A stretch of 64,000 nucleotides of DNA from Persicimonas caeni (GTDB lineage: Bacteria; Myxococcota_A; Bradymonadia; Bradymonadales; Bradymonadaceae). The stretch is taken from the NCBI RefSeq assembly GCF_006517175.1, contig NZ_CP041186.1:434001-498000 (forward strand), given 5' to 3'. Shown here one piece after another: positions 1 through 64,000 of this stretch. Under the pieces are notes generated by a model. That model was not told where the DNA came from, made no database searches, and saw nothing but the letters and a program-made list of their open reading frames with translations. Every line of letters begins with the position of its first letter. The stretch's first letter is position 1. A program made the translations under genes and the position numbers.

Positions 1-223
1 GCGCAAAGTCTTGCTCCAGCAGATGGCGAAGCGCCTCTCGCCCGGACTGCGCCTTGACGATCCGCCGCCCCAGGTCGCCCAACGCCACCTCGACTGCGGT
101 CAGGTTGGCGGGATCATCGTCGATGACCAGAATATCGCGCACTTCGGCCTCACTGGCCTCACTCAAAGTCTCCGACAGACCTTCGCTGTTCCCTTGCGAC
201 ATCCGAACCACCATCCGAATCAT
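1..223 (-). CDS. Response regulator receiver domain protein (3' end beyond window)
   Basis: The minus strand from 223 to the window edge encodes a short Ser/Glu-rich leader followed by the start of a REC domain. ILVIDDDPANL lies at about residues 31-41; the two Asp residues after VID would be the acidic Mg-binding pair. A helix and the GREAL stretch typical of the alpha1-beta2 part of CheY-like domains follow. The phosphoacceptor Asp and any output domain lie outside the window. In-frame ATGs at 223, 214 and 202 are all possible starts. The family is clear; whether this is a lone receiver or a larger regulator cannot be seen. Confidence 0.8.
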   Translation of the reverse strand, partial: MIRMVVRMSQGNSEGLSETLSEASEAEVRDILVIDDDPANLTAVEVALGDLGRRIVKAQSGREALRHLLEQDFA

Positions 224-407
224 GAACTACAATAGAGTCAGGATTGGAGGTTCAGGCCAGCAGATCAACGGCACCAACGCATATTTTGCGCGATTTTAGG
301 ACTTCCCGGCGGTCCTTTTTATAGCTCTTTGCCCATTCGACAACGACAGGGGCGCGCCGGAGCCGCTCGTACGCAACACCTGCACGCCCCGTCACATAAC
401 CAAGCCT

Positions 408-2273
408 TTACAGGCACTTACCAGACCCGCCACCTTCACACGTCGCATCCCCCACGAGGTTGAATGGGAAGCTGCGCTCTCGGTTGGCGAGCTCGAGTCG
501 ATCCGCCGCGTTTTTATGAGGAGCTACATGGCGTAAAAAGTCGACTGCGTTGTACATCGCCGACAGGTGGTGCTGGGTGAAGTCGATGCGAATCGACTCG
601 TCGTCGAGTCCGCGGCCGAACCCGCCGTTGGCGGCTTCGGGGTTGCGCCACGGCCAGGTATTCGACGGGCGATGCTGGAAGCTGAGCTGCAGCGCGGCGG
701 TGCGGCGCACGATGGGCGCGCAGCGGCGCGCGATCCCTTCGTCCTCACGGCCGAGCTCGGCGCAGATGGTCGTGAGCGCCTCGAGGCGCGTCGGCGAGAT
801 GGAGAAATCGCCGTCTCGGCCTTCGTAGGCTCCGGCCACCACCGGGTCGTCGTCGAGCGTGGCCGACGTGGCCAGCATATGGTCGAGGTCGCGGTGCCAG
901 ACCCAGTCGAACTGCTTGTTGTCGCAGTCGCGGCGGTGCTCGCGAATCGTGTAGGCGTTCCACTGGTTGACGAACCGGTACTCCGTCGCCGGCATGTTGC
1001 GCGGCTCGTCGCGCAGCATGAACTCGAGCCCCTTGCGGCTCACGTCGCACACCGGGATATCCTCGAGGAAGGGCCGCGCGCGGTGCAGCGCGAACATCGC
1101 TTCGCCGGGGTAATAATCAGAGTCGAAGTCGGGGGCGAAGACCTCGCCGTTCTGGTGGAAGCTCTCGAATTTGCCCGTCTTCGGGTCCTGGGCCAAGTAG
1201 ATATAGTTGGCGATCTGCTGCATCAGCTCGAGGTTGCTCGTGTCGCCGGTCAGCCGGGCGTGCTCGGCCAGGGCCAGCAGCCACAGCCCCGCCCCGCCCA
1301 GCTTGGCCTTGTTGTTCCACGGCTCGACCACGAAGCGAATCGTGCGCCCCTGCTTCTTCTCGGTGCGGCTGTGGCCGACGATCCAGTCGAGCGCGTACTC
1401 GCCGAGCTCGCGCAGCTTCTCGTCGCCGGTCAGCCCGTAGGCTTGCATGATCGACCAGCTCGAGCCGGCGTGGCGCAGCAGGTTGTACTCCTCGTCGACG
1501 TACTTGTCGCGGTAGGGATTGTACTCGTAATAAAAGCGCTTCTGCTCCTCGTCGCGCATCGTCTCGAACCACTTGGCGGCGCGGTGCACGCCCTCGGTCA
1601 GCGTCTCCTCGTCGATCTTGGCGTGGCGCTTGCGGTGGTAGCGAAACTCGGAGACCTCGCCGTCGCGCAGCACGAAGCCGCGCACGTCGTGCACCTGCAC
1701 CGGCGTCTCGGCGCGCATATAGTCGGCGTCGCGTGACTGGCGCCGATAGACGTGCGGCAGCAGCGCAATCGCCTCCACCGACTCACCGGGGCGAACGCCG
1801 GTGAAGTCGAGCGGCGTGACCGCCTCGTGTGGCGCCCGGCGAATCACCAGTCCGTCGACGGTCGGACGGTAGGTATCCATGGCGTCGACCGCCGCCCACG
1901 GCTCCTTGTCCCCGCGCGGCGTGAGCCACTCGGCGGCGTAGACGCAATCGTCGTCGGGCGCGCCCATGTTGAAGCGGTGGGCGACCGCCTTGGCGAGCGC
2001 CTCTTCGGCCTCGGCGCCGGCCATCGAGCTGCGCTCTTCGATGCCGTCGCAATAGCTTCGAAAGACCACCAGGCCCTCGCCGTTGGCGGGCTGCTCGGCC
2101 TTGTCGAGCTCAGTCGACAGCAACTCGCAAATATTGGCAGCCTGCGCGGTCTGCAGGCGCTGACACGGGTCGACTTCATTTTGATGGCTGACATACCGAT
2201 CGCATCCCCCCAACGATGCTATCGCAAGCCCGAAACAGACGACTGCCATACCGCGGACATATCCCCCCGACAT
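408..2273 (-). CDS. Lipoprotein with alpha/alpha-barrel (six-hairpin glycosidase-like) domain
   Basis: This is a 621-residue exported protein. The N-terminus has a hydrophobic segment ending in the lipobox LGGC (Cys24), so it is probably lipid-anchored. From about residue 225 onward, helix-rich segments such as SSWSIMQAYGLTGDEKL and GAGLWLLALAEHARLTGD alternate with aromatic and Trp motifs. That pattern is usual in (alpha/alpha)6 toroids of six-hairpin glycosidases and epimerase C-terminal domains. Asp, Glu and His residues are plentiful, but no catalytic pair can be assigned by eye, and the substrate is unknown. The gene stands alone, divergent from squalene synthase. The fold call is by pattern and is moderate; the lipoprotein call is firm. 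Confidence 0.75.
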   Translation of the reverse strand: MSGGYVRGMAVVCFGLAIASLGGCDRYVSHQNEVDPCQRLQTAQAANICELLSTELDKAEQPANGEGLVVFRSYCDGIEERSSMAGAEAEEALAKAVAHRFNMGAPDDDCVYAAEWLTPRGDKEPWAAVDAMDTYRPTVDGLVIRRAPHEAVTPLDFTGVRPGESVEAIALLPHVYRRQSRDADYMRAETPVQVHDVRGFVLRDGEVSEFRYHRKRHAKIDEETLTEGVHRAAKWFETMRDEEQKRFYYEYNPYRDKYVDEEYNLLRHAGSSWSIMQAYGLTGDEKLRELGEYALDWIVGHSRTEKKQGRTIRFVVEPWNNKAKLGGAGLWLLALAEHARLTGDTSNLELMQQIANYIYLAQDPKTGKFESFHQNGEVFAPDFDSDYYPGEAMFALHRARPFLEDIPVCDVSRKGLEFMLRDEPRNMPATEYRFVNQWNAYTIREHRRDCDNKQFDWVWHRDLDHMLATSATLDDDPVVAGAYEGRDGDFSISPTRLEALTTICAELGREDEGIARRCAPIVRRTAALQLSFQHRPSNTWPWRNPEAANGGFGRGLDDESIRIDFTQHHLSAMYNAVDFLRHVAPHKNAADRLELANRERSFPFNLVGDATCEGGGSGKCL

Positions 2274-2493
2274 ACCTTCCCCCTGGTATTGGAAGTGGTT
2301 GATTGTGTAGCTCGAACGCTCTCGATGAAATGTAAGCGAGCCGCGCGCTCGCTCAAGGGGTGGGCGCCAAAGGAGTGGGCGGTTGGGCGACTGTTTACGC
2401 GCCCAGCCTTATTCCAACACGTGGAGAATAGACGGCGCATCGCATAGCCCCTAGGTTAACCAGACCATAACCTTACCGAGCAAACGAGAGGAG

Positions 2494-3570
2494 ATGATGA
2501 GCACCGCGCCGAGCACCAACCTGCAGAAAAGCCCACCGCCCCCGCCGGCCCTCCGCGAAGAGGACGAGGCCTGGGCGTTTTGTTGGCACAGCCTGGTACA
2601 GGTCTCGCGCACGTTCTCCAAGCCCATCGAGCTTCTGCCTGCCGAGCTTCGCGCCGCGACGACCTGCGGCTACCTGCTGTGCCGCATCGCCGACACCGTC
2701 GAGGACGACCCGAACATGTCGCAGAGCGCACGCGACGAGCTGTTTACCGCGTTCCTCGCGGTGCTCGAAGACGGCGAGTCCCCCGCGCGTTTTTGCCAAC
2801 TGGCGCACTCGCTGGAGGCCGACGCGCCTGAATTCGAGCTCGCCACGAACCTCGACCGCGTCCTGCGCGTCTTCGAGAAGCTCCCCGAGCCGATGCAAAG
2901 GGTGTGCGTACAGTGGACCGGCGAGATGGTGCGCGGCATGAGCCTGTACGGCCACCGCCAGCCCGGCGCCAACGGCGTCGTCACGCTCAACACCGTGGCC
3001 GACCTGGAGCGCTACTGCTACTTCGTGGCCGGCACCGTCGGCCGGCTCTTGACCGGCCTCTTCAGCCACGCCATCGACGACTTGAGCCACGAGCGCTTCA
3101 CCCGCATGCACCAATACGCCGAGAGCTTCGGCCTCGGCCTGCAGATGGTCAATATCCTCAAGGACCAGACCGACGACTTGACCCGAGGCTGGTGCTTCAT
3201 CCCGCAGACGCTGTGGCGCGCCCACGGGCTGACCCCAGCCGACATGCTCGACGAGACCCGTCACGACGACGCCCGGGCCGCCGTAGCGCCCGTCTTCGAC
3301 ACCGCCCGCGAGCACCTCGACGCCGCCCTCGAGTACACACTCGCCATCCCCGCCGAGCAGACCGGCATCCGCCTCTTCTGCCTGCTCCCCTTGTGGATGG
3401 CCGTGCGCACCCTGGCCGTCGCCGACGGCAACGAAGCGATGTTCGTCGCCGACGCACCGGTCAAGATCAGCCGCGACGAGGTCGGACGCCTCATCGCCTC
3501 GGCGACCCAACATGTCGCCGACGACGCCGCGCTGCGCGAGCAATACGCCAAATTGTGTAGGGTTGATTGA
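2494..3570 (+). CDS. Squalene synthase-like prenyl synthase (squalene/phytoene synthase family)
   Basis: This 358-residue protein should condense two farnesyl diphosphates into squalene, or act in a related head-to-head prenyl coupling, for sterol or hopanoid precursors. VSRTFSKPIELLP (about 37-49) is the family's N-terminal signature. The first Asp-rich motif is DTVEDD (67-72) and the second is LKDQTDD (about 222-228); both bind Mg-diphosphate. YCYFVAGTVGRLLTGLF is the conserved YxxxVAGxVG helix. The RTF signature and the length resemble eukaryote-type squalene synthases found in sterol-making myxobacteria. A strong AGAGGAG-like ribosome site precedes ATG-ATG at 2494/2497. Its stop codon abuts the stop of the convergent gene with no gap. 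Phytoene synthase activity cannot be excluded. Confidence 0.88.
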   Translation: MMSTAPSTNLQKSPPPPPALREEDEAWAFCWHSLVQVSRTFSKPIELLPAELRAATTCGYLLCRIADTVEDDPNMSQSARDELFTAFLAVLEDGESPARFCQLAHSLEADAPEFELATNLDRVLRVFEKLPEPMQRVCVQWTGEMVRGMSLYGHRQPGANGVVTLNTVADLERYCYFVAGTVGRLLTGLFSHAIDDLSHERFTRMHQYAESFGLGLQMVNILKDQTDDLTRGWCFIPQTLWRAHGLTPADMLDETRHDDARAAVAPVFDTAREHLDAALEYTLAIPAEQTGIRLFCLLPLWMAVRTLAVADGNEAMFVADAPVKISRDEVGRLIASATQHVADDAALREQYAKLCRVD

Positions 3571-4410
3571 TCAGAACCGCGAGCGAAACCCGACGCTCCA
3601 TCCTTCCCCGTCGGCGCTCACGCTCACCTGGGCATCGCTGTCGCTCCCGCTCGACACGAGCCAATAGATGCCCAGGCCCGTGACCGCCGTGCCCAGAATG
3701 GCCGACGACAACGCCACGGTATTCAACGTGTCGCCGCGGTCACGCCGGTCGAGCGCCTCCTGGCGAGTGATCGCGCTCACCGACCCATCCGACGCACGCT
3801 TCGACTCGTCGAGCCCCTGCTCGACCGCATCGTACTCCTCCTCGGCCAACAACCAGAGCCCCGCGCTCGCCCCCAACAACACCACGCCGCCGGCCGTCGT
3901 GCTCCACCCGACCACGGGCGACATCCCCGACTCGGGCGGCTCCACCGGCTGAACGACCTCCTGCTCTTTCCCCTCCCCCTCTGCCTCCCCTACTTCCTCA
4001 CCCTTCTCCTCACACTCCCCCTCCAACTCCTCGAGATACTGCTCCGCCTTCGCATTGATGAGCTTCGCAGGCGGCTCGTCGACCGCCGGGGCCGTCACCA
4101 CCGACAGGTAGGCTTTGCGCGCCTCGTCGCACCTCCCCAGCTTCTGGTACGCACGCCCCAGGTTGAGCCACGTCACGTTGAGCTGTCCCAGCTCCAGCGA
4201 CGCCTCCAGCAGACCGGCCGCCTTCTCGTAGTCCTCGGCCAGAATCGCCTCGACGGCCGACTGGTTGAGCTTGACCTGGTCGTCACTCGGGTTGGCCTGG
4301 GCATATTTCTCGATGGGCTGCTGCGCGAAAGACGCGCGCGGCAGGCCCACGCCGGCCGCGACCAGCGCAATGGCGAGGGCGGTGTTTTTGACTCGTTCGA
4401 CACGATACAT
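3571..4410 (-). CDS. Secreted/envelope TPR-repeat protein with C-terminal membrane segment
   Basis: This is a 279-residue protein. An N-terminal signal peptide (hydrophobic ALAIALVAAGVGL, then ASFAQQ as a likely cleavage site) is followed by tetratricopeptide-like helices at about 45-110, including WLNLGRAYQKLGRCDEARKA. A strongly acidic Glu/Gly/Lys linker (about 125-155) leads to two hydrophobic segments, GGVVLLGASAGLWLL and a later one near 225-245. This layout is common in myxobacterial periplasmic TPR proteins that dock on kinases or envelope complexes. The upstream lipoprotein gene is on the same strand 27 bp away, so they may be co-transcribed. No enzymatic function is implied. Confidence 0.75.
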   Translation of the reverse strand: MYRVERVKNTALAIALVAAGVGLPRASFAQQPIEKYAQANPSDDQVKLNQSAVEAILAEDYEKAAGLLEASLELGQLNVTWLNLGRAYQKLGRCDEARKAYLSVVTAPAVDEPPAKLINAKAEQYLEELEGECEEKGEEVGEAEGEGKEQEVVQPVEPPESGMSPVVGWSTTAGGVVLLGASAGLWLLAEEEYDAVEQGLDESKRASDGSVSAITRQEALDRRDRGDTLNTVALSSAILGTAVTGLGIYWLVSSGSDSDAQVSVSADGEGWSVGFRSRF

Positions 4411-4437
4411 GGGGTTCCTTCTCGTCGCGGGGGCTGG

Positions 4438-5130
4438 CTAGCGGGTGCAAGCAGGACTCTGGGCGCCGGCGTTGTCGCAGTTGAGCTCGACCTCGACGCC
4501 TTCGATGGCGTCGGCGAGGTGGCCGAGGCGGCACTCGAGCGTGTCGAACTGCTCGCCTGCAACGGTGCCTTTGGGATACCCGTCACAGGCGTCGAGACAG
4601 TCCTGCGGGGTGTCAAATTGCCGGTTCCCGCCCGTGCAGGTGTCCATCAACTGGAAGCAATAGGAGAGGCATTTGCGGTCGGTGTCACCGCAGAACTGCA
4701 CGCCGCGCGCCGAGGCGTGCGGGCAATGCGTGGAGGCGTCGCTGGCGGCCGCCTCGAGGTGATAGGCGCGACACTGCAGGGTGTTGCCGGTGGTGTCGCC
4801 CTCCTCACCGTTGGTCGGGTAGGTCCGGCACACCTCCATGCACTCGGGCTTGTCGCGGAAGGTGAACAGCGCCTCGATCTGGCTCGACGCACATCGCTGC
4901 AAAAAGGTGTCGCAATAGTCCGAGCACTGCTGCTCGACCTGCGCCTCGTCCGCACACAGCCCGGCCCGACACGTCAGCCCGTCGCCGCAATCGGCGTCCT
5001 CCGCACACTGAAACTGGACACGCTCGATGCCCAGGTCGCTCGAACACCCCGGCGCGACCAGCCCCCACCCCACGAGGACCACGAGCCACACGCCGATACG
5101 GCTCCAACTGCTCGACTGCTTCGACTTCAC
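4438..5130 (-). CDS. Cysteine-rich lipoprotein with duplicated CxxxC-type module
   Basis: I place the start at the GTG at 5130, which has AGGAAC upstream. A longer frame runs on to 5373 only because the simple repeat there lacks stops and encodes an implausible Arg-Thr run. The product is about 230 residues with a hydrophobic segment ending in the lipobox APGC. The mature protein has a short [13 protein letters not shown] knot, as in many Myxococcota surface proteins. Two similar modules follow, each with CxxYC, a Cys about six residues on, and a PxxCxxxC element, suggesting an internal duplication. It lies just upstream of the TPR gene on the same strand. Function unknown. Confidence 0.7.
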
Positions 5131-5218
5131 CAAGGGTTCCTCACGTTGCACGGACGACAAACCACGCTCTGATTCACTGGTCCTCCATACTACATCAATA
5201 CCGCCGCGGCGCGAGCCC

Positions 5219-5345
5219 AAACCCCAGCCCCAGCCCCAGCCCCGCGACCGCACCCGTGTCCGTGTCCGCGACCACACCCGTGTCCGTGTCCGTGTCCGTG
5301 TCCGTGTCCGTGTCCGTGTCCGTAGCCGTACCCGTGTCCGTCCCC
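5219..5345. repeat. Compound simple-sequence repeat, including (GTGTCC)7
   Basis: Tandem CCCAGC units (about 5222-5245) are followed by seven uninterrupted GTGTCC hexamers (5280-5321), with degenerate copies on both sides. The tract lies between the divergent lipoprotein gene (start 5130) and the hybrid kinase gene (start 5454). Its hexamer period keeps frames open, which creates false N-terminal extensions for both genes. Copy number may vary by slippage and change promoter spacing, but that is inference. Confidence 0.85.
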
Positions 5346-5453
5346 GTACCCCCACCAAAATGTTTACTTGCACCTGTGCCTCAGTGTTCTACCTTTCATC
5401 GAACCTCGCTCCGGGGGCGCATTCGACGACCACGACCCATTTCCGTGTCCTCT

Positions 5454-7118
5454 ATGACCCCGTCCAAATCACAGCATCCACTGAACTTTCGTCGGCTCTT
5501 CGAGTCGGCGCCCGAGCCCTACCTGGTGCTCGACCCCGACTTCACCATCGTGGCGGTCAATGACGCCTACCTCGAGGCCACGCTGACCGAGCGTGACGCC
5601 ATCGTCGGCCGGCACATATTCGACGTCTTTCCCGACAACCCCGACGACCCCGAGGCGACGGGCGTGGCCAACCTTCGCGCCTCCCTCGAGACGGTGCGCC
5701 GCGACAAGGTCGCCGACACGGTGGCCGTGCAAAAATACGATATCCGCCGCCCCGACGGCTCCTTCGAGACGCGCTACTGGAGCCCGCGCAACTCGCCGGT
5801 CTTCGACGACGACGGCGAGCTGTGCGAGATCATCCACCGCGTCGAGGACGTCACCGAGTTGATGCGGCTCAAAGAGAAGGAGAACTCCCTCGAGTCGAGC
5901 GTCACCGAGATGGAGGCCGAGCTCTACGATCGCAGCCAGGAGATTCAGCGCAAGAATCGACGCCTCGAAGAGATGGCCGAGCTGGCCCGGCGCGAGAGCC
6001 GCAACAAGGACCAGTTTTTGGCCATGCTCGGCCACGAGCTTCGCAACCCGATGGCGGCCATCTCCACGGCGACCTACGTGCTCAAGGATGCGCGCGACCA
6101 GCAGGCTCCCAACGAGCGCCTCGACTGGGGGCTCGACATCATCGAGCGCCAGTTGAAGCACCTGTCGCGCCTGGTCAACGACCTGCTCGACGTCGCGCGC
6201 ATCAACGAGGGGCGCATCGAGCTGCAGCGCGAGCCGGTCCAGATCAACGAGATCGTCCGCGGCGCCCTCGAAATCGCCCGCCCCCTAATTAACAAGCGCA
6301 ACCAGTCGCTCGACATCTTCCTGAGCGACGAGCCCGCCACCGTCATCGGCGACACGACGCGCTTGACGCAGGTCGTCTCCAACCTGCTGAACAACGCCTC
6401 CAAATACACCCCCAAGGGCGGCCACATCGCGGTGGGCGCCGGCGTCGAGAACGGCCTCCTCTTCGTCGAGGTCACCGACAACGGCAAGGGCATCGACGCC
6501 GAGCTTTTGCCCCACGTCTTCGACATGTTCCGCCAGGCCGAGGTCTCCATCGACCGCTCTCAGGGCGGCCTGGGGCTGGGGCTCACCCTCGTCAAAAAGC
6601 TCGTCGAGATGCACGACGGCACGGTCCAAGCCAGCAGCGAGGGCGAAGGACGAGGCAGCCGCTTCGTGGTGCACCTGCCCCTGGCCAGCGAGGCCTCGAC
6701 CCCGCTCGACAAGACCGCCGGCGACGAACCCACCGGCCGCGCCCAGCGCGTCCTGGTCGTCGACGACAACACCGACGCCGCCGCGTCCCTGGCGATGCTG
6801 CTGCGTGTCGACGGCCACCAGGTCGAGGTCGCCCAGGACGGCGACGAAGCCGTCGACCTCGCCGAAAGCTTCTCCCCGCAGGTCGTCCTGCTCGACATCG
6901 CCCTGCCCGACTACGACGGCTACGAGGTCGCTCACCGACTGCGCCAACACACCTCGGCCAACAGCCTCTCGCTGGTGGCCGTCACCGGCTACGACGACGC
7001 CAGCGACCGTCGCAAGAGCGACGAAGCCGGCTTCGCCTACCACCTCGTCAAGCCGATCAATCACAAGCGGCTGCGCCAGGTCCTCCAGTGGATCTCCGAA
7101 GAGGGCCAGACCACCTGA
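5454..7118 (+). CDS. PAS-domain hybrid histidine kinase with C-terminal receiver
   Basis: From the ATG at 5454 the protein has 554 residues. A PAS domain (about 8-130) begins [20 protein letters not shown] coiled-coil linker leads to a HisKA domain with the phosphoacceptor in [16 protein letters not shown] (His194). The HATPase domain has the N-box [12 protein letters not shown]1 DNGKGID and G2 GGLGLGL. A C-terminal receiver has VLVVDDN and phosphoacceptor LLDIALP (Asp481). No membrane segment is seen, so it is probably cytoplasmic. An earlier in-frame ATG at 5256 would translate the hexamer repeat into a Val-Ser run, so 5454 is preferred. The signal and downstream partner are unknown. Confidence 0.92.
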
Positions 7119-7220
7119 CCGCCCACCTAAAGCGCTGACTCGACTGGGGAATGTTACGCCCGCGCGACGACTACATGGGTCGCACAATTACGTGGTTGCA
7201 GTCCCCAAGCTCCGGTCGTC

Positions 7221-8927
7221 ATGCGAAAAGTCAGTCTCGCGTACATCTCGTCGCTCCTCCTCGTCACCGCCGCCCTCGCCGGCTGCGCGTCGAAGTCCGA
7301 CGTCGCCGAACAGAAGCCCGCCGAGCGCGTCGAGCACGTCACCCAATACGAACAATACGACAAAGTCGAAATCGCGCTGCCCCCCGGCGAAGCCGACGCC
7401 ACCGCCAAATTCGTCGAGCCCGACGGCGACACCGTCGTGGTGGGCGCGTTCCCCGACGGTAGCGACAAAGATGGAAATCGTCGCCGCGTGCGCTTCACGC
7501 CCGTCGAAGTCGGCGGCTACGAATACACCATCGTCGAGGAAGGCGGCTCGGTCCTGGCCGAAGGCGAGTTCCGCACCGTCGCCTCCGACCACCCCGGCTT
7601 CGTGCGCGTCGACCCCGACGGCGGCTTCCCCGGCCTCGAGTTCGACGACGGCTCGCCGTTCATGCTGCTGGGCGAAAACCGCATCAACATCTACGACCCC
7701 ACCTGGAACTACGAAAAGAAGGATATCCGCGAGTACGTCGAGTACATGGCCGACAACGGCATGACGACCCTGCGCGTGTTCGTCTTCTCGGACTGCGAGC
7801 ACGAAGAATCCGACGACGGCCAGCAGCCCGGCTGCCTCGAGCCCGAGGTGGGCGAATTCGACGAGGAGGTTGCCCAACGCTTCGACGAGATCTTCGAGGC
7901 GGCCGAAGACGAGGGCATCTACGTGGTGTTGGTCCCCTGGGCCATCGGCTTCTCCCCCGAGCCCGACACCTGGAAGAGCTGGGCGGACAACCCCTACAAC
8001 GTCGAGCGCGGCGGCCCCGCCGAAGACCGCTTCGACTTCTTCGACGACCCCGAGGTGCGCGAGCAGGCCTTCGAGCGCATCGAGTACGTCGTCGACCGCT
8101 GGGGCTACTCGCCGAACCTCTTGGCCATCGACCTGCTCAACGAGCCCGAGTGGGACGGCGAAATCGCCGAGACCGCCTGGACCCCGTGGGCCCGCGACAT
8201 GGCCGCGCGCCTCGAGCGCATCGACCCCTACGACCACCTCGTGACCGTGGGCCCGGTCGGCCTGCACTGGAACGTCGAGGGCGACGAGACCAAGTGGTGG
8301 GCCGACGAAGCCAACGACCTCGTCCAATGGCACCGCTACGGCCCCGACATCTACAACGTCCACGACCTCGCCGCCGAGCTGACCATGCGCGTCGAGCAGA
8401 CCCGCCGGTACGGCAAGCCCATCTTCTGCGGCGAGTTCGCCTACGGCGGCGAAGGCAAGCCCTACGACCACACCCAGGTCGGCATCTGGAGCCTGACGAT
8501 GTCCGGCGCCGGCGCCCTGGCCCACAGCGCCCCGCAATTCAACGTCGACAGCGACCACCCGATGACGCCCCAACGCGCCCGCCACTTCGCCGTGCTCGAC
8601 CGCTTCATGAAGCCGCTCCTAACCCGCGCCCCGCTTCGCGCCGACGACGTCGTCGAACACCCCGACGGCACCAAACGATGGACACTGCGCGGCGAGCGCG
8701 CCGTGGCGCTGTGGCTTATGGACGACCGCAAGTCGTACGGCGAATCGGTCACCGACACCACCGTCGACCTCGAGCTACCCGCCGGCCGCTGGAAGGTCGA
8801 ATGGGTCGACGACGTCACCGGCGAAATCGTCCACACAACCACCGTCGGCACCTTCGGCGAGGCCGTCGAGCTGCAGGTCCCCGAATTCGAACGGCATATC
8901 GCCGCGCGGCTGTGGAAGGTGGCATAG
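7221..8927 (+). CDS. Lipoprotein glycoside hydrolase, GH5-like cellulase/mannanase fold
   Basis: This is a 568-residue protein with a signal peptide and the lipobox LAGC. An N-terminal beta-sandwich-like part (about 45-140, reminiscent of DUF5060-type domains) precedes a (beta/alpha)8 region. IDLLNEPEW carries the likely acid/base Glu308 within the NEP signature of clan GH-A, and PIFCGEFAYGG carries the likely nucleophile Glu405. A C-terminal beta-rich part (about 485-568) ends in a tail that aligns with accessory beta domains of such enzymes. It should cleave a beta-linked glycan at the cell surface; the substrate cannot be read from the sequence. It is monocistronic. Confidence 0.82.
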   Translation: MRKVSLAYISSLLLVTAALAGCASKSDVAEQKPAERVEHVTQYEQYDKVEIALPPGEADATAKFVEPDGDTVVVGAFPDGSDKDGNRRRVRFTPVEVGGYEYTIVEEGGSVLAEGEFRTVASDHPGFVRVDPDGGFPGLEFDDGSPFMLLGENRINIYDPTWNYEKKDIREYVEYMADNGMTTLRVFVFSDCEHEESDDGQQPGCLEPEVGEFDEEVAQRFDEIFEAAEDEGIYVVLVPWAIGFSPEPDTWKSWADNPYNVERGGPAEDRFDFFDDPEVREQAFERIEYVVDRWGYSPNLLAIDLLNEPEWDGEIAETAWTPWARDMAARLERIDPYDHLVTVGPVGLHWNVEGDETKWWADEANDLVQWHRYGPDIYNVHDLAAELTMRVEQTRRYGKPIFCGEFAYGGEGKPYDHTQVGIWSLTMSGAGALAHSAPQFNVDSDHPMTPQRARHFAVLDRFMKPLLTRAPLRADDVVEHPDGTKRWTLRGERAVALWLMDDRKSYGESVTDTTVDLELPAGRWKVEWVDDVTGEIVHTTTVGTFGEAVELQVPEFERHIAARLWKVA

Positions 8928-8936
8928 AGACGTACG

Positions 8937-9118
8937 CCTTGCAGAAGGCCCACGCCCGCTATTGAAGTAATTATGATTGAAGGGCGGACGACTCGTGGCG
9001 TTTGCGCGAGGCGATGCGGAAGGGCCATAGCCACGTGGCTTAGCTGCAGGACCGCCGCCTCGCGCAAGCAGAGCGAATCGTCCGCCCTTCAATGTTAGTT
9101 CCACGTCAATAGCGGGCC
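8937..9118. repeat. Palindromic MITE-like element, full copy
   Basis: Nested inverted repeats: the termini carry GCCCGCTATTGA and its complement TCAATAGCGGGC. Inside these is ATTGAAGGGCGGACGA against TCGTCCGCCCTTCAAT, and in the centre GAGGCG...CGCCTC around a TAGCCACGTGGCTTA palindrome. There is no coding potential. A second copy, with its right part replaced, lies at 23614-23741, and end fragments lie near 28622 and 30421. The coding remnant immediately to its right suggests insertion or rearrangement into a gene. Confidence 0.75.
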
Positions 9119-9207
9119 TACCGCAGAACGACATCCAAGCCGACATCACCCGCCTCGAGGACGGCCGCTTCGGCTACTTTCTCTTCCGCGGCACAAACGT
9201 CGAATAG
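9119..9207 (+). pseudogene. 3' remnant of an unidentified gene next to the palindromic element
   Basis: Directly after the right end of the palindromic element, one plus-strand frame reads LPQNDIQADITRLEDG, then RFGYFLFRGTNVE, and a TAG at 9205. Codon use and residue mix look like a real protein C-terminus, but there is no start and no upstream coding sequence. I read it as a gene end cut off by the repeat element. Its parent family is not recognised. Confidence 0.35.
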
Positions 9208-9215
9208 CCCCCGCT

Positions 9216-9510
9216 CACCCTCGTCTGCGCGCGCTTTGTTCGGTGCGTGGGCATCTTGCCCTCGTCTGCGAGCGCTGCAAGCACTCGCTTTGTTCGGTGC
9301 GTGGGCATCTTGCCCTCGTCCGCGAGCGCTGCAAGCACTCGCTTTGTTCGGTGCGTGGGCATCTTGCCCTCGTCTGCGAGCGCTGCAAGCACTCGCTTTG
9401 TTCGGTGCGTGGGCATCTTGCCCTCGTCTGCGAGCGCTGCAAGCACTCGCTTTGTTCGGTGCGTGGGCATCTTGCCCTCGTCTGCGAGCGCTGGAAGCAC
9501 TCGCTCCGAA
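9216..9510. repeat. 54-bp tandem array (five units) of a hairpin core
   Basis: Five near-identical 54-bp units begin at 9239, 9293, 9347, 9401 and 9455, and a partial unit precedes them. Each contains TTCGGTGCGTGGGCATCTTG, within which GGGCA-TCT-TGCCC forms a hairpin, and a second imperfect hairpin GCGAGCGCTGCAAGCACTCGC (split here by a short loop). All reading frames stay open because 54 is divisible by three, giving spurious peptides on both strands. There are no unique spacers, so it is not a CRISPR. The same core recurs at 28651-28954 and 63409-63527. Confidence 0.9.
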
Positions 9511-9573
9511 AGAGGCCGGCCGGGGGCACCGCCACGAACCGGCAATGCCTACACCGGAGCTTTCAAACGCACA

Positions 9574-11064
9574 TCACCCCCCATGCCCTCCAACAACCTC
9601 CTCAACCTCCTCCCGCTGCTCCCGCTCCTCCCGAACAACCTCCTCCCGCCCCTCCTCCGAGAAATCAAAGACATACTCCTCACCACGCCCAACCTTCGAC
9701 CGCGGACCGATATGGTCCTCGATCTGCCGAGCCGTCCAAACGAGCTCGTCGAAGGAGTGACCCAGCGCGATGCGCCGGGGGCCGGCGTCGAAGCTGTAGA
9801 CGTACAGGGCGTCGAGCGTGTTCGGTTTGAAGTCGAGCCTGACGTCTTCGAATTTGTCGTAGGGGATGAAGGCGACGGACTCGAGGCCGAAGCGGCCGCG
9901 GCGATGGGTCAGGCCGCTGTTGTCGATCGAGAGTTGCTCGTGGAGCACGAGGGCGCTCAGCTCGCGCCACAGGTGCTCGGCGGCGCCGACCGCAAAGGCG
10001 AGCAGCAAGAAGACGGCCAGCGGCACGAGGATCCCGAAGATGGTGGTCCACCCCGTCAACGACACGCCCACGGCGATCGAGCCGGCGATGAGGGCCAGCG
10101 AGCCCAGCAAGAGCGCGCTCATGAAGAGCACCGCCACGCCTCTCTCGGCGCTCAGCCCCGGCCCGGGCAATTCGAGGCGAACGCCGTCGGGGATGTCGAC
10201 GCGCTCGATGGCCGAGCCCTCGGGAAGCGCCGGCGACGCGTCGGCGCGCAGCGCCTCGGCGAACTCCTCTTGCGTGCGGCGTCGGTCGGCCTCCTCGGCC
10301 CCGCTGCGGCCCGGGCTGGACGCACGCGGCGAGTCGGCGGGGAGTTCGGCCATCCACGCGTCGTGCGCCGCATACGCCGGATTCTTGCCCACCGCCGCCT
10401 CACCGCCGGGCTCGTACCCGCCGCGGACCAGGCGCAAATAGGCGCCGACCTTGCGCTCCAACCAGGCCAATTCGCCGTTGTCGCCCACATCGAAGCCCAG
10501 CGCCCAACTGCTCTCCGACGCCAGCCCCTCGCCGAACACCCACCGCCCCCGGTCATCCTCGCCGGTGATATGCAGCCCCTCCCGCTCCAACTGCTCGGCC
10601 AACTCCGCGTGCTCGCCGTCCATCCGCGCACGCACCTGCGCAGTGGCGATGCGCGCCGAGGGCAGATAGACCGACTCGACCGCCCGCTCGACGCGGTGAG
10701 CCGCCGAACCGGAGGCGACCCGCTCGAGCTCGACCACCCCATCCTCGATGATAAGCCGCTCGGGCGCCGGCCCGGCCCTCCCGCTCGCGACCCACCCGAG
10801 CAAGAGCACCGAAAGCACGCCGAGCACCGCAGCGACCGCGGGCGACCAGAGCGCAACGCTCCCCACCCCGCCCAGCAACACGATCGCCTCCTTCCAGGGC
10901 GACCGGTGCTCGAAGCGAGGGCAATACACCTCCAGACGCCCCGGCGTCATCGTGACCTCGCAGTGAGGCATCGCCTCGAGGTGCTCGTTCGCCGCACGCC
11001 AATCCGCCCAGAAGGCTTTCCAAGCGGCCGGAGAGTGGTCGGGTTTTGCGGATTCGTCGCTCAT
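9574..11064 (-). CDS. Hypothetical multi-pass membrane protein
   Basis: This is a 496-residue protein. A hydrophilic N-terminus (about 1-50) is followed by a paired hydrophobic stretch (about 57-90: IVLLGGVGSVALW and AAVLGVLSVLLLGWVA). A long soluble middle part comes next. A second hydrophobic region of two helices (about 310-370: LLLGSLALIAGSIAVGV and GILVPLAVFLLLAFAVG) leads to a beta-rich cytoplasmic domain resembling a PH-like fold (LSIDNSGLTHRRGRFG; VAFIPYDKFEDVRLDF). The tail is highly charged with Glu/Arg repeats. I do not recognise a family with certainty. The tandem repeat lies just downstream of its stop. Confidence 0.7.
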   Translation of the reverse strand: MSDESAKPDHSPAAWKAFWADWRAANEHLEAMPHCEVTMTPGRLEVYCPRFEHRSPWKEAIVLLGGVGSVALWSPAVAAVLGVLSVLLLGWVASGRAGPAPERLIIEDGVVELERVASGSAAHRVERAVESVYLPSARIATAQVRARMDGEHAELAEQLEREGLHITGEDDRGRWVFGEGLASESSWALGFDVGDNGELAWLERKVGAYLRLVRGGYEPGGEAAVGKNPAYAAHDAWMAELPADSPRASSPGRSGAEEADRRRTQEEFAEALRADASPALPEGSAIERVDIPDGVRLELPGPGLSAERGVAVLFMSALLLGSLALIAGSIAVGVSLTGWTTIFGILVPLAVFLLLAFAVGAAEHLWRELSALVLHEQLSIDNSGLTHRRGRFGLESVAFIPYDKFEDVRLDFKPNTLDALYVYSFDAGPRRIALGHSFDELVWTARQIEDHIGPRSKVGRGEEYVFDFSEEGREEVVREEREQREEVEEVVGGHGG

Positions 11065-11632
11065 GGGTCGAGCGGGGAGCTTAGATCATCGTCGATGGTT
11101 ACGGTAGGGCGTCTGAGCGAGACACACAGGAGCGCGGCCAGCTTGGCCGCCTCCGGTCGCCGAGTGCGGGCATCGCCCGCCGAGTCGGCCGGACCGCACG
11201 ACGAGGACCAAACGACGATCGACCCCTGCTACGGGCAACACCCCAGGGGTACTCGGTCGCTGCGCTCCTATGAAGAAGAAGGTCAAGAGCAGAGTGGTTC
11301 GTTCCAAGGGGCCCTCGTCTTTTGAGCTTCTAGCCCCCGGCAACACCGGTTGTGTCGTCCGGAACCCCCGTATGTTCGGAGATCTCCTGCGACAAGTCTG
11401 GGTGAATGCTCATGGGGGGCATTTATCTAAATCGGGTCGTAGCAAAAGTGCCGACCACGCTCCTATTTGGACCTCGAGGGCCAAGATAAGTTCTGGTCAT
11501 GCGGGTGGACTAATCTCCCAGTGGAACTCGGCTGGCTTGAGCCGGCTCACGAAGCGACGAGAGTCTCTTCCCGACCAGGTCGTCCCACGCTGTTCACGGA
11601 CTCGCCAGCTGGCGCTCCGAGTCAGGTGGACG
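11065..11632. other. Non-coding stretch: dispersed repeat copy plus structured DNA beside the IS110 gene
   Basis: No convincing gene. At 11129-11209 lies a copy of a dispersed repeat that also occurs, inverted, at 23352-23430. At about 11217-11236 a fragment (TGCTACGGGCAAC) matches the arms of the palindrome at 15027-15293. From about 11330 to 11632, downstream of the transposase, the DNA has several hairpins, including the perfect palindrome CGCCAGCTGGCG near 11606-11617. This could be the non-coding end of the IS110-type element and might encode its bridge RNA. That is a position-based inference; the IS end is not defined. Confidence 0.4.
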
Positions 11633-12700
11633 TCACGACCCTCTTAGCACTGTCTTTTCTGCGTTGTAGTGTTCTCCTCGTTTCCAGATGGACAATAAGA
11701 TCGACGCGAGCTTCCGGGCGATGGTCAGCCGGGCGATCTCCCGGTCCATCCCGTCATCGATCAGTGCAGCCTCATGTGCGCCCCATGCCGGGTCCGTCGT
11801 TGCGGCCGTCACTGCGGCGCCTTTGATGATATCTTTGAGCGGCCGGCTGTACTTGTTGTTGAGCCCCATCGTCTGGCCATTGTTCTTTCGCTCGAGGCCT
11901 TTTGCTCCTTGCCTCCAATCTGACGTGCTTCGATGCACGACAGCCAATCCGACATACTTGAAGAACTGGCGCTTGCCTCGAAACCGATGGGGGGTGCGCA
12001 CCCAGCCGATGGTCGCGGCAGCTCGCTTATCACCGAATCCCGGGATGCTCTTGATCCATTCGAAGGCATCGAAGCGCCGAGCCTCAGCGATCATGTCTCG
12101 AAGGGCCTCGTCGACCAGTTCATCGAGCAGATCAAGCTGGACATAGAGTCGACGCCCTCGCTGTTGGATGCCGCGCCCTGGAAGCTTCTTGAGCAGTGTC
12201 TCGCGAGCCTTTTGATCACATGTGTAGCGCTCTTTGGCGTTTGTCCGAACACCGTAGCCGTCGAAGAGCCCGCATAAACGGTTTTTAATGCGCACTCGAT
12301 CCGAGATGACCTGCTGATAACTCTTGACCAGATGGCGAATATCACGGCTGCTATGGGAGCCATGGTACACTGGCTTGAGGAATCCACCGCGGAGCAGATC
12401 AGCCAGGGTCTCCGCATCGATTTCGTCACTCTTGTCATCTTCGGCAATGAGCTTGTTTCGTCTCGGGTCACACACCACCAGCTTGTCGACAAGCGGATGC
12501 AGCGTATCCCACATCCAAGCAGCGTACGGAGACTCTTCAAAGGTCATGTGCACTGTACCGGGGATGGCCATGACCTGCGTCGACAGATTCTCTGCGCTGG
12601 TGTGGCCGACCCACTTGCTTACCGTCCTCCCTTGCTCGTCTTTGACCACAACGGTTGAGGTCGACTTGTGAATGTCTGCGCCAACGTACATAGTACTCAT
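11633..12700 (-). CDS. IS110-family transposase (DEDD)
   Basis: The 355-residue recombinase starts at the ATG at 12700 (MSTMYVGADIHKS), which has GAGGCGTG just upstream; an in-frame extension to 12745 is less likely. The RuvC-like DEDD domain shows Asp9 in GADIHKS, Glu55 in MTFEES, and Asp92/Asp95 in DKSDEIDAETLADLL. The C-terminal transposase_20 part contains IPGFGDKRAAATIGW and RGKRQFFKYVGL. The gene looks intact. IS110 enzymes use a structured non-coding RNA from the element's own end to choose donor and target. Only about 60-90 bp separate its start from the neighbouring gene remnant, so such an RNA more likely lies downstream, as in IS1111-like members. Confidence 0.93.
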   Translation of the reverse strand: MSTMYVGADIHKSTSTVVVKDEQGRTVSKWVGHTSAENLSTQVMAIPGTVHMTFEESPYAAWMWDTLHPLVDKLVVCDPRRNKLIAEDDKSDEIDAETLADLLRGGFLKPVYHGSHSSRDIRHLVKSYQQVISDRVRIKNRLCGLFDGYGVRTNAKERYTCDQKARETLLKKLPGRGIQQRGRRLYVQLDLLDELVDEALRDMIAEARRFDAFEWIKSIPGFGDKRAAATIGWVRTPHRFRGKRQFFKYVGLAVVHRSTSDWRQGAKGLERKNNGQTMGLNNKYSRPLKDIIKGAAVTAATTDPAWGAHEAALIDDGMDREIARLTIARKLASILLSIWKRGEHYNAEKTVLRGS

Positions 12701-12702
12701 CA

Positions 12703-13011
12703 CGCCTCCTTTTGGGTGAATGGTGGATTGGAATCGCAACCACACCGTACACCCTTCAGGGGGCGTTCTTCGATCCTATCTCCCAGCGCGCTCTCCGCCA
12801 CCACCCGAAACTCCCCAGGCTCCGCGTCGGTAATCACAATCGGCGCATAGCTATCATCCGAGCTATCCGGCTCCAGCCGAATCTCAGTGTGCCGCCAGTT
12901 CCCGTCGGCCAATTGCTCTTTCTCGCTCCGATACACCTTCACCGTGTACTCGGCTCCGAGTTCCGCATCGTGAATATCTCGATGCTGCGCCAACACGACC
13001 TTGCCGTTGCG
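12703..13011 (-). pseudogene. Truncated gene, C-terminal fragment abutting the IS110 element
   Basis: A minus-strand frame reads RNGKVVLAQHRDIHD, then YTVKVYRSEKEQ, WRHTEIRLEP, APIVITDAEPGEFRVVAE. This has the strand pattern and YTVK-Y-SEK signature I associate with a C-terminal S24/LexA-like domain found in some helicase or defence proteins; that link is from memory and moderate. No start codon or upstream domain is present. Past about 12793 the frame runs into sequence that appears to belong to the insertion element. It is best read as a decayed fragment, probably of a defence gene. Confidence 0.45.
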
Positions 13012-13181
13012 CGTGCTAGGCTTTGAGCACCGTCGCGTTCTTGTCGTCCTCTTCGGACATTTCGACTGACATCTACTGCTCCCCAGTACGTCTCAGTGAA
13101 CGGGGGCAGCATCTCGCCAGCATGGAGTGGGCGCAAGCGCCATTTCTGGCGCGCCGCGCTGCCAGCCCACCTTACGCATAA

Positions 13182-14360
13182 CTACGACAACGCATCCTCG
13201 ACCGAGTCATCCAAAAGCGTGAGGCGGTCGTATGCCGTAATCTGATGGATGCGCGCTCGCCGATGCAGTGTGCCCCATATCTTGATGTGCCGGTTTGCAA
13301 AGTGGGCCTGGCCGGCCGTGGCGTAATCTTCGGCCTTCAGGTTCACCCGGGCAGTCAGCAGATCGTCGCCATCTTGCAGCCGAAGCGTGACCTGGCCCTG
13401 CGGCCGTCCGTCACTCCCCGGCGAGCCCGACAACTCGATGACCGTCCCGATGAACGAACTCTCTTCTGCCTCCCGTTGAGGACGCAGGCGATTGGCCAAC
13501 TGCTCGACCACGTCGAAGTGCTCGGAGCGCAGCTCGACGCATGACGCGGGGGCATCGACGGGACGTCGTCGGGCTGCCCAGTGGGACGCGACGGTGAGCG
13601 AGGAGGTTCGCCCCGCCGGCTGCATCTCGAGAAGCGCATCACATAAGTTGGCGCTCAGGCGCTGTTCAGCGGGGCTTTCGAAGAGCGATTCGATCTCGTC
13701 GCGGTTCGTGCGAGTCACCAGCGCGTCGAGCGCTTTCATCAGCGATCCAGTGACCTTCCGAGTGAACGGCTCCGGAGCGAGGCGCTCGCCGTTTTCATCG
13801 GTCAAAGCCAACTGTTCGTCGCCCAGCTCCACAGGAACAGCGTCCAACGGGCAAATCACACGCGCTATGAAGCTCCCCGGCTCACTGGCGATTCGGCACG
13901 CCTTGATGAAGGTCGACGCTTCGGCCCTGCTAAGCCGCGCGTAATATGCTTGCGGATCCACGACCGAGCACGCCGAGGCGAGCAAGGCTTTTCGGGCGCC
14001 CCCGAAGAGGTTGAGGCCATCTTCGATGAGAATCGTCCCGTCGGCGACCGACGGGTCGTCGACTCGAAAGCGCACGACATCGGCCGGGCCGGTCAACAGG
14101 TCGTTGAGGACCTGCTCGGCGGCGCGCTCCTCGTAGCCGGCGATGTCGCTAATCGCCTCGGCCATACGCCGATACTGATGCTCGGGAAACTCCGGCGTCA
14201 TCGGCACGACGACTTCCTGCCCGTCCCCATCGCGCCGAAACACGGCCACTTCGTCCGGCAAATCGGGAACGCGACGCCAGTCGTTCGCCAGCAGGTACTG
14301 ACGAACGTCGGCCGCCTGCACCTTCTCGACGAGATGTCGGTCGAGACCTTTATAGCTCAT
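13182..14360 (-). CDS. Unknown protein, partner of the DUF4365 gene
   Basis: This 392-residue soluble protein has no signal peptide, no membrane segment and no motif I can name. The N-terminal part (about 1-75: VRQYLLANDWRRV) looks like a small alpha/beta domain. The middle is helical. The C-terminal part (about 300-385: FIGTVIELSGSPG, GQVTLRLQDG, HIKIWGTLHRRARIHQI) looks like an OB-fold-like beta barrel, which would suit nucleic-acid binding. Its ATG overlaps the end of the DUF4365 gene by 11 nt, so the two are translationally coupled and probably act together. The setting suggests anti-phage defence; this is inferred from context only. Confidence 0.7.
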   Translation of the reverse strand: MSYKGLDRHLVEKVQAADVRQYLLANDWRRVPDLPDEVAVFRRDGDGQEVVVPMTPEFPEHQYRRMAEAISDIAGYEERAAEQVLNDLLTGPADVVRFRVDDPSVADGTILIEDGLNLFGGARKALLASACSVVDPQAYYARLSRAEASTFIKACRIASEPGSFIARVICPLDAVPVELGDEQLALTDENGERLAPEPFTRKVTGSLMKALDALVTRTNRDEIESLFESPAEQRLSANLCDALLEMQPAGRTSSLTVASHWAARRRPVDAPASCVELRSEHFDVVEQLANRLRPQREAEESSFIGTVIELSGSPGSDGRPQGQVTLRLQDGDDLLTARVNLKAEDYATAGQAHFANRHIKIWGTLHRRARIHQITAYDRLTLLDDSVEDALS

Positions 14361-14901
14361 TGCCGATCTCCTCGTAGCGTGACGCCTTGACCATCAGCGC
14401 GCGCAACTGCTCGGGCGAAAACACCTGCACCTGAGGGATCTCGATGCGTCGACTCGTCTCGTTATCGACCTCTTCGGCCCCTCGCAGGCTGTACCAATAA
14501 CAACATCGACGCGCGACCAATTGTTCGGCCCCAAACTCCAGCCATTCGTCCTCGTTGGCCGGCAGCACCAGCACAACGAGCAACCGCGGTGTCTGCGAAC
14601 GCTCGCGTAGCTCGTCGTAGTTCTTCATCTTGAGGTCGAAGACGACCTGACCTTCTCGAATTGTAGCGTTGGAGGTTGCTTTGAGCTGCAAGTCCAGCAC
14701 GGGCGAGTAAACTTTCGAATCTTCGGCGAGCTTCCCCTTCGCTCGAATGGTTACGTCGATACTGTCGCGGTCCTTCGACACACGATCGCACGAGAACGCC
14801 GTCTTGCTGGCGACGGCGTGCACGTACGCGTAGCTGAGTTCTTCCTTGATGTCGTTGGTGCTCAACACGCTTCGGGCTTCACGCTGGGGTCTAGCCGACA
14901 A
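14350..14901 (-). CDS. DUF4365-domain protein, putative PD-(D/E)XK nuclease
   Basis: At about 183 residues this protein is essentially one DUF4365 domain. Counting from the TTG at 14901, it shows Glu20/Glu21 in the first helix, Asp49 in DSIDVTI, and Gln72-x-Lys74 in LDLQLKAT. That E...D...QxK pattern suits a PD-(D/E)XK nuclease core. FDLKMKNYDELRE and TPRLLVVLVLP are also typical of the family. A GTG at 14868 (VLSTNDIKEEL) is an equally good start, since neither has a clear ribosome site. The downstream partner gene overlaps by 11 nt. The family is often found in defence neighbourhoods, and nuclease activity here is predicted, not shown. Confidence 0.75.
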   Translation of the reverse strand: MSARPQREARSVLSTNDIKEELSYAYVHAVASKTAFSCDRVSKDRDSIDVTIRAKGKLAEDSKVYSPVLDLQLKATSNATIREGQVVFDLKMKNYDELRERSQTPRLLVVLVLPANEDEWLEFGAEQLVARRCCYWYSLRGAEEVDNETSRRIEIPQVQVFSPEQLRALMVKASRYEEIGNEL

Positions 14902-15373
14902 CCGAGGCTAACTCGCCAAGGCCGGCGAGTCGAGCGAAACGCGAAGCACCTACAACAACGCCAACACCACCGGCGCCGCCGTCTTGACCACCGGCCACGC
15001 CTCCTCGGCGAACCACTCCAAGGCGTCGACCCCCGCTACGGGCAACGTCCGGCTCCCTCCGGTCCCCTCCCTCGCCCGCAGCTACAAGTTCCGTAACACC
15101 CGCAAGGGGTTCGAGACCGTCGACCCCGCACAAAACCACCTCTCGACCACTCGAAGCCACACCCACAACAGCTCGAAGCTGTCGGACTGAGCGAGCCCCC
15201 TCAACCCCGGAACCCCTTGTGGGTGAAAGAGAGCTTATAGCTGCGGGCGAGCATGGAGGCGGAGCCGACATGCGTTGCCCGTAGCGGGGATCGCCCACCT
15301 TCCCACTAGCAATTTCACCCAATATCACCGACAGTACCCCGTAAGAACACCACCCACGTTCAGGGGACGCCCG
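14902..15373. other. Gap with long inverted repeat and possible coding remnant
   Basis: The gap between the DUF4365 gene and the Mrr-type gene holds a large imperfect palindrome (listed separately at 15027-15293). Next to it, at about 14929-15026 on the minus strand, a short frame reads ALEWFAEEAWPVVKTAAP followed by hydrophobic residues and a stop. This looks like the tail of a lost membrane-associated protein. There is no start, so it is only a possible remnant. The ribosome site of the Mrr-type gene (AGGGGA) is at the right edge. Confidence 0.35.
15027..15293. repeat. Long imperfect inverted repeat (arms about 85 bp)
   Basis: The left arm (15027-15112) and right arm (15210-15293) are inverted copies. 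Both share CCCCGCTACGGGCAACG at the outer end, CTCGCCCGCAGCTA in the middle and CAAGGGGTTC at the inner end, separated by about 97 bp. Another fragment of the outer arm sits at about 11217-11236. No transposase lies inside. It resembles a non-autonomous inverted-repeat element. Confidence 0.75.
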
Positions 15374-16846
15374 ATGGCCGACGAACAACCCACCTTCGAC
15401 GCCTATATCGCACCGCTCTTCGAGCTGCTCGCCGAGCATCCCGAAGGGCTGACCACAAAGCAGGCCTACGACAAAATCGCCACCCGCATCGGCCTCACCG
15501 AGAGCCAATGCGAGGAGCTCCTGCCCAGCGGTCACCAGCCAGTTCACCACAACCGCATCGGTTGGGCTCACGACCGTCTCAAGCGGGCCGGTCTCTCTCA
15601 CAGCGTCAAGCGAGGCACTTGGGCGCTCACGCCGCAAGGGCGCGCAGTGCTCGACCATTACGACGGCACGGTTCCCGACGACCTGGCCGAAGCCCTCGCC
15701 AGGCCGCGCAGCCACGAGCTGCCCGAAGACGTCGTCGCGCTGGGCGCGCTGCAAAACGATGGTGGACAACCGGCTTTGGTCGAAAGCCCAGATGAAGAAC
15801 TGGTCGAAGAAGCGCCCACGGAGACCTTCACGGTCGCCGAAGCCACAAAAATCGTCCTCGCCGACGCCGGCGAGCCCCTGCACTACGCCGAGATCACCAG
15901 GCGCATCATGGACCGCGGCCTCTGGACCACAGACGGCGCGACTCCCAAGGCGACGGTCGGCTCCGTGCTCGCAGTCGACATCAAAAACAAGGGCGAAGCC
16001 TCCGACTTCATGCGCACGAAGCCCGGCTACTACGACCTGAACCGAGACGGCCTCGAGAGCACCTCCGAAGTCGACATCATCGAACCCGACGATACCGCCG
16101 ACACGGACGCAACCGGCCTGAGCTTCGACCCGTTCTCGTTCACCGACGCCGCCGAGCGCGTCCTGCAGGTCTTCGCCGACCGCGAGCCGATGCACTACCG
16201 CGACATCACCGACCGCGCCCTCGACCTGCGCCTGCTCGCCACGGAGAGCACAGACCCGTCGAGCACGATGTACACGTCGCTCCACCAGGAGACCAAACGC
16301 CGCAAAAACCGAGGCGATACGCCCCGCTTCGACCTGCTGGGCGACGGCATGGTCGGCCTGACCCGCTGGAACCAAACCGGCCTGACCGCCTACATCGAGG
16401 CCCACAACGAAAACGTCCGCCGCCGCCTCCACGACCAACTCCACGAGATGGACCCGACCGAGTTCGAAGAGCTCGTCGGCCAACTCCTCGTCGCCCTCGG
16501 CTTCGTCGAAGTCCACGTCACCACCCGCCAAAACGACGGCGGCATCGACGTCCGCGGCACCCTGGTCGTCGGCGATGTCATCCGCACCCGCATGGCCGTC
16601 CAGGTCAAACGCTGGAAGTCCAACATCCAGACGCCCATCGTCCAACAAGTCCGCGGAAGCCTCGGCTCACACGAGCAGGGCCTGATCATCACGACGAGCG
16701 ATTTCAGCGCAGGAGCACGCAAGGAGGCGGAACGGCCCGATGCGGTTCCAGTGGGTCTTATGGACGGCGAGCAGTTGGTTAAGCTGCTCGTGGAGCATGG
16801 GCTCGGGGTGGAGAAGGATGAGTTGAATTTGTTGCGGTTGGGATAG
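15374..16846 (+). CDS. Mrr-type restriction endonuclease with HARE-HTH domains
   Basis: From the ATG at 15374, which has AGGGGA upstream, the protein has 490 residues. The N-terminal winged helix (about 5-100: YIAPLFELLAEHPEGLTTKQ; RAGLSHSVKRGTWALT) matches the Mrr N-domain. Two HARE-HTH-like modules follow: about 155-220 (LHYAEITRRIMDRGLW) and about 260-320 (MHYRDITDRALDLRLL). The C-terminal nuclease domain has FEELVGQLLVALGF, then Asp392 in DGGIDVRG and Gln410-x-Lys412 in AVQVKRWK, the PD-(D/E)XK core. It probably cuts modified or foreign DNA as a type IV-like enzyme. It stands alone on the plus strand in the island, with no methyltransferase nearby. Confidence 0.88.
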   Translation: MADEQPTFDAYIAPLFELLAEHPEGLTTKQAYDKIATRIGLTESQCEELLPSGHQPVHHNRIGWAHDRLKRAGLSHSVKRGTWALTPQGRAVLDHYDGTVPDDLAEALARPRSHELPEDVVALGALQNDGGQPALVESPDEELVEEAPTETFTVAEATKIVLADAGEPLHYAEITRRIMDRGLWTTDGATPKATVGSVLAVDIKNKGEASDFMRTKPGYYDLNRDGLESTSEVDIIEPDDTADTDATGLSFDPFSFTDAAERVLQVFADREPMHYRDITDRALDLRLLATESTDPSSTMYTSLHQETKRRKNRGDTPRFDLLGDGMVGLTRWNQTGLTAYIEAHNENVRRRLHDQLHEMDPTEFEELVGQLLVALGFVEVHVTTRQNDGGIDVRGTLVVGDVIRTRMAVQVKRWKSNIQTPIVQQVRGSLGSHEQGLIITTSDFSAGARKEAERPDAVPVGLMDGEQLVKLLVEHGLGVEKDELNLLRLG

Positions 16847-16891
16847 CGAACGCAGCGAGGTCCCCCCACTTAAGAAGTATTCGAGGCAGTA

Positions 16892-18067
16892 ATGGAGTTC
16901 AAAGTAAGCTACTACGACGCGGCACAGCGCGAGATTCTCGAAGCGCATGAGAAAAGCCCTTCAATCAACCGGCTAGTTCAACGGGGGTTGGAAATCTCGG
17001 CTGATGAGCTAATGGTTCATACGATGTTCTCAGAACAAATGAACGAAGATGGATTCCGAACCTACGAAGAGCTAGCTGCACAGGCTGGCTCACGTGTTGG
17101 CTGGTTTGAAAGTTACTTTAATTTCGGCGAGGACGGACTTTTCGCCCATCTCCCGCCTTCACGGGTGGAAAAGCGACTCACGCAAGGAATAGGTGAAGGA
17201 ATCGCCATCATCGCAATGAATCGAATCTATGACCTAACTGAGGCTGACTGGGAAAGGATAGGCGAAAGAAACGACTCCAAGACGTTGGACCATCAATACG
17301 AACTGGCCAGCACAGGTCAACGTTTCGTCCAAGTTGAGGGCAAAGGCACCGTTCTCGGCCTCGATGGATTCGGACGAAAGACCGCGTCGATCTCACGGGC
17401 GAAATCCAGTATTCTCGCCAAGAAGGAGGAAAGCAGTAGCCCGATAGAAAGTGCCCCTTGCGACCGTTTTGGGGTCATCACTGCAATTCCTTCCGAACCC
17501 GGTGCCATACCAGACGTCTATCTCATCGACCCAGCAGGCGTCGCTCCCGATATAGCTCCACAAAAATACAAACTTCTTAGTCGGCTCTCTTACTATGAGC
17601 GACGACTTTCGTATGTGAGCAAATTTCACTTTCTAATGGTGCTCCGCAATCGTATCAACGCAATCCACGACAGCGAACAATTCGAAGACCTCGATGGCAT
17701 CAAGCTTGTAGGGCAGGATGGTACACCATTCGGTTTCCCTCAAACTCGCGACTCGCTAGTGACAAGTCGCGGTGGTGAAGTATTTGGGCGCGTTCTACCA
17801 GTCTCTCAAGAGGAAGCGCTCTTTATTGGGTTCGAACAAAGACTTTTCTACACGTTGATTGGCCAGTCGTTCCAAGACGTGAACTCGTTCAAGATACACC
17901 GCCACGAGGTTGTGATTGATACTTTCGTTACGACAACAATTCCCGGAGCAGATGGCCGCTCGAGACTACGAGTCAGAGGGCGAGCACACCTAAACTCGGC
18001 AGGAATTGCTTTCGGCCAGGTAGATCTGTCGCGTCCGTATTCGAGACGTTACTTCAGAAAGTCATAA
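16892..18067 (+). CDS. Unknown protein with a restriction-nuclease-like motif
   Basis: This 391-residue soluble protein lies 45 bp after the Mrr-type gene on the same strand, with lower GC and different codon use, which suggests separate acquisition. I do not recognise the family. A segment at about 108-155 resembles a PD-(D/E)XK core: a helix with GEGIAIIAMNRIYD, then an Asp in KTLDHQYELA, then the strand RFVQVEGKGT with ExK followed by Gly-Thr, as in many nucleases ending EAKGT. The C-terminal part (about 290-390) is beta-rich. Nuclease activity is an inference from this one region and from the defence-like setting. Confidence 0.7.
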   Translation: MEFKVSYYDAAQREILEAHEKSPSINRLVQRGLEISADELMVHTMFSEQMNEDGFRTYEELAAQAGSRVGWFESYFNFGEDGLFAHLPPSRVEKRLTQGIGEGIAIIAMNRIYDLTEADWERIGERNDSKTLDHQYELASTGQRFVQVEGKGTVLGLDGFGRKTASISRAKSSILAKKEESSSPIESAPCDRFGVITAIPSEPGAIPDVYLIDPAGVAPDIAPQKYKLLSRLSYYERRLSYVSKFHFLMVLRNRINAIHDSEQFEDLDGIKLVGQDGTPFGFPQTRDSLVTSRGGEVFGRVLPVSQEEALFIGFEQRLFYTLIGQSFQDVNSFKIHRHEVVIDTFVTTTIPGADGRSRLRVRGRAHLNSAGIAFGQVDLSRPYSRRYFRKS

Positions 18068-18218
18068 CTAAGCGTCTCGAATGGTCAATGTACCATAGAT
18101 TTGCGTCTTCAACCCGAGAACGCTTTAGTCGCATCAACGTCTGACGCGTACCGCTCGATGGAGTTATCTCAGCCACACATCCGCGAATTGAGTTTTCCCG
18201 CGCTACGGAATAGGTCAA

Positions 18219-19617
18219 GTCCCAAACTCTGTGTAAATCGCCTTCCGCTGGCGTGACTCCTCTACGTCATTCTGCTGCTGCTTCCATCAGTTGATTCTCG
18301 CCTTCGCGCGGAGCCTTCCAGGCCCAGTATTCGTCCATGTCGAAGTAGCGCCGGCCGGTCGCCCATTCCTCGTGCTGCTCCATCAGATACGCCCCCACAA
18401 GCCGCCAGGCTGACCGGTCATTGGGAAAGATGCGGATGACCTTCTCGCGGCGTCTGATTTCGCTGTTGAGCCGCTCGACCATGTTGGTGGTGCGAAGCCT
18501 CACCCGGTACTTGTCGGGCAGCCTCAAGACCGCCGTGGCGTCTTCGAATCCCAGCTCGAGCGTCTCCAGGGCCTTGTCGGCCTTGCCTTCGAGCTCGGCG
18601 CACAGCTCGTTGAACGCCTCCTTTGATGCTGCGACGTCTTCGGCCTCGAAGATGTCGTCGAGGCCCTTGCTCATCTGGCCGTGCAGGCTCTTCGGGGTCT
18701 TGTCGAGGATGTTTCTACGAAAGTGCGTCTGACACCGCTGCCAGCTCGCGCCCTGGAAGCACTCATGCACCGCGTCGACCAGTCCCTCGTGGGCGTCTGA
18801 GACCACGAGCTCCACGCCGGAAAGTCCGCGGCGATTCAGCGAACGGAAAAACTCTTTCCAGCTCTGATTGGTCTCCGAGTTGGCGATCGACAGCCCCAGA
18901 ATCTCACGATAGCCGTCTTCGTTGACGCCCACCGCCACGAGCGCGCTGGTCGGTCGGATGGCGCCATTTCGCCGTACTCGCACTTGGATGGCGTCGACCA
19001 AAACAAACGGATAATTTCTGCCCATCAGCGTGCGCTCGGCCCAGGCTTCGACCTTTTCGTCGAGCGCCTCGCAAAGACGGCTGACGGTCGATCTCGAAAA
19101 CTCATGGCCGCACAACTCGTCAGTGATGCGTTTGACCTTGCGGGTGGACACGCCGTTGACGACCATCTCCATCATCGCCAGCACCAGCGCCTTTTCGCTT
19201 CGCTGATAGCGGGTAAAAATCGCCGTCTCGAATGTCCCGTCGCGGTCACGTGGCACCCTCAGCGTCATCGGCCCCACACGCATCGTAAACCCGCGCTCGT
19301 AGTGGCCATTGCGGTAGCCTTTGCGCTCGTCGGTACGCTCGTGTTTCTCGGCCTCCAGGTGCTCGTCCATCTCGGCCTCGAGCACCTCATTGAGCACCGC
19401 TTCGACCAGCTTGCGCATGGCCTCGTCTCGGTTGCCCAGAATCAAGCCTTGGATGATTTCGCCGTCGATCGTAACCTCAAACTCGCCCATCGTCTTCACC
19501 TCGTTAGAACCTTTTGGTTTGGTCACTAAAAAGCCTAACGGAAGGCGGTGGGCGTTTTGCAACTGCCCTTATCCCGACCACATCGGCCGGACTGGATTCA
19601 CACAATTATTGGGGCAC
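18219..19617 (-). mobile_element. IS256-family insertion sequence
   Basis: A transposase gene is enclosed by imperfect terminal inverted repeats. The left end (about 18219-18245) has CCCAAACTCTGTGTAAATC. The right end, read inward on the other strand (about 19617-19595), has CCCAATAATTGTGTGAATC, matching at about 14 of 19 positions and containing the TGTGTAAA-like core common in this family. No clear target duplication was seen at these limits, so ends are approximate. It separates the plus-strand nuclease genes from the minus-strand trio in the island. Confidence 0.75.
18267..19490 (-). CDS. IS256-family (Mutator-type) transposase
   Basis: From the ATG at 19490 the protein has 407 residues; a longer frame to 19562 is unlikely to be used. 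It has the usual N-terminal DNA-binding helices, ERKGYRNGHYERGF, then the DDE catalytic core: FVLVDAIQVRVR (first Asp), VELVVSDAHEGL (second Asp) and TTNMVERLNSEIRRR (catalytic Glu). The insertion-domain motif CQTHFRRNILDKTP lies between them. Length and all motifs fit an intact DDE transposase, so the copy may be active. Confidence 0.95.
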   Translation of the reverse strand: MGEFEVTIDGEIIQGLILGNRDEAMRKLVEAVLNEVLEAEMDEHLEAEKHERTDERKGYRNGHYERGFTMRVGPMTLRVPRDRDGTFETAIFTRYQRSEKALVLAMMEMVVNGVSTRKVKRITDELCGHEFSRSTVSRLCEALDEKVEAWAERTLMGRNYPFVLVDAIQVRVRRNGAIRPTSALVAVGVNEDGYREILGLSIANSETNQSWKEFFRSLNRRGLSGVELVVSDAHEGLVDAVHECFQGASWQRCQTHFRRNILDKTPKSLHGQMSKGLDDIFEAEDVAASKEAFNELCAELEGKADKALETLELGFEDATAVLRLPDKYRVRLRTTNMVERLNSEIRRREKVIRIFPNDRSAWRLVGAYLMEQHEEWATGRRYFDMDEYWAWKAPREGENQLMEAAAE

Positions 19618-19759
19618 AACTTGCACCGCATGTCGACGGCGAATGACGTCGCCGAATTTAATAAGCTGCTGAGAGTTAGTGTTTATCTGTGAGCTTCAAC
19701 ACTGATTACCATCCGCGTCTGGATGACGGTATTCAGTGGATCGCAGGAACACGAAGAGA

Positions 19760-21004
19760 CTAAAAGTCCTCTTCATTATGCGCATAATTCAAGTAAGCGC
19801 TCGAGAGCATCGATGTTCCGGTGTAGAAAGGAACGGAATTGGGATCATTCGACATAAGAACAGAAAAGTAGGTTGCCGATTCACCAAACTCCTTCTCCAC
19901 AAGCTCTGCTAGTTGCTGGGTCATCTGCTCTCTACGCCCAAGACTGTAAAAATCGGGATACTCCATCAGGTTTACCAGGTATCGCTCACTAGCGCTGATG
20001 GATATTCTTCCGTCTTCCATCATCAAGGCCCGTACTAGCTCCGAAGTGTTGTCATACAGCCACAACCAGCCCCCCCCGAGTTCCCCCATTGGAGGTTGCC
20101 CTCCGCTGAGCTCCGGTAGGACCTGCTCTACAAGTCGATCGAAACGCGTTCGAATCTGGCGCGCTCGTGATTCCTCCAGTGTGAAGTACGGCTCGAGCGA
20201 AATCTTACTGTGCTCGATGGCGGTCTCAACACTCTCTGGGGTCACCAGTTCGTGTGGATCCGGAAAGCGATCCGCGATCACAATGAAACTAAAGAGCTCT
20301 TTCGGCAGCTGGTGAGTATCTACGAGCCACAGGATATCGTGAAGCAGCCGGCGAGCATGATTCTCCGTGCGAACGATAAACCCCACTTCGTGCTGTAGCT
20401 GTTCGAAGCGGAGCCCAAAGCCTGATAGCTCATCGTAAGATGTCGCGGCTGGCATTGAGCGCTCGGAAGGCAGCCGCCATTCTCGCTCATGGGTCCAATC
20501 GAGTGGCCGATCACGAGTAGGGTTGTAGGCTACGTATCTATACTGCTCGCGCAAAGGCAGCGCAGATTCGGGAAACACTCGTGCACCGTCTGTTCGCTTT
20601 CGAGCCCTTTGTTCGTCTGTTAGCCCATAGATGACGGGGCGTGCCCCGAGGGCAAACAAGTCTTCCTTCTTGAACATGACTCCAAAAGTGCTCATGTGTT
20701 CGCCGCGTGCACTGCGGTCCTCTCCGGCAATCAGAAAGGCAGCAAGCGGCATTTCTGAAAAACAAACTGCCGGTCGCGGCCCGTACACCGTTCTTCTGCC
20801 GTTCCGAATTGACCATGTGGGAAGAACCTCTTGCGAACGAAGGATGTGGCGCAAAAGGAAGAACGGTGACAGCACCCAGTCCTCCACCAAATTCCCGAAA
20901 GACCACTCCTCCGGCAATGTAGTTGCGCCATCTGACCTCAGGTCAACGCTGCGCACGAAATGGACAAGTCGCTGGGAGAGATCAAAGCGTCGGCTGTTCT
21001 TCAT
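19760..21004 (-). CDS. Putative abortive-infection protein, AbiGi-like N-terminal half
   Basis: This is a 414-residue soluble protein. The first half begins LVHFVRSVD and continues with GPRPAVCFSEMPLAAFL, STFGVMFKKEDLF and GARPVIYG. That order (H-F near the start, C-F-x-E/D-x-P-L, F-G-x-x-F-x-K, G-x-x-P-V-x-Y) matches what I know of the AbiGi family (PF10899). HEREWRLPS follows at about 168-176. The C-terminal half (about 250-414) is mostly helical and unrecognised. It is the last of three minus-strand genes, 110 bp after the two-TM gene, with lower GC than the genome. It is probably defence-related; the AbiGi assignment is by eye. Confidence 0.6.
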   Translation of the reverse strand: MKNSRRFDLSQRLVHFVRSVDLRSDGATTLPEEWSFGNLVEDWVLSPFFLLRHILRSQEVLPTWSIRNGRRTVYGPRPAVCFSEMPLAAFLIAGEDRSARGEHMSTFGVMFKKEDLFALGARPVIYGLTDEQRARKRTDGARVFPESALPLREQYRYVAYNPTRDRPLDWTHEREWRLPSERSMPAATSYDELSGFGLRFEQLQHEVGFIVRTENHARRLLHDILWLVDTHQLPKELFSFIVIADRFPDPHELVTPESVETAIEHSKISLEPYFTLEESRARQIRTRFDRLVEQVLPELSGGQPPMGELGGGWLWLYDNTSELVRALMMEDGRISISASERYLVNLMEYPDFYSLGRREQMTQQLAELVEKEFGESATYFSVLMSNDPNSVPFYTGTSMLSSAYLNYAHNEEDF

Positions 21005-21114
21005 AGGGGGCTCTCAGACTGGCTCGTTCCCACGAAGGAGCACGTAACTACTCAGCGGGAAAAAAGTGTCAGTCGCCATGTTGCTTGGCAGGAGGAATGC
21101 GCAATGGATCGGCA

Positions 21115-22098
21115 TCAGGCTCCACTTCCGTGATCGGGCAGCTTGTTGATGAGTTCCTTCAATAGGTCCATTGGATGGGTTGATTGTGAACCTGTTTCCA
21201 CGACTTCACTGGTGCTTTCCTCTCCAAAGAAGCGCTGCGCTAATTTCTGCTTGACCGATGTACGCTTATCGTCGGGGAGATCTGCCAAGAATGGCCCAAG
21301 AGCGATGAGTTCCAGTTCCGTCCTTCGAAACTGCAACTCATCTTTGCGTGAGTTTGAAGCCTGCTTGCCTGCATAGCCGGTAAAGAGGAGTATCGCCGTC
21401 GAGAAGAAGACACGGCGCGCGATTCCCATCCACGCAACTGTTTCCGGAACTGCTGTTTCTGTCGATGGCCCAGCAGCCGAAAACACGACCACAGCAAAAC
21501 CAATTAGCCCCAAGAATCCAAGCACAGCCAAAACGTGCCACCAAAAAGCACTTCTCCGCGCTCGGTTTGCGGCATCTTGATACCCCCGTGCAAGTGCCGG
21601 CGCCCCAATATATCCAAGAGCTTCCTTGGCGTCTTGCTGATACTTCATGAGCTTGGCAACACGGTTTCTCCCGTCCTGGACTAACTCATCTAGCGCGTGT
21701 AAGCCCTGCAAGACTTCTCTTTGAAGAGTCTCGTCGTCAGAATCCGTCAATCCTCCGAGCATTTCGCTCCGACGATGTCGATCCGGCCCACGGACCTGCT
21801 GGCGGTTTGGCTCATATGCGCCCCATGCGATTTCCCCCTCGATGCCAGCGGTATGTAGAACAACACTTAGTGCTTTACCGATTGCAGACGGGATCCAGTC
21901 TTCAACTCTAATAACGCCTTCGAGTGACTCATCGTTCGCCAGGAACGCCCAATCAATCCGTTGTGGGTTATCATCTTCAGCTTGAACAAATCGAACTTCG
22001 GCTACTTTCGTTCCATCCTCTAAAATGTCCCATTTCCCGCTACGCGGACTATTTGAAAACTCGCTGCGACTAACACTGTACATCAAGACCGCTCCCAT
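21115..22098 (-). CDS. Two-TM membrane protein with C-terminal cytoplasmic helix
   Basis: This 327-residue protein is unrecognised. The N-terminal half is soluble (start at 22098, or at the Met codon at 22083, MYSVSRSEF). A helical linker (about 125-180) leads to two hydrophobic helices, about 187-210 (WWHVLAVLGFLGLIGFAVVV) and 222-242. A charged cytoplasmic segment with SRKDELQFRRTELELIALG and a disordered tail follow. Soluble sensor plus membrane helices is a recurring plan for membrane-disrupting defence effectors, but that is analogy only. It sits between the Mrr-type gene (72 bp upstream) and the AbiGi-like gene, with the same low GC. Confidence 0.65.
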   Translation of the reverse strand: MGAVLMYSVSRSEFSNSPRSGKWDILEDGTKVAEVRFVQAEDDNPQRIDWAFLANDESLEGVIRVEDWIPSAIGKALSVVLHTAGIEGEIAWGAYEPNRQQVRGPDRHRRSEMLGGLTDSDDETLQREVLQGLHALDELVQDGRNRVAKLMKYQQDAKEALGYIGAPALARGYQDAANRARRSAFWWHVLAVLGFLGLIGFAVVVFSAAGPSTETAVPETVAWMGIARRVFFSTAILLFTGYAGKQASNSRKDELQFRRTELELIALGPFLADLPDDKRTSVKQKLAQRFFGEESTSEVVETGSQSTHPMDLLKELINKLPDHGSGA

Positions 22099-22170
22099 TG
22101 TTGCGGTAGTTCACCAACCGCGCAGTATTCTCCTGGGGAAATGTTTCAGTAGGTGAGAATGATGAGGGGG

Positions 22171-23184
22171 TTAACCATCAGCAGCCTCCTCCACCGCCTC
22201 CGGAATAAACACCCGCTTCAGCGGAATCACCGCCTGATACTTCGAGCTCAAATCGTCGTAGTACCGCAGCACCAAGTCCAAGAACTCCTCGCCGTCGATC
22301 AACCGCAGGTTGCTCCGCGTCGCCGCAAACTGCGTCGCGTCCCGGCTGAACCCGCCGAGGGTCACGAATAGCCCGACCTCTGACGCCTCGACCGTCCCGT
22401 ACAACGACGACACCTCCGCAATCCCAACCGTCCCGGACGTGCTCTTGACTTGGACCTTTATGATGGGCGGCTCGATGCCGAGCTCGTCGCGGTGGGCGAT
22501 GACGTCGATGCCGCCGTCGCGTGAGTCGCGGGTGGTGCGGGCGTGGTAGCCCATAACCTCCATGAGGTTGGCGACGAAGGACTCGAGCGGGTGGCCTTTG
22601 AGTTCGGCTTCGATACGCTTTTGGACGAAGTCACGGGTGATCTGCTCGACCTCTTCAGCCACGAGCGAGACGCTGTCGTCGTCTTCGGTCTCGCTGACGA
22701 GCTCGCGGCCCTCGAGCGCGGCGAGGTATTCTTCGGCGTAGTTTTGGACCTGGAATAGGCTCATCGCTGAGCCGAGCTCGTAGAGCGCGCCCTGGGAGAA
22801 GTGGGTGCGCGAGACTTCTTTGAGCCACTCGACTTCGCGTTGGTGCGGGTAGCCGCGCAAAAAAGAAGGGTCGTATCGGTAGTCCGACTTGATGCGGCCA
22901 ATGTGGATCTTCTTGGTGATCTTGGAGGGGTAGAGCACGATTTCGTCGCGCTCCATCTCGTGCAGAAACCGATAGAGCATGCCGGCCTTGACCGGGATCG
23001 CACCGTCCTTTTCGTCGGGGAAGACATCGCCGAAGCGCGCTTTGAAGGCAGTGCGGGTCGCGGCGAGTTCGGCCAGGTCGCCCATTTGCGGCCAGCCAAT
23101 GCCGATACGGTTTTGTTGGCGGAAGAGTCTATCGGCTTCGCCGGAGCGGCCTGCGTGCAGGCCCCAGCAGATGACGTCGGACAC
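22171..23184 (-). CDS. Mrr-type restriction endonuclease
   Basis: This is a 337-residue protein. The N-terminal domain (about 1-110: VICWGLHAGRSGEADRLF, GIGWPQMGDL, KITKKIHIGRIKSDY) resembles the EVE/PUA-like or MrcB-type module of modification-dependent nucleases. The C-terminal Mrr domain has HPLESFVANLMEVMGY, Asp227 in DGGIDVIAH, and Gln245-x-Lys247 in KVQVKSTSG, the PD-(D/E)XK signature. It should recognise and cut DNA with unusual bases; the base is unknown. It is the first gene of the minus-strand trio. Confidence 0.88.
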   Translation of the reverse strand: MSDVICWGLHAGRSGEADRLFRQQNRIGIGWPQMGDLAELAATRTAFKARFGDVFPDEKDGAIPVKAGMLYRFLHEMERDEIVLYPSKITKKIHIGRIKSDYRYDPSFLRGYPHQREVEWLKEVSRTHFSQGALYELGSAMSLFQVQNYAEEYLAALEGRELVSETEDDDSVSLVAEEVEQITRDFVQKRIEAELKGHPLESFVANLMEVMGYHARTTRDSRDGGIDVIAHRDELGIEPPIIKVQVKSTSGTVGIAEVSSLYGTVEASEVGLFVTLGGFSRDATQFAATRSNLRLIDGEEFLDLVLRYYDDLSSKYQAVIPLKRVFIPEAVEEAADG

Positions 23185-23351
23185 GGTACGGCTCCTTACT
23201 AAAGCCCCCTGGGGGAGCTACTAAGTTGGTCGGTGCGACTATCCCCAAAAATGTGGGATTTTGTTTGTGTGGAAGTGTAGTGGGAGGTTGAGTTTGGTGC
23301 AAGAGGCGCGTCGGGTGTTTGCGCTTTGTCGCACGTGGCGGGCTCTCGAAG

Positions 23352-23430
23352 CGCGTCGTGCGGTCCGGCCGCCTCGGCGGGCGAGCCCGCGCTCGTTGGC
23401 CGGAGGCGGCCAGGCTTGCCGCGCTCCTGG
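23352..23430. repeat. Dispersed repeat, second copy of 11129-11209 (inverted)
   Basis: The segment CGTCGTGCGGTCCGGCCG, then a hairpin CGGCGGGCGAGCCCGCGC and GGCCGGAGGCGGCCAGGC, aligns along its length with the reverse complement of 11129-11209 with scattered differences. Both copies have no coding sense and lie next to other repeats. Confidence 0.7.
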
Positions 23431-23448
23431 AGTCGCTCGACGACGCGT

Positions 23449-23557
<109 letters not shown>

Positions 23558-23613
23558 TGTTGTCGTTGTCGTTGTCGTGTGGGCCCTGCAAGGCCGTCGA
23601 CTCGAGATGAACG

Positions 23614-23741
23614 CCCTGCAGAAGGCCCGCGCCCGCTATTGAAGTAGTTAGGATTGAAGGGCGGACGACTCGTAGCGTTTGCGCGAGGCGGTGCGGGTGG
23701 GCCATAGCCACGTGGCTTAGCTGCAAGACCACCGCCTCGCG
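23614..23741. repeat. Palindromic MITE-like element, right-truncated copy
   Basis: The left two-thirds match the element at 8937-9118: CGCCCGCTATTGAAGTA, ATTGAAGGGCGGACGACTCG and the CCATAGCCACGTGGCTTAGC centre. After GCCTCGC at 23741 the expected right arm is missing and unrelated hairpin sequence follows. Confidence 0.75.
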
Positions 23742-24281
23742 CTGTTTCGGGGGGCGTCGGCGTAGCTTTTTGAGGCCCCCCATCCGCCTCGCGCTGTAAG
23801 GCGCGCGAGGCACCTTCCCCGTGGGGGAAGGGATGTCCTTGCGGAGAGCAAGGCGTGGGTTTCTGGGGTCAACCCCGGCCAGAAGGCCGTAGCGACGGGC
23901 TGGGGTCATGTTTGGAGCGGCAGAGGTCGCAAAAAGTGTGGCCTTGGGTGCCGCGGCGCGGCGCTCGGCGACAGAATTTCCGGCCTTGGGTCATGATTCG
24001 CGCGGCAGAGGTCCAAAAAATTATGACGTTCGGTCGGGTTCCGAGGGGCCCGAGCCCGAATTTTTTCGGCCTCGGGTCGGAAAAGTTCGGGCTCGGGCCC
24101 AAACTTTCCGGCCTCGGGTCACACCTTCGAGCAATTTTTTGCGACGCTTACATGACCACGGGTCACGCTTGGAGCGATTTTGCGCGATTGATCATGACCA
24201 AGGGTCACGTTGGAAGGGACCTGGGCCGCTCTTGGCGCGAGCTGAGGCCGGACAAAAAGAGACTTGGGGTGCTTTGCGTCC

Positions 24282-24334
24282 GACCCGAGGCCGGAAAGGA
24301 AGGGGCTCGAGCCCCTTTTTTCCGGCCTCGGGTC
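24282..24334 (-). terminator. Long hairpin downstream of the minus-strand gene at 24360
   Basis: The outer arms GACCCGAGGCCGGAAA and TTTCCGGCCTCGGGTC are exact complements. An inner GGGGCTCGAGCCCC palindrome adds a second stem. It lies 26 bp past the stop of the 24360-24989 gene. It could end transcription, though a clean U-run after the stem is lacking. CCGGCCTCGGGTC copies at 24066 and 24108 make repeat origin equally possible. Confidence 0.5.
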
Positions 24335-24359
24335 TGCCTGGGAGGCGTTGGAGGGGGTG

Positions 24360-24989
24360 TTATTCGGTCACCGGCACCGGGTCGGCGTCGGGGGTGACGT
24401 CGGTGTCGACCGGCTCGTCGTCGGCGTCGTCGTCCTGGTCTTCGATGACTTCGCCGGTGTTCGGGTCGATCTCGGGGTTGGTGCCGCGGCGCTTGATGTA
24501 GGCGGCCACGCGCTCGTTCTGCTCGATGACCGGGGCGAGGACCCGGTTGCGCTCGTCGGGCTCGTGGAGGAAGTGGGCGCAGACGACGAAGATGAGCTTG
24601 GCGAACTCCTCCTGGGCGACCGCGAGGGCGGCCTTGAAGTCGGAGAAGGGGACCTTCTTCACGTCGGTCGCCTTGAGCTCCTCGCCGAAGCGGGTGTTGA
24701 GGCGCTCGAGGTTGTCGATCATGGGCGTGGTGCCCAGCAGTTGGAGGGTGTCGGCGTAGTCTTGGCGCACACGGGTGAGGAACTCGTCGACGGTGACGTG
24801 CTGCTCGTCGAAGGTCTGGGTGATGATGCCGTGCACGCCGTTGGGAAGCAGGTCTTCGAGCATCTCGCGGGCGGCCGTCTTGTGCTCGGAGTCGCCCTCC
24901 ATCTGGGCGAAGCCGTCGACGTTGCGGTAGACCAGGCCGAGGTTGCGGTCGACCTGCACGTCGCGCGCGGCGGCCTTCTGGCGCGCCAC
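24360..24989 (-). CDS. Unrecognised helical soluble protein
   Basis: This 209-residue protein has no signal peptide or membrane segment. It is mainly helical: FLTRVRQDYADTLQLL, MIDNLERLNTRFGEEL, DFKAALAVAQEEFAKLIF and NRVLAPVIEQNERVAAYI. The tail is highly acidic and probably disordered, with many Asp and Glu. Length and helix layout suggest a four-helix-bundle protein; I cannot name a family. The codon pattern matches genuine genes of this genome. It stands alone between the repeat stretch and the L-domain lipoprotein gene, followed by a long hairpin. Confidence 0.65.
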   Translation of the reverse strand: MARQKAAARDVQVDRNLGLVYRNVDGFAQMEGDSEHKTAAREMLEDLLPNGVHGIITQTFDEQHVTVDEFLTRVRQDYADTLQLLGTTPMIDNLERLNTRFGEELKATDVKKVPFSDFKAALAVAQEEFAKLIFVVCAHFLHEPDERNRVLAPVIEQNERVAAYIKRRGTNPEIDPNTGEVIEDQDDDADDEPVDTDVTPDADPVPVTE

Positions 24990-25131
24990 GGGGCAAAGTG
25001 TGATGCGAATGGAGGGAGTGTATTTGGGTGGGGGGGGTGGGCGTCAATGGGGGGCTTGATGGCCGGCGGAGGCCGGCCGGGGGCATCGCTGCGGACCTGC
25101 AACGCGTCCGTAGCGACGCCCCTGCCCTCCC

Positions 25132-27093
25132 CTACTCCTCGCAACTCGACGCATTATTCTCGGCGACCACATACGACACCGATTCCACCGACTCCTCGAG
25201 CCAGGCGACTTCGCAGCCGGGGAGTGAGGCGTTGTCGCGTACATACAGGCCCTGGTCGACCGAGAGCAGGTTGCTCAGGCCGCGCAGGTCGGTGAGCGTG
25301 GCGTTGGTTTCGATGCGTAGGTGGCCGTCGACGTTCGACAGGGCGCCGAGGCCGTCCATCGTCTGCAGGCGTTCGTTCGACGAGACGGTCAGGTCGCCGT
25401 CGACGAATTTGAGGCCGGCGGCGAAGTCGATGCGCGACAGGCCGTTGCCCTCGACGGTGAGCCAGCCGAGGCGCTCGACGCGGTTCATGCCGGTGAAGCG
25501 CTCGAGGGCCGGGTTCTCGCGCAGCTCGATGCCGCCTTCGACCGTCGCGAGGGCGCCGAGGGCGTCGATGCGTGACAGCTTGGGGTTGAATCCGATGTGG
25601 ATGACGGCGTCGACGGTGATCTCGCCGAGTCGGCGGACGTTGGCGAAGCCGTCGAGGGCGGTCAGTCGGGGGTTGTTCTGCACGACGAGGCCGCGCGGGA
25701 GGCGCGCCAGGTCGTCGAAGCCGTCGATGGAGGCGAGCTTGGCGTTGTCTTCGATGCGCACCTCGCCGTCGAGCACGGCGAGTTGGGTGAAGCCGTCGAT
25801 GGTGGTCAGGGCGTCGTTGCCGCGCACGAGCAGGTCGCCGTTGATGCGCCGCACGGGGGTGTCGCCCAGCGATTGGAGCGCGTCGTTGCCCTCGACGTGC
25901 AGGTGGCCGTAGGTCTCGTCGGGGATGGTCGGCGAGCACAGGTAGTTGGGGGTGTCTTCGTAGTCGTCGGGCAGCTCGGCGTCGAAGCCGAGGCTGTCCT
26001 GGCCGAGCGTCTCGATGCCCCACAGTTGGGCGACGTCGGTGAGCGCGGGGTTGTCGGTCACGCGCACCGGGCCGCGCACAGCGACCTGCTCGCGGAGGCC
26101 GGCCAGGGACTGCAGCTTGGGGTTGTCGCGAAGCTCGACGCGGCCGAGCTCGTAGAGGTCTCGAAACGAGCCCAGGTCGGCCAGCCCGGTGTTCTCGAGC
26201 ACGACCTCCGCCAGGCAGCTCACCCGCGTGAGCGCGGTGACGTCGGTGAGCTGCGGGCTGTTGCGCACCTCGAGGGCGCCGGTCATGAACTCGAGCGACT
26301 CGAAGCCCGCCACGCGCGACAGCTTGGGGTTGTTGGTCAGCCGGATATCGCCGTCGATGTCGGTGAGGCGGCGAAAGCCGCGAATCTCTTCGAGGCTGGC
26401 GTTGTCGTCGACGATCAGGTGCGGGTCGATGGGCCCGTCGCCGCCGCGCGACTCGGGGGGCTCGTCGGCGATGCCGCTCGCCTGCGGGCGAGCCGACGGG
26501 CCGCGGTAGTCGGCCAGCAGTTGCAGCCGGTCGAAGCCGGCGATGGTCTCGAGCGCGCCGTTGCGCTCGATGTGGATGTCGCCGGCGACCTGCGACAGGT
26601 TCGCCGGCCCCTGCACCGCGACGAGCGACGCGTTGCCGACGACGTGATAGTCGCCGCCGATGCGCGCCACCGAGTCGAGCCCGGCGTCGGTGCGAAGGCG
26701 GTCGTTCTGCTCGACCACCAGGTCGCCGTTGACCTCGGCCAGCCCGCTCAACCCGCTCAGGTCCTCGAGGTCCGTGCCGCCGACGCGCACGTCGCCGAGC
26801 ACGTGAATCTGGTTGGGCGCCTCGAGCAGGCGGATGCCCTGGAAGCCGCGGTCGACGAAGAGATTCCCGACGATCGTCACGCAATTGGCCCGCTCGGCGT
26901 CCATCTGCGAGCGCAACGCCCCGGCGTCGTCGGGCAGCACGAACGACCCGTCGATGCGCGCCTCGGCGCAATCGCCCTGGGTCGTACCCGAGCCCGCCCC
27001 GGGCCCGTCGGAGGGCACGTCTTTGTGCCCGAGGTCACCGCAGGCGCACACAAGCGCCGCGAGCGCAAAAACACTGGCCGTTCGTCGCATCAT
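25132..27093 (-). CDS. Lipoprotein with receptor L-domain/LRR-like repeats
   Basis: This is a 653-residue surface lipoprotein. The signal peptide ends in the lipobox LVCAC. After a short linker rich in Gly, Ser and Asp, the rest is a solenoid of roughly 22-30-residue repeats. Each has a core like L-x-x-I-x-G-D-L-x-V-x-x-N-x-x-L-x-x-L-x-G-(F/L), for example INGDLLVRGNDALTTIDGF and VDGDLTVSSNERLQTMDGL. This matches receptor L-domain-like beta-helices common in Myxococcota outer-surface proteins. It probably mediates binding or adhesion; the ligand is unknown. No enzyme motif is present. Confidence 0.85.
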   Translation of the reverse strand: MMRRTASVFALAALVCACGDLGHKDVPSDGPGAGSGTTQGDCAEARIDGSFVLPDDAGALRSQMDAERANCVTIVGNLFVDRGFQGIRLLEAPNQIHVLGDVRVGGTDLEDLSGLSGLAEVNGDLVVEQNDRLRTDAGLDSVARIGGDYHVVGNASLVAVQGPANLSQVAGDIHIERNGALETIAGFDRLQLLADYRGPSARPQASGIADEPPESRGGDGPIDPHLIVDDNASLEEIRGFRRLTDIDGDIRLTNNPKLSRVAGFESLEFMTGALEVRNSPQLTDVTALTRVSCLAEVVLENTGLADLGSFRDLYELGRVELRDNPKLQSLAGLREQVAVRGPVRVTDNPALTDVAQLWGIETLGQDSLGFDAELPDDYEDTPNYLCSPTIPDETYGHLHVEGNDALQSLGDTPVRRINGDLLVRGNDALTTIDGFTQLAVLDGEVRIEDNAKLASIDGFDDLARLPRGLVVQNNPRLTALDGFANVRRLGEITVDAVIHIGFNPKLSRIDALGALATVEGGIELRENPALERFTGMNRVERLGWLTVEGNGLSRIDFAAGLKFVDGDLTVSSNERLQTMDGLGALSNVDGHLRIETNATLTDLRGLSNLLSVDQGLYVRDNASLPGCEVAWLEESVESVSYVVAENNASSCEE

Positions 27094-27416
27094 TCATTCC
27101 CCAAAATAGTTCAGTGAGCAGTCGTGGGTGTTGGTGTTTGTGTCGACGTGGTGGGGCTGGGTTTTATTCAATTGCGTGGTCGAGGTGCGCGCCCCGACCA
27201 GTTCCCCACTTCCCCACTTTCCCACTTTCCGCGACCGCGACCGCGACCGCGCCCCGTAGTTAAAACAGCAACGCGCTCGATAGCTTCGACACGCTCCGAT
27301 CGAGCCAAACGGGCAACATCGACCCAACTCGCAGCATCGACCTCACTGCAGTCAAACGGCGGGGCGCGGTCGCGGGCGCGGGCGCGGTCGCGGTCCAGAC
27401 TTGGCGTGTGCGCCGC
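27094..27416. repeat. Intergenic stretch with inverted GC-rich simple repeats
   Basis: No gene. A polypyrimidine run of CCCCACTT units (about 27204-27229) is followed by CGCGACCGCGACCGCGACCG (27229-27256). The roughly complementary GGTCGCGGGCGCGGGCGCGG lies at 27359-27396. The two could pair as arms of a large hairpin around about 100 bp. The promoter of the L-domain lipoprotein gene (start 27093) should lie here, but no clear promoter boxes were seen. Confidence 0.6.
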
Positions 27417-28214
27417 TTACGACTCCTCGAACGAGGGGTCCCCGTTGAAGTAGACCCACCAGCCCATGTCCAGATGAAAGTGGTCGTCGTGGCCGGGGGC
27501 GGGTGGGACGAGGGCGCCGCGGAAGACGCGGTCGCGTTGGAGTTCCTGGGCGAGGCTGCGCAGGAAGACGGCGTGTTTGCGGTTGAAGCCGCGGCCGAGC
27601 TTCCAGTGAAACAGGACGCTCACCTCGAACTCGTCGGCGGCGCGGCCGAGGTCTTGTTTGCGGTCGGGTAAGGCGTCGAACTCGAAGCCGGCGACGTCGA
27701 TGGCGTTGCCGAAGGCGTGCTCGCTCAGGATGAACTTGCGGGTGCGAATCGTGCGGCAGTTGTAGGTGCCGAAGTGGATGATACGGGACGGGGGGCGGCC
27801 GTAGACTTCGCGGCCGACGCGGGCGGCGATCTTTTCGAAGCGTTGCAGGTGGGGTTTGAAGTGGCGGTTGATTTGGACCGGGCGCGTGTAGCCCAAGGTG
27901 TCGCCGCGGTAGGTGACGAGCTCGACGTCGGGGCATTTGAGGCCGCGGCCGGGGACTTCGACGGCGACGCGAGAGCGGGTGTCCAGCGGGTATGGGTCGC
28001 GGTCGACCTGGCGGCGCAGCTTGCGCCACCAGCGCTTGGCGCTGCGGCCGAGTTGGTCGGGGCTTCGGGAGCGGCCGACGTCGCGCACCGCCTGCGAGCC
28101 CTGCTCGACCACGAGGTCGGTGCGTGGCCAGCTCTTCCAGACGTAGGCCGCGCCCGCCAGGCCGGCTGTGCCGGCTAGAATGATTCCCCACAAGACGATT
28201 GTCCGCGCTCGCAT
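27417..28214 (-). CDS. Extensin-like C-terminal domain protein (D-Ala-D-Ala peptidase fold)
   Basis: This 265-residue protein has one N-terminal membrane anchor (IVLWGIILAGTAGLAGAAYV). The extensin_2-like domain occupies about 80-260. YNCRTIRTRKFILSEHAFG is followed by NAIDVAGFEF and, near the end, APGHDDHFHLDM. The His and Asp residues in SEHAFGNAIDVAGF and the HxHxD in DHFHLD match the zinc site of the LAS/VanY-type peptidase superfamily. It is anchored with the domain outside the cytoplasm and may trim peptidoglycan. It stands alone. The family call is strong; the substrate is inferred. Confidence 0.85.
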   Translation of the reverse strand: MRARTIVLWGIILAGTAGLAGAAYVWKSWPRTDLVVEQGSQAVRDVGRSRSPDQLGRSAKRWWRKLRRQVDRDPYPLDTRSRVAVEVPGRGLKCPDVELVTYRGDTLGYTRPVQINRHFKPHLQRFEKIAARVGREVYGRPPSRIIHFGTYNCRTIRTRKFILSEHAFGNAIDVAGFEFDALPDRKQDLGRAADEFEVSVLFHWKLGRGFNRKHAVFLRSLAQELQRDRVFRGALVPPAPGHDDHFHLDMGWWVYFNGDPSFEES

Positions 28215-28260
28215 GTTGTCTGCCTCCGGCTGGTCCTGATTCGAGTTCTACCTACAGAAG

Positions 28261-28608
28261 GTGACACCGGGGTGTGCAATGGAGGGGGAGGCGATGTGCC
28301 GTGGTGGAGGCGTTTTTGTGCAGAAGATGTGCGGCCGTGCGGCTTTGAGTCCGCGGGGCACCTACTATAGTCGCTACTACCCGCTCTACGCCGAATACCA
28401 GTTGCCCACCGGCGAGATGCTCGTGCGCGCGCTGCCCGAGGGTGTGATCGACCCGGGAGGGCGCATCACGGGGTTTGTGTACTTCGAGGACCTCGAGTCG
28501 ATCGAGCCGACGCCCGACCGGGTGACGTTTCGGTACGTATTGGTCGACGCCGAAGCGAATAGGCGCTTTGGGGTCGTCGAGATTCCGTTTGACGTGGTCG
28601 AGGATTGA
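28261..28608 (+). CDS. Small protein or 3' gene fragment, unknown
   Basis: The plus-strand frame has a credible C-terminal domain: PLYAEYQLPTGEMLVRAL, PEGVIDPGGRITGFVYF and VTFRYVLVDAEANRRFGVV. It is beta-rich and resembles the tail domain of some lipoproteins. The N-terminal residues before about MCGRAALSPRG (ATG at 28327) are not convincing, no signal peptide is present, and repeats lie just downstream. It may be the surviving 3' part of a larger gene rather than a complete one. Confidence 0.4.
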   Translation: MTPGCAMEGEAMCRGGGVFVQKMCGRAALSPRGTYYSRYYPLYAEYQLPTGEMLVRALPEGVIDPGGRITGFVYFEDLESIEPTPDRVTFRYVLVDAEANRRFGVVEIPFDVVED

Positions 28609-28621
28609 GGTTGCAGGATGG

Positions 28622-28650
28622 AGGCTCTGTAGAGCGCGCACGCCCGGTAT
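28622..28650. repeat. End fragment of the palindromic MITE-like element
   Basis: CTCTGTAGAGCGCGCACGCCC then GGTATT is a diverged copy of the element terminus seen at 8937 and 23614. It abuts the hairpin-core array that starts at 28651. Confidence 0.35.
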
Positions 28651-28954
28651 TTCGGTGCGAGTGCTTCCAGCTCTCGCTGACGAGGGCAAGATGCCCCCGC
28701 ACCGAATAACACGAGGGCAAGATGCCCCCGCACCGAATAACACGAGGGCAAGATGCCCTCGCACCGAATAACACGAGGGCAAGATGCCCACGCACCGAGC
28801 AACACGAGGGCAAGATGCCCACGCACCGAATAACACGAGGGCAAGATGCCCACGCACCGAATAACACGAGGGCAAGATGCCCTCGCACCGAATAACACGA
28901 GGGCAAGATGCCCACGCACCGAATAACACGAGGGCAAGATGCCCACGCACCGAA
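28651..28954. repeat. Hairpin-core element followed by 31-bp tandem array
   Basis: 28651-28706 is a full 56-bp core bounded by TTCGGTGCG and CGCACCGAA, the reverse complement of the core at 63409-63527. It is followed by repeats of the 31-bp unit CACGAGGGCAAGATGCCCAC + GCACCGAATAA, starting at 28681, 28712, 28743 and so on, about nine units in all. GGGCAAGATGCCC is the hairpin seen in the 54-bp array at 9239. There are no spacers and no protein-coding signals. Confidence 0.9.
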
Positions 28955-28973
28955 CAAGTGGCAGGCGTGTGAT

Positions 28974-30350
28974 TCACTGCACCCCAGTGAACACGAACGG
29001 ATAATTGATCACGCAGATGCCGCCGTCGGGGCGCTCGAAGCGCAGCCGGCTGATCTCGCGCTCGATGCATGACTCGACGGGCCGGCTGTTCATCGTCGAC
29101 GAGGCGATCGACGCGCTCATGACCTTGCCGTCGAGGCCGATCTTCCATTGGGCGATGATCTTGCCGTGCAGGTCGGGTTGGCGCTGCAGTTGGCGCTCGA
29201 AGCAGTATTTGATGGCGCTCGCCTTGGCGCCGACGACCTTGCGGATGTCGCCGCGGTCGCAGAAGTCGCCCACCTGCGGGGTGCGCTTTTCCAGGTGCGC
29301 TTTGACCTCGCGGGCCTCCTTCCTGTCCAGGTGCGCGCCGGTCGACGGCCCGCCGCTGCCCGGCCCGCCGCCGGTGTCGATGTGGCCGAGCCCGTGGATG
29401 CGGCCCTGGCCTTCGCCGCCGCCTCCGCTCTTGACCCCGCGGATGCTCAGCCCGCTCGTGCCGCGGCCGACGCGAAGCTCGTCGTCGCCGCCTCCGAAGG
29501 CGACGTCGGCCTTCGATGAGATGCCGTCGGAGGTGTCCATGAGCTTGGCGATGGCGCCCTGGCCCAGGCGTGCCTCGCTCAGGAGCTTGTTGACGCCTAC
29601 CTCGCTCGGGTCGACCTCGTCGACCATCTCGCCGTCGTCTTTGGGGACCTTGCTGTCGACGACCTTGTCGGGCTCGCCGAAGGTGCCCTCCTCGCCGCCG
29701 GCTTTCTTGCCGCTCGTCTCCTCGGAGGGCGGCTCCAGTTTGTCTTCGTCGAGCGGGTCGGGGACGTCGTGGACGTGGACTTCGGCGAAGCCTCCGATCG
29801 CCTTCAGGCCGTCGAGCTCGGCGCTCGGCTCGTAGGTCAGGAACGCGGTGAGCAAGACGGCGCCGTGGAGCAGCGCGGCGAAGGCGACCATGGCGACCAG
29901 GGGCATCTCGACCGAGGCCCAGCCGCGGCCGGCGACCGCCTCGCGCCCCTCGATGACCTGGAAGAAGAGGTGGACGTCGCCCAGGCGAAGCCGGCCCCAG
30001 TCGCCCGTGGCGAGCTTCATCTCGTAGATCTGGGCTGCGCCCTTGTCGGTGCGCGCTTTGCCTGTGGGCCAGGCGCGGTCTTGGGCGACGAGTTCATCGA
30101 TGTCCCAGTCGTGGTCGTCGACCTGCATGACGCCGGCGATGCGGTCGCTGAAGCGGACGGTGTAGCCGTCGGGGGCGCGCTCGAACATCTCGAAGACGTC
30201 GGGCAGCCCCGGGGCGAGGACGCTGAAGTCGTTCTTGTCGCCCTGCCCCACGCGGACCACCGGCGAGCTCATCTGCGAGAAGGTGCGCTCTTCGAGGATG
30301 GTGCTGCGCCAGACGATGACGACTCTCAAACTGTGGGATTGCGGATGCAC
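28974..30350 (-). CDS. AgmX/PglI C-terminal domain protein (TonB-like, motility-associated family)
   Basis: This is a 458-residue protein. The N-terminus (LRVVIVWRSTILEER; QVDDHDWDID) is the FHA-like/AgmX-type cytoplasmic module. One membrane helix at about 147-172 (LVAMVAFAALLHGAVLLTAF) follows, then a long Gly-, Glu- and Pro-rich periplasmic region. The C-terminal AgmX/PglI domain (about 365-458) contains GAKASAIKYCFERQL, KIGLDGKVMSASIASSTM and VESCIEREISRLRF. Such proteins were named from Myxococcus adventurous gliding mutants and resemble TonB in linking inner membrane energy to the envelope. Whether this cell glides is not shown. Start at 30350 is supported by the conserved N-terminal block. 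Confidence 0.85.
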   Translation of the reverse strand: MHPQSHSLRVVIVWRSTILEERTFSQMSSPVVRVGQGDKNDFSVLAPGLPDVFEMFERAPDGYTVRFSDRIAGVMQVDDHDWDIDELVAQDRAWPTGKARTDKGAAQIYEMKLATGDWGRLRLGDVHLFFQVIEGREAVAGRGWASVEMPLVAMVAFAALLHGAVLLTAFLTYEPSAELDGLKAIGGFAEVHVHDVPDPLDEDKLEPPSEETSGKKAGGEEGTFGEPDKVVDSKVPKDDGEMVDEVDPSEVGVNKLLSEARLGQGAIAKLMDTSDGISSKADVAFGGGDDELRVGRGTSGLSIRGVKSGGGGEGQGRIHGLGHIDTGGGPGSGGPSTGAHLDRKEAREVKAHLEKRTPQVGDFCDRGDIRKVVGAKASAIKYCFERQLQRQPDLHGKIIAQWKIGLDGKVMSASIASSTMNSRPVESCIEREISRLRFERPDGGICVINYPFVFTGVQ

Positions 30351-30420
30351 GGTGGGGCTCCTCGCTAGGAATCAGGTTCATTCATCAGGTTCATTCGTTG
30401 GACAGCGACCTGCTGAAAAA

Positions 30421-30470
30421 GTTCCACGTCAATAGCGGGCGTGTGGGCTCTGCAACGCCGTCGACGCCCC
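30421..30470. repeat. End fragment of the palindromic MITE-like element
   Basis: GTTCCACGTCAATAGCGGGC then GTGTGGGCTCTGCAA repeats the right terminus of the element at 8937-9118 and its inverted left terminus. Only one end is present. Confidence 0.6.
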
Positions 30471-30646
30471 CGGAATAGTGCCAATTACCCGATCGTTTTT
30501 GGCGCGCAATCGGGACCAACCCAAAGTTGCGAGTTTGTCCCCCAATCTCGTGCTAAATCGAACGATTTGTGCTAAGAGTGTGGGCGCGCCGCTCCATCCA
30601 GCGGAAAATCCACCCCACATGCCCGCCTCGACGAGGAAAGAAGCGA

Positions 30647-31810
30647 GTGAACGATCAGCCCAAAAATGCGCGCAATTGCCCGGCGCCGGAAGCGACCAAC
30701 GCCAACGACACGGCGTACGCGGCCGCGCACCTCGAGGCGATCTTCGAGTCGGTCGTCGACGGGGTCATCACCATCGACAGTTGCGGGTATATCCACTCGT
30801 TCAACCCGGCGGCCGAGGGCATCTTCGGCTACGCGGCTGACGAAGTGGTCGGCGAGAAGATCAATATGCTGATGCCGCAGCCGTTTCGTCGCGAACACGA
30901 CGCCTATATGGAGCGCTATCAGGAGACCGGCGAGAAGCGCATCATCGGGATCGGCCGCGAGGTCAAGGGCCTGCGCAAGGACGGCAGCGTCTTTCCGCTC
31001 GACCTGGCCGTCAGCGAGTTCTGGGTGGGCGACAACCGCTTCTACTCGGGGATCGTTCGCGACATCACCGACCGGCGCGAGGCGAGAAAAGAGCGCGAGC
31101 GGCTGATCCAAGAGCTCGGGCAGAAGAACGCCGAGCTCGAGCGATTCACCTACACGGTCTCGCACGATCTCAAGAGCCCGTTGATCACCATCAAGGGCTT
31201 TTTGGGGATGCTCGAGCAGGACATGAAGGCGGGCAATTACGATCGCATGAGCTCCGACATGGTGCGCATCGCCAACGCCGCCGACAAGATGAAGGAGTTG
31301 CTCGACGAGGTCCTCGAGTTGTCGCGCATCGGCCGGGTGGTCAACCCGTCGGAGTGGGTCGACCTCGAGGAGTTGGCCTCCGAAGTCGCCACCCTGCTGT
31401 CGGGCCCCATCGAGCAGAATGGCGTGACCGTCGAGATCTCGCCGGAGTTGCCCACGGTCTACGGCGACCGGATTCGCCTCCAAGAGGTGCTCCAAAACCT
31501 CATCGAGAACGCCATCAAGTTCATGGGCGACCAGGACGAGCCGAAGATCGTCATCGACTCGTACCGCGACGAGGACGAGGTCGTGTGCTGCGTGCAGGAT
31601 AACGGCATCGGCATCTCGCCGGACTATCTCAAGAAGGTCTTCGGTCTCTTCGAGCAGCTCGACCCCACCAAACAGGGCACCGGCGTCGGACTCGCTCTGG
31701 TCCACCGGATCATCGAGGTCCACGGCGGGCGCATCTGGGTGGAGTCGGCAGGAATTGACGAAGGCTCTCGGTTTTGCTTTACGTTTCCGCCAGACAAGAC
31801 GCGCGCCTAA
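30647..31810 (+). CDS. FixL-like PAS sensor histidine kinase, probable haem oxygen sensor
   Basis: From the GTG at 30647, which has GAGGAAAG upstream, the protein has 387 residues and no membrane segment. The PAS domain (about 26-145) includes FNPAAEGIFGYAADEVVGE and REHDAYMERYQETGEK. By alignment with FixL, His84 matches the haem-ligating His, Arg90 the first and Arg104 (IIGIGRE) the second haem-pocket Arg. A short coiled coil leads to HisKA with YTVSHDLKSPL (His173) and a HATPase domain with NLIENAIKF, DNGIGI and GTGVGLAL. First gene of a three-gene plus-strand signalling operon. Kinase identity is certain; haem and O2 sensing rest on the three residues. Confidence 0.88.
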   Translation: MNDQPKNARNCPAPEATNANDTAYAAAHLEAIFESVVDGVITIDSCGYIHSFNPAAEGIFGYAADEVVGEKINMLMPQPFRREHDAYMERYQETGEKRIIGIGREVKGLRKDGSVFPLDLAVSEFWVGDNRFYSGIVRDITDRREARKERERLIQELGQKNAELERFTYTVSHDLKSPLITIKGFLGMLEQDMKAGNYDRMSSDMVRIANAADKMKELLDEVLELSRIGRVVNPSEWVDLEELASEVATLLSGPIEQNGVTVEISPELPTVYGDRIRLQEVLQNLIENAIKFMGDQDEPKIVIDSYRDEDEVVCCVQDNGIGISPDYLKKVFGLFEQLDPTKQGTGVGLALVHRIIEVHGGRIWVESAGIDEGSRFCFTFPPDKTRA

Positions 31811-31839
31811 ACAACGCCAACAACCGCTGACCGTCTCTC

Positions 31840-32331
31840 ATGAGGGACCAGATGTCCGAACAAATCAAAACTCCGGCCGAACCCCTGCGCATCCTCTTTG
31901 TCGAGGACAATCACGACCACGCCGAATTGGTCATGCGCAGCCTGGAAGACCACCGCGTGGCCAATCAAATCACGCACGTCGACAACGGCGAGACTGCGCT
32001 CGACTACCTGCTGCGCCGCAAGGAGTACCAGGACCCGGCGACCAGCCCTCGGCCGCACGTGGTCCTGCTCGACTTGCGCCTGCCACGCGTCGACGGGCTC
32101 GATGTGCTCAAGCAGATCAAGGCCGACGAGAAGCTTCGGCGCATCCCGGTGGTCGTGCTGACGACCTCCGACAAGGAGAGCGATATCGCTCGCGCCTACG
32201 ACCTCAACGCCAACGCGTATCTGGTCAAGCCGATCGATTTCTCCAAATTTGTGGAATTGCTGCGCGACCTCGGGTTTTTCTGGCTGGCGTGGAACCGACC
32301 GCCGGAAGTGCCCAACGGTGAGAGTGACTAG
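31840..32331 (+). CDS. Single-domain response regulator (Rcp1-like)
   Basis: This 163-residue protein is one receiver domain: ILFVEDNHDHAELVMRSL, phosphoacceptor Asp78 in VVLLDLRLPRVDG, Thr in VLTTSD and Lys in AYLVKPID. The long beta2-alpha loop with DYLLRRKEYQ is usual for the Rcp1/phytochrome-partner type. It has no output domain. It lies 29 bp after the FixL-like kinase and just before the hybrid kinase gene, so it probably receives phosphate from one or passes it to the other. Met codons at 31840 and 31852 are both possible starts. Confidence 0.92.
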   Translation: MRDQMSEQIKTPAEPLRILFVEDNHDHAELVMRSLEDHRVANQITHVDNGETALDYLLRRKEYQDPATSPRPHVVLLDLRLPRVDGLDVLKQIKADEKLRRIPVVVLTTSDKESDIARAYDLNANAYLVKPIDFSKFVELLRDLGFFWLAWNRPPEVPNGESD

Positions 32332-32362
32332 CACTGTCGTACCCGTACCGAGTTGTACCATC

Positions 32363-34384
32363 ATGGTTGAAATCATCGTCGTCGAAGATGAGCTGGCCCA
32401 CGCCGAGCTTATCCGCCGCGCCTTCGAGACGCGGGCGGACGAGTTCGAGGTCGAGGTCGTCAGCAGCTTGGCCCGAGCGCGAGAGCGCCTGGCCGAGACG
32501 ACGCCGGACCTCGTCATCACCGACCTGATGCTCCCCGACGGCAGCGGCATCGACCTGATCCCCGGCGAGGACCAACGCGCCGAGTACCCGGTGGTCGTGA
32601 TGACCAGCCACGGCGACGAGAAGGTCGCCGTCGAGGCGATCAAGGCGGGCGCGCTCGACTACCTGGTCAAGAGCGCCGAGACGCTGTCGACCATGCCGCA
32701 TATCGCCGAACGCTCGCTGCGCGAATGGAACCAGATGCACGAGCTCGAGCGCACCCAGCAGCAGCTGTTGCACGCCCAGAAGATGGAGGCCATCGGCAAC
32801 CTGAGCAGCGGCATCGCCCACGACTTCAACAACTTGTTGATGGGCATCACCGGCTGCACGGACCTTGCGCTGGGCAAGCTCGACGAAGGCAACGACGCGC
32901 GCCGCTACGTCGAAGAGATCAAGAAGGCGGCGCTTCGCGGCGCCTCGCTGACTCGCCAACTGCTCGCGTTCACCCGCAAAAAGGAAGTCGAGCCCCGCGT
33001 GGTCGAATTCAACGAGGTCGTCGCCGAGGCGAAGAACCTTCTGCGCCCCGTGCTGAGCGAGGACATCAGTTTCGACGTCGACTTGAGCGACGCGCGCCTG
33101 TACGTGCGCTGCGATCCGGGCCAGATCGAGCAAGTGCTGGTCAACCTGGTGGTCAACGCGCGCGACGCCATGCCTCAGGGCGGCCAGGTGCGTGTGTCGA
33201 CGACGAGCGTCGAGGTCGACGAAGCGGGCGCTCGCCGCCTGGGCGAGGTCCCGGCGGGCGAGTATGTCGTGCTGTCGGTCGCGGACAACGGCACCGGCAT
33301 CGATCCCGAGACGCTCGAGCATATCTTCGAGCCCTTCTACACCACCAAGGACGTCGGTCAGGGCACCGGCCTGGGCTTGTCGACCATCTACGGCATCGTC
33401 AAGCAGGTCCGCGGCGAGATCGTCGTCGACAGCGAGGTCGGCCGCGGCACCACGTTTCATATCTACCTGCCGCGCACCGACGAAGAGCCCGAGCAGCTCA
33501 CCCAGGCGCCGACCCACGACGTCGAGGGCAACGGCGAGACGATCCTGGTCGTCGAAGACGAGTCGCTGGTGCGCCTGACCGTGCGCGGCTACCTCGAGCG
33601 CGGCGGCTATCGGGTGGTCACCGCCAAAGACGGCGACGAGGCGCTGGCCATCGCCGGCGGCGCCGCGCAGTCCATCGACGTATTGCTGACCGACATGGTG
33701 CTCCCGGGGCTCAAAGGCCCGGATATCGTCGAGAAGGTGCGCGGGCATCACCCCGACATTCAGGTGCTCTACATGTCGGCGCACTCCGCCGAGCAACTGC
33801 TCGCCGACGCCCGCCTCGACGCGGACGCCGACGTGCTCCAAAAGCCCTTCACCGAAATCGACCTGCTCACCGAGGTCTACCAACTGCTCCGCGCCGAGCC
33901 GTCCGTTGCGATTGAAGACGCGGCTGCAGATGCGCCTACCCAACTCGACGAACGACGCGAGCGCTCCCAGGCAGGGCTGTTGTTGGTCGAGGACCACGAC
34001 ACGGCGCGCTGGACCATCCGCGAGTTGCTGCAGGACGAGGGTTATACCGTCTATGAAGCCGCCGACGGCGCCGCCGCCGTCGAGGTCTTCGACGCGCACG
34101 CCTCGGAGATCGACCTGGTCATCTCCGACATGCGCCTGCCCGACGTCGCCGGCACCTCGTTGGTCGGCGAGCTTCGCCAGCAGAAGCTAGACAAGCAGAA
34201 GCGCGACATGGCGGTGATCTTCACCTCCGGCAAAGACGCCGACGACCCCAAGGTGCGACAGGCTGTCGGCGCCCCCCACACGACCTTCCTGGGCAAGCCC
34301 GTCGACTTCGACGGCCTGCTCGACACCGTCGAGCGCATGCTCGAGGCGCTGGCCAACGACCAGGCGCGTAGCGCCGCTCAATAG
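32363..34384 (+). CDS. Hybrid histidine kinase with architecture REC-HisKA-HATPase-REC-REC
   Basis: From the ATG at 32363 the protein has 673 residues. The N-terminal receiver has IIVVEDELAHAEL and Asp54 in VITDLMLPDG. HisKA has SSGIAHDFNNLLMG (His153), the class typical of hybrid kinases with DFNNLL, then HATPase with NLVVNARDAM, DNGTGID and GTGLGLST. Two C-terminal receivers follow: Asp444 in LLTDMVLPG and Asp589 in VISDMRLPD. The third lies in a domain beginning GLLLVEDHDTAR. With no DNA-binding domain, output must pass to another protein. It ends the signalling operon and could act as a phosphorelay hub. Confidence 0.93.
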   Translation: MVEIIVVEDELAHAELIRRAFETRADEFEVEVVSSLARARERLAETTPDLVITDLMLPDGSGIDLIPGEDQRAEYPVVVMTSHGDEKVAVEAIKAGALDYLVKSAETLSTMPHIAERSLREWNQMHELERTQQQLLHAQKMEAIGNLSSGIAHDFNNLLMGITGCTDLALGKLDEGNDARRYVEEIKKAALRGASLTRQLLAFTRKKEVEPRVVEFNEVVAEAKNLLRPVLSEDISFDVDLSDARLYVRCDPGQIEQVLVNLVVNARDAMPQGGQVRVSTTSVEVDEAGARRLGEVPAGEYVVLSVADNGTGIDPETLEHIFEPFYTTKDVGQGTGLGLSTIYGIVKQVRGEIVVDSEVGRGTTFHIYLPRTDEEPEQLTQAPTHDVEGNGETILVVEDESLVRLTVRGYLERGGYRVVTAKDGDEALAIAGGAAQSIDVLLTDMVLPGLKGPDIVEKVRGHHPDIQVLYMSAHSAEQLLADARLDADADVLQKPFTEIDLLTEVYQLLRAEPSVAIEDAAADAPTQLDERRERSQAGLLLVEDHDTARWTIRELLQDEGYTVYEAADGAAAVEVFDAHASEIDLVISDMRLPDVAGTSLVGELRQQKLDKQKRDMAVIFTSGKDADDPKVRQAVGAPHTTFLGKPVDFDGLLDTVERMLEALANDQARSAAQ

Positions 34385-34411
34385 CCATCCATCCGAAATA
34401 GCGCCCCCCTC

Positions 34412-34434
34412 CGGACCGTTGTTCTGACGGTCCG
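34412..34434 (+). terminator. Perfect 8-bp hairpin after the signalling operon
   Basis: CGGACCGT, a 7-nt loop, then ACGGTCCG starts 27 bp after the stop of the hybrid kinase. There is no U-run, so it may be a weak or Rho-assisted terminator or just RNA structure. Confidence 0.4.
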
Positions 34435-34508
34435 AACGCTACTCCTCTGCCCTCTTTCGCATCCTACTCACGACGCCCATCGCTTCTCCGCGCACACGGC
34501 GCCCGTCG

Positions 34509-35573
34509 ATGACACAAGAACTACGTCAAACGCCCCTGCTCCGCCCGGCCCGAGGCGGCCTGTACTGCAAGGTGGGGGGCTTTTATATCGATCCGGAAGA
34601 GCCGGTCGACACGGCCGTGATCACTCACGCCCACAGCGACCACGCGCGCCCGGGCCACCTTATCTATTACGCCACGCGCGAGTCGCTGCCGCTGCTCGAG
34701 CGCCGCGTGTGGACGGCCGAGCAAGCCGCGTCGCCCGACGAGCCGCGCCCGCATATCCAGCCGGTCGAGTACGGCGAGTCGTTCGTGCTCGGCGAAGCCA
34801 AAGTGTCGCTGCACCCGGCCGGCCACCTGCTCGGCTCGGCGCAGGTGCGCGTCGAGCACGAGCGAGATGGAACGAGCGAGGTCTGGGTCGTCTCGGGCGA
34901 CTACAAGCGCGGCGAAGACCCGACGTGCAGGCCCTTCGAGCCGGTCGAGTGCGACGTCTTCATCACCGAGGCGACCTTCGCCCTGCCCATCTACCGCTGG
35001 AGGTCGACCCGTGAGGTCGTCTCCGACATCTACGATTGGTGGGAGGAGAACCGGCGCGAGGGGCGCACCTCGGTGCTCTTCGCCTACTCGCTCGGCAAGG
35101 CCCAGCGCGTGCTCGCCGAGCTGACGCGGTTCACCGACCGGCGCGTGCTGCTGCACGGCGCGCTCGTCGATTTCGTCGACCTGTACCGCGACGCGGGCGT
35201 CGAGATGCCGCCGACCAAGTACGTCACCGAGATGGACACCTCGACCGACTTCTCCGGCGAGCTCGTCATGGCGCCGCCGTCGGCGTTCGCGTCGAGCTGG
35301 ATGAAGCGCTTCGGCGACTACCGCACCGCGTTCGCCTCGGGCTGGATGCGCGTTCGCGGCATCAAGCGCCGGCGCGGCTACGACACAGGCTTCGTGCTCT
35401 CCGACCACGTCGATTGGCCCGAGCTGCTCCAGTCCATCGAAGACGTCGGCGCGCGGCGCGTGCTGGCGACCCACGGCAAGACCGAGGCGCTGGTGCGCTA
35501 CCTGCGCGAGGAGCGCGGGCTCGACGCCTGGGGCTTGGAGTCCGCCTACGTCGACGGAGGACCCTACGCATGA
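34509..35573 (+). CDS. Ligase-associated DNA exonuclease (metallo-beta-lactamase fold)
   Basis: This 354-residue protein is of the MBL/beta-CASP-like type found beside ATP-dependent ligase and Lhr helicase. The zinc motif THAHSDHARPGH has His40, His42, Asp44 and His45. Later ligands are in HPAGHLLGSAQV, SGDYKR and SDHVDW, and VLATHGKTEA lies near the C-terminus. Its role is nucleolytic end-processing in DNA repair. Its stop overlaps the ligase start as ATGA (35570-35573). First gene of the four-gene repair operon. Confidence 0.92.
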   Translation: MTQELRQTPLLRPARGGLYCKVGGFYIDPEEPVDTAVITHAHSDHARPGHLIYYATRESLPLLERRVWTAEQAASPDEPRPHIQPVEYGESFVLGEAKVSLHPAGHLLGSAQVRVEHERDGTSEVWVVSGDYKRGEDPTCRPFEPVECDVFITEATFALPIYRWRSTREVVSDIYDWWEENRREGRTSVLFAYSLGKAQRVLAELTRFTDRRVLLHGALVDFVDLYRDAGVEMPPTKYVTEMDTSTDFSGELVMAPPSAFASSWMKRFGDYRTAFASGWMRVRGIKRRRGYDTGFVLSDHVDWPELLQSIEDVGARRVLATHGKTEALVRYLREERGLDAWGLESAYVDGGPYA

Positions 35574-37216
35574 GACGATTCGCCGACCTGTACGACGCGC
35601 TCGACATGACGACGTCGACCAACGCCAAGGTGGCCCACCTGGTCGACTACTTTTCGCAGGCCCCGTCCGAAGACGCCGCCTGGGTCATCTACTTTTTGAT
35701 GGGCCGGCGCTTCAAACGCCCGGTCACCACGACCCAGATGCGCGAGTGGACCTACGCGCTGGCCGACGTCCCCGAGTGGCTCTTCGACGAGAGCTACTAC
35801 AGCGTGGGCGACCTCGCCGAGACGATCTCGCTGGTGCTCGACGCGGCCGGACTGCTGCGCCCAAGCGACAACAAGAGCGACAACAAGAGCGACAAGGATG
35901 AGGAGGACCAGGAAGACCTGCCGCTGACCGCCTGGGTCGAGCGCCTGCTCACGCTGCGCGACCTCGACGAGGAAGCCCAGAAGGACGCGGTCACCGGCTG
36001 GTGGACGAGCCTCGACATGCGCGGGGTCTACCTGCTCAACAAGCTCTTGATGGGCTCGATGCGCGTGGGCGTCTCGGCGGGGCTGGTCACCCGCGCGCTG
36101 GCCAAGTTTACCGGCCACGACAAGGCGACCATCTCGCACCGTCTGATGGGCCAGTGGGAGCCGTCGGCGGAGTTCTTCGCCGGGCTGCTCGCCGAGGACA
36201 CCGCCGACGCCGACCGCTCGCGGCCCTACCCTTACTTCTTGGCCTCGCCGCTCGAGCAAGACCCGCAGGAGCTCGGCGAGCCCGAGGACTGGCTCATCGA
36301 GTGGAAGTGGGACGGCATCCGCGGTCAGCTCATCAAGCGTGACCACCAGGTCTTTTTGTGGTCGCGCGGCCAGGAGCTCGTCACCTCGCGTTATCCCGAG
36401 CTCGAAGAGGCGGCGCAGTTTTTGCCCGACGGCGTCGTCATCGACGGCGAGATCATGGCGTGGGAGGACGGCGAGCCGCTCCCCTTCTCGAAGCTGCAAA
36501 AGCGCATCGGTCGAAAGCGCGTCACCGCCAAGCTGCGCGAGGAGATCCCGGTCGCCTTCGTCGGCTACGACCTGATGGAGTATGAGGGCGAGGACGTGCG
36601 CGAGCGCCCCATCGAGGAGCGTCGCGAGCTGCTGGAGAGCTTCTTTGCGAGCACCCACGAGCGCTTTCGCCTCTCGGAGATCGTCGAGGCCGCCGACTGG
36701 GAGACCTACGCCGAGCTGCGCGAGACCTCGCGGGAGCGCAAGGTCGAGGGCTTTATGCTCAAGCGCCACGGCTCGCCGTACCGCACCGGGCGCACCCGCG
36801 GCGACTGGTGGAAGTGGAAGGTCGACCCGTACACCATCGACGCTGTCTTGATGTACGCCCAGGCGGGCCACGGCCGCCGCGCGAGCCTCTACACCGACTA
36901 CACCTTCGGCGTGTGGACCGACGACGGCGCGCTGGTGCCCATCGCCAAGGCCTACTCGGGCTTGTCCGACAAAGAGATTCGCGAGCTCGACTCGTGGGTG
37001 CGCTCGAACACGCTCGAGCGCTTCGGCCCGGTGCGCTCGGTCGAGACCGAGCACGTCTTCGAGATCGCGTTCGCCGGCCTGCGCCCCTCGAACCGGCACA
37101 AGTCGGGCATCGCGGTGCGCTTTCCGCGCATCGTGCGCTGGCGCCACGACAAGGCTCCCTCGGCCGCCAACACGCTGGGCGACGTCGAGGAGTTGCTCGA
37201 GTTCCACCACGGCTGA
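35570..37216 (+). CDS. ATP-dependent DNA ligase (Lhr-associated LigB type)
   Basis: From the ATG at 35570 the protein has 548 residues. The N-terminal DNA-binding helices include LLNKLLMGSMRVGVSAGLV. The adenylation domain has the KxDG nucleophile in EWKWDGIRGQ (Lys246), then VVIDGEIMAW, DLMEYEGEDVRERP, EGFMLKRHGSPYRTGRTRG and WWKWKVDPYTIDAVL, the conserved ligase motifs. The OB domain has FGVWTDDG. The C-terminus ends in VRFPRIVRWRHDK. A charged insert of repeated Ser-Asp-Asn-Lys followed by Asp/Glu (about 101-118) is unusual and probably a loop. It seals nicks in duplex DNA. Start overlaps the exonuclease stop. Confidence 0.95.
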   Translation: MRRFADLYDALDMTTSTNAKVAHLVDYFSQAPSEDAAWVIYFLMGRRFKRPVTTTQMREWTYALADVPEWLFDESYYSVGDLAETISLVLDAAGLLRPSDNKSDNKSDKDEEDQEDLPLTAWVERLLTLRDLDEEAQKDAVTGWWTSLDMRGVYLLNKLLMGSMRVGVSAGLVTRALAKFTGHDKATISHRLMGQWEPSAEFFAGLLAEDTADADRSRPYPYFLASPLEQDPQELGEPEDWLIEWKWDGIRGQLIKRDHQVFLWSRGQELVTSRYPELEEAAQFLPDGVVIDGEIMAWEDGEPLPFSKLQKRIGRKRVTAKLREEIPVAFVGYDLMEYEGEDVRERPIEERRELLESFFASTHERFRLSEIVEAADWETYAELRETSRERKVEGFMLKRHGSPYRTGRTRGDWWKWKVDPYTIDAVLMYAQAGHGRRASLYTDYTFGVWTDDGALVPIAKAYSGLSDKEIRELDSWVRSNTLERFGPVRSVETEHVFEIAFAGLRPSNRHKSGIAVRFPRIVRWRHDKAPSAANTLGDVEELLEFHHG

Positions 37217-37220
37217 CTCC

Positions 37221-39635
37221 ATGCACCACGCACTCACAACTTGGTTTACCGAGCACGTCGGCGAGCCCTACGGCTTCCAGCGCGCCGCCTGGGAAGCGCA
37301 CGCCGCCGGCGAGAGCGGGCTCATCCACGTGCCTACCGGCGCGGGCAAGACCTACGCGGCTTACCTTCCGGCGCTCTCGGAGGCCATCGAGGGCAAGTCT
37401 CGCGGATTGCGGGTGCTCTATATCAGCCCGTTGCGGGCGATGAGCCGCGACCTGGCCGCCGCGCTCACCGCGCCCGTCGAGGACCTCGACCTCGACGTCG
37501 ACGTGGAGACGCGCACCGGCGACACCTCCTCGTCGGTGCGGCGGCGCCAGCGCAAGAGCCTGCCGAACGTGCTGGTGACCACGCCCGAGTCGCTGTCGCT
37601 CTTGATGAGCTACGCCAACGCCGAGAGGCTCCTGGGCGGCGTCAAGACGGTCATCGTCGACGAGTGGCACGAGCTCGTCCACACCAAGCGCGGCACGCAG
37701 GTCGAGCTCGGCCTGGCCCGGCTGCGGCGCTGGGCGCCCGAGCTCAAGACGTGGGCGCTGACCGCGACGCTGTCGAACGTCGACGAGGCCGCGGAGGCGG
37801 CCGCGGGCCGCGGGAGCGCGCCCACGATCATTCGCGCCGACCTCGAGCGGCCCATCCACGTCGAGACGGCCATCCCCGAGCATATCGACGCCTTTCCGTG
37901 GCACGGCAATTTGGGGCTGAAGATGCTCCCGGCGGTGCTCGACACCATCGAGCGCGGCCGCTCGACGCTCGTCTTTACGAACACGCGCTCGCAGGCCGAG
38001 CAGTGGTTCCACGCCATATTGGAGGCGCACCCCGAGCTCGCCGGGGCCATCGGGCTGCACCACGGCTCCATCGACCGCAAGCAGCGCGCCTTCGTCGAGC
38101 AGGGGTTGAAGAGCGGCGAGTTCGAGGTCGTCGTGGCGACCTCCTCGCTCGACCTGGGCGTCGACTTTTCGCCGGTCGACCGGGTCGTGCAGATCGGCTC
38201 GGTCAAGGGCATCGCCCGGCTCATCCAACGCGCCGGCCGCTCCGGGCACCGGCCGGGCGCGGCGTGTCGGGTGCTGTGCGTGCCCACCAACGCGCTGCAA
38301 CTCTTCGAGTTCGCCGCCGCCCGCCGCGCCGTCCACGCCGGCGAGCTCGAGCCGCGTCGCTCGATGCAAAAGCCGCTCGACGTCCTCGCCCAGCACCTGG
38401 TCACCTGCGCGCTGGGCGGCGGCTTCGAGGCCGACGCGCTCTTCGACGAGGTGCGCGAGTCGGTCGCCTACGCCGAACTCACCCGCGCGGAGTTCGACGC
38501 CGCCCTGGCGCTCGTCGAGCACGGCGGCGAGACGCTCAAGAACTACGACTTCTTCCAACGCGTCGACCATGTCGACGGCCGCTACGTCGTCGAGAGCCAG
38601 CGCGTGGCGCGCCACCACCGCTCGAGCATCGGCACCATCACCTCCGACCCGTCGGTCCAGCTGCGCTACACCAACAACAAGCGGCTGGGCACCGTCGAGG
38701 AGTCGTTCATCTCGCGCGTCAAGAAGGGCGACCGGTTCGTGTTCGCCGGGCGTGTGCTCGAGCTCGTCCACTTTCGCGACCTGAAGGCCTACGTGCGCCG
38801 CGTCGACGGCTCGCCGACGCGCGTGCCGCGCTGGATGGGCGGCAGGCTCCCCATCTCGACGTCGCTCGCGAGCGCGCTTCGCCACACCCTCGAGCAGGTG
38901 CGCGACGACCGCCTCGACACCCCGGAGCTCGTCGCAGCGCGCCCGCTCATCGACGCCCAGCGCGAGCTGAGCGCGCTGCCCGGCGCGGGCACCCTGCTTG
39001 TCGAGCGCATGGAGTCGCGCGAGGGTCACCACTTGTTTCTGTACCCCTTCGAGGGTCGGCTGGTGCACGAGGGCCTGGCGGCACTGTTCGCCCTGCGCCT
39101 GGGGCGCGTCGAGCGCGGCACCTACACGCTGTCGGCCAACGAATACGGCGTCGAGCTGCTCAGCCCCGAGCCGATTCCCTTCGAGCGAGCCGTCGAAGCC
39201 GGCCTCTTCGACACCGCCAACCTGCTCGACGACGTGCGCGAATCGATCAACGTCGGCGAGCTCGCCAAGCGTCAGTTCCGAAGCGTCGCGCGTGTGGCCG
39301 GGCTGGTCTTCGACGGCTACCCCGGCTCGCGCAAGACGAACCGCCAACTGCAGGCGAGCGCCGGGCTGCTCTACGACGTCTTCGACCGCTACGACCCCGA
39401 CAACCTCTTGCTCGACCAATCGCGCAAGGAAGTCCTCGAGCTGCACTTCGAGCAGACCCGACTCGCCGACACCTTGCGCCGGCTGGCCGACGCCGAGTTG
39501 CAGGTCGTCGACGTGCCGCGTCCCACGCCGCTAGGGTTCCCGCTGCTCGTCGAGCGCACGGCCGCGCAACTGTCGACCGAATCGCTCCGCGAGCGCATCG
39601 AACGGATGAAGAGAAAATGGATGCAAGTCGACTAG
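37221..39635 (+). CDS. Ligase-associated Lhr-like DEXH-box helicase
   Basis: This is an 804-residue superfamily 2 helicase that starts 4 bp after the ligase. Motif I is HVPTGAGKTYAAYLP, Ia is YISPLRAMSRDL, Ib is VTTPESLSLLM, motif II is IVDEWHEL (DEWH), III is LTATLSN, IV is LVFTNTRSQAEQW, V is VVATSSLDLGVDFSPVD and VI is RLIQRAGRSGHRPG. The winged-helix and Lhr-core domains follow, ending near residue 800 and lacking the long C-terminal part of full-size Lhr. It unwinds DNA or hybrids for the repair set. It overlaps the next gene by 19 nt. Confidence 0.95.
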   Translation: MHHALTTWFTEHVGEPYGFQRAAWEAHAAGESGLIHVPTGAGKTYAAYLPALSEAIEGKSRGLRVLYISPLRAMSRDLAAALTAPVEDLDLDVDVETRTGDTSSSVRRRQRKSLPNVLVTTPESLSLLMSYANAERLLGGVKTVIVDEWHELVHTKRGTQVELGLARLRRWAPELKTWALTATLSNVDEAAEAAAGRGSAPTIIRADLERPIHVETAIPEHIDAFPWHGNLGLKMLPAVLDTIERGRSTLVFTNTRSQAEQWFHAILEAHPELAGAIGLHHGSIDRKQRAFVEQGLKSGEFEVVVATSSLDLGVDFSPVDRVVQIGSVKGIARLIQRAGRSGHRPGAACRVLCVPTNALQLFEFAAARRAVHAGELEPRRSMQKPLDVLAQHLVTCALGGGFEADALFDEVRESVAYAELTRAEFDAALALVEHGGETLKNYDFFQRVDHVDGRYVVESQRVARHHRSSIGTITSDPSVQLRYTNNKRLGTVEESFISRVKKGDRFVFAGRVLELVHFRDLKAYVRRVDGSPTRVPRWMGGRLPISTSLASALRHTLEQVRDDRLDTPELVAARPLIDAQRELSALPGAGTLLVERMESREGHHLFLYPFEGRLVHEGLAALFALRLGRVERGTYTLSANEYGVELLSPEPIPFERAVEAGLFDTANLLDDVRESINVGELAKRQFRSVARVAGLVFDGYPGSRKTNRQLQASAGLLYDVFDRYDPDNLLLDQSRKEVLELHFEQTRLADTLRRLADAELQVVDVPRPTPLGFPLLVERTAAQLSTESLRERIERMKRKWMQVD

Positions 39636-40267
39636 ATATCGACCTCGCAGGCGAGCGCCTGGTGCTGATGGGCGAGCGCGCCATCTGGTGGCCCGAGCGT
39701 CGCACTCTGCTGGTCGCCGACGTCCACCTGGGCAAAGAGGAGACGTTTCGCCGCCAAGGGGTCCCGCTGCCGCGCGGGGGCCTCGACGAGACCCTCGACC
39801 GGCTCACCGCCTGCGTCGGGGCGACCGACGCCGAGCGACTCGTGGTGCTGGGCGACCTCGTCCACGCCCGCTCCGGGCTGACCGACGAAGTGGTCGCCAA
39901 CGTCGGCGACTGGCTCGACGGGCTCGGCGCCGAGCTCGTGCTCGTGCGCGGCAACCACGACCGACACCTGACCGACGCGACGTCGAGCTGGCAGATGGAG
40001 GTCGTCGACGAGGTGCTCGTCGAGGGCCCGTTCGTGCTGGCGCACGAGCCGGTCGAGGATGGGCACGGCTATGTCTTGGCCGGACACCTGCACCCCACGG
40101 TGCGCCTGCGCGCCGGCGGCGACACGCTTCGACTGGCGTGTTTTTGCTTCGACGAAAAGGTGGGGATGCTGCCGGCGTTTACGCCGTTTTCGAATGGGCC
40201 GGTGCACAAAAAAGCCGCCGGGCGGCGGCTCTTTGCGGTGGCTGATGGGGAGGTGTTTGGATTGTAG
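39617..40267 (+). CDS. pdeM: Ligase-associated endonuclease PdeM (calcineurin-like phosphoesterase)
   Basis: This 216-residue metallophosphoesterase starts inside the helicase gene (ATG 39617). Metal motifs are ADVHLGKEETFRRQG, VLGDLVHAR, VRGNHDRH and LAGHLHPTVRL; FCFDEKVGMLPAF and the C-terminal part are typical of the family. It should cut phosphodiesters or process ends together with the exonuclease, ligase and helicase. The four-gene order (exonuclease, ligase, helicase, PdeM) is the canonical set. No other genes are joined to it. Confidence 0.92.
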   Translation: MDASRLDIDLAGERLVLMGERAIWWPERRTLLVADVHLGKEETFRRQGVPLPRGGLDETLDRLTACVGATDAERLVVLGDLVHARSGLTDEVVANVGDWLDGLGAELVLVRGNHDRHLTDATSSWQMEVVDEVLVEGPFVLAHEPVEDGHGYVLAGHLHPTVRLRAGGDTLRLACFCFDEKVGMLPAFTPFSNGPVHKKAAGRRLFAVADGEVFGL

Positions 40268-40293
40268 GTCGGCGGTTCGTTTTTTGCTGCGAT

Positions 40294-40505
40294 GGTCGCC
40301 TTGCGGAAGAGTCACGCCATCTATTTGGGGCGCGCTGAACGACGCGCGATAAAGATTTTGGGGCTGCGTATCGCGACGGCGTCTCGACTCGCTGCGCTAA
40401 AAGGCTGCGTTTTGCGGAGGCGTCTCAACTCGCAGCCCCTATGTCCTTATCGCGCGTTTTCCAGCGCGCCCCATTTAGATGGCGCTTCTAATCTGCAAGG
40501 CGACC
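40294..40505. repeat. Long-hairpin MITE-like element, copy A
   Basis: The ends GGTCGCCTTGC and GCAAGGCGACC are exact inverted repeats. Further in are ATTTGGGGCGCGCTG and its near-complement, then GGGGCTGCGTATCGCGACGG against the inverted GCAGCCCC at the far side, enclosing a short CTGCGCTAAAAGGCTGCG centre. It lies after pdeM and 14 bp before the end of the serpin gene. Copy B at 42022-42235 shares almost the whole internal sequence. Confidence 0.85.
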
Positions 40506-40519
40506 GTCACCGAACTCAC

Positions 40520-41842
40520 TCACGCCGTCGGGTCGACAATCCGACCCATAAACAAGATGCTGCCGGTCTGATTGTCGCGAATCATGAAGATGAACGGCTT
40601 GTCCGCCCGGAACTCCACGGGAGTGGGCGGGACCGACGTTTCGCCGACGACGACCGCGGTGGCCGCAGCCGCCTCGGTGCCCTCTTCGTCGACCGCCACG
40701 AACGCTTTATGTACCACGTCGGTGATGGCCAGGCCGACTTGGCCGGTCATGCCCGAGAAGTCGGCGTTCTGGAACGGCGCGACCATGCCCATGTCCTGCA
40801 GGATGCCGGTGAGCATCAGCGGGGCTTCGAACTCGAATTTGGGGAAGGTCAGCTTCACGCGCTCGCTGGCAAGCGCCGCGTCGACCGCGTCGAGCTTGGA
40901 CGCGTCGAAGCTACTTTCGAAGGTCGCCAGGTCGTCGGGGAGGATGACCAGCATGGAGACGTCGCCGCCGTCGTACGGAAGCTGCACGGCCCGGTAATCA
41001 CCCATGTCGGCGTAGGGGAACTGGGCGGTCTGCTGCATCAGATCGGCGGTGACCGTCGAGCCGTCGCGCAGCGTGAAGTCGCCCTGCGAGGTCATCTGCT
41101 CGTCGAACGCGCTCAGCCAGGAGGCCTTGAAGTAGATGGCGTTGGTCAGCACCAGACGCGTTCCCTGGGTGATGGTGCCCTGCGGCAGCAGGTTCTTGAT
41201 GCGGTCTTCGGTCTCGTCCTCGACCCAGGTGTTGATCGTCTGGCGCGACGCCTCGGTCTCTTCGATGAAGTCGAGTGTGCGCAGCCCGGCGCCGTAGTTG
41301 ACCGCGAGCGTGTCCAGAAAGTCGGACTCGAAGTGGTAGTCCTTCTGGCCCCAGATGGAGTTCGCCACGCTCAACTGGAACGGCTCGGACTCTTCGTTGA
41401 CCGGCTCTTCGGCCAGGTCCATCAGGTGCAGATCGAGCCAGTTGAACGCCGGGTGAAGCCGGTCCTGCGGCAGGTCGTAGTGCATCACCTGCGCCATCTC
41501 GGTGGCCGTGTCGTTGCGCGCGCCGGCGTAGGTCATCGCCAGCGCGATCGAGATGCTGTGCGGCGAGTAGAAGATATTGTCCTCTTCGTCGGCCACCTCG
41601 GCGTACAGGTCGAGCGCGAAGGCGGTGTTGCCGTCGACGAGCGTCTCCTGGTCCGCCTGCGGCACCTGCGGATTCGTCAGCCGCTGCTTGTCCGAGCGCG
41701 CCTCGCCGAAGTCCGACGGCGCGTTGTTGTTGGCGTTGTTGTCGGCGGGGTTGTCGTCGGCCGCCCCGCCGCACGCCGCCGAGGAGGCCGCGAGCGCCAG
41801 GCTCAACAGAAGAGTCGCGAGTTTGTTCATTTGGGCATTCAT
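40520..41842 (-). CDS. Serpin-family lipoprotein
   Basis: From the ATG at 41842 the protein has 440 residues; a longer frame to 41947 has no ribosome site. The signal peptide ends in the lipobox SAAC, then a Pro/Asn/Asp linker. The serpin fold follows: NIFYSPHSISIALAMTYAGA, VANSIWGQ, LVLTNAIYFKASW and VAVDEEGTEAAAATAVVVG, the hinge and reactive loop. Small residues at P12-P9 (Ala-Ala-Ala-Ala) and Thr at P8 mark an inhibitory type. Counting from the hinge puts P1-P1' near Thr-Ser. FIFMIRDNQTGSILFMGR is the usual C-terminus. It probably inhibits a protease at the cell surface. Confidence 0.92.
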   Translation of the reverse strand: MNAQMNKLATLLLSLALAASSAACGGAADDNPADNNANNNAPSDFGEARSDKQRLTNPQVPQADQETLVDGNTAFALDLYAEVADEEDNIFYSPHSISIALAMTYAGARNDTATEMAQVMHYDLPQDRLHPAFNWLDLHLMDLAEEPVNEESEPFQLSVANSIWGQKDYHFESDFLDTLAVNYGAGLRTLDFIEETEASRQTINTWVEDETEDRIKNLLPQGTITQGTRLVLTNAIYFKASWLSAFDEQMTSQGDFTLRDGSTVTADLMQQTAQFPYADMGDYRAVQLPYDGGDVSMLVILPDDLATFESSFDASKLDAVDAALASERVKLTFPKFEFEAPLMLTGILQDMGMVAPFQNADFSGMTGQVGLAITDVVHKAFVAVDEEGTEAAAATAVVVGETSVPPTPVEFRADKPFIFMIRDNQTGSILFMGRIVDPTA

Positions 41843-41928
41843 CGTCGTACTCCGAATTCGTGGTCGGGTTCGGAACCATCCAATCGTTACGCCCGAGATT
41901 GTTTGCACGACACGTGCCAACAACAAAA

Positions 41929-41953
41929 CCGCCTGTGCGCGGCGCACAGGCGG
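41929..41953 (-). terminator. Intrinsic terminator on the minus strand
   Basis: CCGCCTGTGCG, a 3-nt loop, and CGCACAGGCGG form a perfect 11-bp stem. On the minus strand it is followed by TTTTGTTGTT, a U-rich run. It should end transcripts coming from mscS before the serpin promoter. Confidence 0.75.
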
Positions 41954-42021
41954 TCGGTCTGTCGAGGCGTTTGAGATTTCTTGATACGCCCTCAGAAGTT
42001 TGAGGTGCGTTTTGTGTTGTT

Positions 42022-42235
42022 CGGTGGCCTTGCAGAGTAGTGACGCCTGCTACATGGGGCGCCCTGAACTGCGGGCGTTAAGGACATAGGGGCTGCGTAT
42101 CGCGACGGCGTCTCGACTCGCTGCGCTAAAAGGCTGCGTTTTGCGGAGGCGTCTCAACTCGCAGCCCCTATGTCCTTATCGCGCGTTTTCCAGCGCGCCC
42201 CATGTAGATGGCGCTTCTACTCTGCAAGGCCGCCG
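42022..42235. repeat. Long-hairpin MITE-like element, copy B
   Basis: The terminal inverted repeat is CGGTGGCCTTGCAGAGTAG against its near-complement ending AAGGCCGCCG. Inner arms carry ATGGGGCGC and TTAAGGACATAGGGGCTGCG with its inverse GCAGCCCCTATGTCCTTA. The central part is essentially identical to copy A (40294-40505). The end motif CTGCAAGGCCGCCGT is repeated once more at about 42250-42264. The two copies bracket the serpin gene. Confidence 0.85.
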
Positions 42236-42273
42236 TCATCGACAACTCAACTGCAAGGCCGCCGTTAACGACA

Positions 42274-43128
42274 TTACGCCGCCTGCGGCGACTCGACCTC
42301 GTGCAGAAAGACGTCTTGGGCGGGGTACGGAATTGAGATGCCCTCTTCGTCGCAGCGAAGCTTGATCTGCTCGAGCAGGTCGGCGCGTACGCCCCAGTAG
42401 TCCTCGTTCTTGACCCACGGGCGCACGTCGAAGTTGACCGAGCTGTCGGCGAGCTCCTTGACGCGTACCACGGGCGCGGGCTCCGAGAGGACCTTATCGT
42501 GCGAGGTCAGGATCTCCATGAACAGGTTCTTTGCCTGCTTGATATCGTCGTCGTAGCCGATGCCGGCGACCAGGTCGATGCGGCGAAGCTCCGCTTCGGT
42601 GAAGTTCGTGATCGCCTTGCCCCACACCTGCGAGTTGGGAATCGTGATGATCTTGTTGTCGCCGGTGTTGAGCACCGTCGACACGAGCGTCATGTCTTTG
42701 ACGGTGCCCTCGATGCCACCGACCTGCACGTAGTGGCCGGTGTCGAACGGACGGTAGAAGAGGAGCAAGAAGCCCGCTGCGAAGTTCGACAGCGTGTCCT
42801 TGAGCGCGAAACCGATGATGAGACCGCTGGCGCCCAGACCGGCGATGATCGCGGCCGTGTCGACCCCGAGCGTGTCCAGCCCGACGATGACCGCCAAGAT
42901 GATGACGGTCTTGCGCGTGACGTTGATGATGAAGTTCTTGAGCAGCGGCGACGGCTGCACCTTCGAGCGGTCGATGCCCTCCTGAACGATGCGTCCGACG
43001 ATGCGGGCGAGGATCCAGCCGGCCAGCAGAATCAGTAAGAAGACGCCGAATTTGACGGCGAGGTCGAGGCCCTCGGTCACAATCCAGGCTTGGATGGTTT
43101 CGGTGGAGAGTGCATCCCAATTAGGCAT
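42274..43128 (-). CDS. mscS: MscS-family mechanosensitive ion channel
   Basis: This 284-residue inner-membrane protein is of small MscS size. TM helices lie at about 22-45 (LAVKFGVFLLILLAGWILA), 70-88 and 90-112. The pore helix reads ASGLIIGFALKDTLSNFAAGF and FYRPFDTGHYV, the hallmark of the family. VKDMTLVSTVLNTGDNKII and the IPNS motif start the beta domain, and a cytoplasmic alpha/beta vestibule follows. It releases solutes on osmotic downshock. The gene is single, with a possible terminator about 320 bp downstream beyond the repeat element. Confidence 0.95.
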   Translation of the reverse strand: MPNWDALSTETIQAWIVTEGLDLAVKFGVFLLILLAGWILARIVGRIVQEGIDRSKVQPSPLLKNFIINVTRKTVIILAVIVGLDTLGVDTAAIIAGLGASGLIIGFALKDTLSNFAAGFLLLFYRPFDTGHYVQVGGIEGTVKDMTLVSTVLNTGDNKIITIPNSQVWGKAITNFTEAELRRIDLVAGIGYDDDIKQAKNLFMEILTSHDKVLSEPAPVVRVKELADSSVNFDVRPWVKNEDYWGVRADLLEQIKLRCDEEGISIPYPAQDVFLHEVESPQAA

Positions 43129-43239
43129 CTGTCGCTTCCTATACTTCGATGTTGATGTGTCGGTCGATGTTTGGCGGCATAACCGCTAGCACGAGGATGC
43201 GCGAACAATCAATTGAGTCTGCGGAGATGATGACCTGAC

Positions 43240-44829
43240 TCACGGCGCCGGCAAGGTGAGCAAGAACAAGTCGGCGGCGTCGCCCGAGGCCGCCCAATGG
43301 TCGTCGGTGTCGAAGTCGGCCGTTCCCTCAAAGCTGCCGAAGACGACCGGCGCGCCCTGTGCAGTCACAGCTACGGCGTCGGCTCGGACCTCGTCGGCGC
43401 CGCCATAAGACTCACTCCACAGGTAGTCGCCCTCGGAGTCGAAGCCTGCCGCAAAGGCGTCCTTGCCGCCCCTGCTGCGGTGGTTGAGGCCGCCGAAGTA
43501 GGCCCTTCCCTCGAAGGTTCCGACCATGCTGATATTGTCTTGGGGGCCGACGGCGACGTCGTGGGCGCGGTCTTCCATGCCGTTGTCCCAATGCCCTCCG
43601 TAGTGTTCGCCCCACTGAAACTCGCCGGTGCTGCCGTCGAAGCGAATCACGAAGATCTCTTCATCGTTATTCGTCTCCGCCAACAAGCCGTTCCCGTTGC
43701 CGAAGTGCAGCCTCAAGTTGAAGTACCCCACGGCTATCACATTGTCCTGAGAGTCGACGGCCAGCCCTGTCGTGACATCGTCGAACTCGTCGCCGAAGTT
43801 CTGCCCCCATACGAAGTCGCCATCAGCGGTCCACTTTGTGACAAAGCCGTCCGGCGTGTTCTCGCCCAGGCGAACGCCGTCGCCAAGGTCGATTTCCGCG
43901 CGAAAGGAACCGCCGATGAAGATATTGTCTTGGGAGTCGACCACGATGTCGCGGCCCACGTCGGGCGCGCGGGCACCGACGCTTTTGCTCCACAGATGAC
44001 CGCCTCCCGTATCGAGCTGGAGCACAAAGCCGTCCGAGTCAGTCGCGTGATCAGAATCGGTGGCCAGCTCGCCGCCGCCGAAGTCGACAGCATGCACGAA
44101 AAGGCCGGTGACGAGCACGCGGTCCTGCGAGTCGACAGCGACCGCCCGTGCGCCATCTTCGCCCGCTGCGCCATAATGATGACTCCACAGGTGTGCACCG
44201 TTCGGGTCGAATTTGGCGACGAAGATGTCCGAAGCACCTGCACTGGTGACGGCGCCGCCGCCGAAGTCAGCCGTATCGCCAAACTCGCCGACCAGTACGA
44301 TGTTATTCTGTGAGTCGACCGCCAGCCCGTGGCCCATGTCGGCGGCGCTGCCTCCGAAGCGCTTGCTCCACAGGTGGTTGCCGTCGGCATCGAACTTCGC
44401 CAGGAAGACGTCGCCCTCGCCGGCGCTGGTGAGCGCACCGCCGCCCAGGTCGAGCGACTGCGTGAAGTTGCCGGTCACGAAGATATTGCCCTGCCCGTCG
44501 ACGACCACGTCGCCGGCGCGCTGGGCACCGTCGCCCTGGATGTGCTTCCTCCAAGTCGGGGTCTCAGGCCCTTCCGTATCCGCGACGTCTTCGGAAGAGA
44601 TGTCTGGAGTGGTGTCGAGGTCCGACGCGTCCGAGGCATCGTGTAGATCCGACGCGTCAGTGGCGACATCGTCCGGCGAGGTGTCACCGTCCGATGCATC
44701 GCCGACGGAGGTGTCCGCCACGGAAGAGTCGCGAGACGAGCCGGAGTTGTCGTCCGAGCAGCCGGTTGAGGGAAGGGTCAACACACACGCGAGGAACAAA
44801 CAATACCACTGCGACTTTTGGAGAAACAA
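43240..44829 (-). CDS. Lipoprotein with SBBP-type beta-propeller repeats
   Basis: This 529-residue protein has a signal peptide ending in PSTGC and an Asp/Ser-rich linker (about 25-90: many Ser-Asp and Asp-Ala runs) that probably spans the envelope. The rest is made of about seven repeats of roughly 50-55 residues with the SBBP pattern: DVVVDGQGNIFVTGNF, LAVDSQNNIVLVGEF, VAVDSQDRVLVTGLF, DIVVDSQDNIFIGGSF and LAVDSQDNVIAVGYF. Between these are FLAKFDADGNHLWSKRFGG-type strands. It is a surface beta-propeller, likely for binding. Common in Myxococcota. No catalytic motif. Confidence 0.85.
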   Translation of the reverse strand: MFLQKSQWYCLFLACVLTLPSTGCSDDNSGSSRDSSVADTSVGDASDGDTSPDDVATDASDLHDASDASDLDTTPDISSEDVADTEGPETPTWRKHIQGDGAQRAGDVVVDGQGNIFVTGNFTQSLDLGGGALTSAGEGDVFLAKFDADGNHLWSKRFGGSAADMGHGLAVDSQNNIVLVGEFGDTADFGGGAVTSAGASDIFVAKFDPNGAHLWSHHYGAAGEDGARAVAVDSQDRVLVTGLFVHAVDFGGGELATDSDHATDSDGFVLQLDTGGGHLWSKSVGARAPDVGRDIVVDSQDNIFIGGSFRAEIDLGDGVRLGENTPDGFVTKWTADGDFVWGQNFGDEFDDVTTGLAVDSQDNVIAVGYFNLRLHFGNGNGLLAETNNDEEIFVIRFDGSTGEFQWGEHYGGHWDNGMEDRAHDVAVGPQDNISMVGTFEGRAYFGGLNHRSRGGKDAFAAGFDSEGDYLWSESYGGADEVRADAVAVTAQGAPVVFGSFEGTADFDTDDHWAASGDAADLFLLTLPAP

Positions 44830-44947
44830 AACTCACCGCCATTTCGCTCAGATATACAATTATCTAATCAACACAAGGCGCCGAGTGTACGAGAATAGGC
44901 CCCCCGACTCAAACCAAACGAAAAGTGTGGCGGCTCGGCTCTAAGCC

Positions 44948-45979
44948 TCAACAGATGCGCGGCAGTTGCTCCCCGCTGAGGAGGTCGAGCACGCGCCGCG
45001 TACCGAAGGCGTTGCGCCCCACCACGAGCGCGCGGTCGTCGCCCGTGACCTCGCCGATGACGCGCGCCTTCTCGCCGGGCGCGAAGCCACGCATCACCTC
45101 CGCGGCGCGCGCCGCGTCTTCGGGCGCGACGAAGGCGACCATGCGCCCCTCGCAGGCGACGTAGAGCGGGTCGAGCCCGAGCATCTCGCACGCCCCGCGG
45201 ACCACCTCGTCGACGGGGACCGCGTCCTCTTGAATCTCGATGCGCCGTCCCGCGGAGGCGGCGATTTCGTTGAGGCAGGTGGCCAGGCCGCCGCGGGTGA
45301 GGTCGCGCAGGCAGCGCACCGAGATGCCTGCGTCCAATAGCGCGTGGACCATCGCGACGAGTGAGGCCGAGTCGCTCTCGATGGGCGCCTCGAACGCAAG
45401 CCCCTCGCGGTGGGCCATCACGGCGACGCCGTGGCGGCCGACGTCGCCGCTGACGACGATGGCGTCCCCGGCCTCGACCGCCGACGGGTCGACGCGCAGC
45501 CCCGACGCGACGACGCCCACGCCGGTAGTGTTCAGGTAGATACCGTCGCCCTTGCCCCGGTCGACCACCTTCGTGTCGCCGGTGACGATGCGCACGCCGG
45601 CGGCGTCGGCCGCGTCACGCATCGAGCAGACGATGCGCCACAGTTTCTCCATCTCGAGGCCCTCCTCGAGCACGAAGCCGACGCTCAGGTAGCGCGGCCG
45701 CGCGCCGGCCATGGCGAGATCGTTGACCGTGCCGTGGATGGCGAGCGAGCCGATGTCGCCGCCCGGGAACTCGAGGGGCTTGACGACGTAGGAGTCGGTC
45801 GTCATGGCGAGGCGGCCGGCGTCGAGGTCGAGCACGGCGCTGTCGTGGGTGCTCTGGAGGCCGATGCCTTCGAACGCGGTCTTGAAGACCTTGTCGATGA
45901 GTCCTTGCATGAGGCGCCCTCCTCCGCCGTGGGCGAGGAGGATGCGGGGGTAGTCTTTGATGGGGAGGGGGCAGGGCAT
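44948..45979 (-). CDS. hypE: Hydrogenase maturation protein HypE
   Basis: This 343-residue protein is of the AIR-synthase/PurM fold. HypE dehydrates the carbamoyl group on its C-terminal Cys to a cyanide ligand for the NiFe site, taking carbamoyl from HypF. ILLAHGGGGRLMQGLI starts the ATP domain; VSGDVGRHGVAVMAHREGL and LRDLTRGGLATCLNEIA are conserved; the tail PRIC ends with the reactive Cys343. Last gene of the long minus-strand hydrogenase operon. The ATG has no purine-rich ribosome site; a C-rich simple repeat (mRNA strand) precedes it. Confidence 0.96.
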   Translation of the reverse strand: MPCPLPIKDYPRILLAHGGGGRLMQGLIDKVFKTAFEGIGLQSTHDSAVLDLDAGRLAMTTDSYVVKPLEFPGGDIGSLAIHGTVNDLAMAGARPRYLSVGFVLEEGLEMEKLWRIVCSMRDAADAAGVRIVTGDTKVVDRGKGDGIYLNTTGVGVVASGLRVDPSAVEAGDAIVVSGDVGRHGVAVMAHREGLAFEAPIESDSASLVAMVHALLDAGISVRCLRDLTRGGLATCLNEIAASAGRRIEIQEDAVPVDEVVRGACEMLGLDPLYVACEGRMVAFVAPEDAARAAEVMRGFAPGEKARVIGEVTGDDRALVVGRNAFGTRRVLDLLSGEQLPRIC

Positions 45980-45983
45980 TTGC

Positions 45984-46017
45984 TTGGGTTTGGGGGTTTA
46001 GGGGTTTGGGGGTTCAG
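45984..46017 (+). repeat. G-rich simple repeat at the hypD-hypE junction
   Basis: The plus strand reads tandem GGGTTTGGGGGTTTAGGGGT then GGGGGTTCAGGG, with four or more G-runs spaced by TTT or TTA. This suits a G-quadruplex on the DNA strand that is template for hypE. It fills the gap between the hypD stop and the hypE start, where a ribosome site is expected. A similar tract lies at 47371-47413. Confidence 0.75.
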
Positions 46018-46022
46018 GGCGT

Positions 46023-47104
<1,082 letters not shown>

Positions 47105-47108
<4 letters not shown>

Positions 47109-47368
47109 TCGGAGCCTCCGGCGCGGTCGGGATCGAGCTCGTCGAGGTCTCCGATTTCGTCGAGGTAGGCGAAGACGCGTTGCGCCTCATCCTCGTCGAC
47201 CGTGCTGATGGCGAAGCCGACGTGGACGATGACGTAGTCGTCGACCTGGGCTTCGGGGACGTAGGCCAGGCAGACCTCACGGAGGGTGCCGCCGAACGAG
47301 ACGCGGCCCATCCGAAGGGGCGCTTCGGCCTCGATGGAGACAATTTTTCCGGGGATGCCTAGGCACAT
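47105..47368 (-). CDS. hypC: Hydrogenase maturation chaperone HypC
   Basis: From the ATG at 47368 this 87-residue protein begins [15 protein letters not shown], with the N-terminal Met-Cys motif whose Cys2 binds the iron carrier and the large-subunit precursor. [18 protein letters not shown] and [20 protein letters not shown] are the usual core. The ATG has no clear ribosome site; the mRNA upstream is C-rich, the complement of the G-rich tract at 47371-47413. It overlaps hypD by 4 nt. Confidence 0.95.
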
Positions 47369-47370
47369 TA

Positions 47371-47413
47371 GTTTTGGTTTGGGGGTTTGGGGGTTTCGGG
47401 TTTGGGGTCTTGG
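47371..47413 (+). repeat. G-rich simple repeat at the hypF-hypC junction
   Basis: On the plus strand GGTTTGGGGGTTTGGGGGTT is followed by TCGGGTTTGGGGTCTTGGGG. Seven G-runs lie within 43 bp, again in the 47-bp gap before a start codon (hypC), as at the hypD-hypE junction. Confidence 0.75.
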
Positions 47414-47415
47414 GG

Positions 47416-49719
47416 CTACGTGTTTCGAGAGGTGGCGACGATGGCTTGGCCGACGGCGAGTCCGCCGTCGCCAGCGGGGATGCGCTGGGGCCAGTAGACG
47501 TCGAAGCCGGCGTCTTGGAGGCGAGACGCCGTCTCGGTGAGGAGCAGACGATTTTGGAAGCAGCCGCCGCCTAGCACGACGCGCTGCAGGTCGTGACGGC
47601 GGGCGACGTCGACGACGGCGCGCGCCAGCGTCAGGTGGAAGCCGCGGGCGAGCGCGGCAGGCGACTCGCCGGCGTCGAGGGCGTCGACCATCCGGCGGAT
47701 GGTGGGCCGCCAGTCGATGCTCTCGCCTTCGAGGGGCGCATCGAAGACCGGCCCCTCGGCGACCGACTCGGCTTCGAATTGCAGCATCATGGCCGCCTCG
47801 GCCTCGAAGTCGTTGTGCTGGCACAGCCCGAGGAGCGACGCGACCGCGTCGAAGAGTCGGCCGGCGCTGGTGGTCTCGACGCAGCGAAGGCTGCGCAGCA
47901 GCATCGCGGCCAACGTGTCGAGCTCTATGCTGTCGAAGGCGGCGCGGAGCGAACTCACGCGGTCGAGCGGAAGCTCGTCGAACGCCTCCGACAAGACGCC
48001 CAGCGCCGAGCGCCGAGGCTCTCGGGCCGCCGCCTCGCCGCCTGGCAACCGAAACGGATACAGGTGCGCGACGCGCTCGAAGTCCGACCGCGAGGCGCGC
48101 AGGAACTCACCGCCCCACACGGTTCCGTCGCCGCCGTAACCCGTGCCGTCCCAACTCACGCCGAGGACTTCGCCGTCGATGTCGTGTTCGGCTATCACGG
48201 CGGCGACGTGGGCGTGGTGGTGCTGGACTGCGTACGTCTCTGCGCCGCTCTCCTGGGCAACTCGCGTCGACTGATAGTCGGGGTGCATATCGTGGGCGAC
48301 GACGCTCGGCGCGACGCCCTGCAGCTCGGCGAGGTCGTCGAAGAGCGCCTCGAAAGCCTCGAGCGCCTCGACCGTGTCGAGGTCGCCCACGTGCGGCCCC
48401 AAGATAACCTCGCCGTCTCGCGCGAGGGCGACCGCGCTCTTGAGGTGGCCGCCGGCGGCGAGCACGACCTCCGAGGAGTCGACCGTGGTGACGGGCTGGT
48501 TCGCGAGGGCCTGTTTCGCGACGACCTGGTTTGCGACGACCTGGGGCGCGTAACCACGGGCGTAGCGAAGCACCTGCGGCGCACCGAGGACGACCTGGAC
48601 GACCGAGTCTTCGACCGGGCGCGCAATGGGACGGTCGTGGTCGAGAAACCAATCGGCGATGCGGTGCAGTCGCTGCACGGCTTCGGCGCCGTCGGTGCAG
48701 ATGGGCTCGGAGGCGCGGTTGGCGCTCGTCACCACGACCGGACGCCCGAGGTCCGCGAGCAGAAGATGATGCAACGGCGTGTACGGAAGCATGACGCCGA
48801 TACGCGGGTTGTCAGGGGCGACTGCCCTCGCAAGCAAGCCTTGCGGGGCGTCGGAGCGACGCTCCAGTAGCACAATGGGTGACCCACTACCCAGCAGCGC
48901 TTCGGCCTCGACGCCGCTCACCTCGCAGACTTCGCGGACCATGTCGAGCGACGGACACATCACCGCGAAGGGCTTTTTGCCGCGCTTCTTTCGCTGGCGA
49001 AGATTGCCCACCGCCGTCTCGCTCGTCGCGTCGACGACGAGGTGGAATCCGCCCAGGCCTTTGACGGCGACGACGTCGCCTTCGCCGATGGCCTCCTCGG
49101 CAGCGCGAAGGGCGGCGTCGCGCTCGGCGAGCACCGCACCCACGGCGTCTCGCCAGTAGAGCTTCGGTCCGCAGGCAGCACAGGCGTTCGGTTGGGCGTG
49201 AAAGCGTCGGTCGAGCGGGTCGTCGTACTCGGCCTGACACGCCGCGCACATGTCGAAGCCGCGCATCGTGGTGGTCGCCCGGTCGTACGGAATCTCTTGG
49301 ATGATGCTAAAGCGCGGGCCGCAGTTCGTGCAGTTTGTGAACGGATAGCGGTAGCGCCGGTCCTGCGAGTCGAAGACCTCCCGGCGGCAGTCCTCGCACG
49401 TCGCCAGGTCGGGGAGCACGGACGTCGTCCCGCCCGTGTCGTCGCTGCTTCGGATGACGAAGCCCTCACCCCCCAATGGGTCACAATGGGCGACCGAGAC
49501 CCCGCTGATATCAGCGTGTGGCGGGTGCTCGCTCCTCAAACGCCGGAGCCCGAGCTCGACGGCGTCCTCCTCGCCCTCGAACTCGACGTCGACGCCCGTC
49601 GAGTTGTTGCACACCCATCCGCCGAGGCCCAGGTCGTGAGCGACGCGATAGACAAACGGGCGAAACCCCACGCCCTGCACCGCGCCATCCACGTGGATAT
49701 GTACGCGCTTGCGGGGCAT
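47416..49719 (-). CDS. hypF: Carbamoyltransferase HypF
   Basis: This 767-residue protein makes the carbamoyl adenylate used for the CN ligands. An acylphosphatase domain (about 1-95: VDGAVQGVGFRPFVYRVA) is followed by two zinc fingers (about 110-190: CEDCRREVF, YPFTNCTNCGPRFSI, DMCAACQAEYDDPLDRRFHA, ACAACGPKL). A YrdC-like domain follows (FHLVVDATSETAV, KKRGKKPFAVMC, VTSANRASEPI). The Kae1-like C-terminal domain (about 400-767) has VAHDMHPDYQSTR, HHHAHVAAVIAEH, GVSWDGTGYGGDGTVWGGE and VVLGGGCFQNRLL. It begins 2 nt after the short hypA stop. Confidence 0.96.
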   Translation of the reverse strand: MPRKRVHIHVDGAVQGVGFRPFVYRVAHDLGLGGWVCNNSTGVDVEFEGEEDAVELGLRRLRSEHPPHADISGVSVAHCDPLGGEGFVIRSSDDTGGTTSVLPDLATCEDCRREVFDSQDRRYRYPFTNCTNCGPRFSIIQEIPYDRATTTMRGFDMCAACQAEYDDPLDRRFHAQPNACAACGPKLYWRDAVGAVLAERDAALRAAEEAIGEGDVVAVKGLGGFHLVVDATSETAVGNLRQRKKRGKKPFAVMCPSLDMVREVCEVSGVEAEALLGSGSPIVLLERRSDAPQGLLARAVAPDNPRIGVMLPYTPLHHLLLADLGRPVVVTSANRASEPICTDGAEAVQRLHRIADWFLDHDRPIARPVEDSVVQVVLGAPQVLRYARGYAPQVVANQVVAKQALANQPVTTVDSSEVVLAAGGHLKSAVALARDGEVILGPHVGDLDTVEALEAFEALFDDLAELQGVAPSVVAHDMHPDYQSTRVAQESGAETYAVQHHHAHVAAVIAEHDIDGEVLGVSWDGTGYGGDGTVWGGEFLRASRSDFERVAHLYPFRLPGGEAAAREPRRSALGVLSEAFDELPLDRVSSLRAAFDSIELDTLAAMLLRSLRCVETTSAGRLFDAVASLLGLCQHNDFEAEAAMMLQFEAESVAEGPVFDAPLEGESIDWRPTIRRMVDALDAGESPAALARGFHLTLARAVVDVARRHDLQRVVLGGGCFQNRLLLTETASRLQDAGFDVYWPQRIPAGDGGLAVGQAIVATSRNT

Positions 49720-49721
49720 GG

Positions 49722-49985
49722 CTAGTCCTGTACCTGAATGGACTCCAAGACAATCTCTTGCGCCAACGGATCGGACTCGTCAGTCATCTCGACGACTTCG
49801 AGCTCGGCATCCTCGGCCACGTGGCCCTCGGTCGCCTGCTCGAAGTGCTCGCGGAAGTGCTCGCCGGAGATATGCGCCAGCGCGCCGATGCGCACCTTGA
49901 CGCCGACCACGCGCGACGCCTCTTCCTGGGCGGCGATAAGCTCGATCTTGCGCAGCAAGTCTCTCAACAGGGTCATTTCGTGCAT
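49722..49985 (-). CDS. hypA: Short HypA-like nickel chaperone lacking the zinc domain
   Basis: From the ATG at 49985, with GGGAGGA seven nt upstream, this protein has only 87 residues. The N-terminus MHEMTLLRDLLRKIE has His2, the nickel ligand of HypA, and VVGVKVRIGALAHIS and HFREHFEQATEGHVAEDAEL match the alpha/beta nickel domain. Normal HypA (about 113-118 residues) then has a CxxC...CxxC zinc finger; here the protein ends QEIVLESIQVQD with no Cys at all. Either it works without zinc or another protein supplies that role. Start choice is secure because of the ribosome site and His2. hypB is not in the window. Confidence 0.85.
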   Translation of the reverse strand: MHEMTLLRDLLRKIELIAAQEEASRVVGVKVRIGALAHISGEHFREHFEQATEGHVAEDAELEVVEMTDESDPLAQEIVLESIQVQD

Positions 49986-50068
49986 CGAAGGGTCCTCCCA
50001 AAAGGTGCATACAGTCAGAACGACGCTCCAAGACGTTACGCACGGCGGTGGCCGCCGCAAGGACGGGG

Positions 50069-50794
50069 TCACCACCAGTTTTCGGGCAGGGCGTCGGCGG
50101 TAGCCGGCACGTCCTGCGACTCGTCTTCCGGCTTATCGGGCGAGTGGAGCGTCGGCGCGACCGGCGCGAGCATGGCCATCAAGCCGGTGAGCTTGGCGAT
50201 ATAGGCCGACACCTCGTAAGCGTGGTGCGCGCGGACGAAATTGACTCGGAGCGTCCCATCGGCCAGCTCGATCTTGGAGGTCTTGTAGCGGAGCTTGAGC
50301 AGCGCCGACTCGATACCCGCACGCCCGAGCACTTCGCGGGCGAGCGACGGATTGTCGGCCTTGATGACGAAGGCATCGTCGAGCGGCGCCGAGCCGACCT
50401 CGACATCCTGTGCGCCGAGGAGCTTGGTCACCTTCGAGCCCACGCCCTCCTCGGTGAGCGCGAAGCCGGGGAGTAACTTGTCGGATTTGATGACGTAGGT
50501 CGCGTGACCGCTCCCACGCGAGTCGGCCTCGCCGAGCTTGCGGAGCCGATTCCCATGCTTGTCGCGCGCACCGATAGGCTGTCGCTGGTGTCGCCCGAAA
50601 ACCCGCACCGACACGTCCATGCCGCGATAGGTCCCCGCGACTCCCCTGCCGAGGAACGGCCCGCTCCACTCGAACTCGAGGCCGAGCTCGTCGGCCAGCG
50701 GCTGCCATTCGTCGCGGCTGTCTTTGTAGTTCAGCCAAATCCAGCCGATGACGAGCCAGACGGGGATGCTGATTAGGATGAAGAGTTCGAACAT
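50069..50794 (-). CDS. Unknown membrane-anchored protein in the hydrogenase operon
   Basis: This 241-residue protein has one N-terminal membrane helix (MFELFILISIPVWLVIGWIW), then a soluble domain with WQPLADELGLEFEWSGPF, GTYRGMDVSVRVFGRH and VTKLLGAQDVEVGSAPLDD. The mixed beta pattern is like DUF3137-type or similar 'unknown' domains, but I cannot name it. There is no Cys or metal motif. It lies 28 bp after the maturation protease gene and 83 bp before hypA on the same strand, so it is probably in the operon. A link to hydrogenase function is inferred by position only. Confidence 0.7.
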   Translation of the reverse strand: MFELFILISIPVWLVIGWIWLNYKDSRDEWQPLADELGLEFEWSGPFLGRGVAGTYRGMDVSVRVFGRHQRQPIGARDKHGNRLRKLGEADSRGSGHATYVIKSDKLLPGFALTEEGVGSKVTKLLGAQDVEVGSAPLDDAFVIKADNPSLAREVLGRAGIESALLKLRYKTSKIELADGTLRVNFVRAHHAYEVSAYIAKLTGLMAMLAPVAPTLHSPDKPEDESQDVPATADALPENWW

Positions 50795-50822
50795 GGCGAT
50801 ACCGCAAGTTTACAAAATGGCC

Positions 50823-51317
50823 TCAAGGCGCCTCGCTCGCGCCACTCCCTACCTCCGAAGCAACCTCGCCGACGACCTCTTCGACCGCCTCTTCAACCGC
50901 CCCCGACAAGCCCTCCCCATGCGAAAAATCCGCTCCCTCTATGCCATAGAGTACAAGCCTCGGCGGCAACTCGCCAAGCGCGCGGCCGAGTTCGACTGCC
51001 TGCGCCAAGCCAAACGCGTGCGACGAGCATGTGGCGAGCACCTCGTCGGCGAGCTGTTCTTCGAGGAGGTCGACGCGGCGAATCGTTCCAGCTGGTTGGC
51101 CCGAGGAGGTGGCGTCGATGACGAGGACTTCTCTGCCCTGCCACAGGTCCATGAGCGACGCGGCTTCTCCGGAGTGCTCGACCAACTCGACGCCGTCGAG
51201 AGCTTCGTCGCGAAGCTGGTCGACCACGGCGAGTCCGGCGGCGTCGTCCTTGCGTTGGCGGTTTCCGATGCCGATGACGAGCGTGCTGGTCGCCTCACTC
51301 TCCACGAGACTCTCCAC
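50823..51317 (-). CDS. Hydrogenase maturation protease
   Basis: This 164-residue protein of the HycI/HoxW family removes the C-terminal peptide from the large subunit after nickel insertion. [19 protein letters not shown] contains the first metal-binding acid (Asp25, where E. coli HybD has Glu16), IDATSS the second (Asp68) and SSHAFGL the His (His100). GTG at 51317 overlaps the large-subunit gene by 23 nt; another GTG lies at 51305. It belongs to the hydrogenase operon. Confidence 0.93.
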
Positions 51318-52614
51318 GATTGATCTGCAGGTTCAAAAAGTGCGTGGCGCACGAGATACACGGGTCGTAGTTGCGAATCGTCTGCTCGCAGCGCCACTGA
51401 AGTTCGTCTGAGCCCATCGCGATATTGCGCTCGACGACGCCGCGCAGGTCGTCTTCGATGGCGTATTGGTTTTGCGAGGTCGGCGGGACGATGCGCGCGT
51501 CGGCAATGGTGCCGTCGTCGGCGAGTTCGTAGCGGTGGTAGAGCAAGCCGCGGGGGGCTTCGGTGGCGGCGTAGCCGACGGCGGCGTGCAGCTCGATGTC
51601 GGGGGCGGCGTTGTCGGGGGCTTCGTAGGCGTCGAGGATGCGCAGCGCTTCGTCGCAGGCGAACAAAACCTCGACGGCGCGCACGAGGATGCTCTTGTAC
51701 GGGTTCTTGCAGACCTTCTCGAGGCCGGCGTCGGCGGCCGCCTGTTGGATCCAGTCGGGCAGTCGGTCGCGGTTGAGGTTGTAGCGGGCCATCGGGCCCA
51801 CAAAGTAGCTACCGTGGCCTTTGTGCACCGAGTAGAGCGCGGTGGAGTGCTCGAGGTGTTGCTCTTCGAAGTGGTCGTCGTAATCGTGCACGCTGATGTC
51901 GAGGCCTTGGCTCGAGACGACGCGGCCCTCGTTGAACGGATACTCGTCGGGGTGCGACAAGGAGACGAACTCGATGTCGCGTTCGTAGTCGGGGAAGTCG
52001 AGCGTAGCCGCCCACTCGAGGGTCTCTTTGGCGAGCTCGCGGGCCTGTCTCATCGTCTCGGCGAGTTGCCGGAGCTCCTTCGGCCTGGGGAGGCGATAGA
52101 AGCCGCCGACACGCACGTTGATGGGGTGGACCTCGCGACCGCCGAGGGTGGAGACGAGCTCGTTGCCCGCCTTCTTGAGCGCCAGGCCTCGCTTGACGAC
52201 CTCGGGGTGGTCTTTGGCCATCTCGACGGCGCCCGCGTACCCCAGGAAGTCGGGCGCGTGGAGCATGTAAATGTGCAGCGTGTGGCTCTCGATCCACTCG
52301 CCGCAGTAGATGAGCCGACGAAGCTCGCGGATGCCCGGCTCGATGTCGACGCCCAGCGCGTCCTCCATCGCGTGCACCGCGCTCATCTGATAGGCGATGG
52401 GGCAGATCCCGCAGATACGCGCGGTGATGTCGGGCGCCTCGACGTAGTCGCGTCCGCGCAAAAGCGCCTCGAAGAAGCGCGGCGGCTCGAAGATCTCGAG
52501 GCGCACCTCGCCGACGTCGTCGCCGTCCATCTCGACGTAGAGTTTGCCCTCGCCTTCGACGCGGGCGAGGTAGTCGACTTGGATGGTGCGGGTGTTGTTG
52601 GTCTCTTTTGGCAT
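51295..52614 (-). CDS. [NiFe] hydrogenase large (alpha) subunit, group 3b-like
   Basis: This is a 439-residue catalytic subunit. The L1 motif [13 protein letters not shown] holds Cys68 and Cys71. The L2 motif [11 protein letters not shown] holds Cys419 and Cys422 with His425, after which the 14-residue C-terminal peptide should be cut off by the protease. [11 protein letters not shown] starts the fold. Length and partner genes (beta FeS, gamma flavin, delta small) match cytoplasmic NADP-coupled sulfhydrogenases, group 3b. It uses H2 with NADP(H), or the reverse as an electron sink. It is fifth in the operon; the start at 52614 lacks a strong ribosome site. Confidence 0.95.
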
Positions 52615-52635
52615 GAGATGGGTGGTCGACTTGTG

Positions 52636-53439
52636 TCAGGGTTCTTGGTTCTTGGTTTTTGGTTCTTGGTCGCTCAGCCGAGTTGTGAAGCTTCGGAATT
52701 CGGGGGCCCACGCGTTGAACGTTCGCAACGCGCGGGTGATGTCGCGGTCGTCGCATCCCAACTCTCGCCATTGCTCGGCGAGGGCGACCAGATTCGGGGT
52801 CTCCATCGGGCCGTAGCAGCCGTAGCAGCCGCGGTGGTACGAGGGGCAGATGGCCCCGCAGCCGGCGTGGGTGACCGGGCCGAGGCACGGGATGCCCTGG
52901 GCGACCATGACGCAGGCGGTGCCGCCGAGCTTGCATTCGACGCAGACGCTGTGATTGGGGATCTGGGGCTTTCGGCCGTGCAAATAAGCGGTGAGCACCT
53001 CGACGAGTTGCTTTTTGTTGATGGGGCAGCCCTGCAACTCGAAGTCGACCTCGACGTGGTCGGCGATGGGCGTGGAGGTTGCGAGCGTCGAGATGTAGCC
53101 GGGCTCGGCGTAGACGATGTCGAGGTAGTCGCCGACGTCGGCGAAGTTACGAAGCGCCTGCACGCCGCCTTTGGTGGCACAGGCGCCGATGGTCACCAAA
53201 AATTTCGACTGGGCGCGCACCTCTTTGATGCGCTCGATGTCGTGGGCGGTGGTCACCGAGCCCTCGACGAGGGAGACGTCGTAGGGGCCTTCGAGTTCGC
53301 CGCGGGTCGCCTCTTTGAAGTAGGCGATCTCCAACTGGTCGGCGATGAGCAGGAGCTCGTCTTCGAGGTCGAGCACCGAGAGCTGGCAACCGTCGCAGCT
53401 TGCGAATTTCCAGACCGCTAATGTCGGTTTGTGAGTCAT
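52636..53439 (-). CDS. [NiFe] hydrogenase small (delta) subunit
   Basis: From the ATG at 53439 this 267-residue protein carries the FeS clusters that pass electrons from the active site. [15 protein letters not shown] has Cys15 and Cys18 for the proximal cluster; [18 protein letters not shown] is typical. Other cluster Cys lie in [29 protein letters not shown] and [13 protein letters not shown]. The last 10-13 residues ([12 protein letters not shown]) come from a heptamer DNA repeat (52640-52667) and are probably not part of the ancestral protein. The start overlaps the gamma stop as TGATG. The large subunit follows 21 bp on. Confidence 0.94.
52640..52667. repeat. Heptamer repeat at the 3' end of the small-subunit gene
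   Basis: Four tandem units GGTTCTT, GGTTCTT, GGTTTTT, GGTTCTT on the plus strand. On the coding strand they give the Lys/Gln/Pro-rich tail of the delta subunit and end next to its stop at 52636. Confidence 0.8.
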
Positions 53440-54296
53440 CAGATCTCCCGGACATCGAATAGGTGGCTCACCTGGTCGTACGAGAAGACCGCGCCGTCCT
53501 TGCACACAAAATAAGGACCGTATTGGCAGTGGCCGCAGTGGCCGGTGGCGCACTTCATGTTGCGCTCCATCGACACGTAGATATCCGGGGCTTGCACGCC
53601 ACGGTCGAGCAGCTCGCGCACGCTGAACCGGAAGACGACCTCGGGGCCGCAGACCATCGCGACGGCGCCTGCGAGGTCGAAGCCAATGCAGTCGATGAGC
53701 TCGGTGACCACGCCGACTTCGCCGCTCCACGGCCGGGTGCCGTCGCGGGTGAGCGCGTCGACGGTGAGCATCACCTCGATGTCGTCGCGGTCGCGAAGCG
53801 CCTCGAGCTCGTCGCAATAGAGCATCGTGTCGGGCGAGCGCGCGCCGCAGAGAAGCGCGAGCTGGCCGTAGTCCGAGCGATGGTCGAGCAGGTACTCGAG
53901 CGCCGGGCGCAGCGGCGCGAGGCCAATGCCGCCGGCGATGAGGACGACGTCGCGCCCCCGGGCCTCTTCGACGGGCCAGGCGGTGCCGAACGGGCCGCGC
54001 ACGCCGACGGTATCGCCCACGCCCAAGTCGACCAGAGCGCGGCTCACCGCGCCGACGGCGCGCACGGTGTGCACGACCTTGCCGGGCTCATTCGTGCGGC
54101 TGAACGAAATCGGCACCTCGCCCACGCCAAAGGCGTAGAGCATCGTAAATTGGCCGGGGCGCCCACGCACTGCGGCGCCGTCGACCGGCTCGAGTTCGAG
54201 CGTGCGCACGTCGGCCATCTCGTCAGTCACGCGCACCACGCGGTGAGCGACGGGGAGCATCGGGTCTTTGTTCGGAACTAAGGTATTGTCAGCCAT
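53439..54296 (-). CDS. Hydrogenase gamma subunit, FAD/NAD(P)-binding reductase with [2Fe-2S]
   Basis: This is a 285-residue ferredoxin-NADP reductase-like protein. The FAD domain contains [20 protein letters not shown] and [11 protein letters not shown]. The NAD(P) domain has [20 protein letters not shown] and [13 protein letters not shown], with [13 protein letters not shown]. The C-terminal [2Fe-2S] site is [17 protein letters not shown]. It links H2 oxidation or production to NAD(P). The start overlaps the end of the CNB-like gene by 8 nt, and the stop overlaps the small subunit start. Confidence 0.95.
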
Positions 54297-54738
54297 AGAC
54301 GTCGAGCAGCTGAAATCGAGTGGCTTGCAGGCGTTTGGCCATCACGGCGCCGAAGCGCTTATAGATCTCGCAGCCGAGCGCCGGGTCGGCGTCGAACTCG
54401 GCGCGCACCGCCTGGCCGTCGACGCGCACCGCGGCGCAATCGCGCAGGCAGACGGCGTCGAACTTCCAGAAATGCGGCGGGAAGAGCCACGACACGCCCA
54501 ACACGTCGCCTTTGGTGATCGTCGTGATGACGTGCGGCCCCGAGGGCGAAGCGACCTCCAGGGCGACGCGGCCGCGGGTGATCACCCAGAAGTCGCGGGC
54601 GGGCTCGTCCTGGCGAAAGATGGCGTCGCCCTCGGCGAGCTGGACGCACTCGGCGTGCTTGGCGAGCTTGTCGAGCTGCGCCTCAGTCATGCCGTCGAAG
54701 AAGTGCTCGTGGAGCGCGTCGTGGATCTCGGTGCTCAT
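54289..54738 (-). CDS. Cyclic-nucleotide-binding-like domain protein in the hydrogenase operon
   Basis: At 149 residues this is just one cNMP-binding-like beta barrel (about 10-135): MTEAQLDKLAKHAECVQL, GDAIFRQDEPARDFWVITRG and ITTITKGDVLGVSWLF. The phosphate-binding cassette has GDVLGVSWLFPPHFWKFDAV instead of the usual FGE...RxAT, lacking the Arg and Glu that hold cyclic phosphate. It may not bind cAMP or cGMP, or may bind something else. There is no HTH, so it is not a CRP-like regulator. It sits between beta and gamma genes with overlaps at both ends, implying a structural or assembly role. Confidence 0.88.
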   Translation of the reverse strand: MSTEIHDALHEHFFDGMTEAQLDKLAKHAECVQLAEGDAIFRQDEPARDFWVITRGRVALEVASPSGPHVITTITKGDVLGVSWLFPPHFWKFDAVCLRDCAAVRVDGQAVRAEFDADPALGCEIYKRFGAVMAKRLQATRFQLLDVYG

Positions 54739-55910
54739 CGGCCGGCCTCGGGTCGCGTGTTCGGTGAAGTGTAGTCCTTGTCGGTGCTCGCGCGGATGGC
54801 GGCGGCCTCTTCGGTGATGTCGATGCCCACCGGACACCAGGTGATGCAGCGCCCGCAGCCTACGCACCCGCTCGAGCCGAATTGGTCGTACCAGGTCGAC
54901 AACTTGTGGGTCATCCACTGGCGATAGCGGCCCTTGTTGGTCCTTCGAACCGACCCGCCGTGCAGGTACGAGAAGTCGAGCGTAAAGCACGAGTCCCAGC
55001 GCTGCTCGCGCTTGGCGACCTTGCCGGTCAGGTCGGTAGAGTCCTCGACGGATGTGCAAAAGCAGGTCGGGCAGACGAGCGTGCAATTGGTGCACGTAAG
55101 ACATCGCTGGGCGACGTCGTCCCAGCGTGGATGCTCCGGGTTGTCCTGCAGCATCTCGCGGATGCCGTCGGTCTCGAGCACACGCCCCATGCTCGCAGCG
55201 GTCTGCTCGCAGATTTTGTCGACACGCGTGCGCTCTTCGTCAGTCGCCTGGCGAGTCGGCAGCCGGTCGACGAGCGCCCTGCCCGCCTCGCTGGCCGCTT
55301 CGACGACGAAGTGATGCTCGCCGTCTCCGTCACCTCCCAGCACTTCGGTGAGCGCGATATCGAAGCCGGCCTCGGCGCGCGGCCCGGTGCCCATCGACGT
55401 GCAGAAGCACGTGCCGCCGGCTTCGGCGCAGTTGACCACCACCACGAAGAGCGAGCTTCGCCGGGCGGCGTAGCGCGGGTCTTCGTAGGCGTCCTGGGTG
55501 AGCACGCGGTCGAGCACGCCAATGGCCGACAGGTCGCAGCTCCGCACGCCGACGAACGCGTAGCGCTCGCGGGGCATCGGCGCAGGCTCGAAACGTACCG
55601 AGCCGTCGTCTCGTTGCTCGATTTCGACGAGGGTTTGGCGCGGCGGGCGCAAAAATCGCTTCCAAGCGGTCGGTCCGACATTGTAGGCGAACACGGCCTC
55701 GTCATCGCGACGCGCGAGCCGGTAGGTCGCCGCCTCCTGCTCGTCGGTCCAGCCGACCGGGAGGTCGTCTTCGCCGTCGATGTGCTCGTAGACAATCGCC
55801 TCGTCGCGGATCGTCGGCCCGACGACCTCGAAGCCGTCGCCTGCGAGCACCTCGAAGAGTGCATCGAGGTCAGCGCGAGCCAGGATGTGAGCGGTCGTTT
55901 GCGTAGACAT
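54735..55910 (-). CDS. Hydrogenase beta subunit, iron-sulfur protein (sulfhydrogenase-type)
   Basis: From the ATG at 55910 (GGGAGGA upstream) the protein has 391 residues. A longer frame to 56057 is not used. The N-terminal domain ends in [19 protein letters not shown], and [17 protein letters not shown] is conserved in beta subunits of group 3b enzymes. Two [4Fe-4S] sites follow in [16 protein letters not shown] and [14 protein letters not shown]. It carries electrons between the small subunit and the flavin subunit. First gene of the operon; its promoter must lie in the 188-bp gap to the divergent transporter gene. Confidence 0.93.
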
Positions 55911-56098
55911 GGTCCTCCCGAAGGCGGGGCATCCGAAGCGTAGCGAAACTACACACCCGATTCTCGGCACCAAATGCCCGGCCCTAAAGGCCAACATGCT
56001 CAGTCCATCAGTCAACGGAGTTGCCCCAGAGCTTACAATACTCTTGGAGATTCGCACACGACTGATAGAGTGGCGCCGACCTCTGCTGTATAGGTTTT

Positions 56099-58498
56099 AT
56101 GAGTTCACTTCTCGACAGACTCGCCGACACGATCGTCGAACACCGCTGGATCGTTCTCGGCATTCTCCTCCTGGTGACCGCCGTCATCGGCGCCGGGTTG
56201 CATCGGCTGGAGACGAATTTTTCGGTCGATGAAATCCACGGGCTCTCCGGGGCGCAACAACAAGCGCTCGAAGAGGTGCGCGAGACCTTCGGCGCCGACG
56301 AGCGCACTCTGGTCGTGCTAGTGAGCGCCGACGATATCTTTCGACCGGCCGCCCTGGCCTGGATCCGCGAGGCGTCGCGCTCCCTCAAAGACCTCGACGG
56401 AATCGCGCGCGTCGAGAGCATCACCGAGACGCCCGTCCCGCAGGTCAAAGACTCGCCGCGCGGCGATAACACGCTCGGCAGCACCGACCCTCCGATCCCT
56501 TCTCCTGCGAGCCTCACGCCACCGAGCTTGAAGGAGATGCTCTCGCGCCTCGCCAAGGGTGAAATTCGCGCCGGACCGGTGCTGGGCGACGAGCCCATCG
56601 ACGCCGCCGGCGCCGAGCGTCTCCAAGATGCGCTCTCCGACGCACCGCTCATTCGCGAGCGCCTCGTCTCGCCCGATGCCGGCTCCACGCTGGTGGTCGC
56701 CCAGCTCGACGAGGACGTCGAGAGCAATGCAGACGTCGCCGAGGTCGTCTCCGCGCTGAACGATTGGCTCGCAGAGCACCCGGCGCCCGAAGGCGTCGAA
56801 GTACGCCCGGCCGGGCTGCCGTATATCAACGCGACGATCATCGAACGCATGAAGCGCGACCAGACGATCCTGCTCCCGGGCTCGCTGTTGCTCGCCCTGC
56901 TCTTGCTCTTCGTGGCGTTTCGCTGGTGGCCGGCCATCTACTTGCCCGTGGTCGCCGTGGTGTGCTCGGCGATCATGATCGTCGGCGCGATGGGGTGGCT
57001 TGGGGTGCCTGTCGACATCCTGAACAATATCGTGCCGGTGATGGTCGTCATCATCGGTATCACCGACGCGATTCATCTGGTGCATCGCTACGGCGATTAC
57101 CTCGACGAAGACCTCGTCGACGCGAGCAAAGATACCTTTCGCTCGATGGCGGTGGCGTGCTTTTTGACCTCGTTCACCACCGCGGTCGGCTTCGTGTCGC
57201 TGGTCGTCTCCGAGACGACGGTGCTGCAGCGCTTCGGGCTCGTGGCGGCCGGCGGCGTGGTCTTGGCCTACGTCGTCATCATCACTCTGGTGCCGGCGAT
57301 GCTCCCGGCGGTGGGCCAGCCGCCCGAACGCGTGCGAAACGCGAATACCTCGGGCAAGCTGAACGCCTTGCTCGAGCGCATGGCCGACATGCACCTTCGC
57401 AGGCCGTGGGCGGCGACGGCGGCCTTCTTGGTGCTGGCCGCTCCGGTGGCGATTTACGGGGTGACGCAACTCGAGGTCGACAACGCCGTGCTCGACCAAT
57501 TCGACCCGAAGGACGAGATCTACCAGACCGTGCGTCGCCTCGAAGCCGAGGGGTTCGGGGTGCGCACGATGGACGTGGTGTTCCGCAGCGCCGAAGACGA
57601 GCGGCTGCTGCAGCCCGACTTTCTCAACCGCCTCCACGCGTTCGAAAAGTGGGCCGACGAGCAGCCCGGCGTGCAGCAGACGAGCGGGCCGACCGAGCTG
57701 CTCCACGAAATCTGGTACCTGTCGACGGGCAACGAGACCGCCCGCGGGCGCGACTTCACCGACGCGGACACCGTCGATCAGTTGCGGCTCTTGGCGGGGG
57801 CGTCGGGGCGAAGTCCGCTGCAGCGCCACCTCTCGTCGGACGGCGAGGTCGCTCGACTCGAGGTGAGCGTCAAAGACGTGGGCGACCAGGCCACGTTGAC
57901 GTTGGCCGAAGACCTGCGCAACCGCGCCGAGGAGAGCGTCGGTGCGCTCGACGGCGTCGAGGTCGCGGTCACCGGCCGCGCGCTGATCAGTTCGCAGGCC
58001 ATCGACACCCTGATTCGCGACCTGCTGGCGAGCCTCGCCCTGGCCTTCGTCGTCATCTTCGCGTTCATGTCCCTCGTGTTGCGAAGCGTTCGGCTGGGGC
58101 TCGTCAGCCTGCCGGCGACGGTGCTCCCGCTGTTGGTCACAGCCGGATATATGGCGTTTCGAGGCATTCCGCTCAACGCGGCGACCGTGATCATCTTCTC
58201 GATCAGCATCGGACTCGCCGTCGACGGCGCGATTCACGTGCTGGCGCGCTTTCGCGAAGAGGCCGGACGAGGCGAAAGTACAGACGAAGCGCTCCGCCAT
58301 GCCGTCCAAGGCACCGGCGAGGCGGTCATTTTGATGTACGCCGCGCTCATCCTGGGCTTCGCGCTCATGCTGACCAGCTCGTTCGTGCCGGTGCGCCGCT
58401 TCGGCGAGCTTGTGAGCATCACCGTGCTCACCTGCTTGTTCTCGACACTCGTGTTGTTGCCGCCGCTGTTGAAGTTCGCGTGGAAGGACGACTCGTAA
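56099..58498 (+). CDS. MMPL/RND-family transporter
   Basis: This 799-residue inner-membrane protein has about 12 TM helices in two halves. The first helix is IVLGILLLVTAVIGAGL, followed by a large periplasmic loop. The first SSD-like bundle starts ILLPGSLLLALLLLFVAFRWW and includes IVPVMVVIIGITDAIHLVHR, where Asp in GITDAIH is the family's proton-relay region. The second half repeats this with VVIFAFMSLVLRS and IIFSISIGLAVDGAIHVLARF. It resembles exporters of lipids or hopanoids; the substrate is not clear. It is divergent from the hydrogenase operon and followed by the cytochrome gene. Confidence 0.88.
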   Translation: MSSLLDRLADTIVEHRWIVLGILLLVTAVIGAGLHRLETNFSVDEIHGLSGAQQQALEEVRETFGADERTLVVLVSADDIFRPAALAWIREASRSLKDLDGIARVESITETPVPQVKDSPRGDNTLGSTDPPIPSPASLTPPSLKEMLSRLAKGEIRAGPVLGDEPIDAAGAERLQDALSDAPLIRERLVSPDAGSTLVVAQLDEDVESNADVAEVVSALNDWLAEHPAPEGVEVRPAGLPYINATIIERMKRDQTILLPGSLLLALLLLFVAFRWWPAIYLPVVAVVCSAIMIVGAMGWLGVPVDILNNIVPVMVVIIGITDAIHLVHRYGDYLDEDLVDASKDTFRSMAVACFLTSFTTAVGFVSLVVSETTVLQRFGLVAAGGVVLAYVVIITLVPAMLPAVGQPPERVRNANTSGKLNALLERMADMHLRRPWAATAAFLVLAAPVAIYGVTQLEVDNAVLDQFDPKDEIYQTVRRLEAEGFGVRTMDVVFRSAEDERLLQPDFLNRLHAFEKWADEQPGVQQTSGPTELLHEIWYLSTGNETARGRDFTDADTVDQLRLLAGASGRSPLQRHLSSDGEVARLEVSVKDVGDQATLTLAEDLRNRAEESVGALDGVEVAVTGRALISSQAIDTLIRDLLASLALAFVVIFAFMSLVLRSVRLGLVSLPATVLPLLVTAGYMAFRGIPLNAATVIIFSISIGLAVDGAIHVLARFREEAGRGESTDEALRHAVQGTGEAVILMYAALILGFALMLTSSFVPVRRFGELVSITVLTCLFSTLVLLPPLLKFAWKDDS

Positions 58499-58668
58499 TG
58501 TTTCGCCCTAGTGCAACAAGGCGTTGCAACAGGTTGAACCGCGGTCGCACTCGAACACGTCGCGCTCGTCGTAGCGGCATGTGTCGCGTTGGCTCTGAAT
58601 TTGCACTGTCGCCTTGGCGGAGAAGTAGCTGCCAGCCAGTTTCCAGTGCAGAGAAAGAGCCAGAGATA

Positions 58669-59907
58669 ATGCGATACCTTTCGATCCTGCTGACCGTGGC
58701 GGTGTTGTTGTCGAGTGCATGCGACAAAGAAGAGGCCCAGCCCACGGCCGAGCCTACAGCGCCCACCACGGCCGCCCCTACCTCATCCAAGGCCGACGAG
58801 ACGAGCGAACACGGCTCGCCGCACGCCGGCATCGACATCGACGACCCGCAATCGTGCAAGGGATGTCACGGCACGATCTACGAGGAGTGGACCGAGAGCA
58901 TGCACAGCCGCGCGCACCACGATAACGACCCGATTTACGGGTCGATGCGCGCGCTGCGCATGAAGAAGCAGGGGGAGCATATCGCCGAGAAGTGCGCCAA
59001 GTGCCACAATGCACGCTCGCCCGACCAGCCCGACACTGTGGCGGGCAAGGCGGGTGTGTCGTGCGCGACGTGCCATAACGTGGCCGCCGTCGAGAGCGCG
59101 CCCGGCAAGGTCGGCGTCGACGCGCTGACCTGGGAGGAAGGCAACGTGATGCGCTCGAGCCGCGACCTCGAGCCCGGCGCCTCGCCGGTGCACGGGACGG
59201 GCAAGGCCTTGCCCGCCATGCAAGATGGCGTCACGTTGTGCATGTCGTGCCATAACGCCACGAAGACGCCCACCGGCGCGCCCGCATGCACGACCGGACC
59301 GGAGTTTCGCGAGCACGGCGGTGATGAGACCTGCGTGAGTTGTCATATGCCCGAGGTGGAGGGCCCTGCCGGAGCAGTCGGCCGGCAAGACAAACACGCC
59401 AGCCACCAATTCCTTGGCCCACACCGCGCCTGGTACCAGAACGACAAGAGCATCTTGGAGTCGGCGGTGGCGATGTCGGCCGCGTTCGGAGACGACGGGC
59501 TGACGGTCACACTCGCCAACAAGAGTGTGCACGGCTTCCCCAGCGGGTTCCCCGGTCGGCTCGCGGTGGTCAAGGTCGTCGGCAAGGACAAGGACGGCGA
59601 GGTCGTCTGGCAGAACTTCACCGACAACCCCATGGCGGAGCACCCCGACTCGGTGCTCAACAAGGTGTACCACGACGCCAACGGAAAGCCGGTGCCGGCG
59701 CCGTTTTCGAAGAAGATGGTGCGTGATACGCGCCTCGGGCCCGACGAGACCCGCATGGTGACCTACGAGGTGCCCGCCAACGTGGCCTCGGCCGAGATCA
59801 AGCTCATTTACCGGCTCTTGCCGCCCAAGCTCGCCAAGTTGCTCGAGATCGACGACCGCGTGGAGGCGACGCCGAAGGTCATCGCGACGACCTCGGCCGA
59901 GCGATAA
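58669..59907 (+). CDS. Pentahaem c-type cytochrome lipoprotein
   Basis: From the ATG at 58669 the protein has 412 residues. The signal peptide ends in the lipobox LSSAC, then an Ala/Thr/Pro-rich linker. Five CxxCH haem sites are visible: CKGCH, CAKCH, CATCH, CMSCH and CVSCH, all in about 60-225. This matches the cytochrome c554/c'-like multihaem family. The C-terminal half (about 255-400) is a haem-free beta domain (LTVTLANKSVHGFPSGFPG). It should sit in the periplasm or on the outer face and carry electrons. It lies 170 bp after the transporter gene and before a strong terminator. Confidence 0.9.
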   Translation: MRYLSILLTVAVLLSSACDKEEAQPTAEPTAPTTAAPTSSKADETSEHGSPHAGIDIDDPQSCKGCHGTIYEEWTESMHSRAHHDNDPIYGSMRALRMKKQGEHIAEKCAKCHNARSPDQPDTVAGKAGVSCATCHNVAAVESAPGKVGVDALTWEEGNVMRSSRDLEPGASPVHGTGKALPAMQDGVTLCMSCHNATKTPTGAPACTTGPEFREHGGDETCVSCHMPEVEGPAGAVGRQDKHASHQFLGPHRAWYQNDKSILESAVAMSAAFGDDGLTVTLANKSVHGFPSGFPGRLAVVKVVGKDKDGEVVWQNFTDNPMAEHPDSVLNKVYHDANGKPVPAPFSKKMVRDTRLGPDETRMVTYEVPANVASAEIKLIYRLLPPKLAKLLEIDDRVEATPKVIATTSAER

Positions 59908-59921
59908 GAATCGGCGACAAC

Positions 59922-59963
59922 AAAAAACGACGCCGGGGCACGAAGCTCCGGCGCCGTTTTTTG
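59922..59963. terminator. Bidirectional intrinsic terminator
   Basis: AAAAAACGACGCCGGGG, a short loop, then CTCCGGCGCCGTTTTTTG: a GC-rich stem with A-run before and T-run after, so it works for both the cytochrome gene (plus) and the convergent Cys-rich gene (minus). Confidence 0.93.
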
Positions 59964-59982
59964 TAACGGAAAACTCGAGTGC

Positions 59983-61032
59983 TCAATCGCGTCGGCGAAG
60001 GCCGACGAGGCCCAAGAAGCCGAGCATCAACGCGGCCAGCGCGCCCACCGGGCCGCTGTCGCCGGTGCTCGAGCAGCCCGCGCTCTCGGAGCTTCCGCCG
60101 TCCGACGACCCGGCACCGCCGCGGTCGACCGACGAGGAGACCGCCTCGCGCTCCTCGTCCGACGAGCCATCTTGGCTGTAGCCGTCGTCGCTACCAACTG
60201 CACCGCCTGCGCCGATCCAACGCTCGATGTCCGGGGGCAAGCAGTACTTGGTCGACTCTGAGCTCGTGCCGGCGTCGGGGCTGCTCGTCTCGCAGTTCAT
60301 GCCCCCGTCGGGCGTCGAGGTACAGGTTTCGACCGTACCGCCGTCGTCATAGTCCTCGCCGGGAAGCGTGTCGCAGACCATGTCACCGGAGCACTCGCTG
60401 TCGGAGGTGCACTCCTGCTCGATGAGCTCGCAGTAGAACTCGCCGGTGCCCGAACACGAGCAATTCTCGTCGTCGGTGCTGCTGCCGGCGTCGACGTATG
60501 CGGAGCCGTCACCGTCGGAAGAGCCTCCCGAGCCGGTGCTCCCACCGGTGCTGCATCCACAGACCTCGGACTCCTCACACGTGAAACCCGGGCCGCAGTC
60601 AGCGTTGACCTGACACGGCGCGAGGTACGGCGGCACACAATAGCCCTCGGTCTCGGTGGTACAACTCGCATCGGCCTGCGTGCCGGCGTCGCAGTCGGTG
60701 CCTTCTTCGCACGTCGCCCAGTCCCCGCCGGAACACGTCTCATAGGTGACCGTCACACACACGAGATCCGGGTCGCAGTCGGCCGCCGAGGTGCACGATT
60801 CGGGCGGCGCAGGGACACATTCGCTCCCGGTCGTCGACTCGCAACTCGTGTCGCAGTCCTCGCCCGGCGCGCACGCTCCGGCGCACGGCGCCTCGTAGGT
60901 CTCGCACACGAATCCTTCGCCGCAATCGGCGTCGGTCGAACATTCGGTCTCCGCAGACGCGAGCGCCGGCACGCCCAGCGCGACCACCAGTGCGGCCACC
61001 GCCAACAAGCCAGATGTCTCGGTACGTTTCAA
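59983..61032 (-). CDS. Cysteine-rich secreted protein with MYXO-CTERM tail
   Basis: This is a 349-residue exported protein. The signal peptide (LLAVAALVVALGVPALASA) is followed by several Cys-rich knots of the form CSTDADCGEGFVC, CTSAADCDPDLVC, CQVNADCGPGFTC and CTSDSECSGDMVC, about four to six in all. A Ser/Asp/Gly-rich linker leads to the C-terminal sorting signal: [11 protein letters not shown], then a hydrophobic helix GALAALMLGFLGLVGLRRR. This is the MYXO-CTERM pattern, which gives surface anchoring after processing at the Cys. Binding partners are unknown. Strong indicator of Myxococcota. Confidence 0.92.
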   Translation of the reverse strand: MKRTETSGLLAVAALVVALGVPALASAETECSTDADCGEGFVCETYEAPCAGACAPGEDCDTSCESTTGSECVPAPPESCTSAADCDPDLVCVTVTYETCSGGDWATCEEGTDCDAGTQADASCTTETEGYCVPPYLAPCQVNADCGPGFTCEESEVCGCSTGGSTGSGGSSDGDGSAYVDAGSSTDDENCSCSGTGEFYCELIEQECTSDSECSGDMVCDTLPGEDYDDGGTVETCTSTPDGGMNCETSSPDAGTSSESTKYCLPPDIERWIGAGGAVGSDDGYSQDGSSDEEREAVSSSVDRGGAGSSDGGSSESAGCSSTGDSGPVGALAALMLGFLGLVGLRRRD

Positions 61033-61130
61033 AGCAATTCTCCTCGAAAGACTTGGGTCAATTTGTGTTCAGCACGACCCAGTATAACGGTGAGGAGATC
61101 GCGATGAAAATGTTTTGTAGCGGCGGTAGC

Positions 61131-62033
61131 TCAGACCATACGAATGAGCGCGACACCGGCGACCATGAGCGCCGCGCCGATCAGCCTGAACAGGATGTTC
61201 TTTTCCTTGAAGACGAGCCAGCCCACGACCACGCTCACCAACATGCCGGCGCGCTTGATCGAGACGACGTAGTTGACCAGCGGGGTCGTCTGGATGGCGT
61301 GCATCTGGAAGCCGGCCATCGCCCCGGTCAGCAGGCCCGCGCCGGCGAGGCGTACCCATTGGCCACGAAGCTTCTGCAGCGGTTTGTCGACCCGGAGGGC
61401 GACCACCGGGGAGAACACGAGGGCAAACCCTACCGACAGCGCGGTCAGGTAGAACGCCGGCGACGACTCGACGACCGTGATCTTCTCGACGGTCGCCGAG
61501 ATACTCCACAAAGCAGCGACGATGAGCATGAGCACCGCGCCGCGGTTGCGCGCCAGAGAGGTGAGCGGCTCGAAGATGCCGCCCATCCCCTTGCGCACGT
61601 TGAGGACGTAAGCGCCCAGCACGATGAGCAAGATCCCCACCAGCCCCAACCCCTGCGGGACCGCGCCGAGCACGACGAATTCGACGCCGAGGATGAACAC
61701 GGGCGTGAACGCCACCAACGGCATGACCAGCGAGATGTCGGAGAGCTGAATGGAGCGAACGAAGAGCGGCCAAGCGATCAGGTTGACGCCCAGGCTGACC
61801 GAAAAGGCGAGCCAAAACTTCGTCGACACCTCGGGCATCCCGCCAACAGCGAGCATGCCCAGGTAGACCGGCAGCGAAAAGAAAAAGATGCCCCAGGCGA
61901 CCAATTGCTTGTCGGCGTCGGGCAGCACGCCCTTCAGATAAGCGGACTGCACGCCATAGAAAAAGGCGGTCAGCACAGCAGGCAGGAACCAGTTCTCCAA
62001 CGCCGGATCTCCGTCGACGAGTCGCATGAGCAA
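61131..62033 (-). CDS. EamA/DMT-family transporter
   Basis: This 300-residue inner-membrane protein has about ten TM helices, made of two EamA repeats. Segments include LPAVLTAFFYGVQSAYLKGV at the start, FFFSLPVYLGMLAVGG and AWPLFVRSIQLSDISLVMPL in the first repeat, and VLMLIVAALWSISATVEKI and IKRAGMLVSVVVGWLVFKEK in the second, the typical last-helix motif of the family. It probably exports or imports a small metabolite. Start may be at 62033 or 62027 (MLMRLVDG or MRLVDG). Single gene. Confidence 0.9.
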   Translation of the reverse strand: MLMRLVDGDPALENWFLPAVLTAFFYGVQSAYLKGVLPDADKQLVAWGIFFFSLPVYLGMLAVGGMPEVSTKFWLAFSVSLGVNLIAWPLFVRSIQLSDISLVMPLVAFTPVFILGVEFVVLGAVPQGLGLVGILLIVLGAYVLNVRKGMGGIFEPLTSLARNRGAVLMLIVAALWSISATVEKITVVESSPAFYLTALSVGFALVFSPVVALRVDKPLQKLRGQWVRLAGAGLLTGAMAGFQMHAIQTTPLVNYVVSIKRAGMLVSVVVGWLVFKEKNILFRLIGAALMVAGVALIRMV

Positions 62034-62158
62034 ACGGTGGACACGAAGATAGCACCTCGTGGTGCAGGTAAAGCGCGCACAGACCTGAGGCTTGCCAACG
62101 GGGGCGTCGGGTGCAATTTTCCTTCCGATAATCCCAAACCGACAGGACGGGAAGACCG

Positions 62159-62911
62159 TTGGCCGACAAATCCACAGATCTCGAACACAGCCACGAGCCT
62201 GAAGACGTTCGCGATCGCCTCGAGGGCGAGCACGAGCATAGCTACTTGGGAGACGCCGTTTTGGGCGCGATCGACGGCGCCGTGACCACCTTTGCGGTCG
62301 TCTCGGGCGTCGCCGGCGGCGGACTCGCAGGCGGCGTGGCTGTCTTGCTCGGCTTCGCCAACCTGCTCGCCGACGGGTTCAGCATGGCGGTGAGCAATTA
62401 CGAGAGCACCGCCAGCACCCAGCAGATGGTCGAGCGCCGACGCCGCCAGGAGCAGCGCCACATCGAACACGCCCCCGAGGGCGAGCGCGAGGAGATCCGC
62501 CAGATCTTCAAGCGCAAGGGATTCGAGGGCGACCTGCTCGAGCGCATCGTCGACACCATCACCGACGACCGTGAGCTGTGGATCAACACGATGCTCTCCG
62601 AGGAGTACGGCCTGCAACTCGAGGGGCCCTCGCCGTGGAAAGCCGCGGCGACGACGTTCGTGGCGTTCCTCGTCATCGGCTTCTTGCCACTGCTGCCCTT
62701 TCTGCTCACCGGGCTCTCTCCGGAGCAGACGTTCATAGGCAGCGCGGCCGTCACCGGCGTCACTTTCTTGGGCATCGGCCTGCTCAAAGGCTACGTCACC
62801 GAGGAGCCGCTGTGGCGCTCCGGGCTGACCACCCTGCTCGCCGGCGGCGGCGCCGCCACCCTGGCCTACCTGACGGGAAGCTGGCTCAGACAATTCGTCG
62901 AAACGATCTAG
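62159..62911 (+). CDS. VIT1/CCC1-family metal ion transporter
   Basis: This 250-residue protein starts at a TTG at 62159, after GGACGGGAAG. A His/Glu-rich N-terminus (LEHSHEPEDVRDRLEGEHEH) precedes LGDAVLGAIDGAVTTFAVVS (TM1) and GGVAVLLGFANLLADGFSMA (TM2), the hallmarks of VIT1/CCC1. A cytoplasmic helix with many Glu (ERRRRQEQRHIEHA) would bind metal. Two or three more TM helices follow. It should carry Fe2+ or Mn2+ across the membrane. It overlaps no neighbour. Confidence 0.93.
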   Translation: MADKSTDLEHSHEPEDVRDRLEGEHEHSYLGDAVLGAIDGAVTTFAVVSGVAGGGLAGGVAVLLGFANLLADGFSMAVSNYESTASTQQMVERRRRQEQRHIEHAPEGEREEIRQIFKRKGFEGDLLERIVDTITDDRELWINTMLSEEYGLQLEGPSPWKAAATTFVAFLVIGFLPLLPFLLTGLSPEQTFIGSAAVTGVTFLGIGLLKGYVTEEPLWRSGLTTLLAGGGAATLAYLTGSWLRQFVETI

Positions 62912-62948
62912 CGATTGATTTTCTAGTTAAGAGACCGAGGAGAGACAG

Positions 62949-63341
62949 ATGACCACACAGCCGAACACCCACCTGAATATCGACCCGAAACTATGCGGCG
63001 AGCCCGTCGAGCTCGACGAGGGCCGCGCGAAAGTCCGCTTCGAAGCGACCCAAGAGATGGCCGTCGACGAACGCGGCTTGGTCCATGGCGGCTTCGTCTT
63101 CGGCCTCGCCGACTACGCCGCCATGCTCGCCGTCAACGACCCGAACGTCGTGCTGGGCGCCGCCGACTGCAAGTTCACCGCGCCGGTCACAGTCGGCCAA
63201 GAGGTCGTAGCGACCGCCGAGGTCACCGAAGAGAAGGGCAAAAAGCGCGTCGTCGAGGCGAGCGCGATGGTGGGCGACAAGAAGGTATTTCAGGCGACGT
63301 TTACGACGTTCGTGCTCGAGCAGCACGTCCTCGACGCGTGA
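62949..63341 (+). CDS. Hotdog-fold thioesterase (PaaI-like)
   Basis: This 130-residue protein has the hotdog core: ERGLVHGGFVFGLADYAAM, with the His-Gly-Gly motif, and VNDPNVVLGAADCKFTAPVT, then VATAEVTEEKGKKRVVEASA. GAGGAGAGACAG lies upstream of its ATG. It should hydrolyse a CoA or ACP thioester; the substrate is not known. It starts 37 bp after the VIT1-like gene on the same strand, so they may be co-transcribed. Confidence 0.9.
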   Translation: MTTQPNTHLNIDPKLCGEPVELDEGRAKVRFEATQEMAVDERGLVHGGFVFGLADYAAMLAVNDPNVVLGAADCKFTAPVTVGQEVVATAEVTEEKGKKRVVEASAMVGDKKVFQATFTTFVLEQHVLDA

Positions 63342-63408
63342 TCCTTCTCCCCCCAGCTCCGCTTCGCTTCGCAGGGGGCTATCAAAGGGGAGGTTCCGCC
63401 CTTCGGGC

Positions 63409-63527
63409 TCTAAGTGCATTCACGGAAGACTTTCGCAATATTTGTTCGGTGCGGGGGCATCTTGCCCTCGTCGGGGAGAGCTGGAAGCACTCGCACCGAA
63501 ATCCGAAAGATTTCCGTGTTTGCACTA
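63409..63527. repeat. Complete hairpin-core repeat element with terminal inverted repeats
   Basis: The left end AAGTGCATTCACGGAAGACT and the complement of the right end (TAGTGCAAACACGGAAATCT, read inward) are inverted repeats of about 36 bp that continue to TTCGGTGCG. The core is the 56-bp unit expanded in tandem at 9239 and, reversed, at 28651. It is probably the full form of this mobile hairpin family; no coding sequence. Confidence 0.8.
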
Positions 63528-63584
63528 GATGGAGTAGGCTTTGATTCGAGCACGGCGTGCGCCACCTGAACGTCTAGCCTTCGC

Positions 63585-63824
63585 TTACTCTTCCGGCTCA
63601 TCACGCCAAAAGAACAACCTCGCCACGAAAACAGGGCCTCCGACCATCAGGTAATACGCCACCCCGTATAAAGACCAATGCGCCCAATTGACGTAATCAT
63701 CCCCGTAGAAGACACCGCCGGGATTGTGCTGCCAAGCAATGTACATCACGAGGGCGGCCGCCGGCAGCCCTAATAGCGACGCACAACCGGCTGCTTTTTT
63801 GACCCGCAGCTTCTTCTCGCCCAC
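63585..63824 (-). CDS. Small two-TM membrane protein
   Basis: This 79-residue protein starts at the GTG at 63824, directly after the TAA of the upstream ATP-grasp-like gene. A positively charged start MGEKKLRVKKAAG is followed by the hydrophobic helix SLLGLPAAALVMYIAW and a second helix near LYGVAYYLMVGGPVFVARLF. Unknown function. The tight spacing with the previous gene argues that it is real and in the same operon. Confidence 0.6.
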   Translation of the reverse strand: MGEKKLRVKKAAGCASLLGLPAAALVMYIAWQHNPGGVFYGDDYVNWAHWSLYGVAYYLMVGGPVFVARLFFWRDEPEE

Positions 63825-64000
63825 TTATGTTCCCTCCTGCCCGAGCTCTGCAAAGAACTCATCTTCATCAACTCGTTCGGGAAGCCCGGACACTTGCCCG
63901 TCGCCGACCTCGACGACCAACCACTCGCCGTCGACGGTCCGCGCCACGTCCATGCTGAAAAAACGACTGTCGATCCGATCGGCAACCTCGCCGAACCGGT
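63825..64000 (-). CDS. ATP-grasp-like domain protein, C-terminal end (5' part beyond window)
   Basis: The minus strand entering at 64000 reads RFGEVADRIDSRFFSMDVAR, then TVDGEWLVVEVGDGQVSGLP and a short acidic tail before TAA at 63825. The segment FFSMDVA...WLVVEVGDGQVSGLP is the C-terminal ATP-grasp motif of DUF4343-like proteins. The catalytic Glu and Asn/Asp fit the V-x-E-V-G-D-G-Q pattern. The frame is open to the window edge, so the gene is partial. Next gene on the same strand starts immediately after its stop. Confidence 0.75.
   Translation of the reverse strand, partial: RFGEVADRIDSRFFSMDVARTVDGEWLVVEVGDGQVSGLPERVDEDEFFAELGQEGT

Follow-up and report, generated by a model that had tools for sequence, protein, structure and literature searches.

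Two genes lie on the reverse strand of the window, the whole 64,000-nucleotide stretch of Persicimonas caeni DNA analysed here, which comes from a host genome assembled as a single contig of 8.05 Mb. The upstream gene, A, encodes a DUF4365 protein and the downstream gene, B, a larger partner; their coordinates are collected in Table 1. The stop codon of A (14350-14352) and the ATG of B (14358-14360) give an overlap of 11 nt, exactly as the initial annotation had described it, and translational coupling of the two genes is probable from this arrangement. In most relatives the overlap is 4 nt (ATGA). The ORF finder starts A at TTG 14901, which probably lies too far upstream; because relatives begin right before the motif N-x-x-K-E-E in the alignment, the true start is probably GTG 14868 or TTG 14865, with a product of about 171 residues. 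The length of protein A is thus given here as 171-183 residues, depending on the start, the upper figure counting from TTG 14901. A scan for sigma-70 promoters found nothing.

Table 1. Features of the A-B gene pair (window coordinates).
Feature	Position	Strand	Basis
Gene A: DUF4365 protein / PDC-M02A, predicted DREN-type PD-(D/E)XK nuclease	14350..14901	-	Pfam, PADLOC, model
Gene B: 392-residue partner, PDC-M02B; C-terminal SSB/PriB-like OB fold	13182..14360	-	PADLOC, model
Overlap of the stop end of A with the start of B, 11 nt	14350..14360	-	sequence
DNA coding for the OB domain of B (residues 294-390)	13191..13481	-	model and fold match

Searches against PADLOC-DB 2.0.0 matched A to PDC-M02A (7.6e-59, residues 13-176) and B to PDC-M02B (6.6e-151, residues 1-383 of 392), with the two genes adjacent on one strand, and the locus very likely belongs to PDC-M02. 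The two proteins and their order are those of the catalogued system, with nearly full-length matches, and no difference in composition was found; the catalogue entry gives no mechanism. The abbreviation stands for Phage Defence Candidate and, according to a citing paper (PMC13356809), the category originates in a guilt-by-embedding study (Payne et al. 2024 preprint). The earlier claim that no described system consists of these two parts therefore has to be withdrawn: the pair as a unit is not new but a catalogued candidate anti-virus system, to which mechanistic clues are added here. A literature search found no paper that names PDC-M02 or tests it experimentally, and a search for DUF4365 returned nothing recognisably about the A-B pair.

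The conservation of the pair was assessed by a scan with A as the query, and with no selection on B, across genome contigs from 84,980 species, which yielded 28 loci. These span about eight phyla, including Myxococcota, Proteobacteria, Planctomycetes, Bacillota, Verrucomicrobia, Acidobacteria, Actinobacteria and Chlamydiae. As B lies immediately downstream of A at every one of these loci (28/28), although they were chosen regardless of B, the arrangement is far beyond chance. Pairwise divergences of A and B are correlated (34 pairs; Mantel r 0.80 against a maximum of 0.32 in 2000 permutations), a value to which shared host descent can contribute. The initial annotation had taken the tight overlap to imply a functional pair and had named recurrent adjacency in other genomes as the check; both the conserved neighbourhood of the partner and the joint divergence bear it out. 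The host genome itself has two DUF4365 genes, each followed by B (2/2). Within the phylum the distribution is patchy, the PDC-M02B model being matched in 20 of 379 genomes, with A directly upstream of B at nearly all loci of those 20. B does not accompany the remaining DUF4365 proteins of the phylum, most of which lie in longer open frames, so that it goes with the subfamily of A. Long open frames also hinted at A-B fusions; these were rejected, A and B being in separate, overlapping frames.

Protein A matches Pfam DUF4365 at 2.3e-25 over nearly its whole length, and its AlphaFold2 model has a mean pLDDT of 92.4. The best match of the model among solved folds is the DREN nuclease of SPARDA (9qbq_C; Z 13.4, rmsd 3.3 over 135 residues), followed by the archaeal Holliday-junction resolvase Hjc (Z 10.3). 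A sequence-based profile search of solved structures, run with the profiles of both A and B, returned nothing significant. In the model, Asp49 lies in strand 48-53 (beta2) and Gln72 and Lys74 in strand 68-76 (beta3); by strand and by the QxK spacing they are the counterparts of Asp41, Gln60 and Lys62 of DREN, whose catalytic residues in beta2 (Asp41) and beta3 (Gln60 and Lys62) have been tested by mutation (PMC12205087). Each of the three is invariant among the relatives of A (34/34) and Asp44 is kept in 33/34. Of the E...D...QxK core noted earlier, the D...QxK part stands, whereas the glutamate does not, Glu20 being kept in only 22/34. The model thus carries the predicted PD-(D/E)XK fold on which the earlier description of A as nuclease-like had been staked, and A is predicted to be a nuclease of DREN type with a catalytic D-Q-K. 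DREN alone is monomeric and inactive; a filament of the Argonaute renders it tetrameric and thereby active, as a nonspecific collateral nuclease (PMC12205087).

No family in Pfam or NCBIfam matched B at the cut-off. Its model is of somewhat lower quality (mean pLDDT 86.9, pTM 0.70), and residues 294-389 are predicted to form an OB fold of the SSB/PriB type (Z 9.3 to SSB, rmsd 4.0 over 91 residues), in line with the OB-like barrel previously suspected in the C-terminal part of the partner. A Z score near 9 reflects a common fold in this modelled domain and does not by itself prove binding of single-stranded DNA. Among predicted viral structures, Foldseek matched B to a 381-residue protein of Leptospira phage LE1 (2.7e-21), in agreement with the A-B pair found in that phage by sequence, and to a DUF6575 phage protein (1.7e-6). 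In hhalign comparisons, residues 82-350 of B, that is, the middle region and the beginning of the OB domain, align with DUF6575 proteins of the PDC-M63B type with a score of 41.6 and a probability of 55%; 60 column-permuted controls scored at most 22.1 and reversed controls 13-14. The alignment includes the GSF motif, Gly162-Ser163-Phe/Tyr164, which is among the most strongly conserved features of B. The PDC-M63B-type proteins are in turn homologous to the PD-T4-10B type (99.3%), but profile comparison detected no direct match between B and PD-T4-10B-type sequences, and B has no match to Pfam DUF6575. From these comparisons the core of B appears to be distantly related to DUF6575 proteins.

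Some features of the DUF6575 family itself were also seen. A small gene with a CPP-x-D/E-A-like motif precedes most of the DUF6575 genes encountered (L090-L095, L101, L103, L105), and one such small upstream gene matches PD-T4-10A. Members of the family seem to fall into two groups by their C-terminus, which is OB-like in one (the PDC-M63B type) and helical-looking in the other.

The surroundings of the pair were described earlier as defence-like, which holds for both copies in the host genome. The window copy has as neighbours an Mrr type IV enzyme, PDC-S02 and two transposases, and the stretch at 12-22 kb is low in G+C (0.54-0.63, against mostly 0.65-0.68). The second PDC-M02 copy (L058:877-9332) adjoins a DRT4/DRT6-type reverse transcriptase, a Schlafen-AlbA ATPase protein and an HsdR-like type I restriction protein. 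Defence families near the pair numbered 208, against 72 in random regions, and included type I methylases and MADS genes (alignment-mode PADLOC scan; the figures are totals, not per-gene counts); this enrichment lends weak support to a defence role. The pair also occurs on plasmids, where several copies stand alone among metabolic genes, so that defence neighbours are frequent but not universal. In Mycobacterium abscessus prophages it forms genes 1 and 2 at the prophage end, and Leptospira phage LE1 carries it. A search of viral contigs with A gave two matches, one with B as well and the other on a contig that ends just past A; a search of viral contigs with B's own peptides gave no match. The pair is a horizontally mobile unit.

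Several other features of these regions were observed. In the window, a 391-residue ORF (16892-18067, + strand) follows the Mrr-type gene after 45 nt, with the same orientation, and searches of Pfam, PADLOC, NCBIfam and PHROGs gave it no significant match; it is a possible partner of the Mrr-type enzyme. The PADLOC candidate PDC-S02 is an Mrr-catalytic protein (22174-23184, - strand; 5.1e-132), neighboured by an unmatched 327-residue ORF (21118-22098) and a gene for a DUF4427 protein (19760-21004). At 9232-9505 a 54-bp unit is repeated in tandem (5.1 copies, 98% matches), with open reading frames running across the array, and its repeated peptides also occur in ORFs near other loci (L092, L090). 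The island of the second PDC-M02 copy also holds a 439-residue ORF without a match.

A survey of lesions covered 58 distinct loci, several of them from metagenome assemblies. Gene A is damaged at seven, by an in-frame TAG at four and by a frameshift, the loss of the 5' part and a transposase remnant at one each, whereas B is open at all seven (7/7), in one case as far as the contig end. The reverse case, a broken B with an intact A, was found at one locus only (L024). Set against the gene lengths, the skew has p 0.0016 in a test that was post hoc and drew partly on metagenome assemblies. The four A genes with a TAG (L034:9893-10483, L006:2588-3136, L025:1523-3016 and L005:711-1508) have one each and never TGA or TAA; the positions all differ, the frame is conserved past the TAG, and B is open. 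In one genome (G169) both copies of A are affected by TAG. Recoding of the stop codon is not favoured as an explanation: in one affected genome, long ORFs within a 20-kb stretch also terminate at TAG. On a Pigmentibacter plasmid (L080:8654-9000) a transposase fragment is joined to what appear to be the last codons of A, before an intact B. The recurrent damage to A while B is kept suggests that A is costly, and the pattern fits A as a costly effector and B as harmless without A.

Among known systems, SPARDA resembles the pair in its nuclease: A has the fold of DREN and carries its catalytic D, Q and K. SPARDA differs in that A lacks an APAZ domain, for which its at most 183 residues, nearly all DUF4365, leave no room. 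The partner in SPARDA is a short Argonaute (MID-PIWI); B has no Pfam match at the cut-off and no Argonaute among the structural matches listed, all of them OB folds from a list filled by the OB domain, with residues 1-293 hardly probed. PD-T4-10 and PDC-M63, the DUF6575 systems, likewise have two genes, a small one first and a second of about 400 residues, the latter distantly similar to B in its middle and at the start of the OB domain. Their small first gene is, however, unrelated to DUF4365 (hhalign 0.2% between the DUF4365 profile and these small partners), and in PD-T4-10 it is the second gene that is the toxin. EAT16, from extracellular contractile injection systems, has a DUF4365 with D..D..QxK; it kills E. 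coli, and this toxicity was lost on mutating three of the four conserved D, D, Q and K residues, but it is a two-domain secreted effector, and the available part of the report describes no B partner (PMC11297309).

A defence role for the PDC-M02 pair is likely. In our preferred reading, to which we give a probability of roughly 0.5, B acts as a sensor or regulator and A as a nonspecific DNA-degrading nuclease. The observations brought to it are the conservation of the pair, the nuclease fold with its invariant D-Q-K, the OB fold, the defence neighbourhoods, the mobility and the joint divergence of A and B computed here. The pair would act as a horizontally mobile two-gene anti-phage module in which the monomer of A is probably inactive, as is that of the DREN domain in SPARDA, and assembly would let A degrade DNA nonspecifically. 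B would be the regulator, its synthesis tied to that of A by the overlap at its start; it would bind and hold A, and its OB domain would recognise nucleic acid that signals an infection, the probable candidates being single-stranded DNA and a replication intermediate coated with SSB. Upon this signal B would let A molecules come together, and activated A would destroy phage and host DNA alike, so that the outcome would be cell death by abortive infection.

The main rival holds that the pair is a toxin-antitoxin system, with A a constitutively active nuclease toxin and B its antitoxin, whose OB domain would not sense DNA but act on the DNA-binding site, by mimicking or blocking it; takeover by a phage would remove B and free A. 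The two-gene overlapping layout agrees with this, and lesions in A with B kept are as expected of a toxin and a harmless antitoxin. On the other side, B, with 392 residues and several domains, exceeds most antitoxins in size, and DREN alone is inactive in SPARDA, so that an antitoxin may be needless. The commonest gene order in toxin-antitoxin systems places the antitoxin before the toxin, against which the toxin gene would here stand first. A validated distant relative, PD-T4-10, is an experimentally demonstrated abortive toxin-antitoxin system with a toxic second gene (DUF6575) that is neutralised by the first (PMC9519451). With this precedent in its favour, we regard a toxin-antitoxin pair as conceivable, if somewhat doubtful. 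The same precedent can be read the other way, with B as the toxin by descent with the DUF6575 protein and A as its modulator, and as an analogy it is a counterpoint to our preferred reading, since the toxin there is the DUF6575 protein and not the product of the upstream gene. The alignment of B with PDC-M63B-type proteins well above its permuted controls, their homology to the PD-T4-10B type and the Foldseek match to a DUF6575 phage protein all speak for such a descent. But the hhalign probability is only 55%, PD-T4-10B-type sequences are not matched directly, the invariant catalytic site is in A rather than B, and it is A that the damage hits; a toxic B is accordingly very improbable.

Direct restriction, in which a nuclease complex of A and B would recognise phage DNA (for example by modified bases or unusual ends) and cut only that DNA, so that the cell survives, would suit the PD-(D/E)XK fold of A, the possibility that the OB protein B is a DNA-recognition subunit and the Mrr-type restriction enzymes among the neighbours. 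Yet DREN, the closest solved nuclease, is nonspecific and collateral, and the repeated damage to A with B retained suggests a cost; we consider restriction unlikely. The similarity of A to Hjc and of B to PriB and SSB, and the copies on plasmids and prophages, could also point away from defence, to mobile elements carrying a module for DNA repair or recombination, in which a Holliday-junction-resolvase-like nuclease would work with an SSB/PriB-like helper. SPARDA DREN ranks above Hjc as a match of A, however, the active site is D-QxK as in DREN, and the patchy distribution and defence-island neighbours argue against a repair function, which we judge highly unlikely.

Returning to a sensing or regulating B and a DNA-degrading A, we tentatively suggest, as a possibility and not yet a probable one, that PDC-M02 is a cousin of SPARDA that does without the Argonaute: its collateral DREN nuclease would be licensed by a sensor with an OB fold, responding to phage replication DNA, instead of a guide. 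The sensor superfamily would be common to DUF6575 systems such as PDC-M63, one scaffold thus serving different small partners. PDC-M02 is widespread but, as far as the literature search showed, without characterisation. The links of A to DREN, with its mutated catalytic residues, of B to SSB-like OB folds and, distantly, of B to DUF6575 give the catalogued candidate a mechanism that can be tested, and they raise the question of whether a collateral nuclease can be activated by an OB-fold sensor with no guide involved. In that case guided and unguided immune systems would have the DREN nuclease in common as a module.
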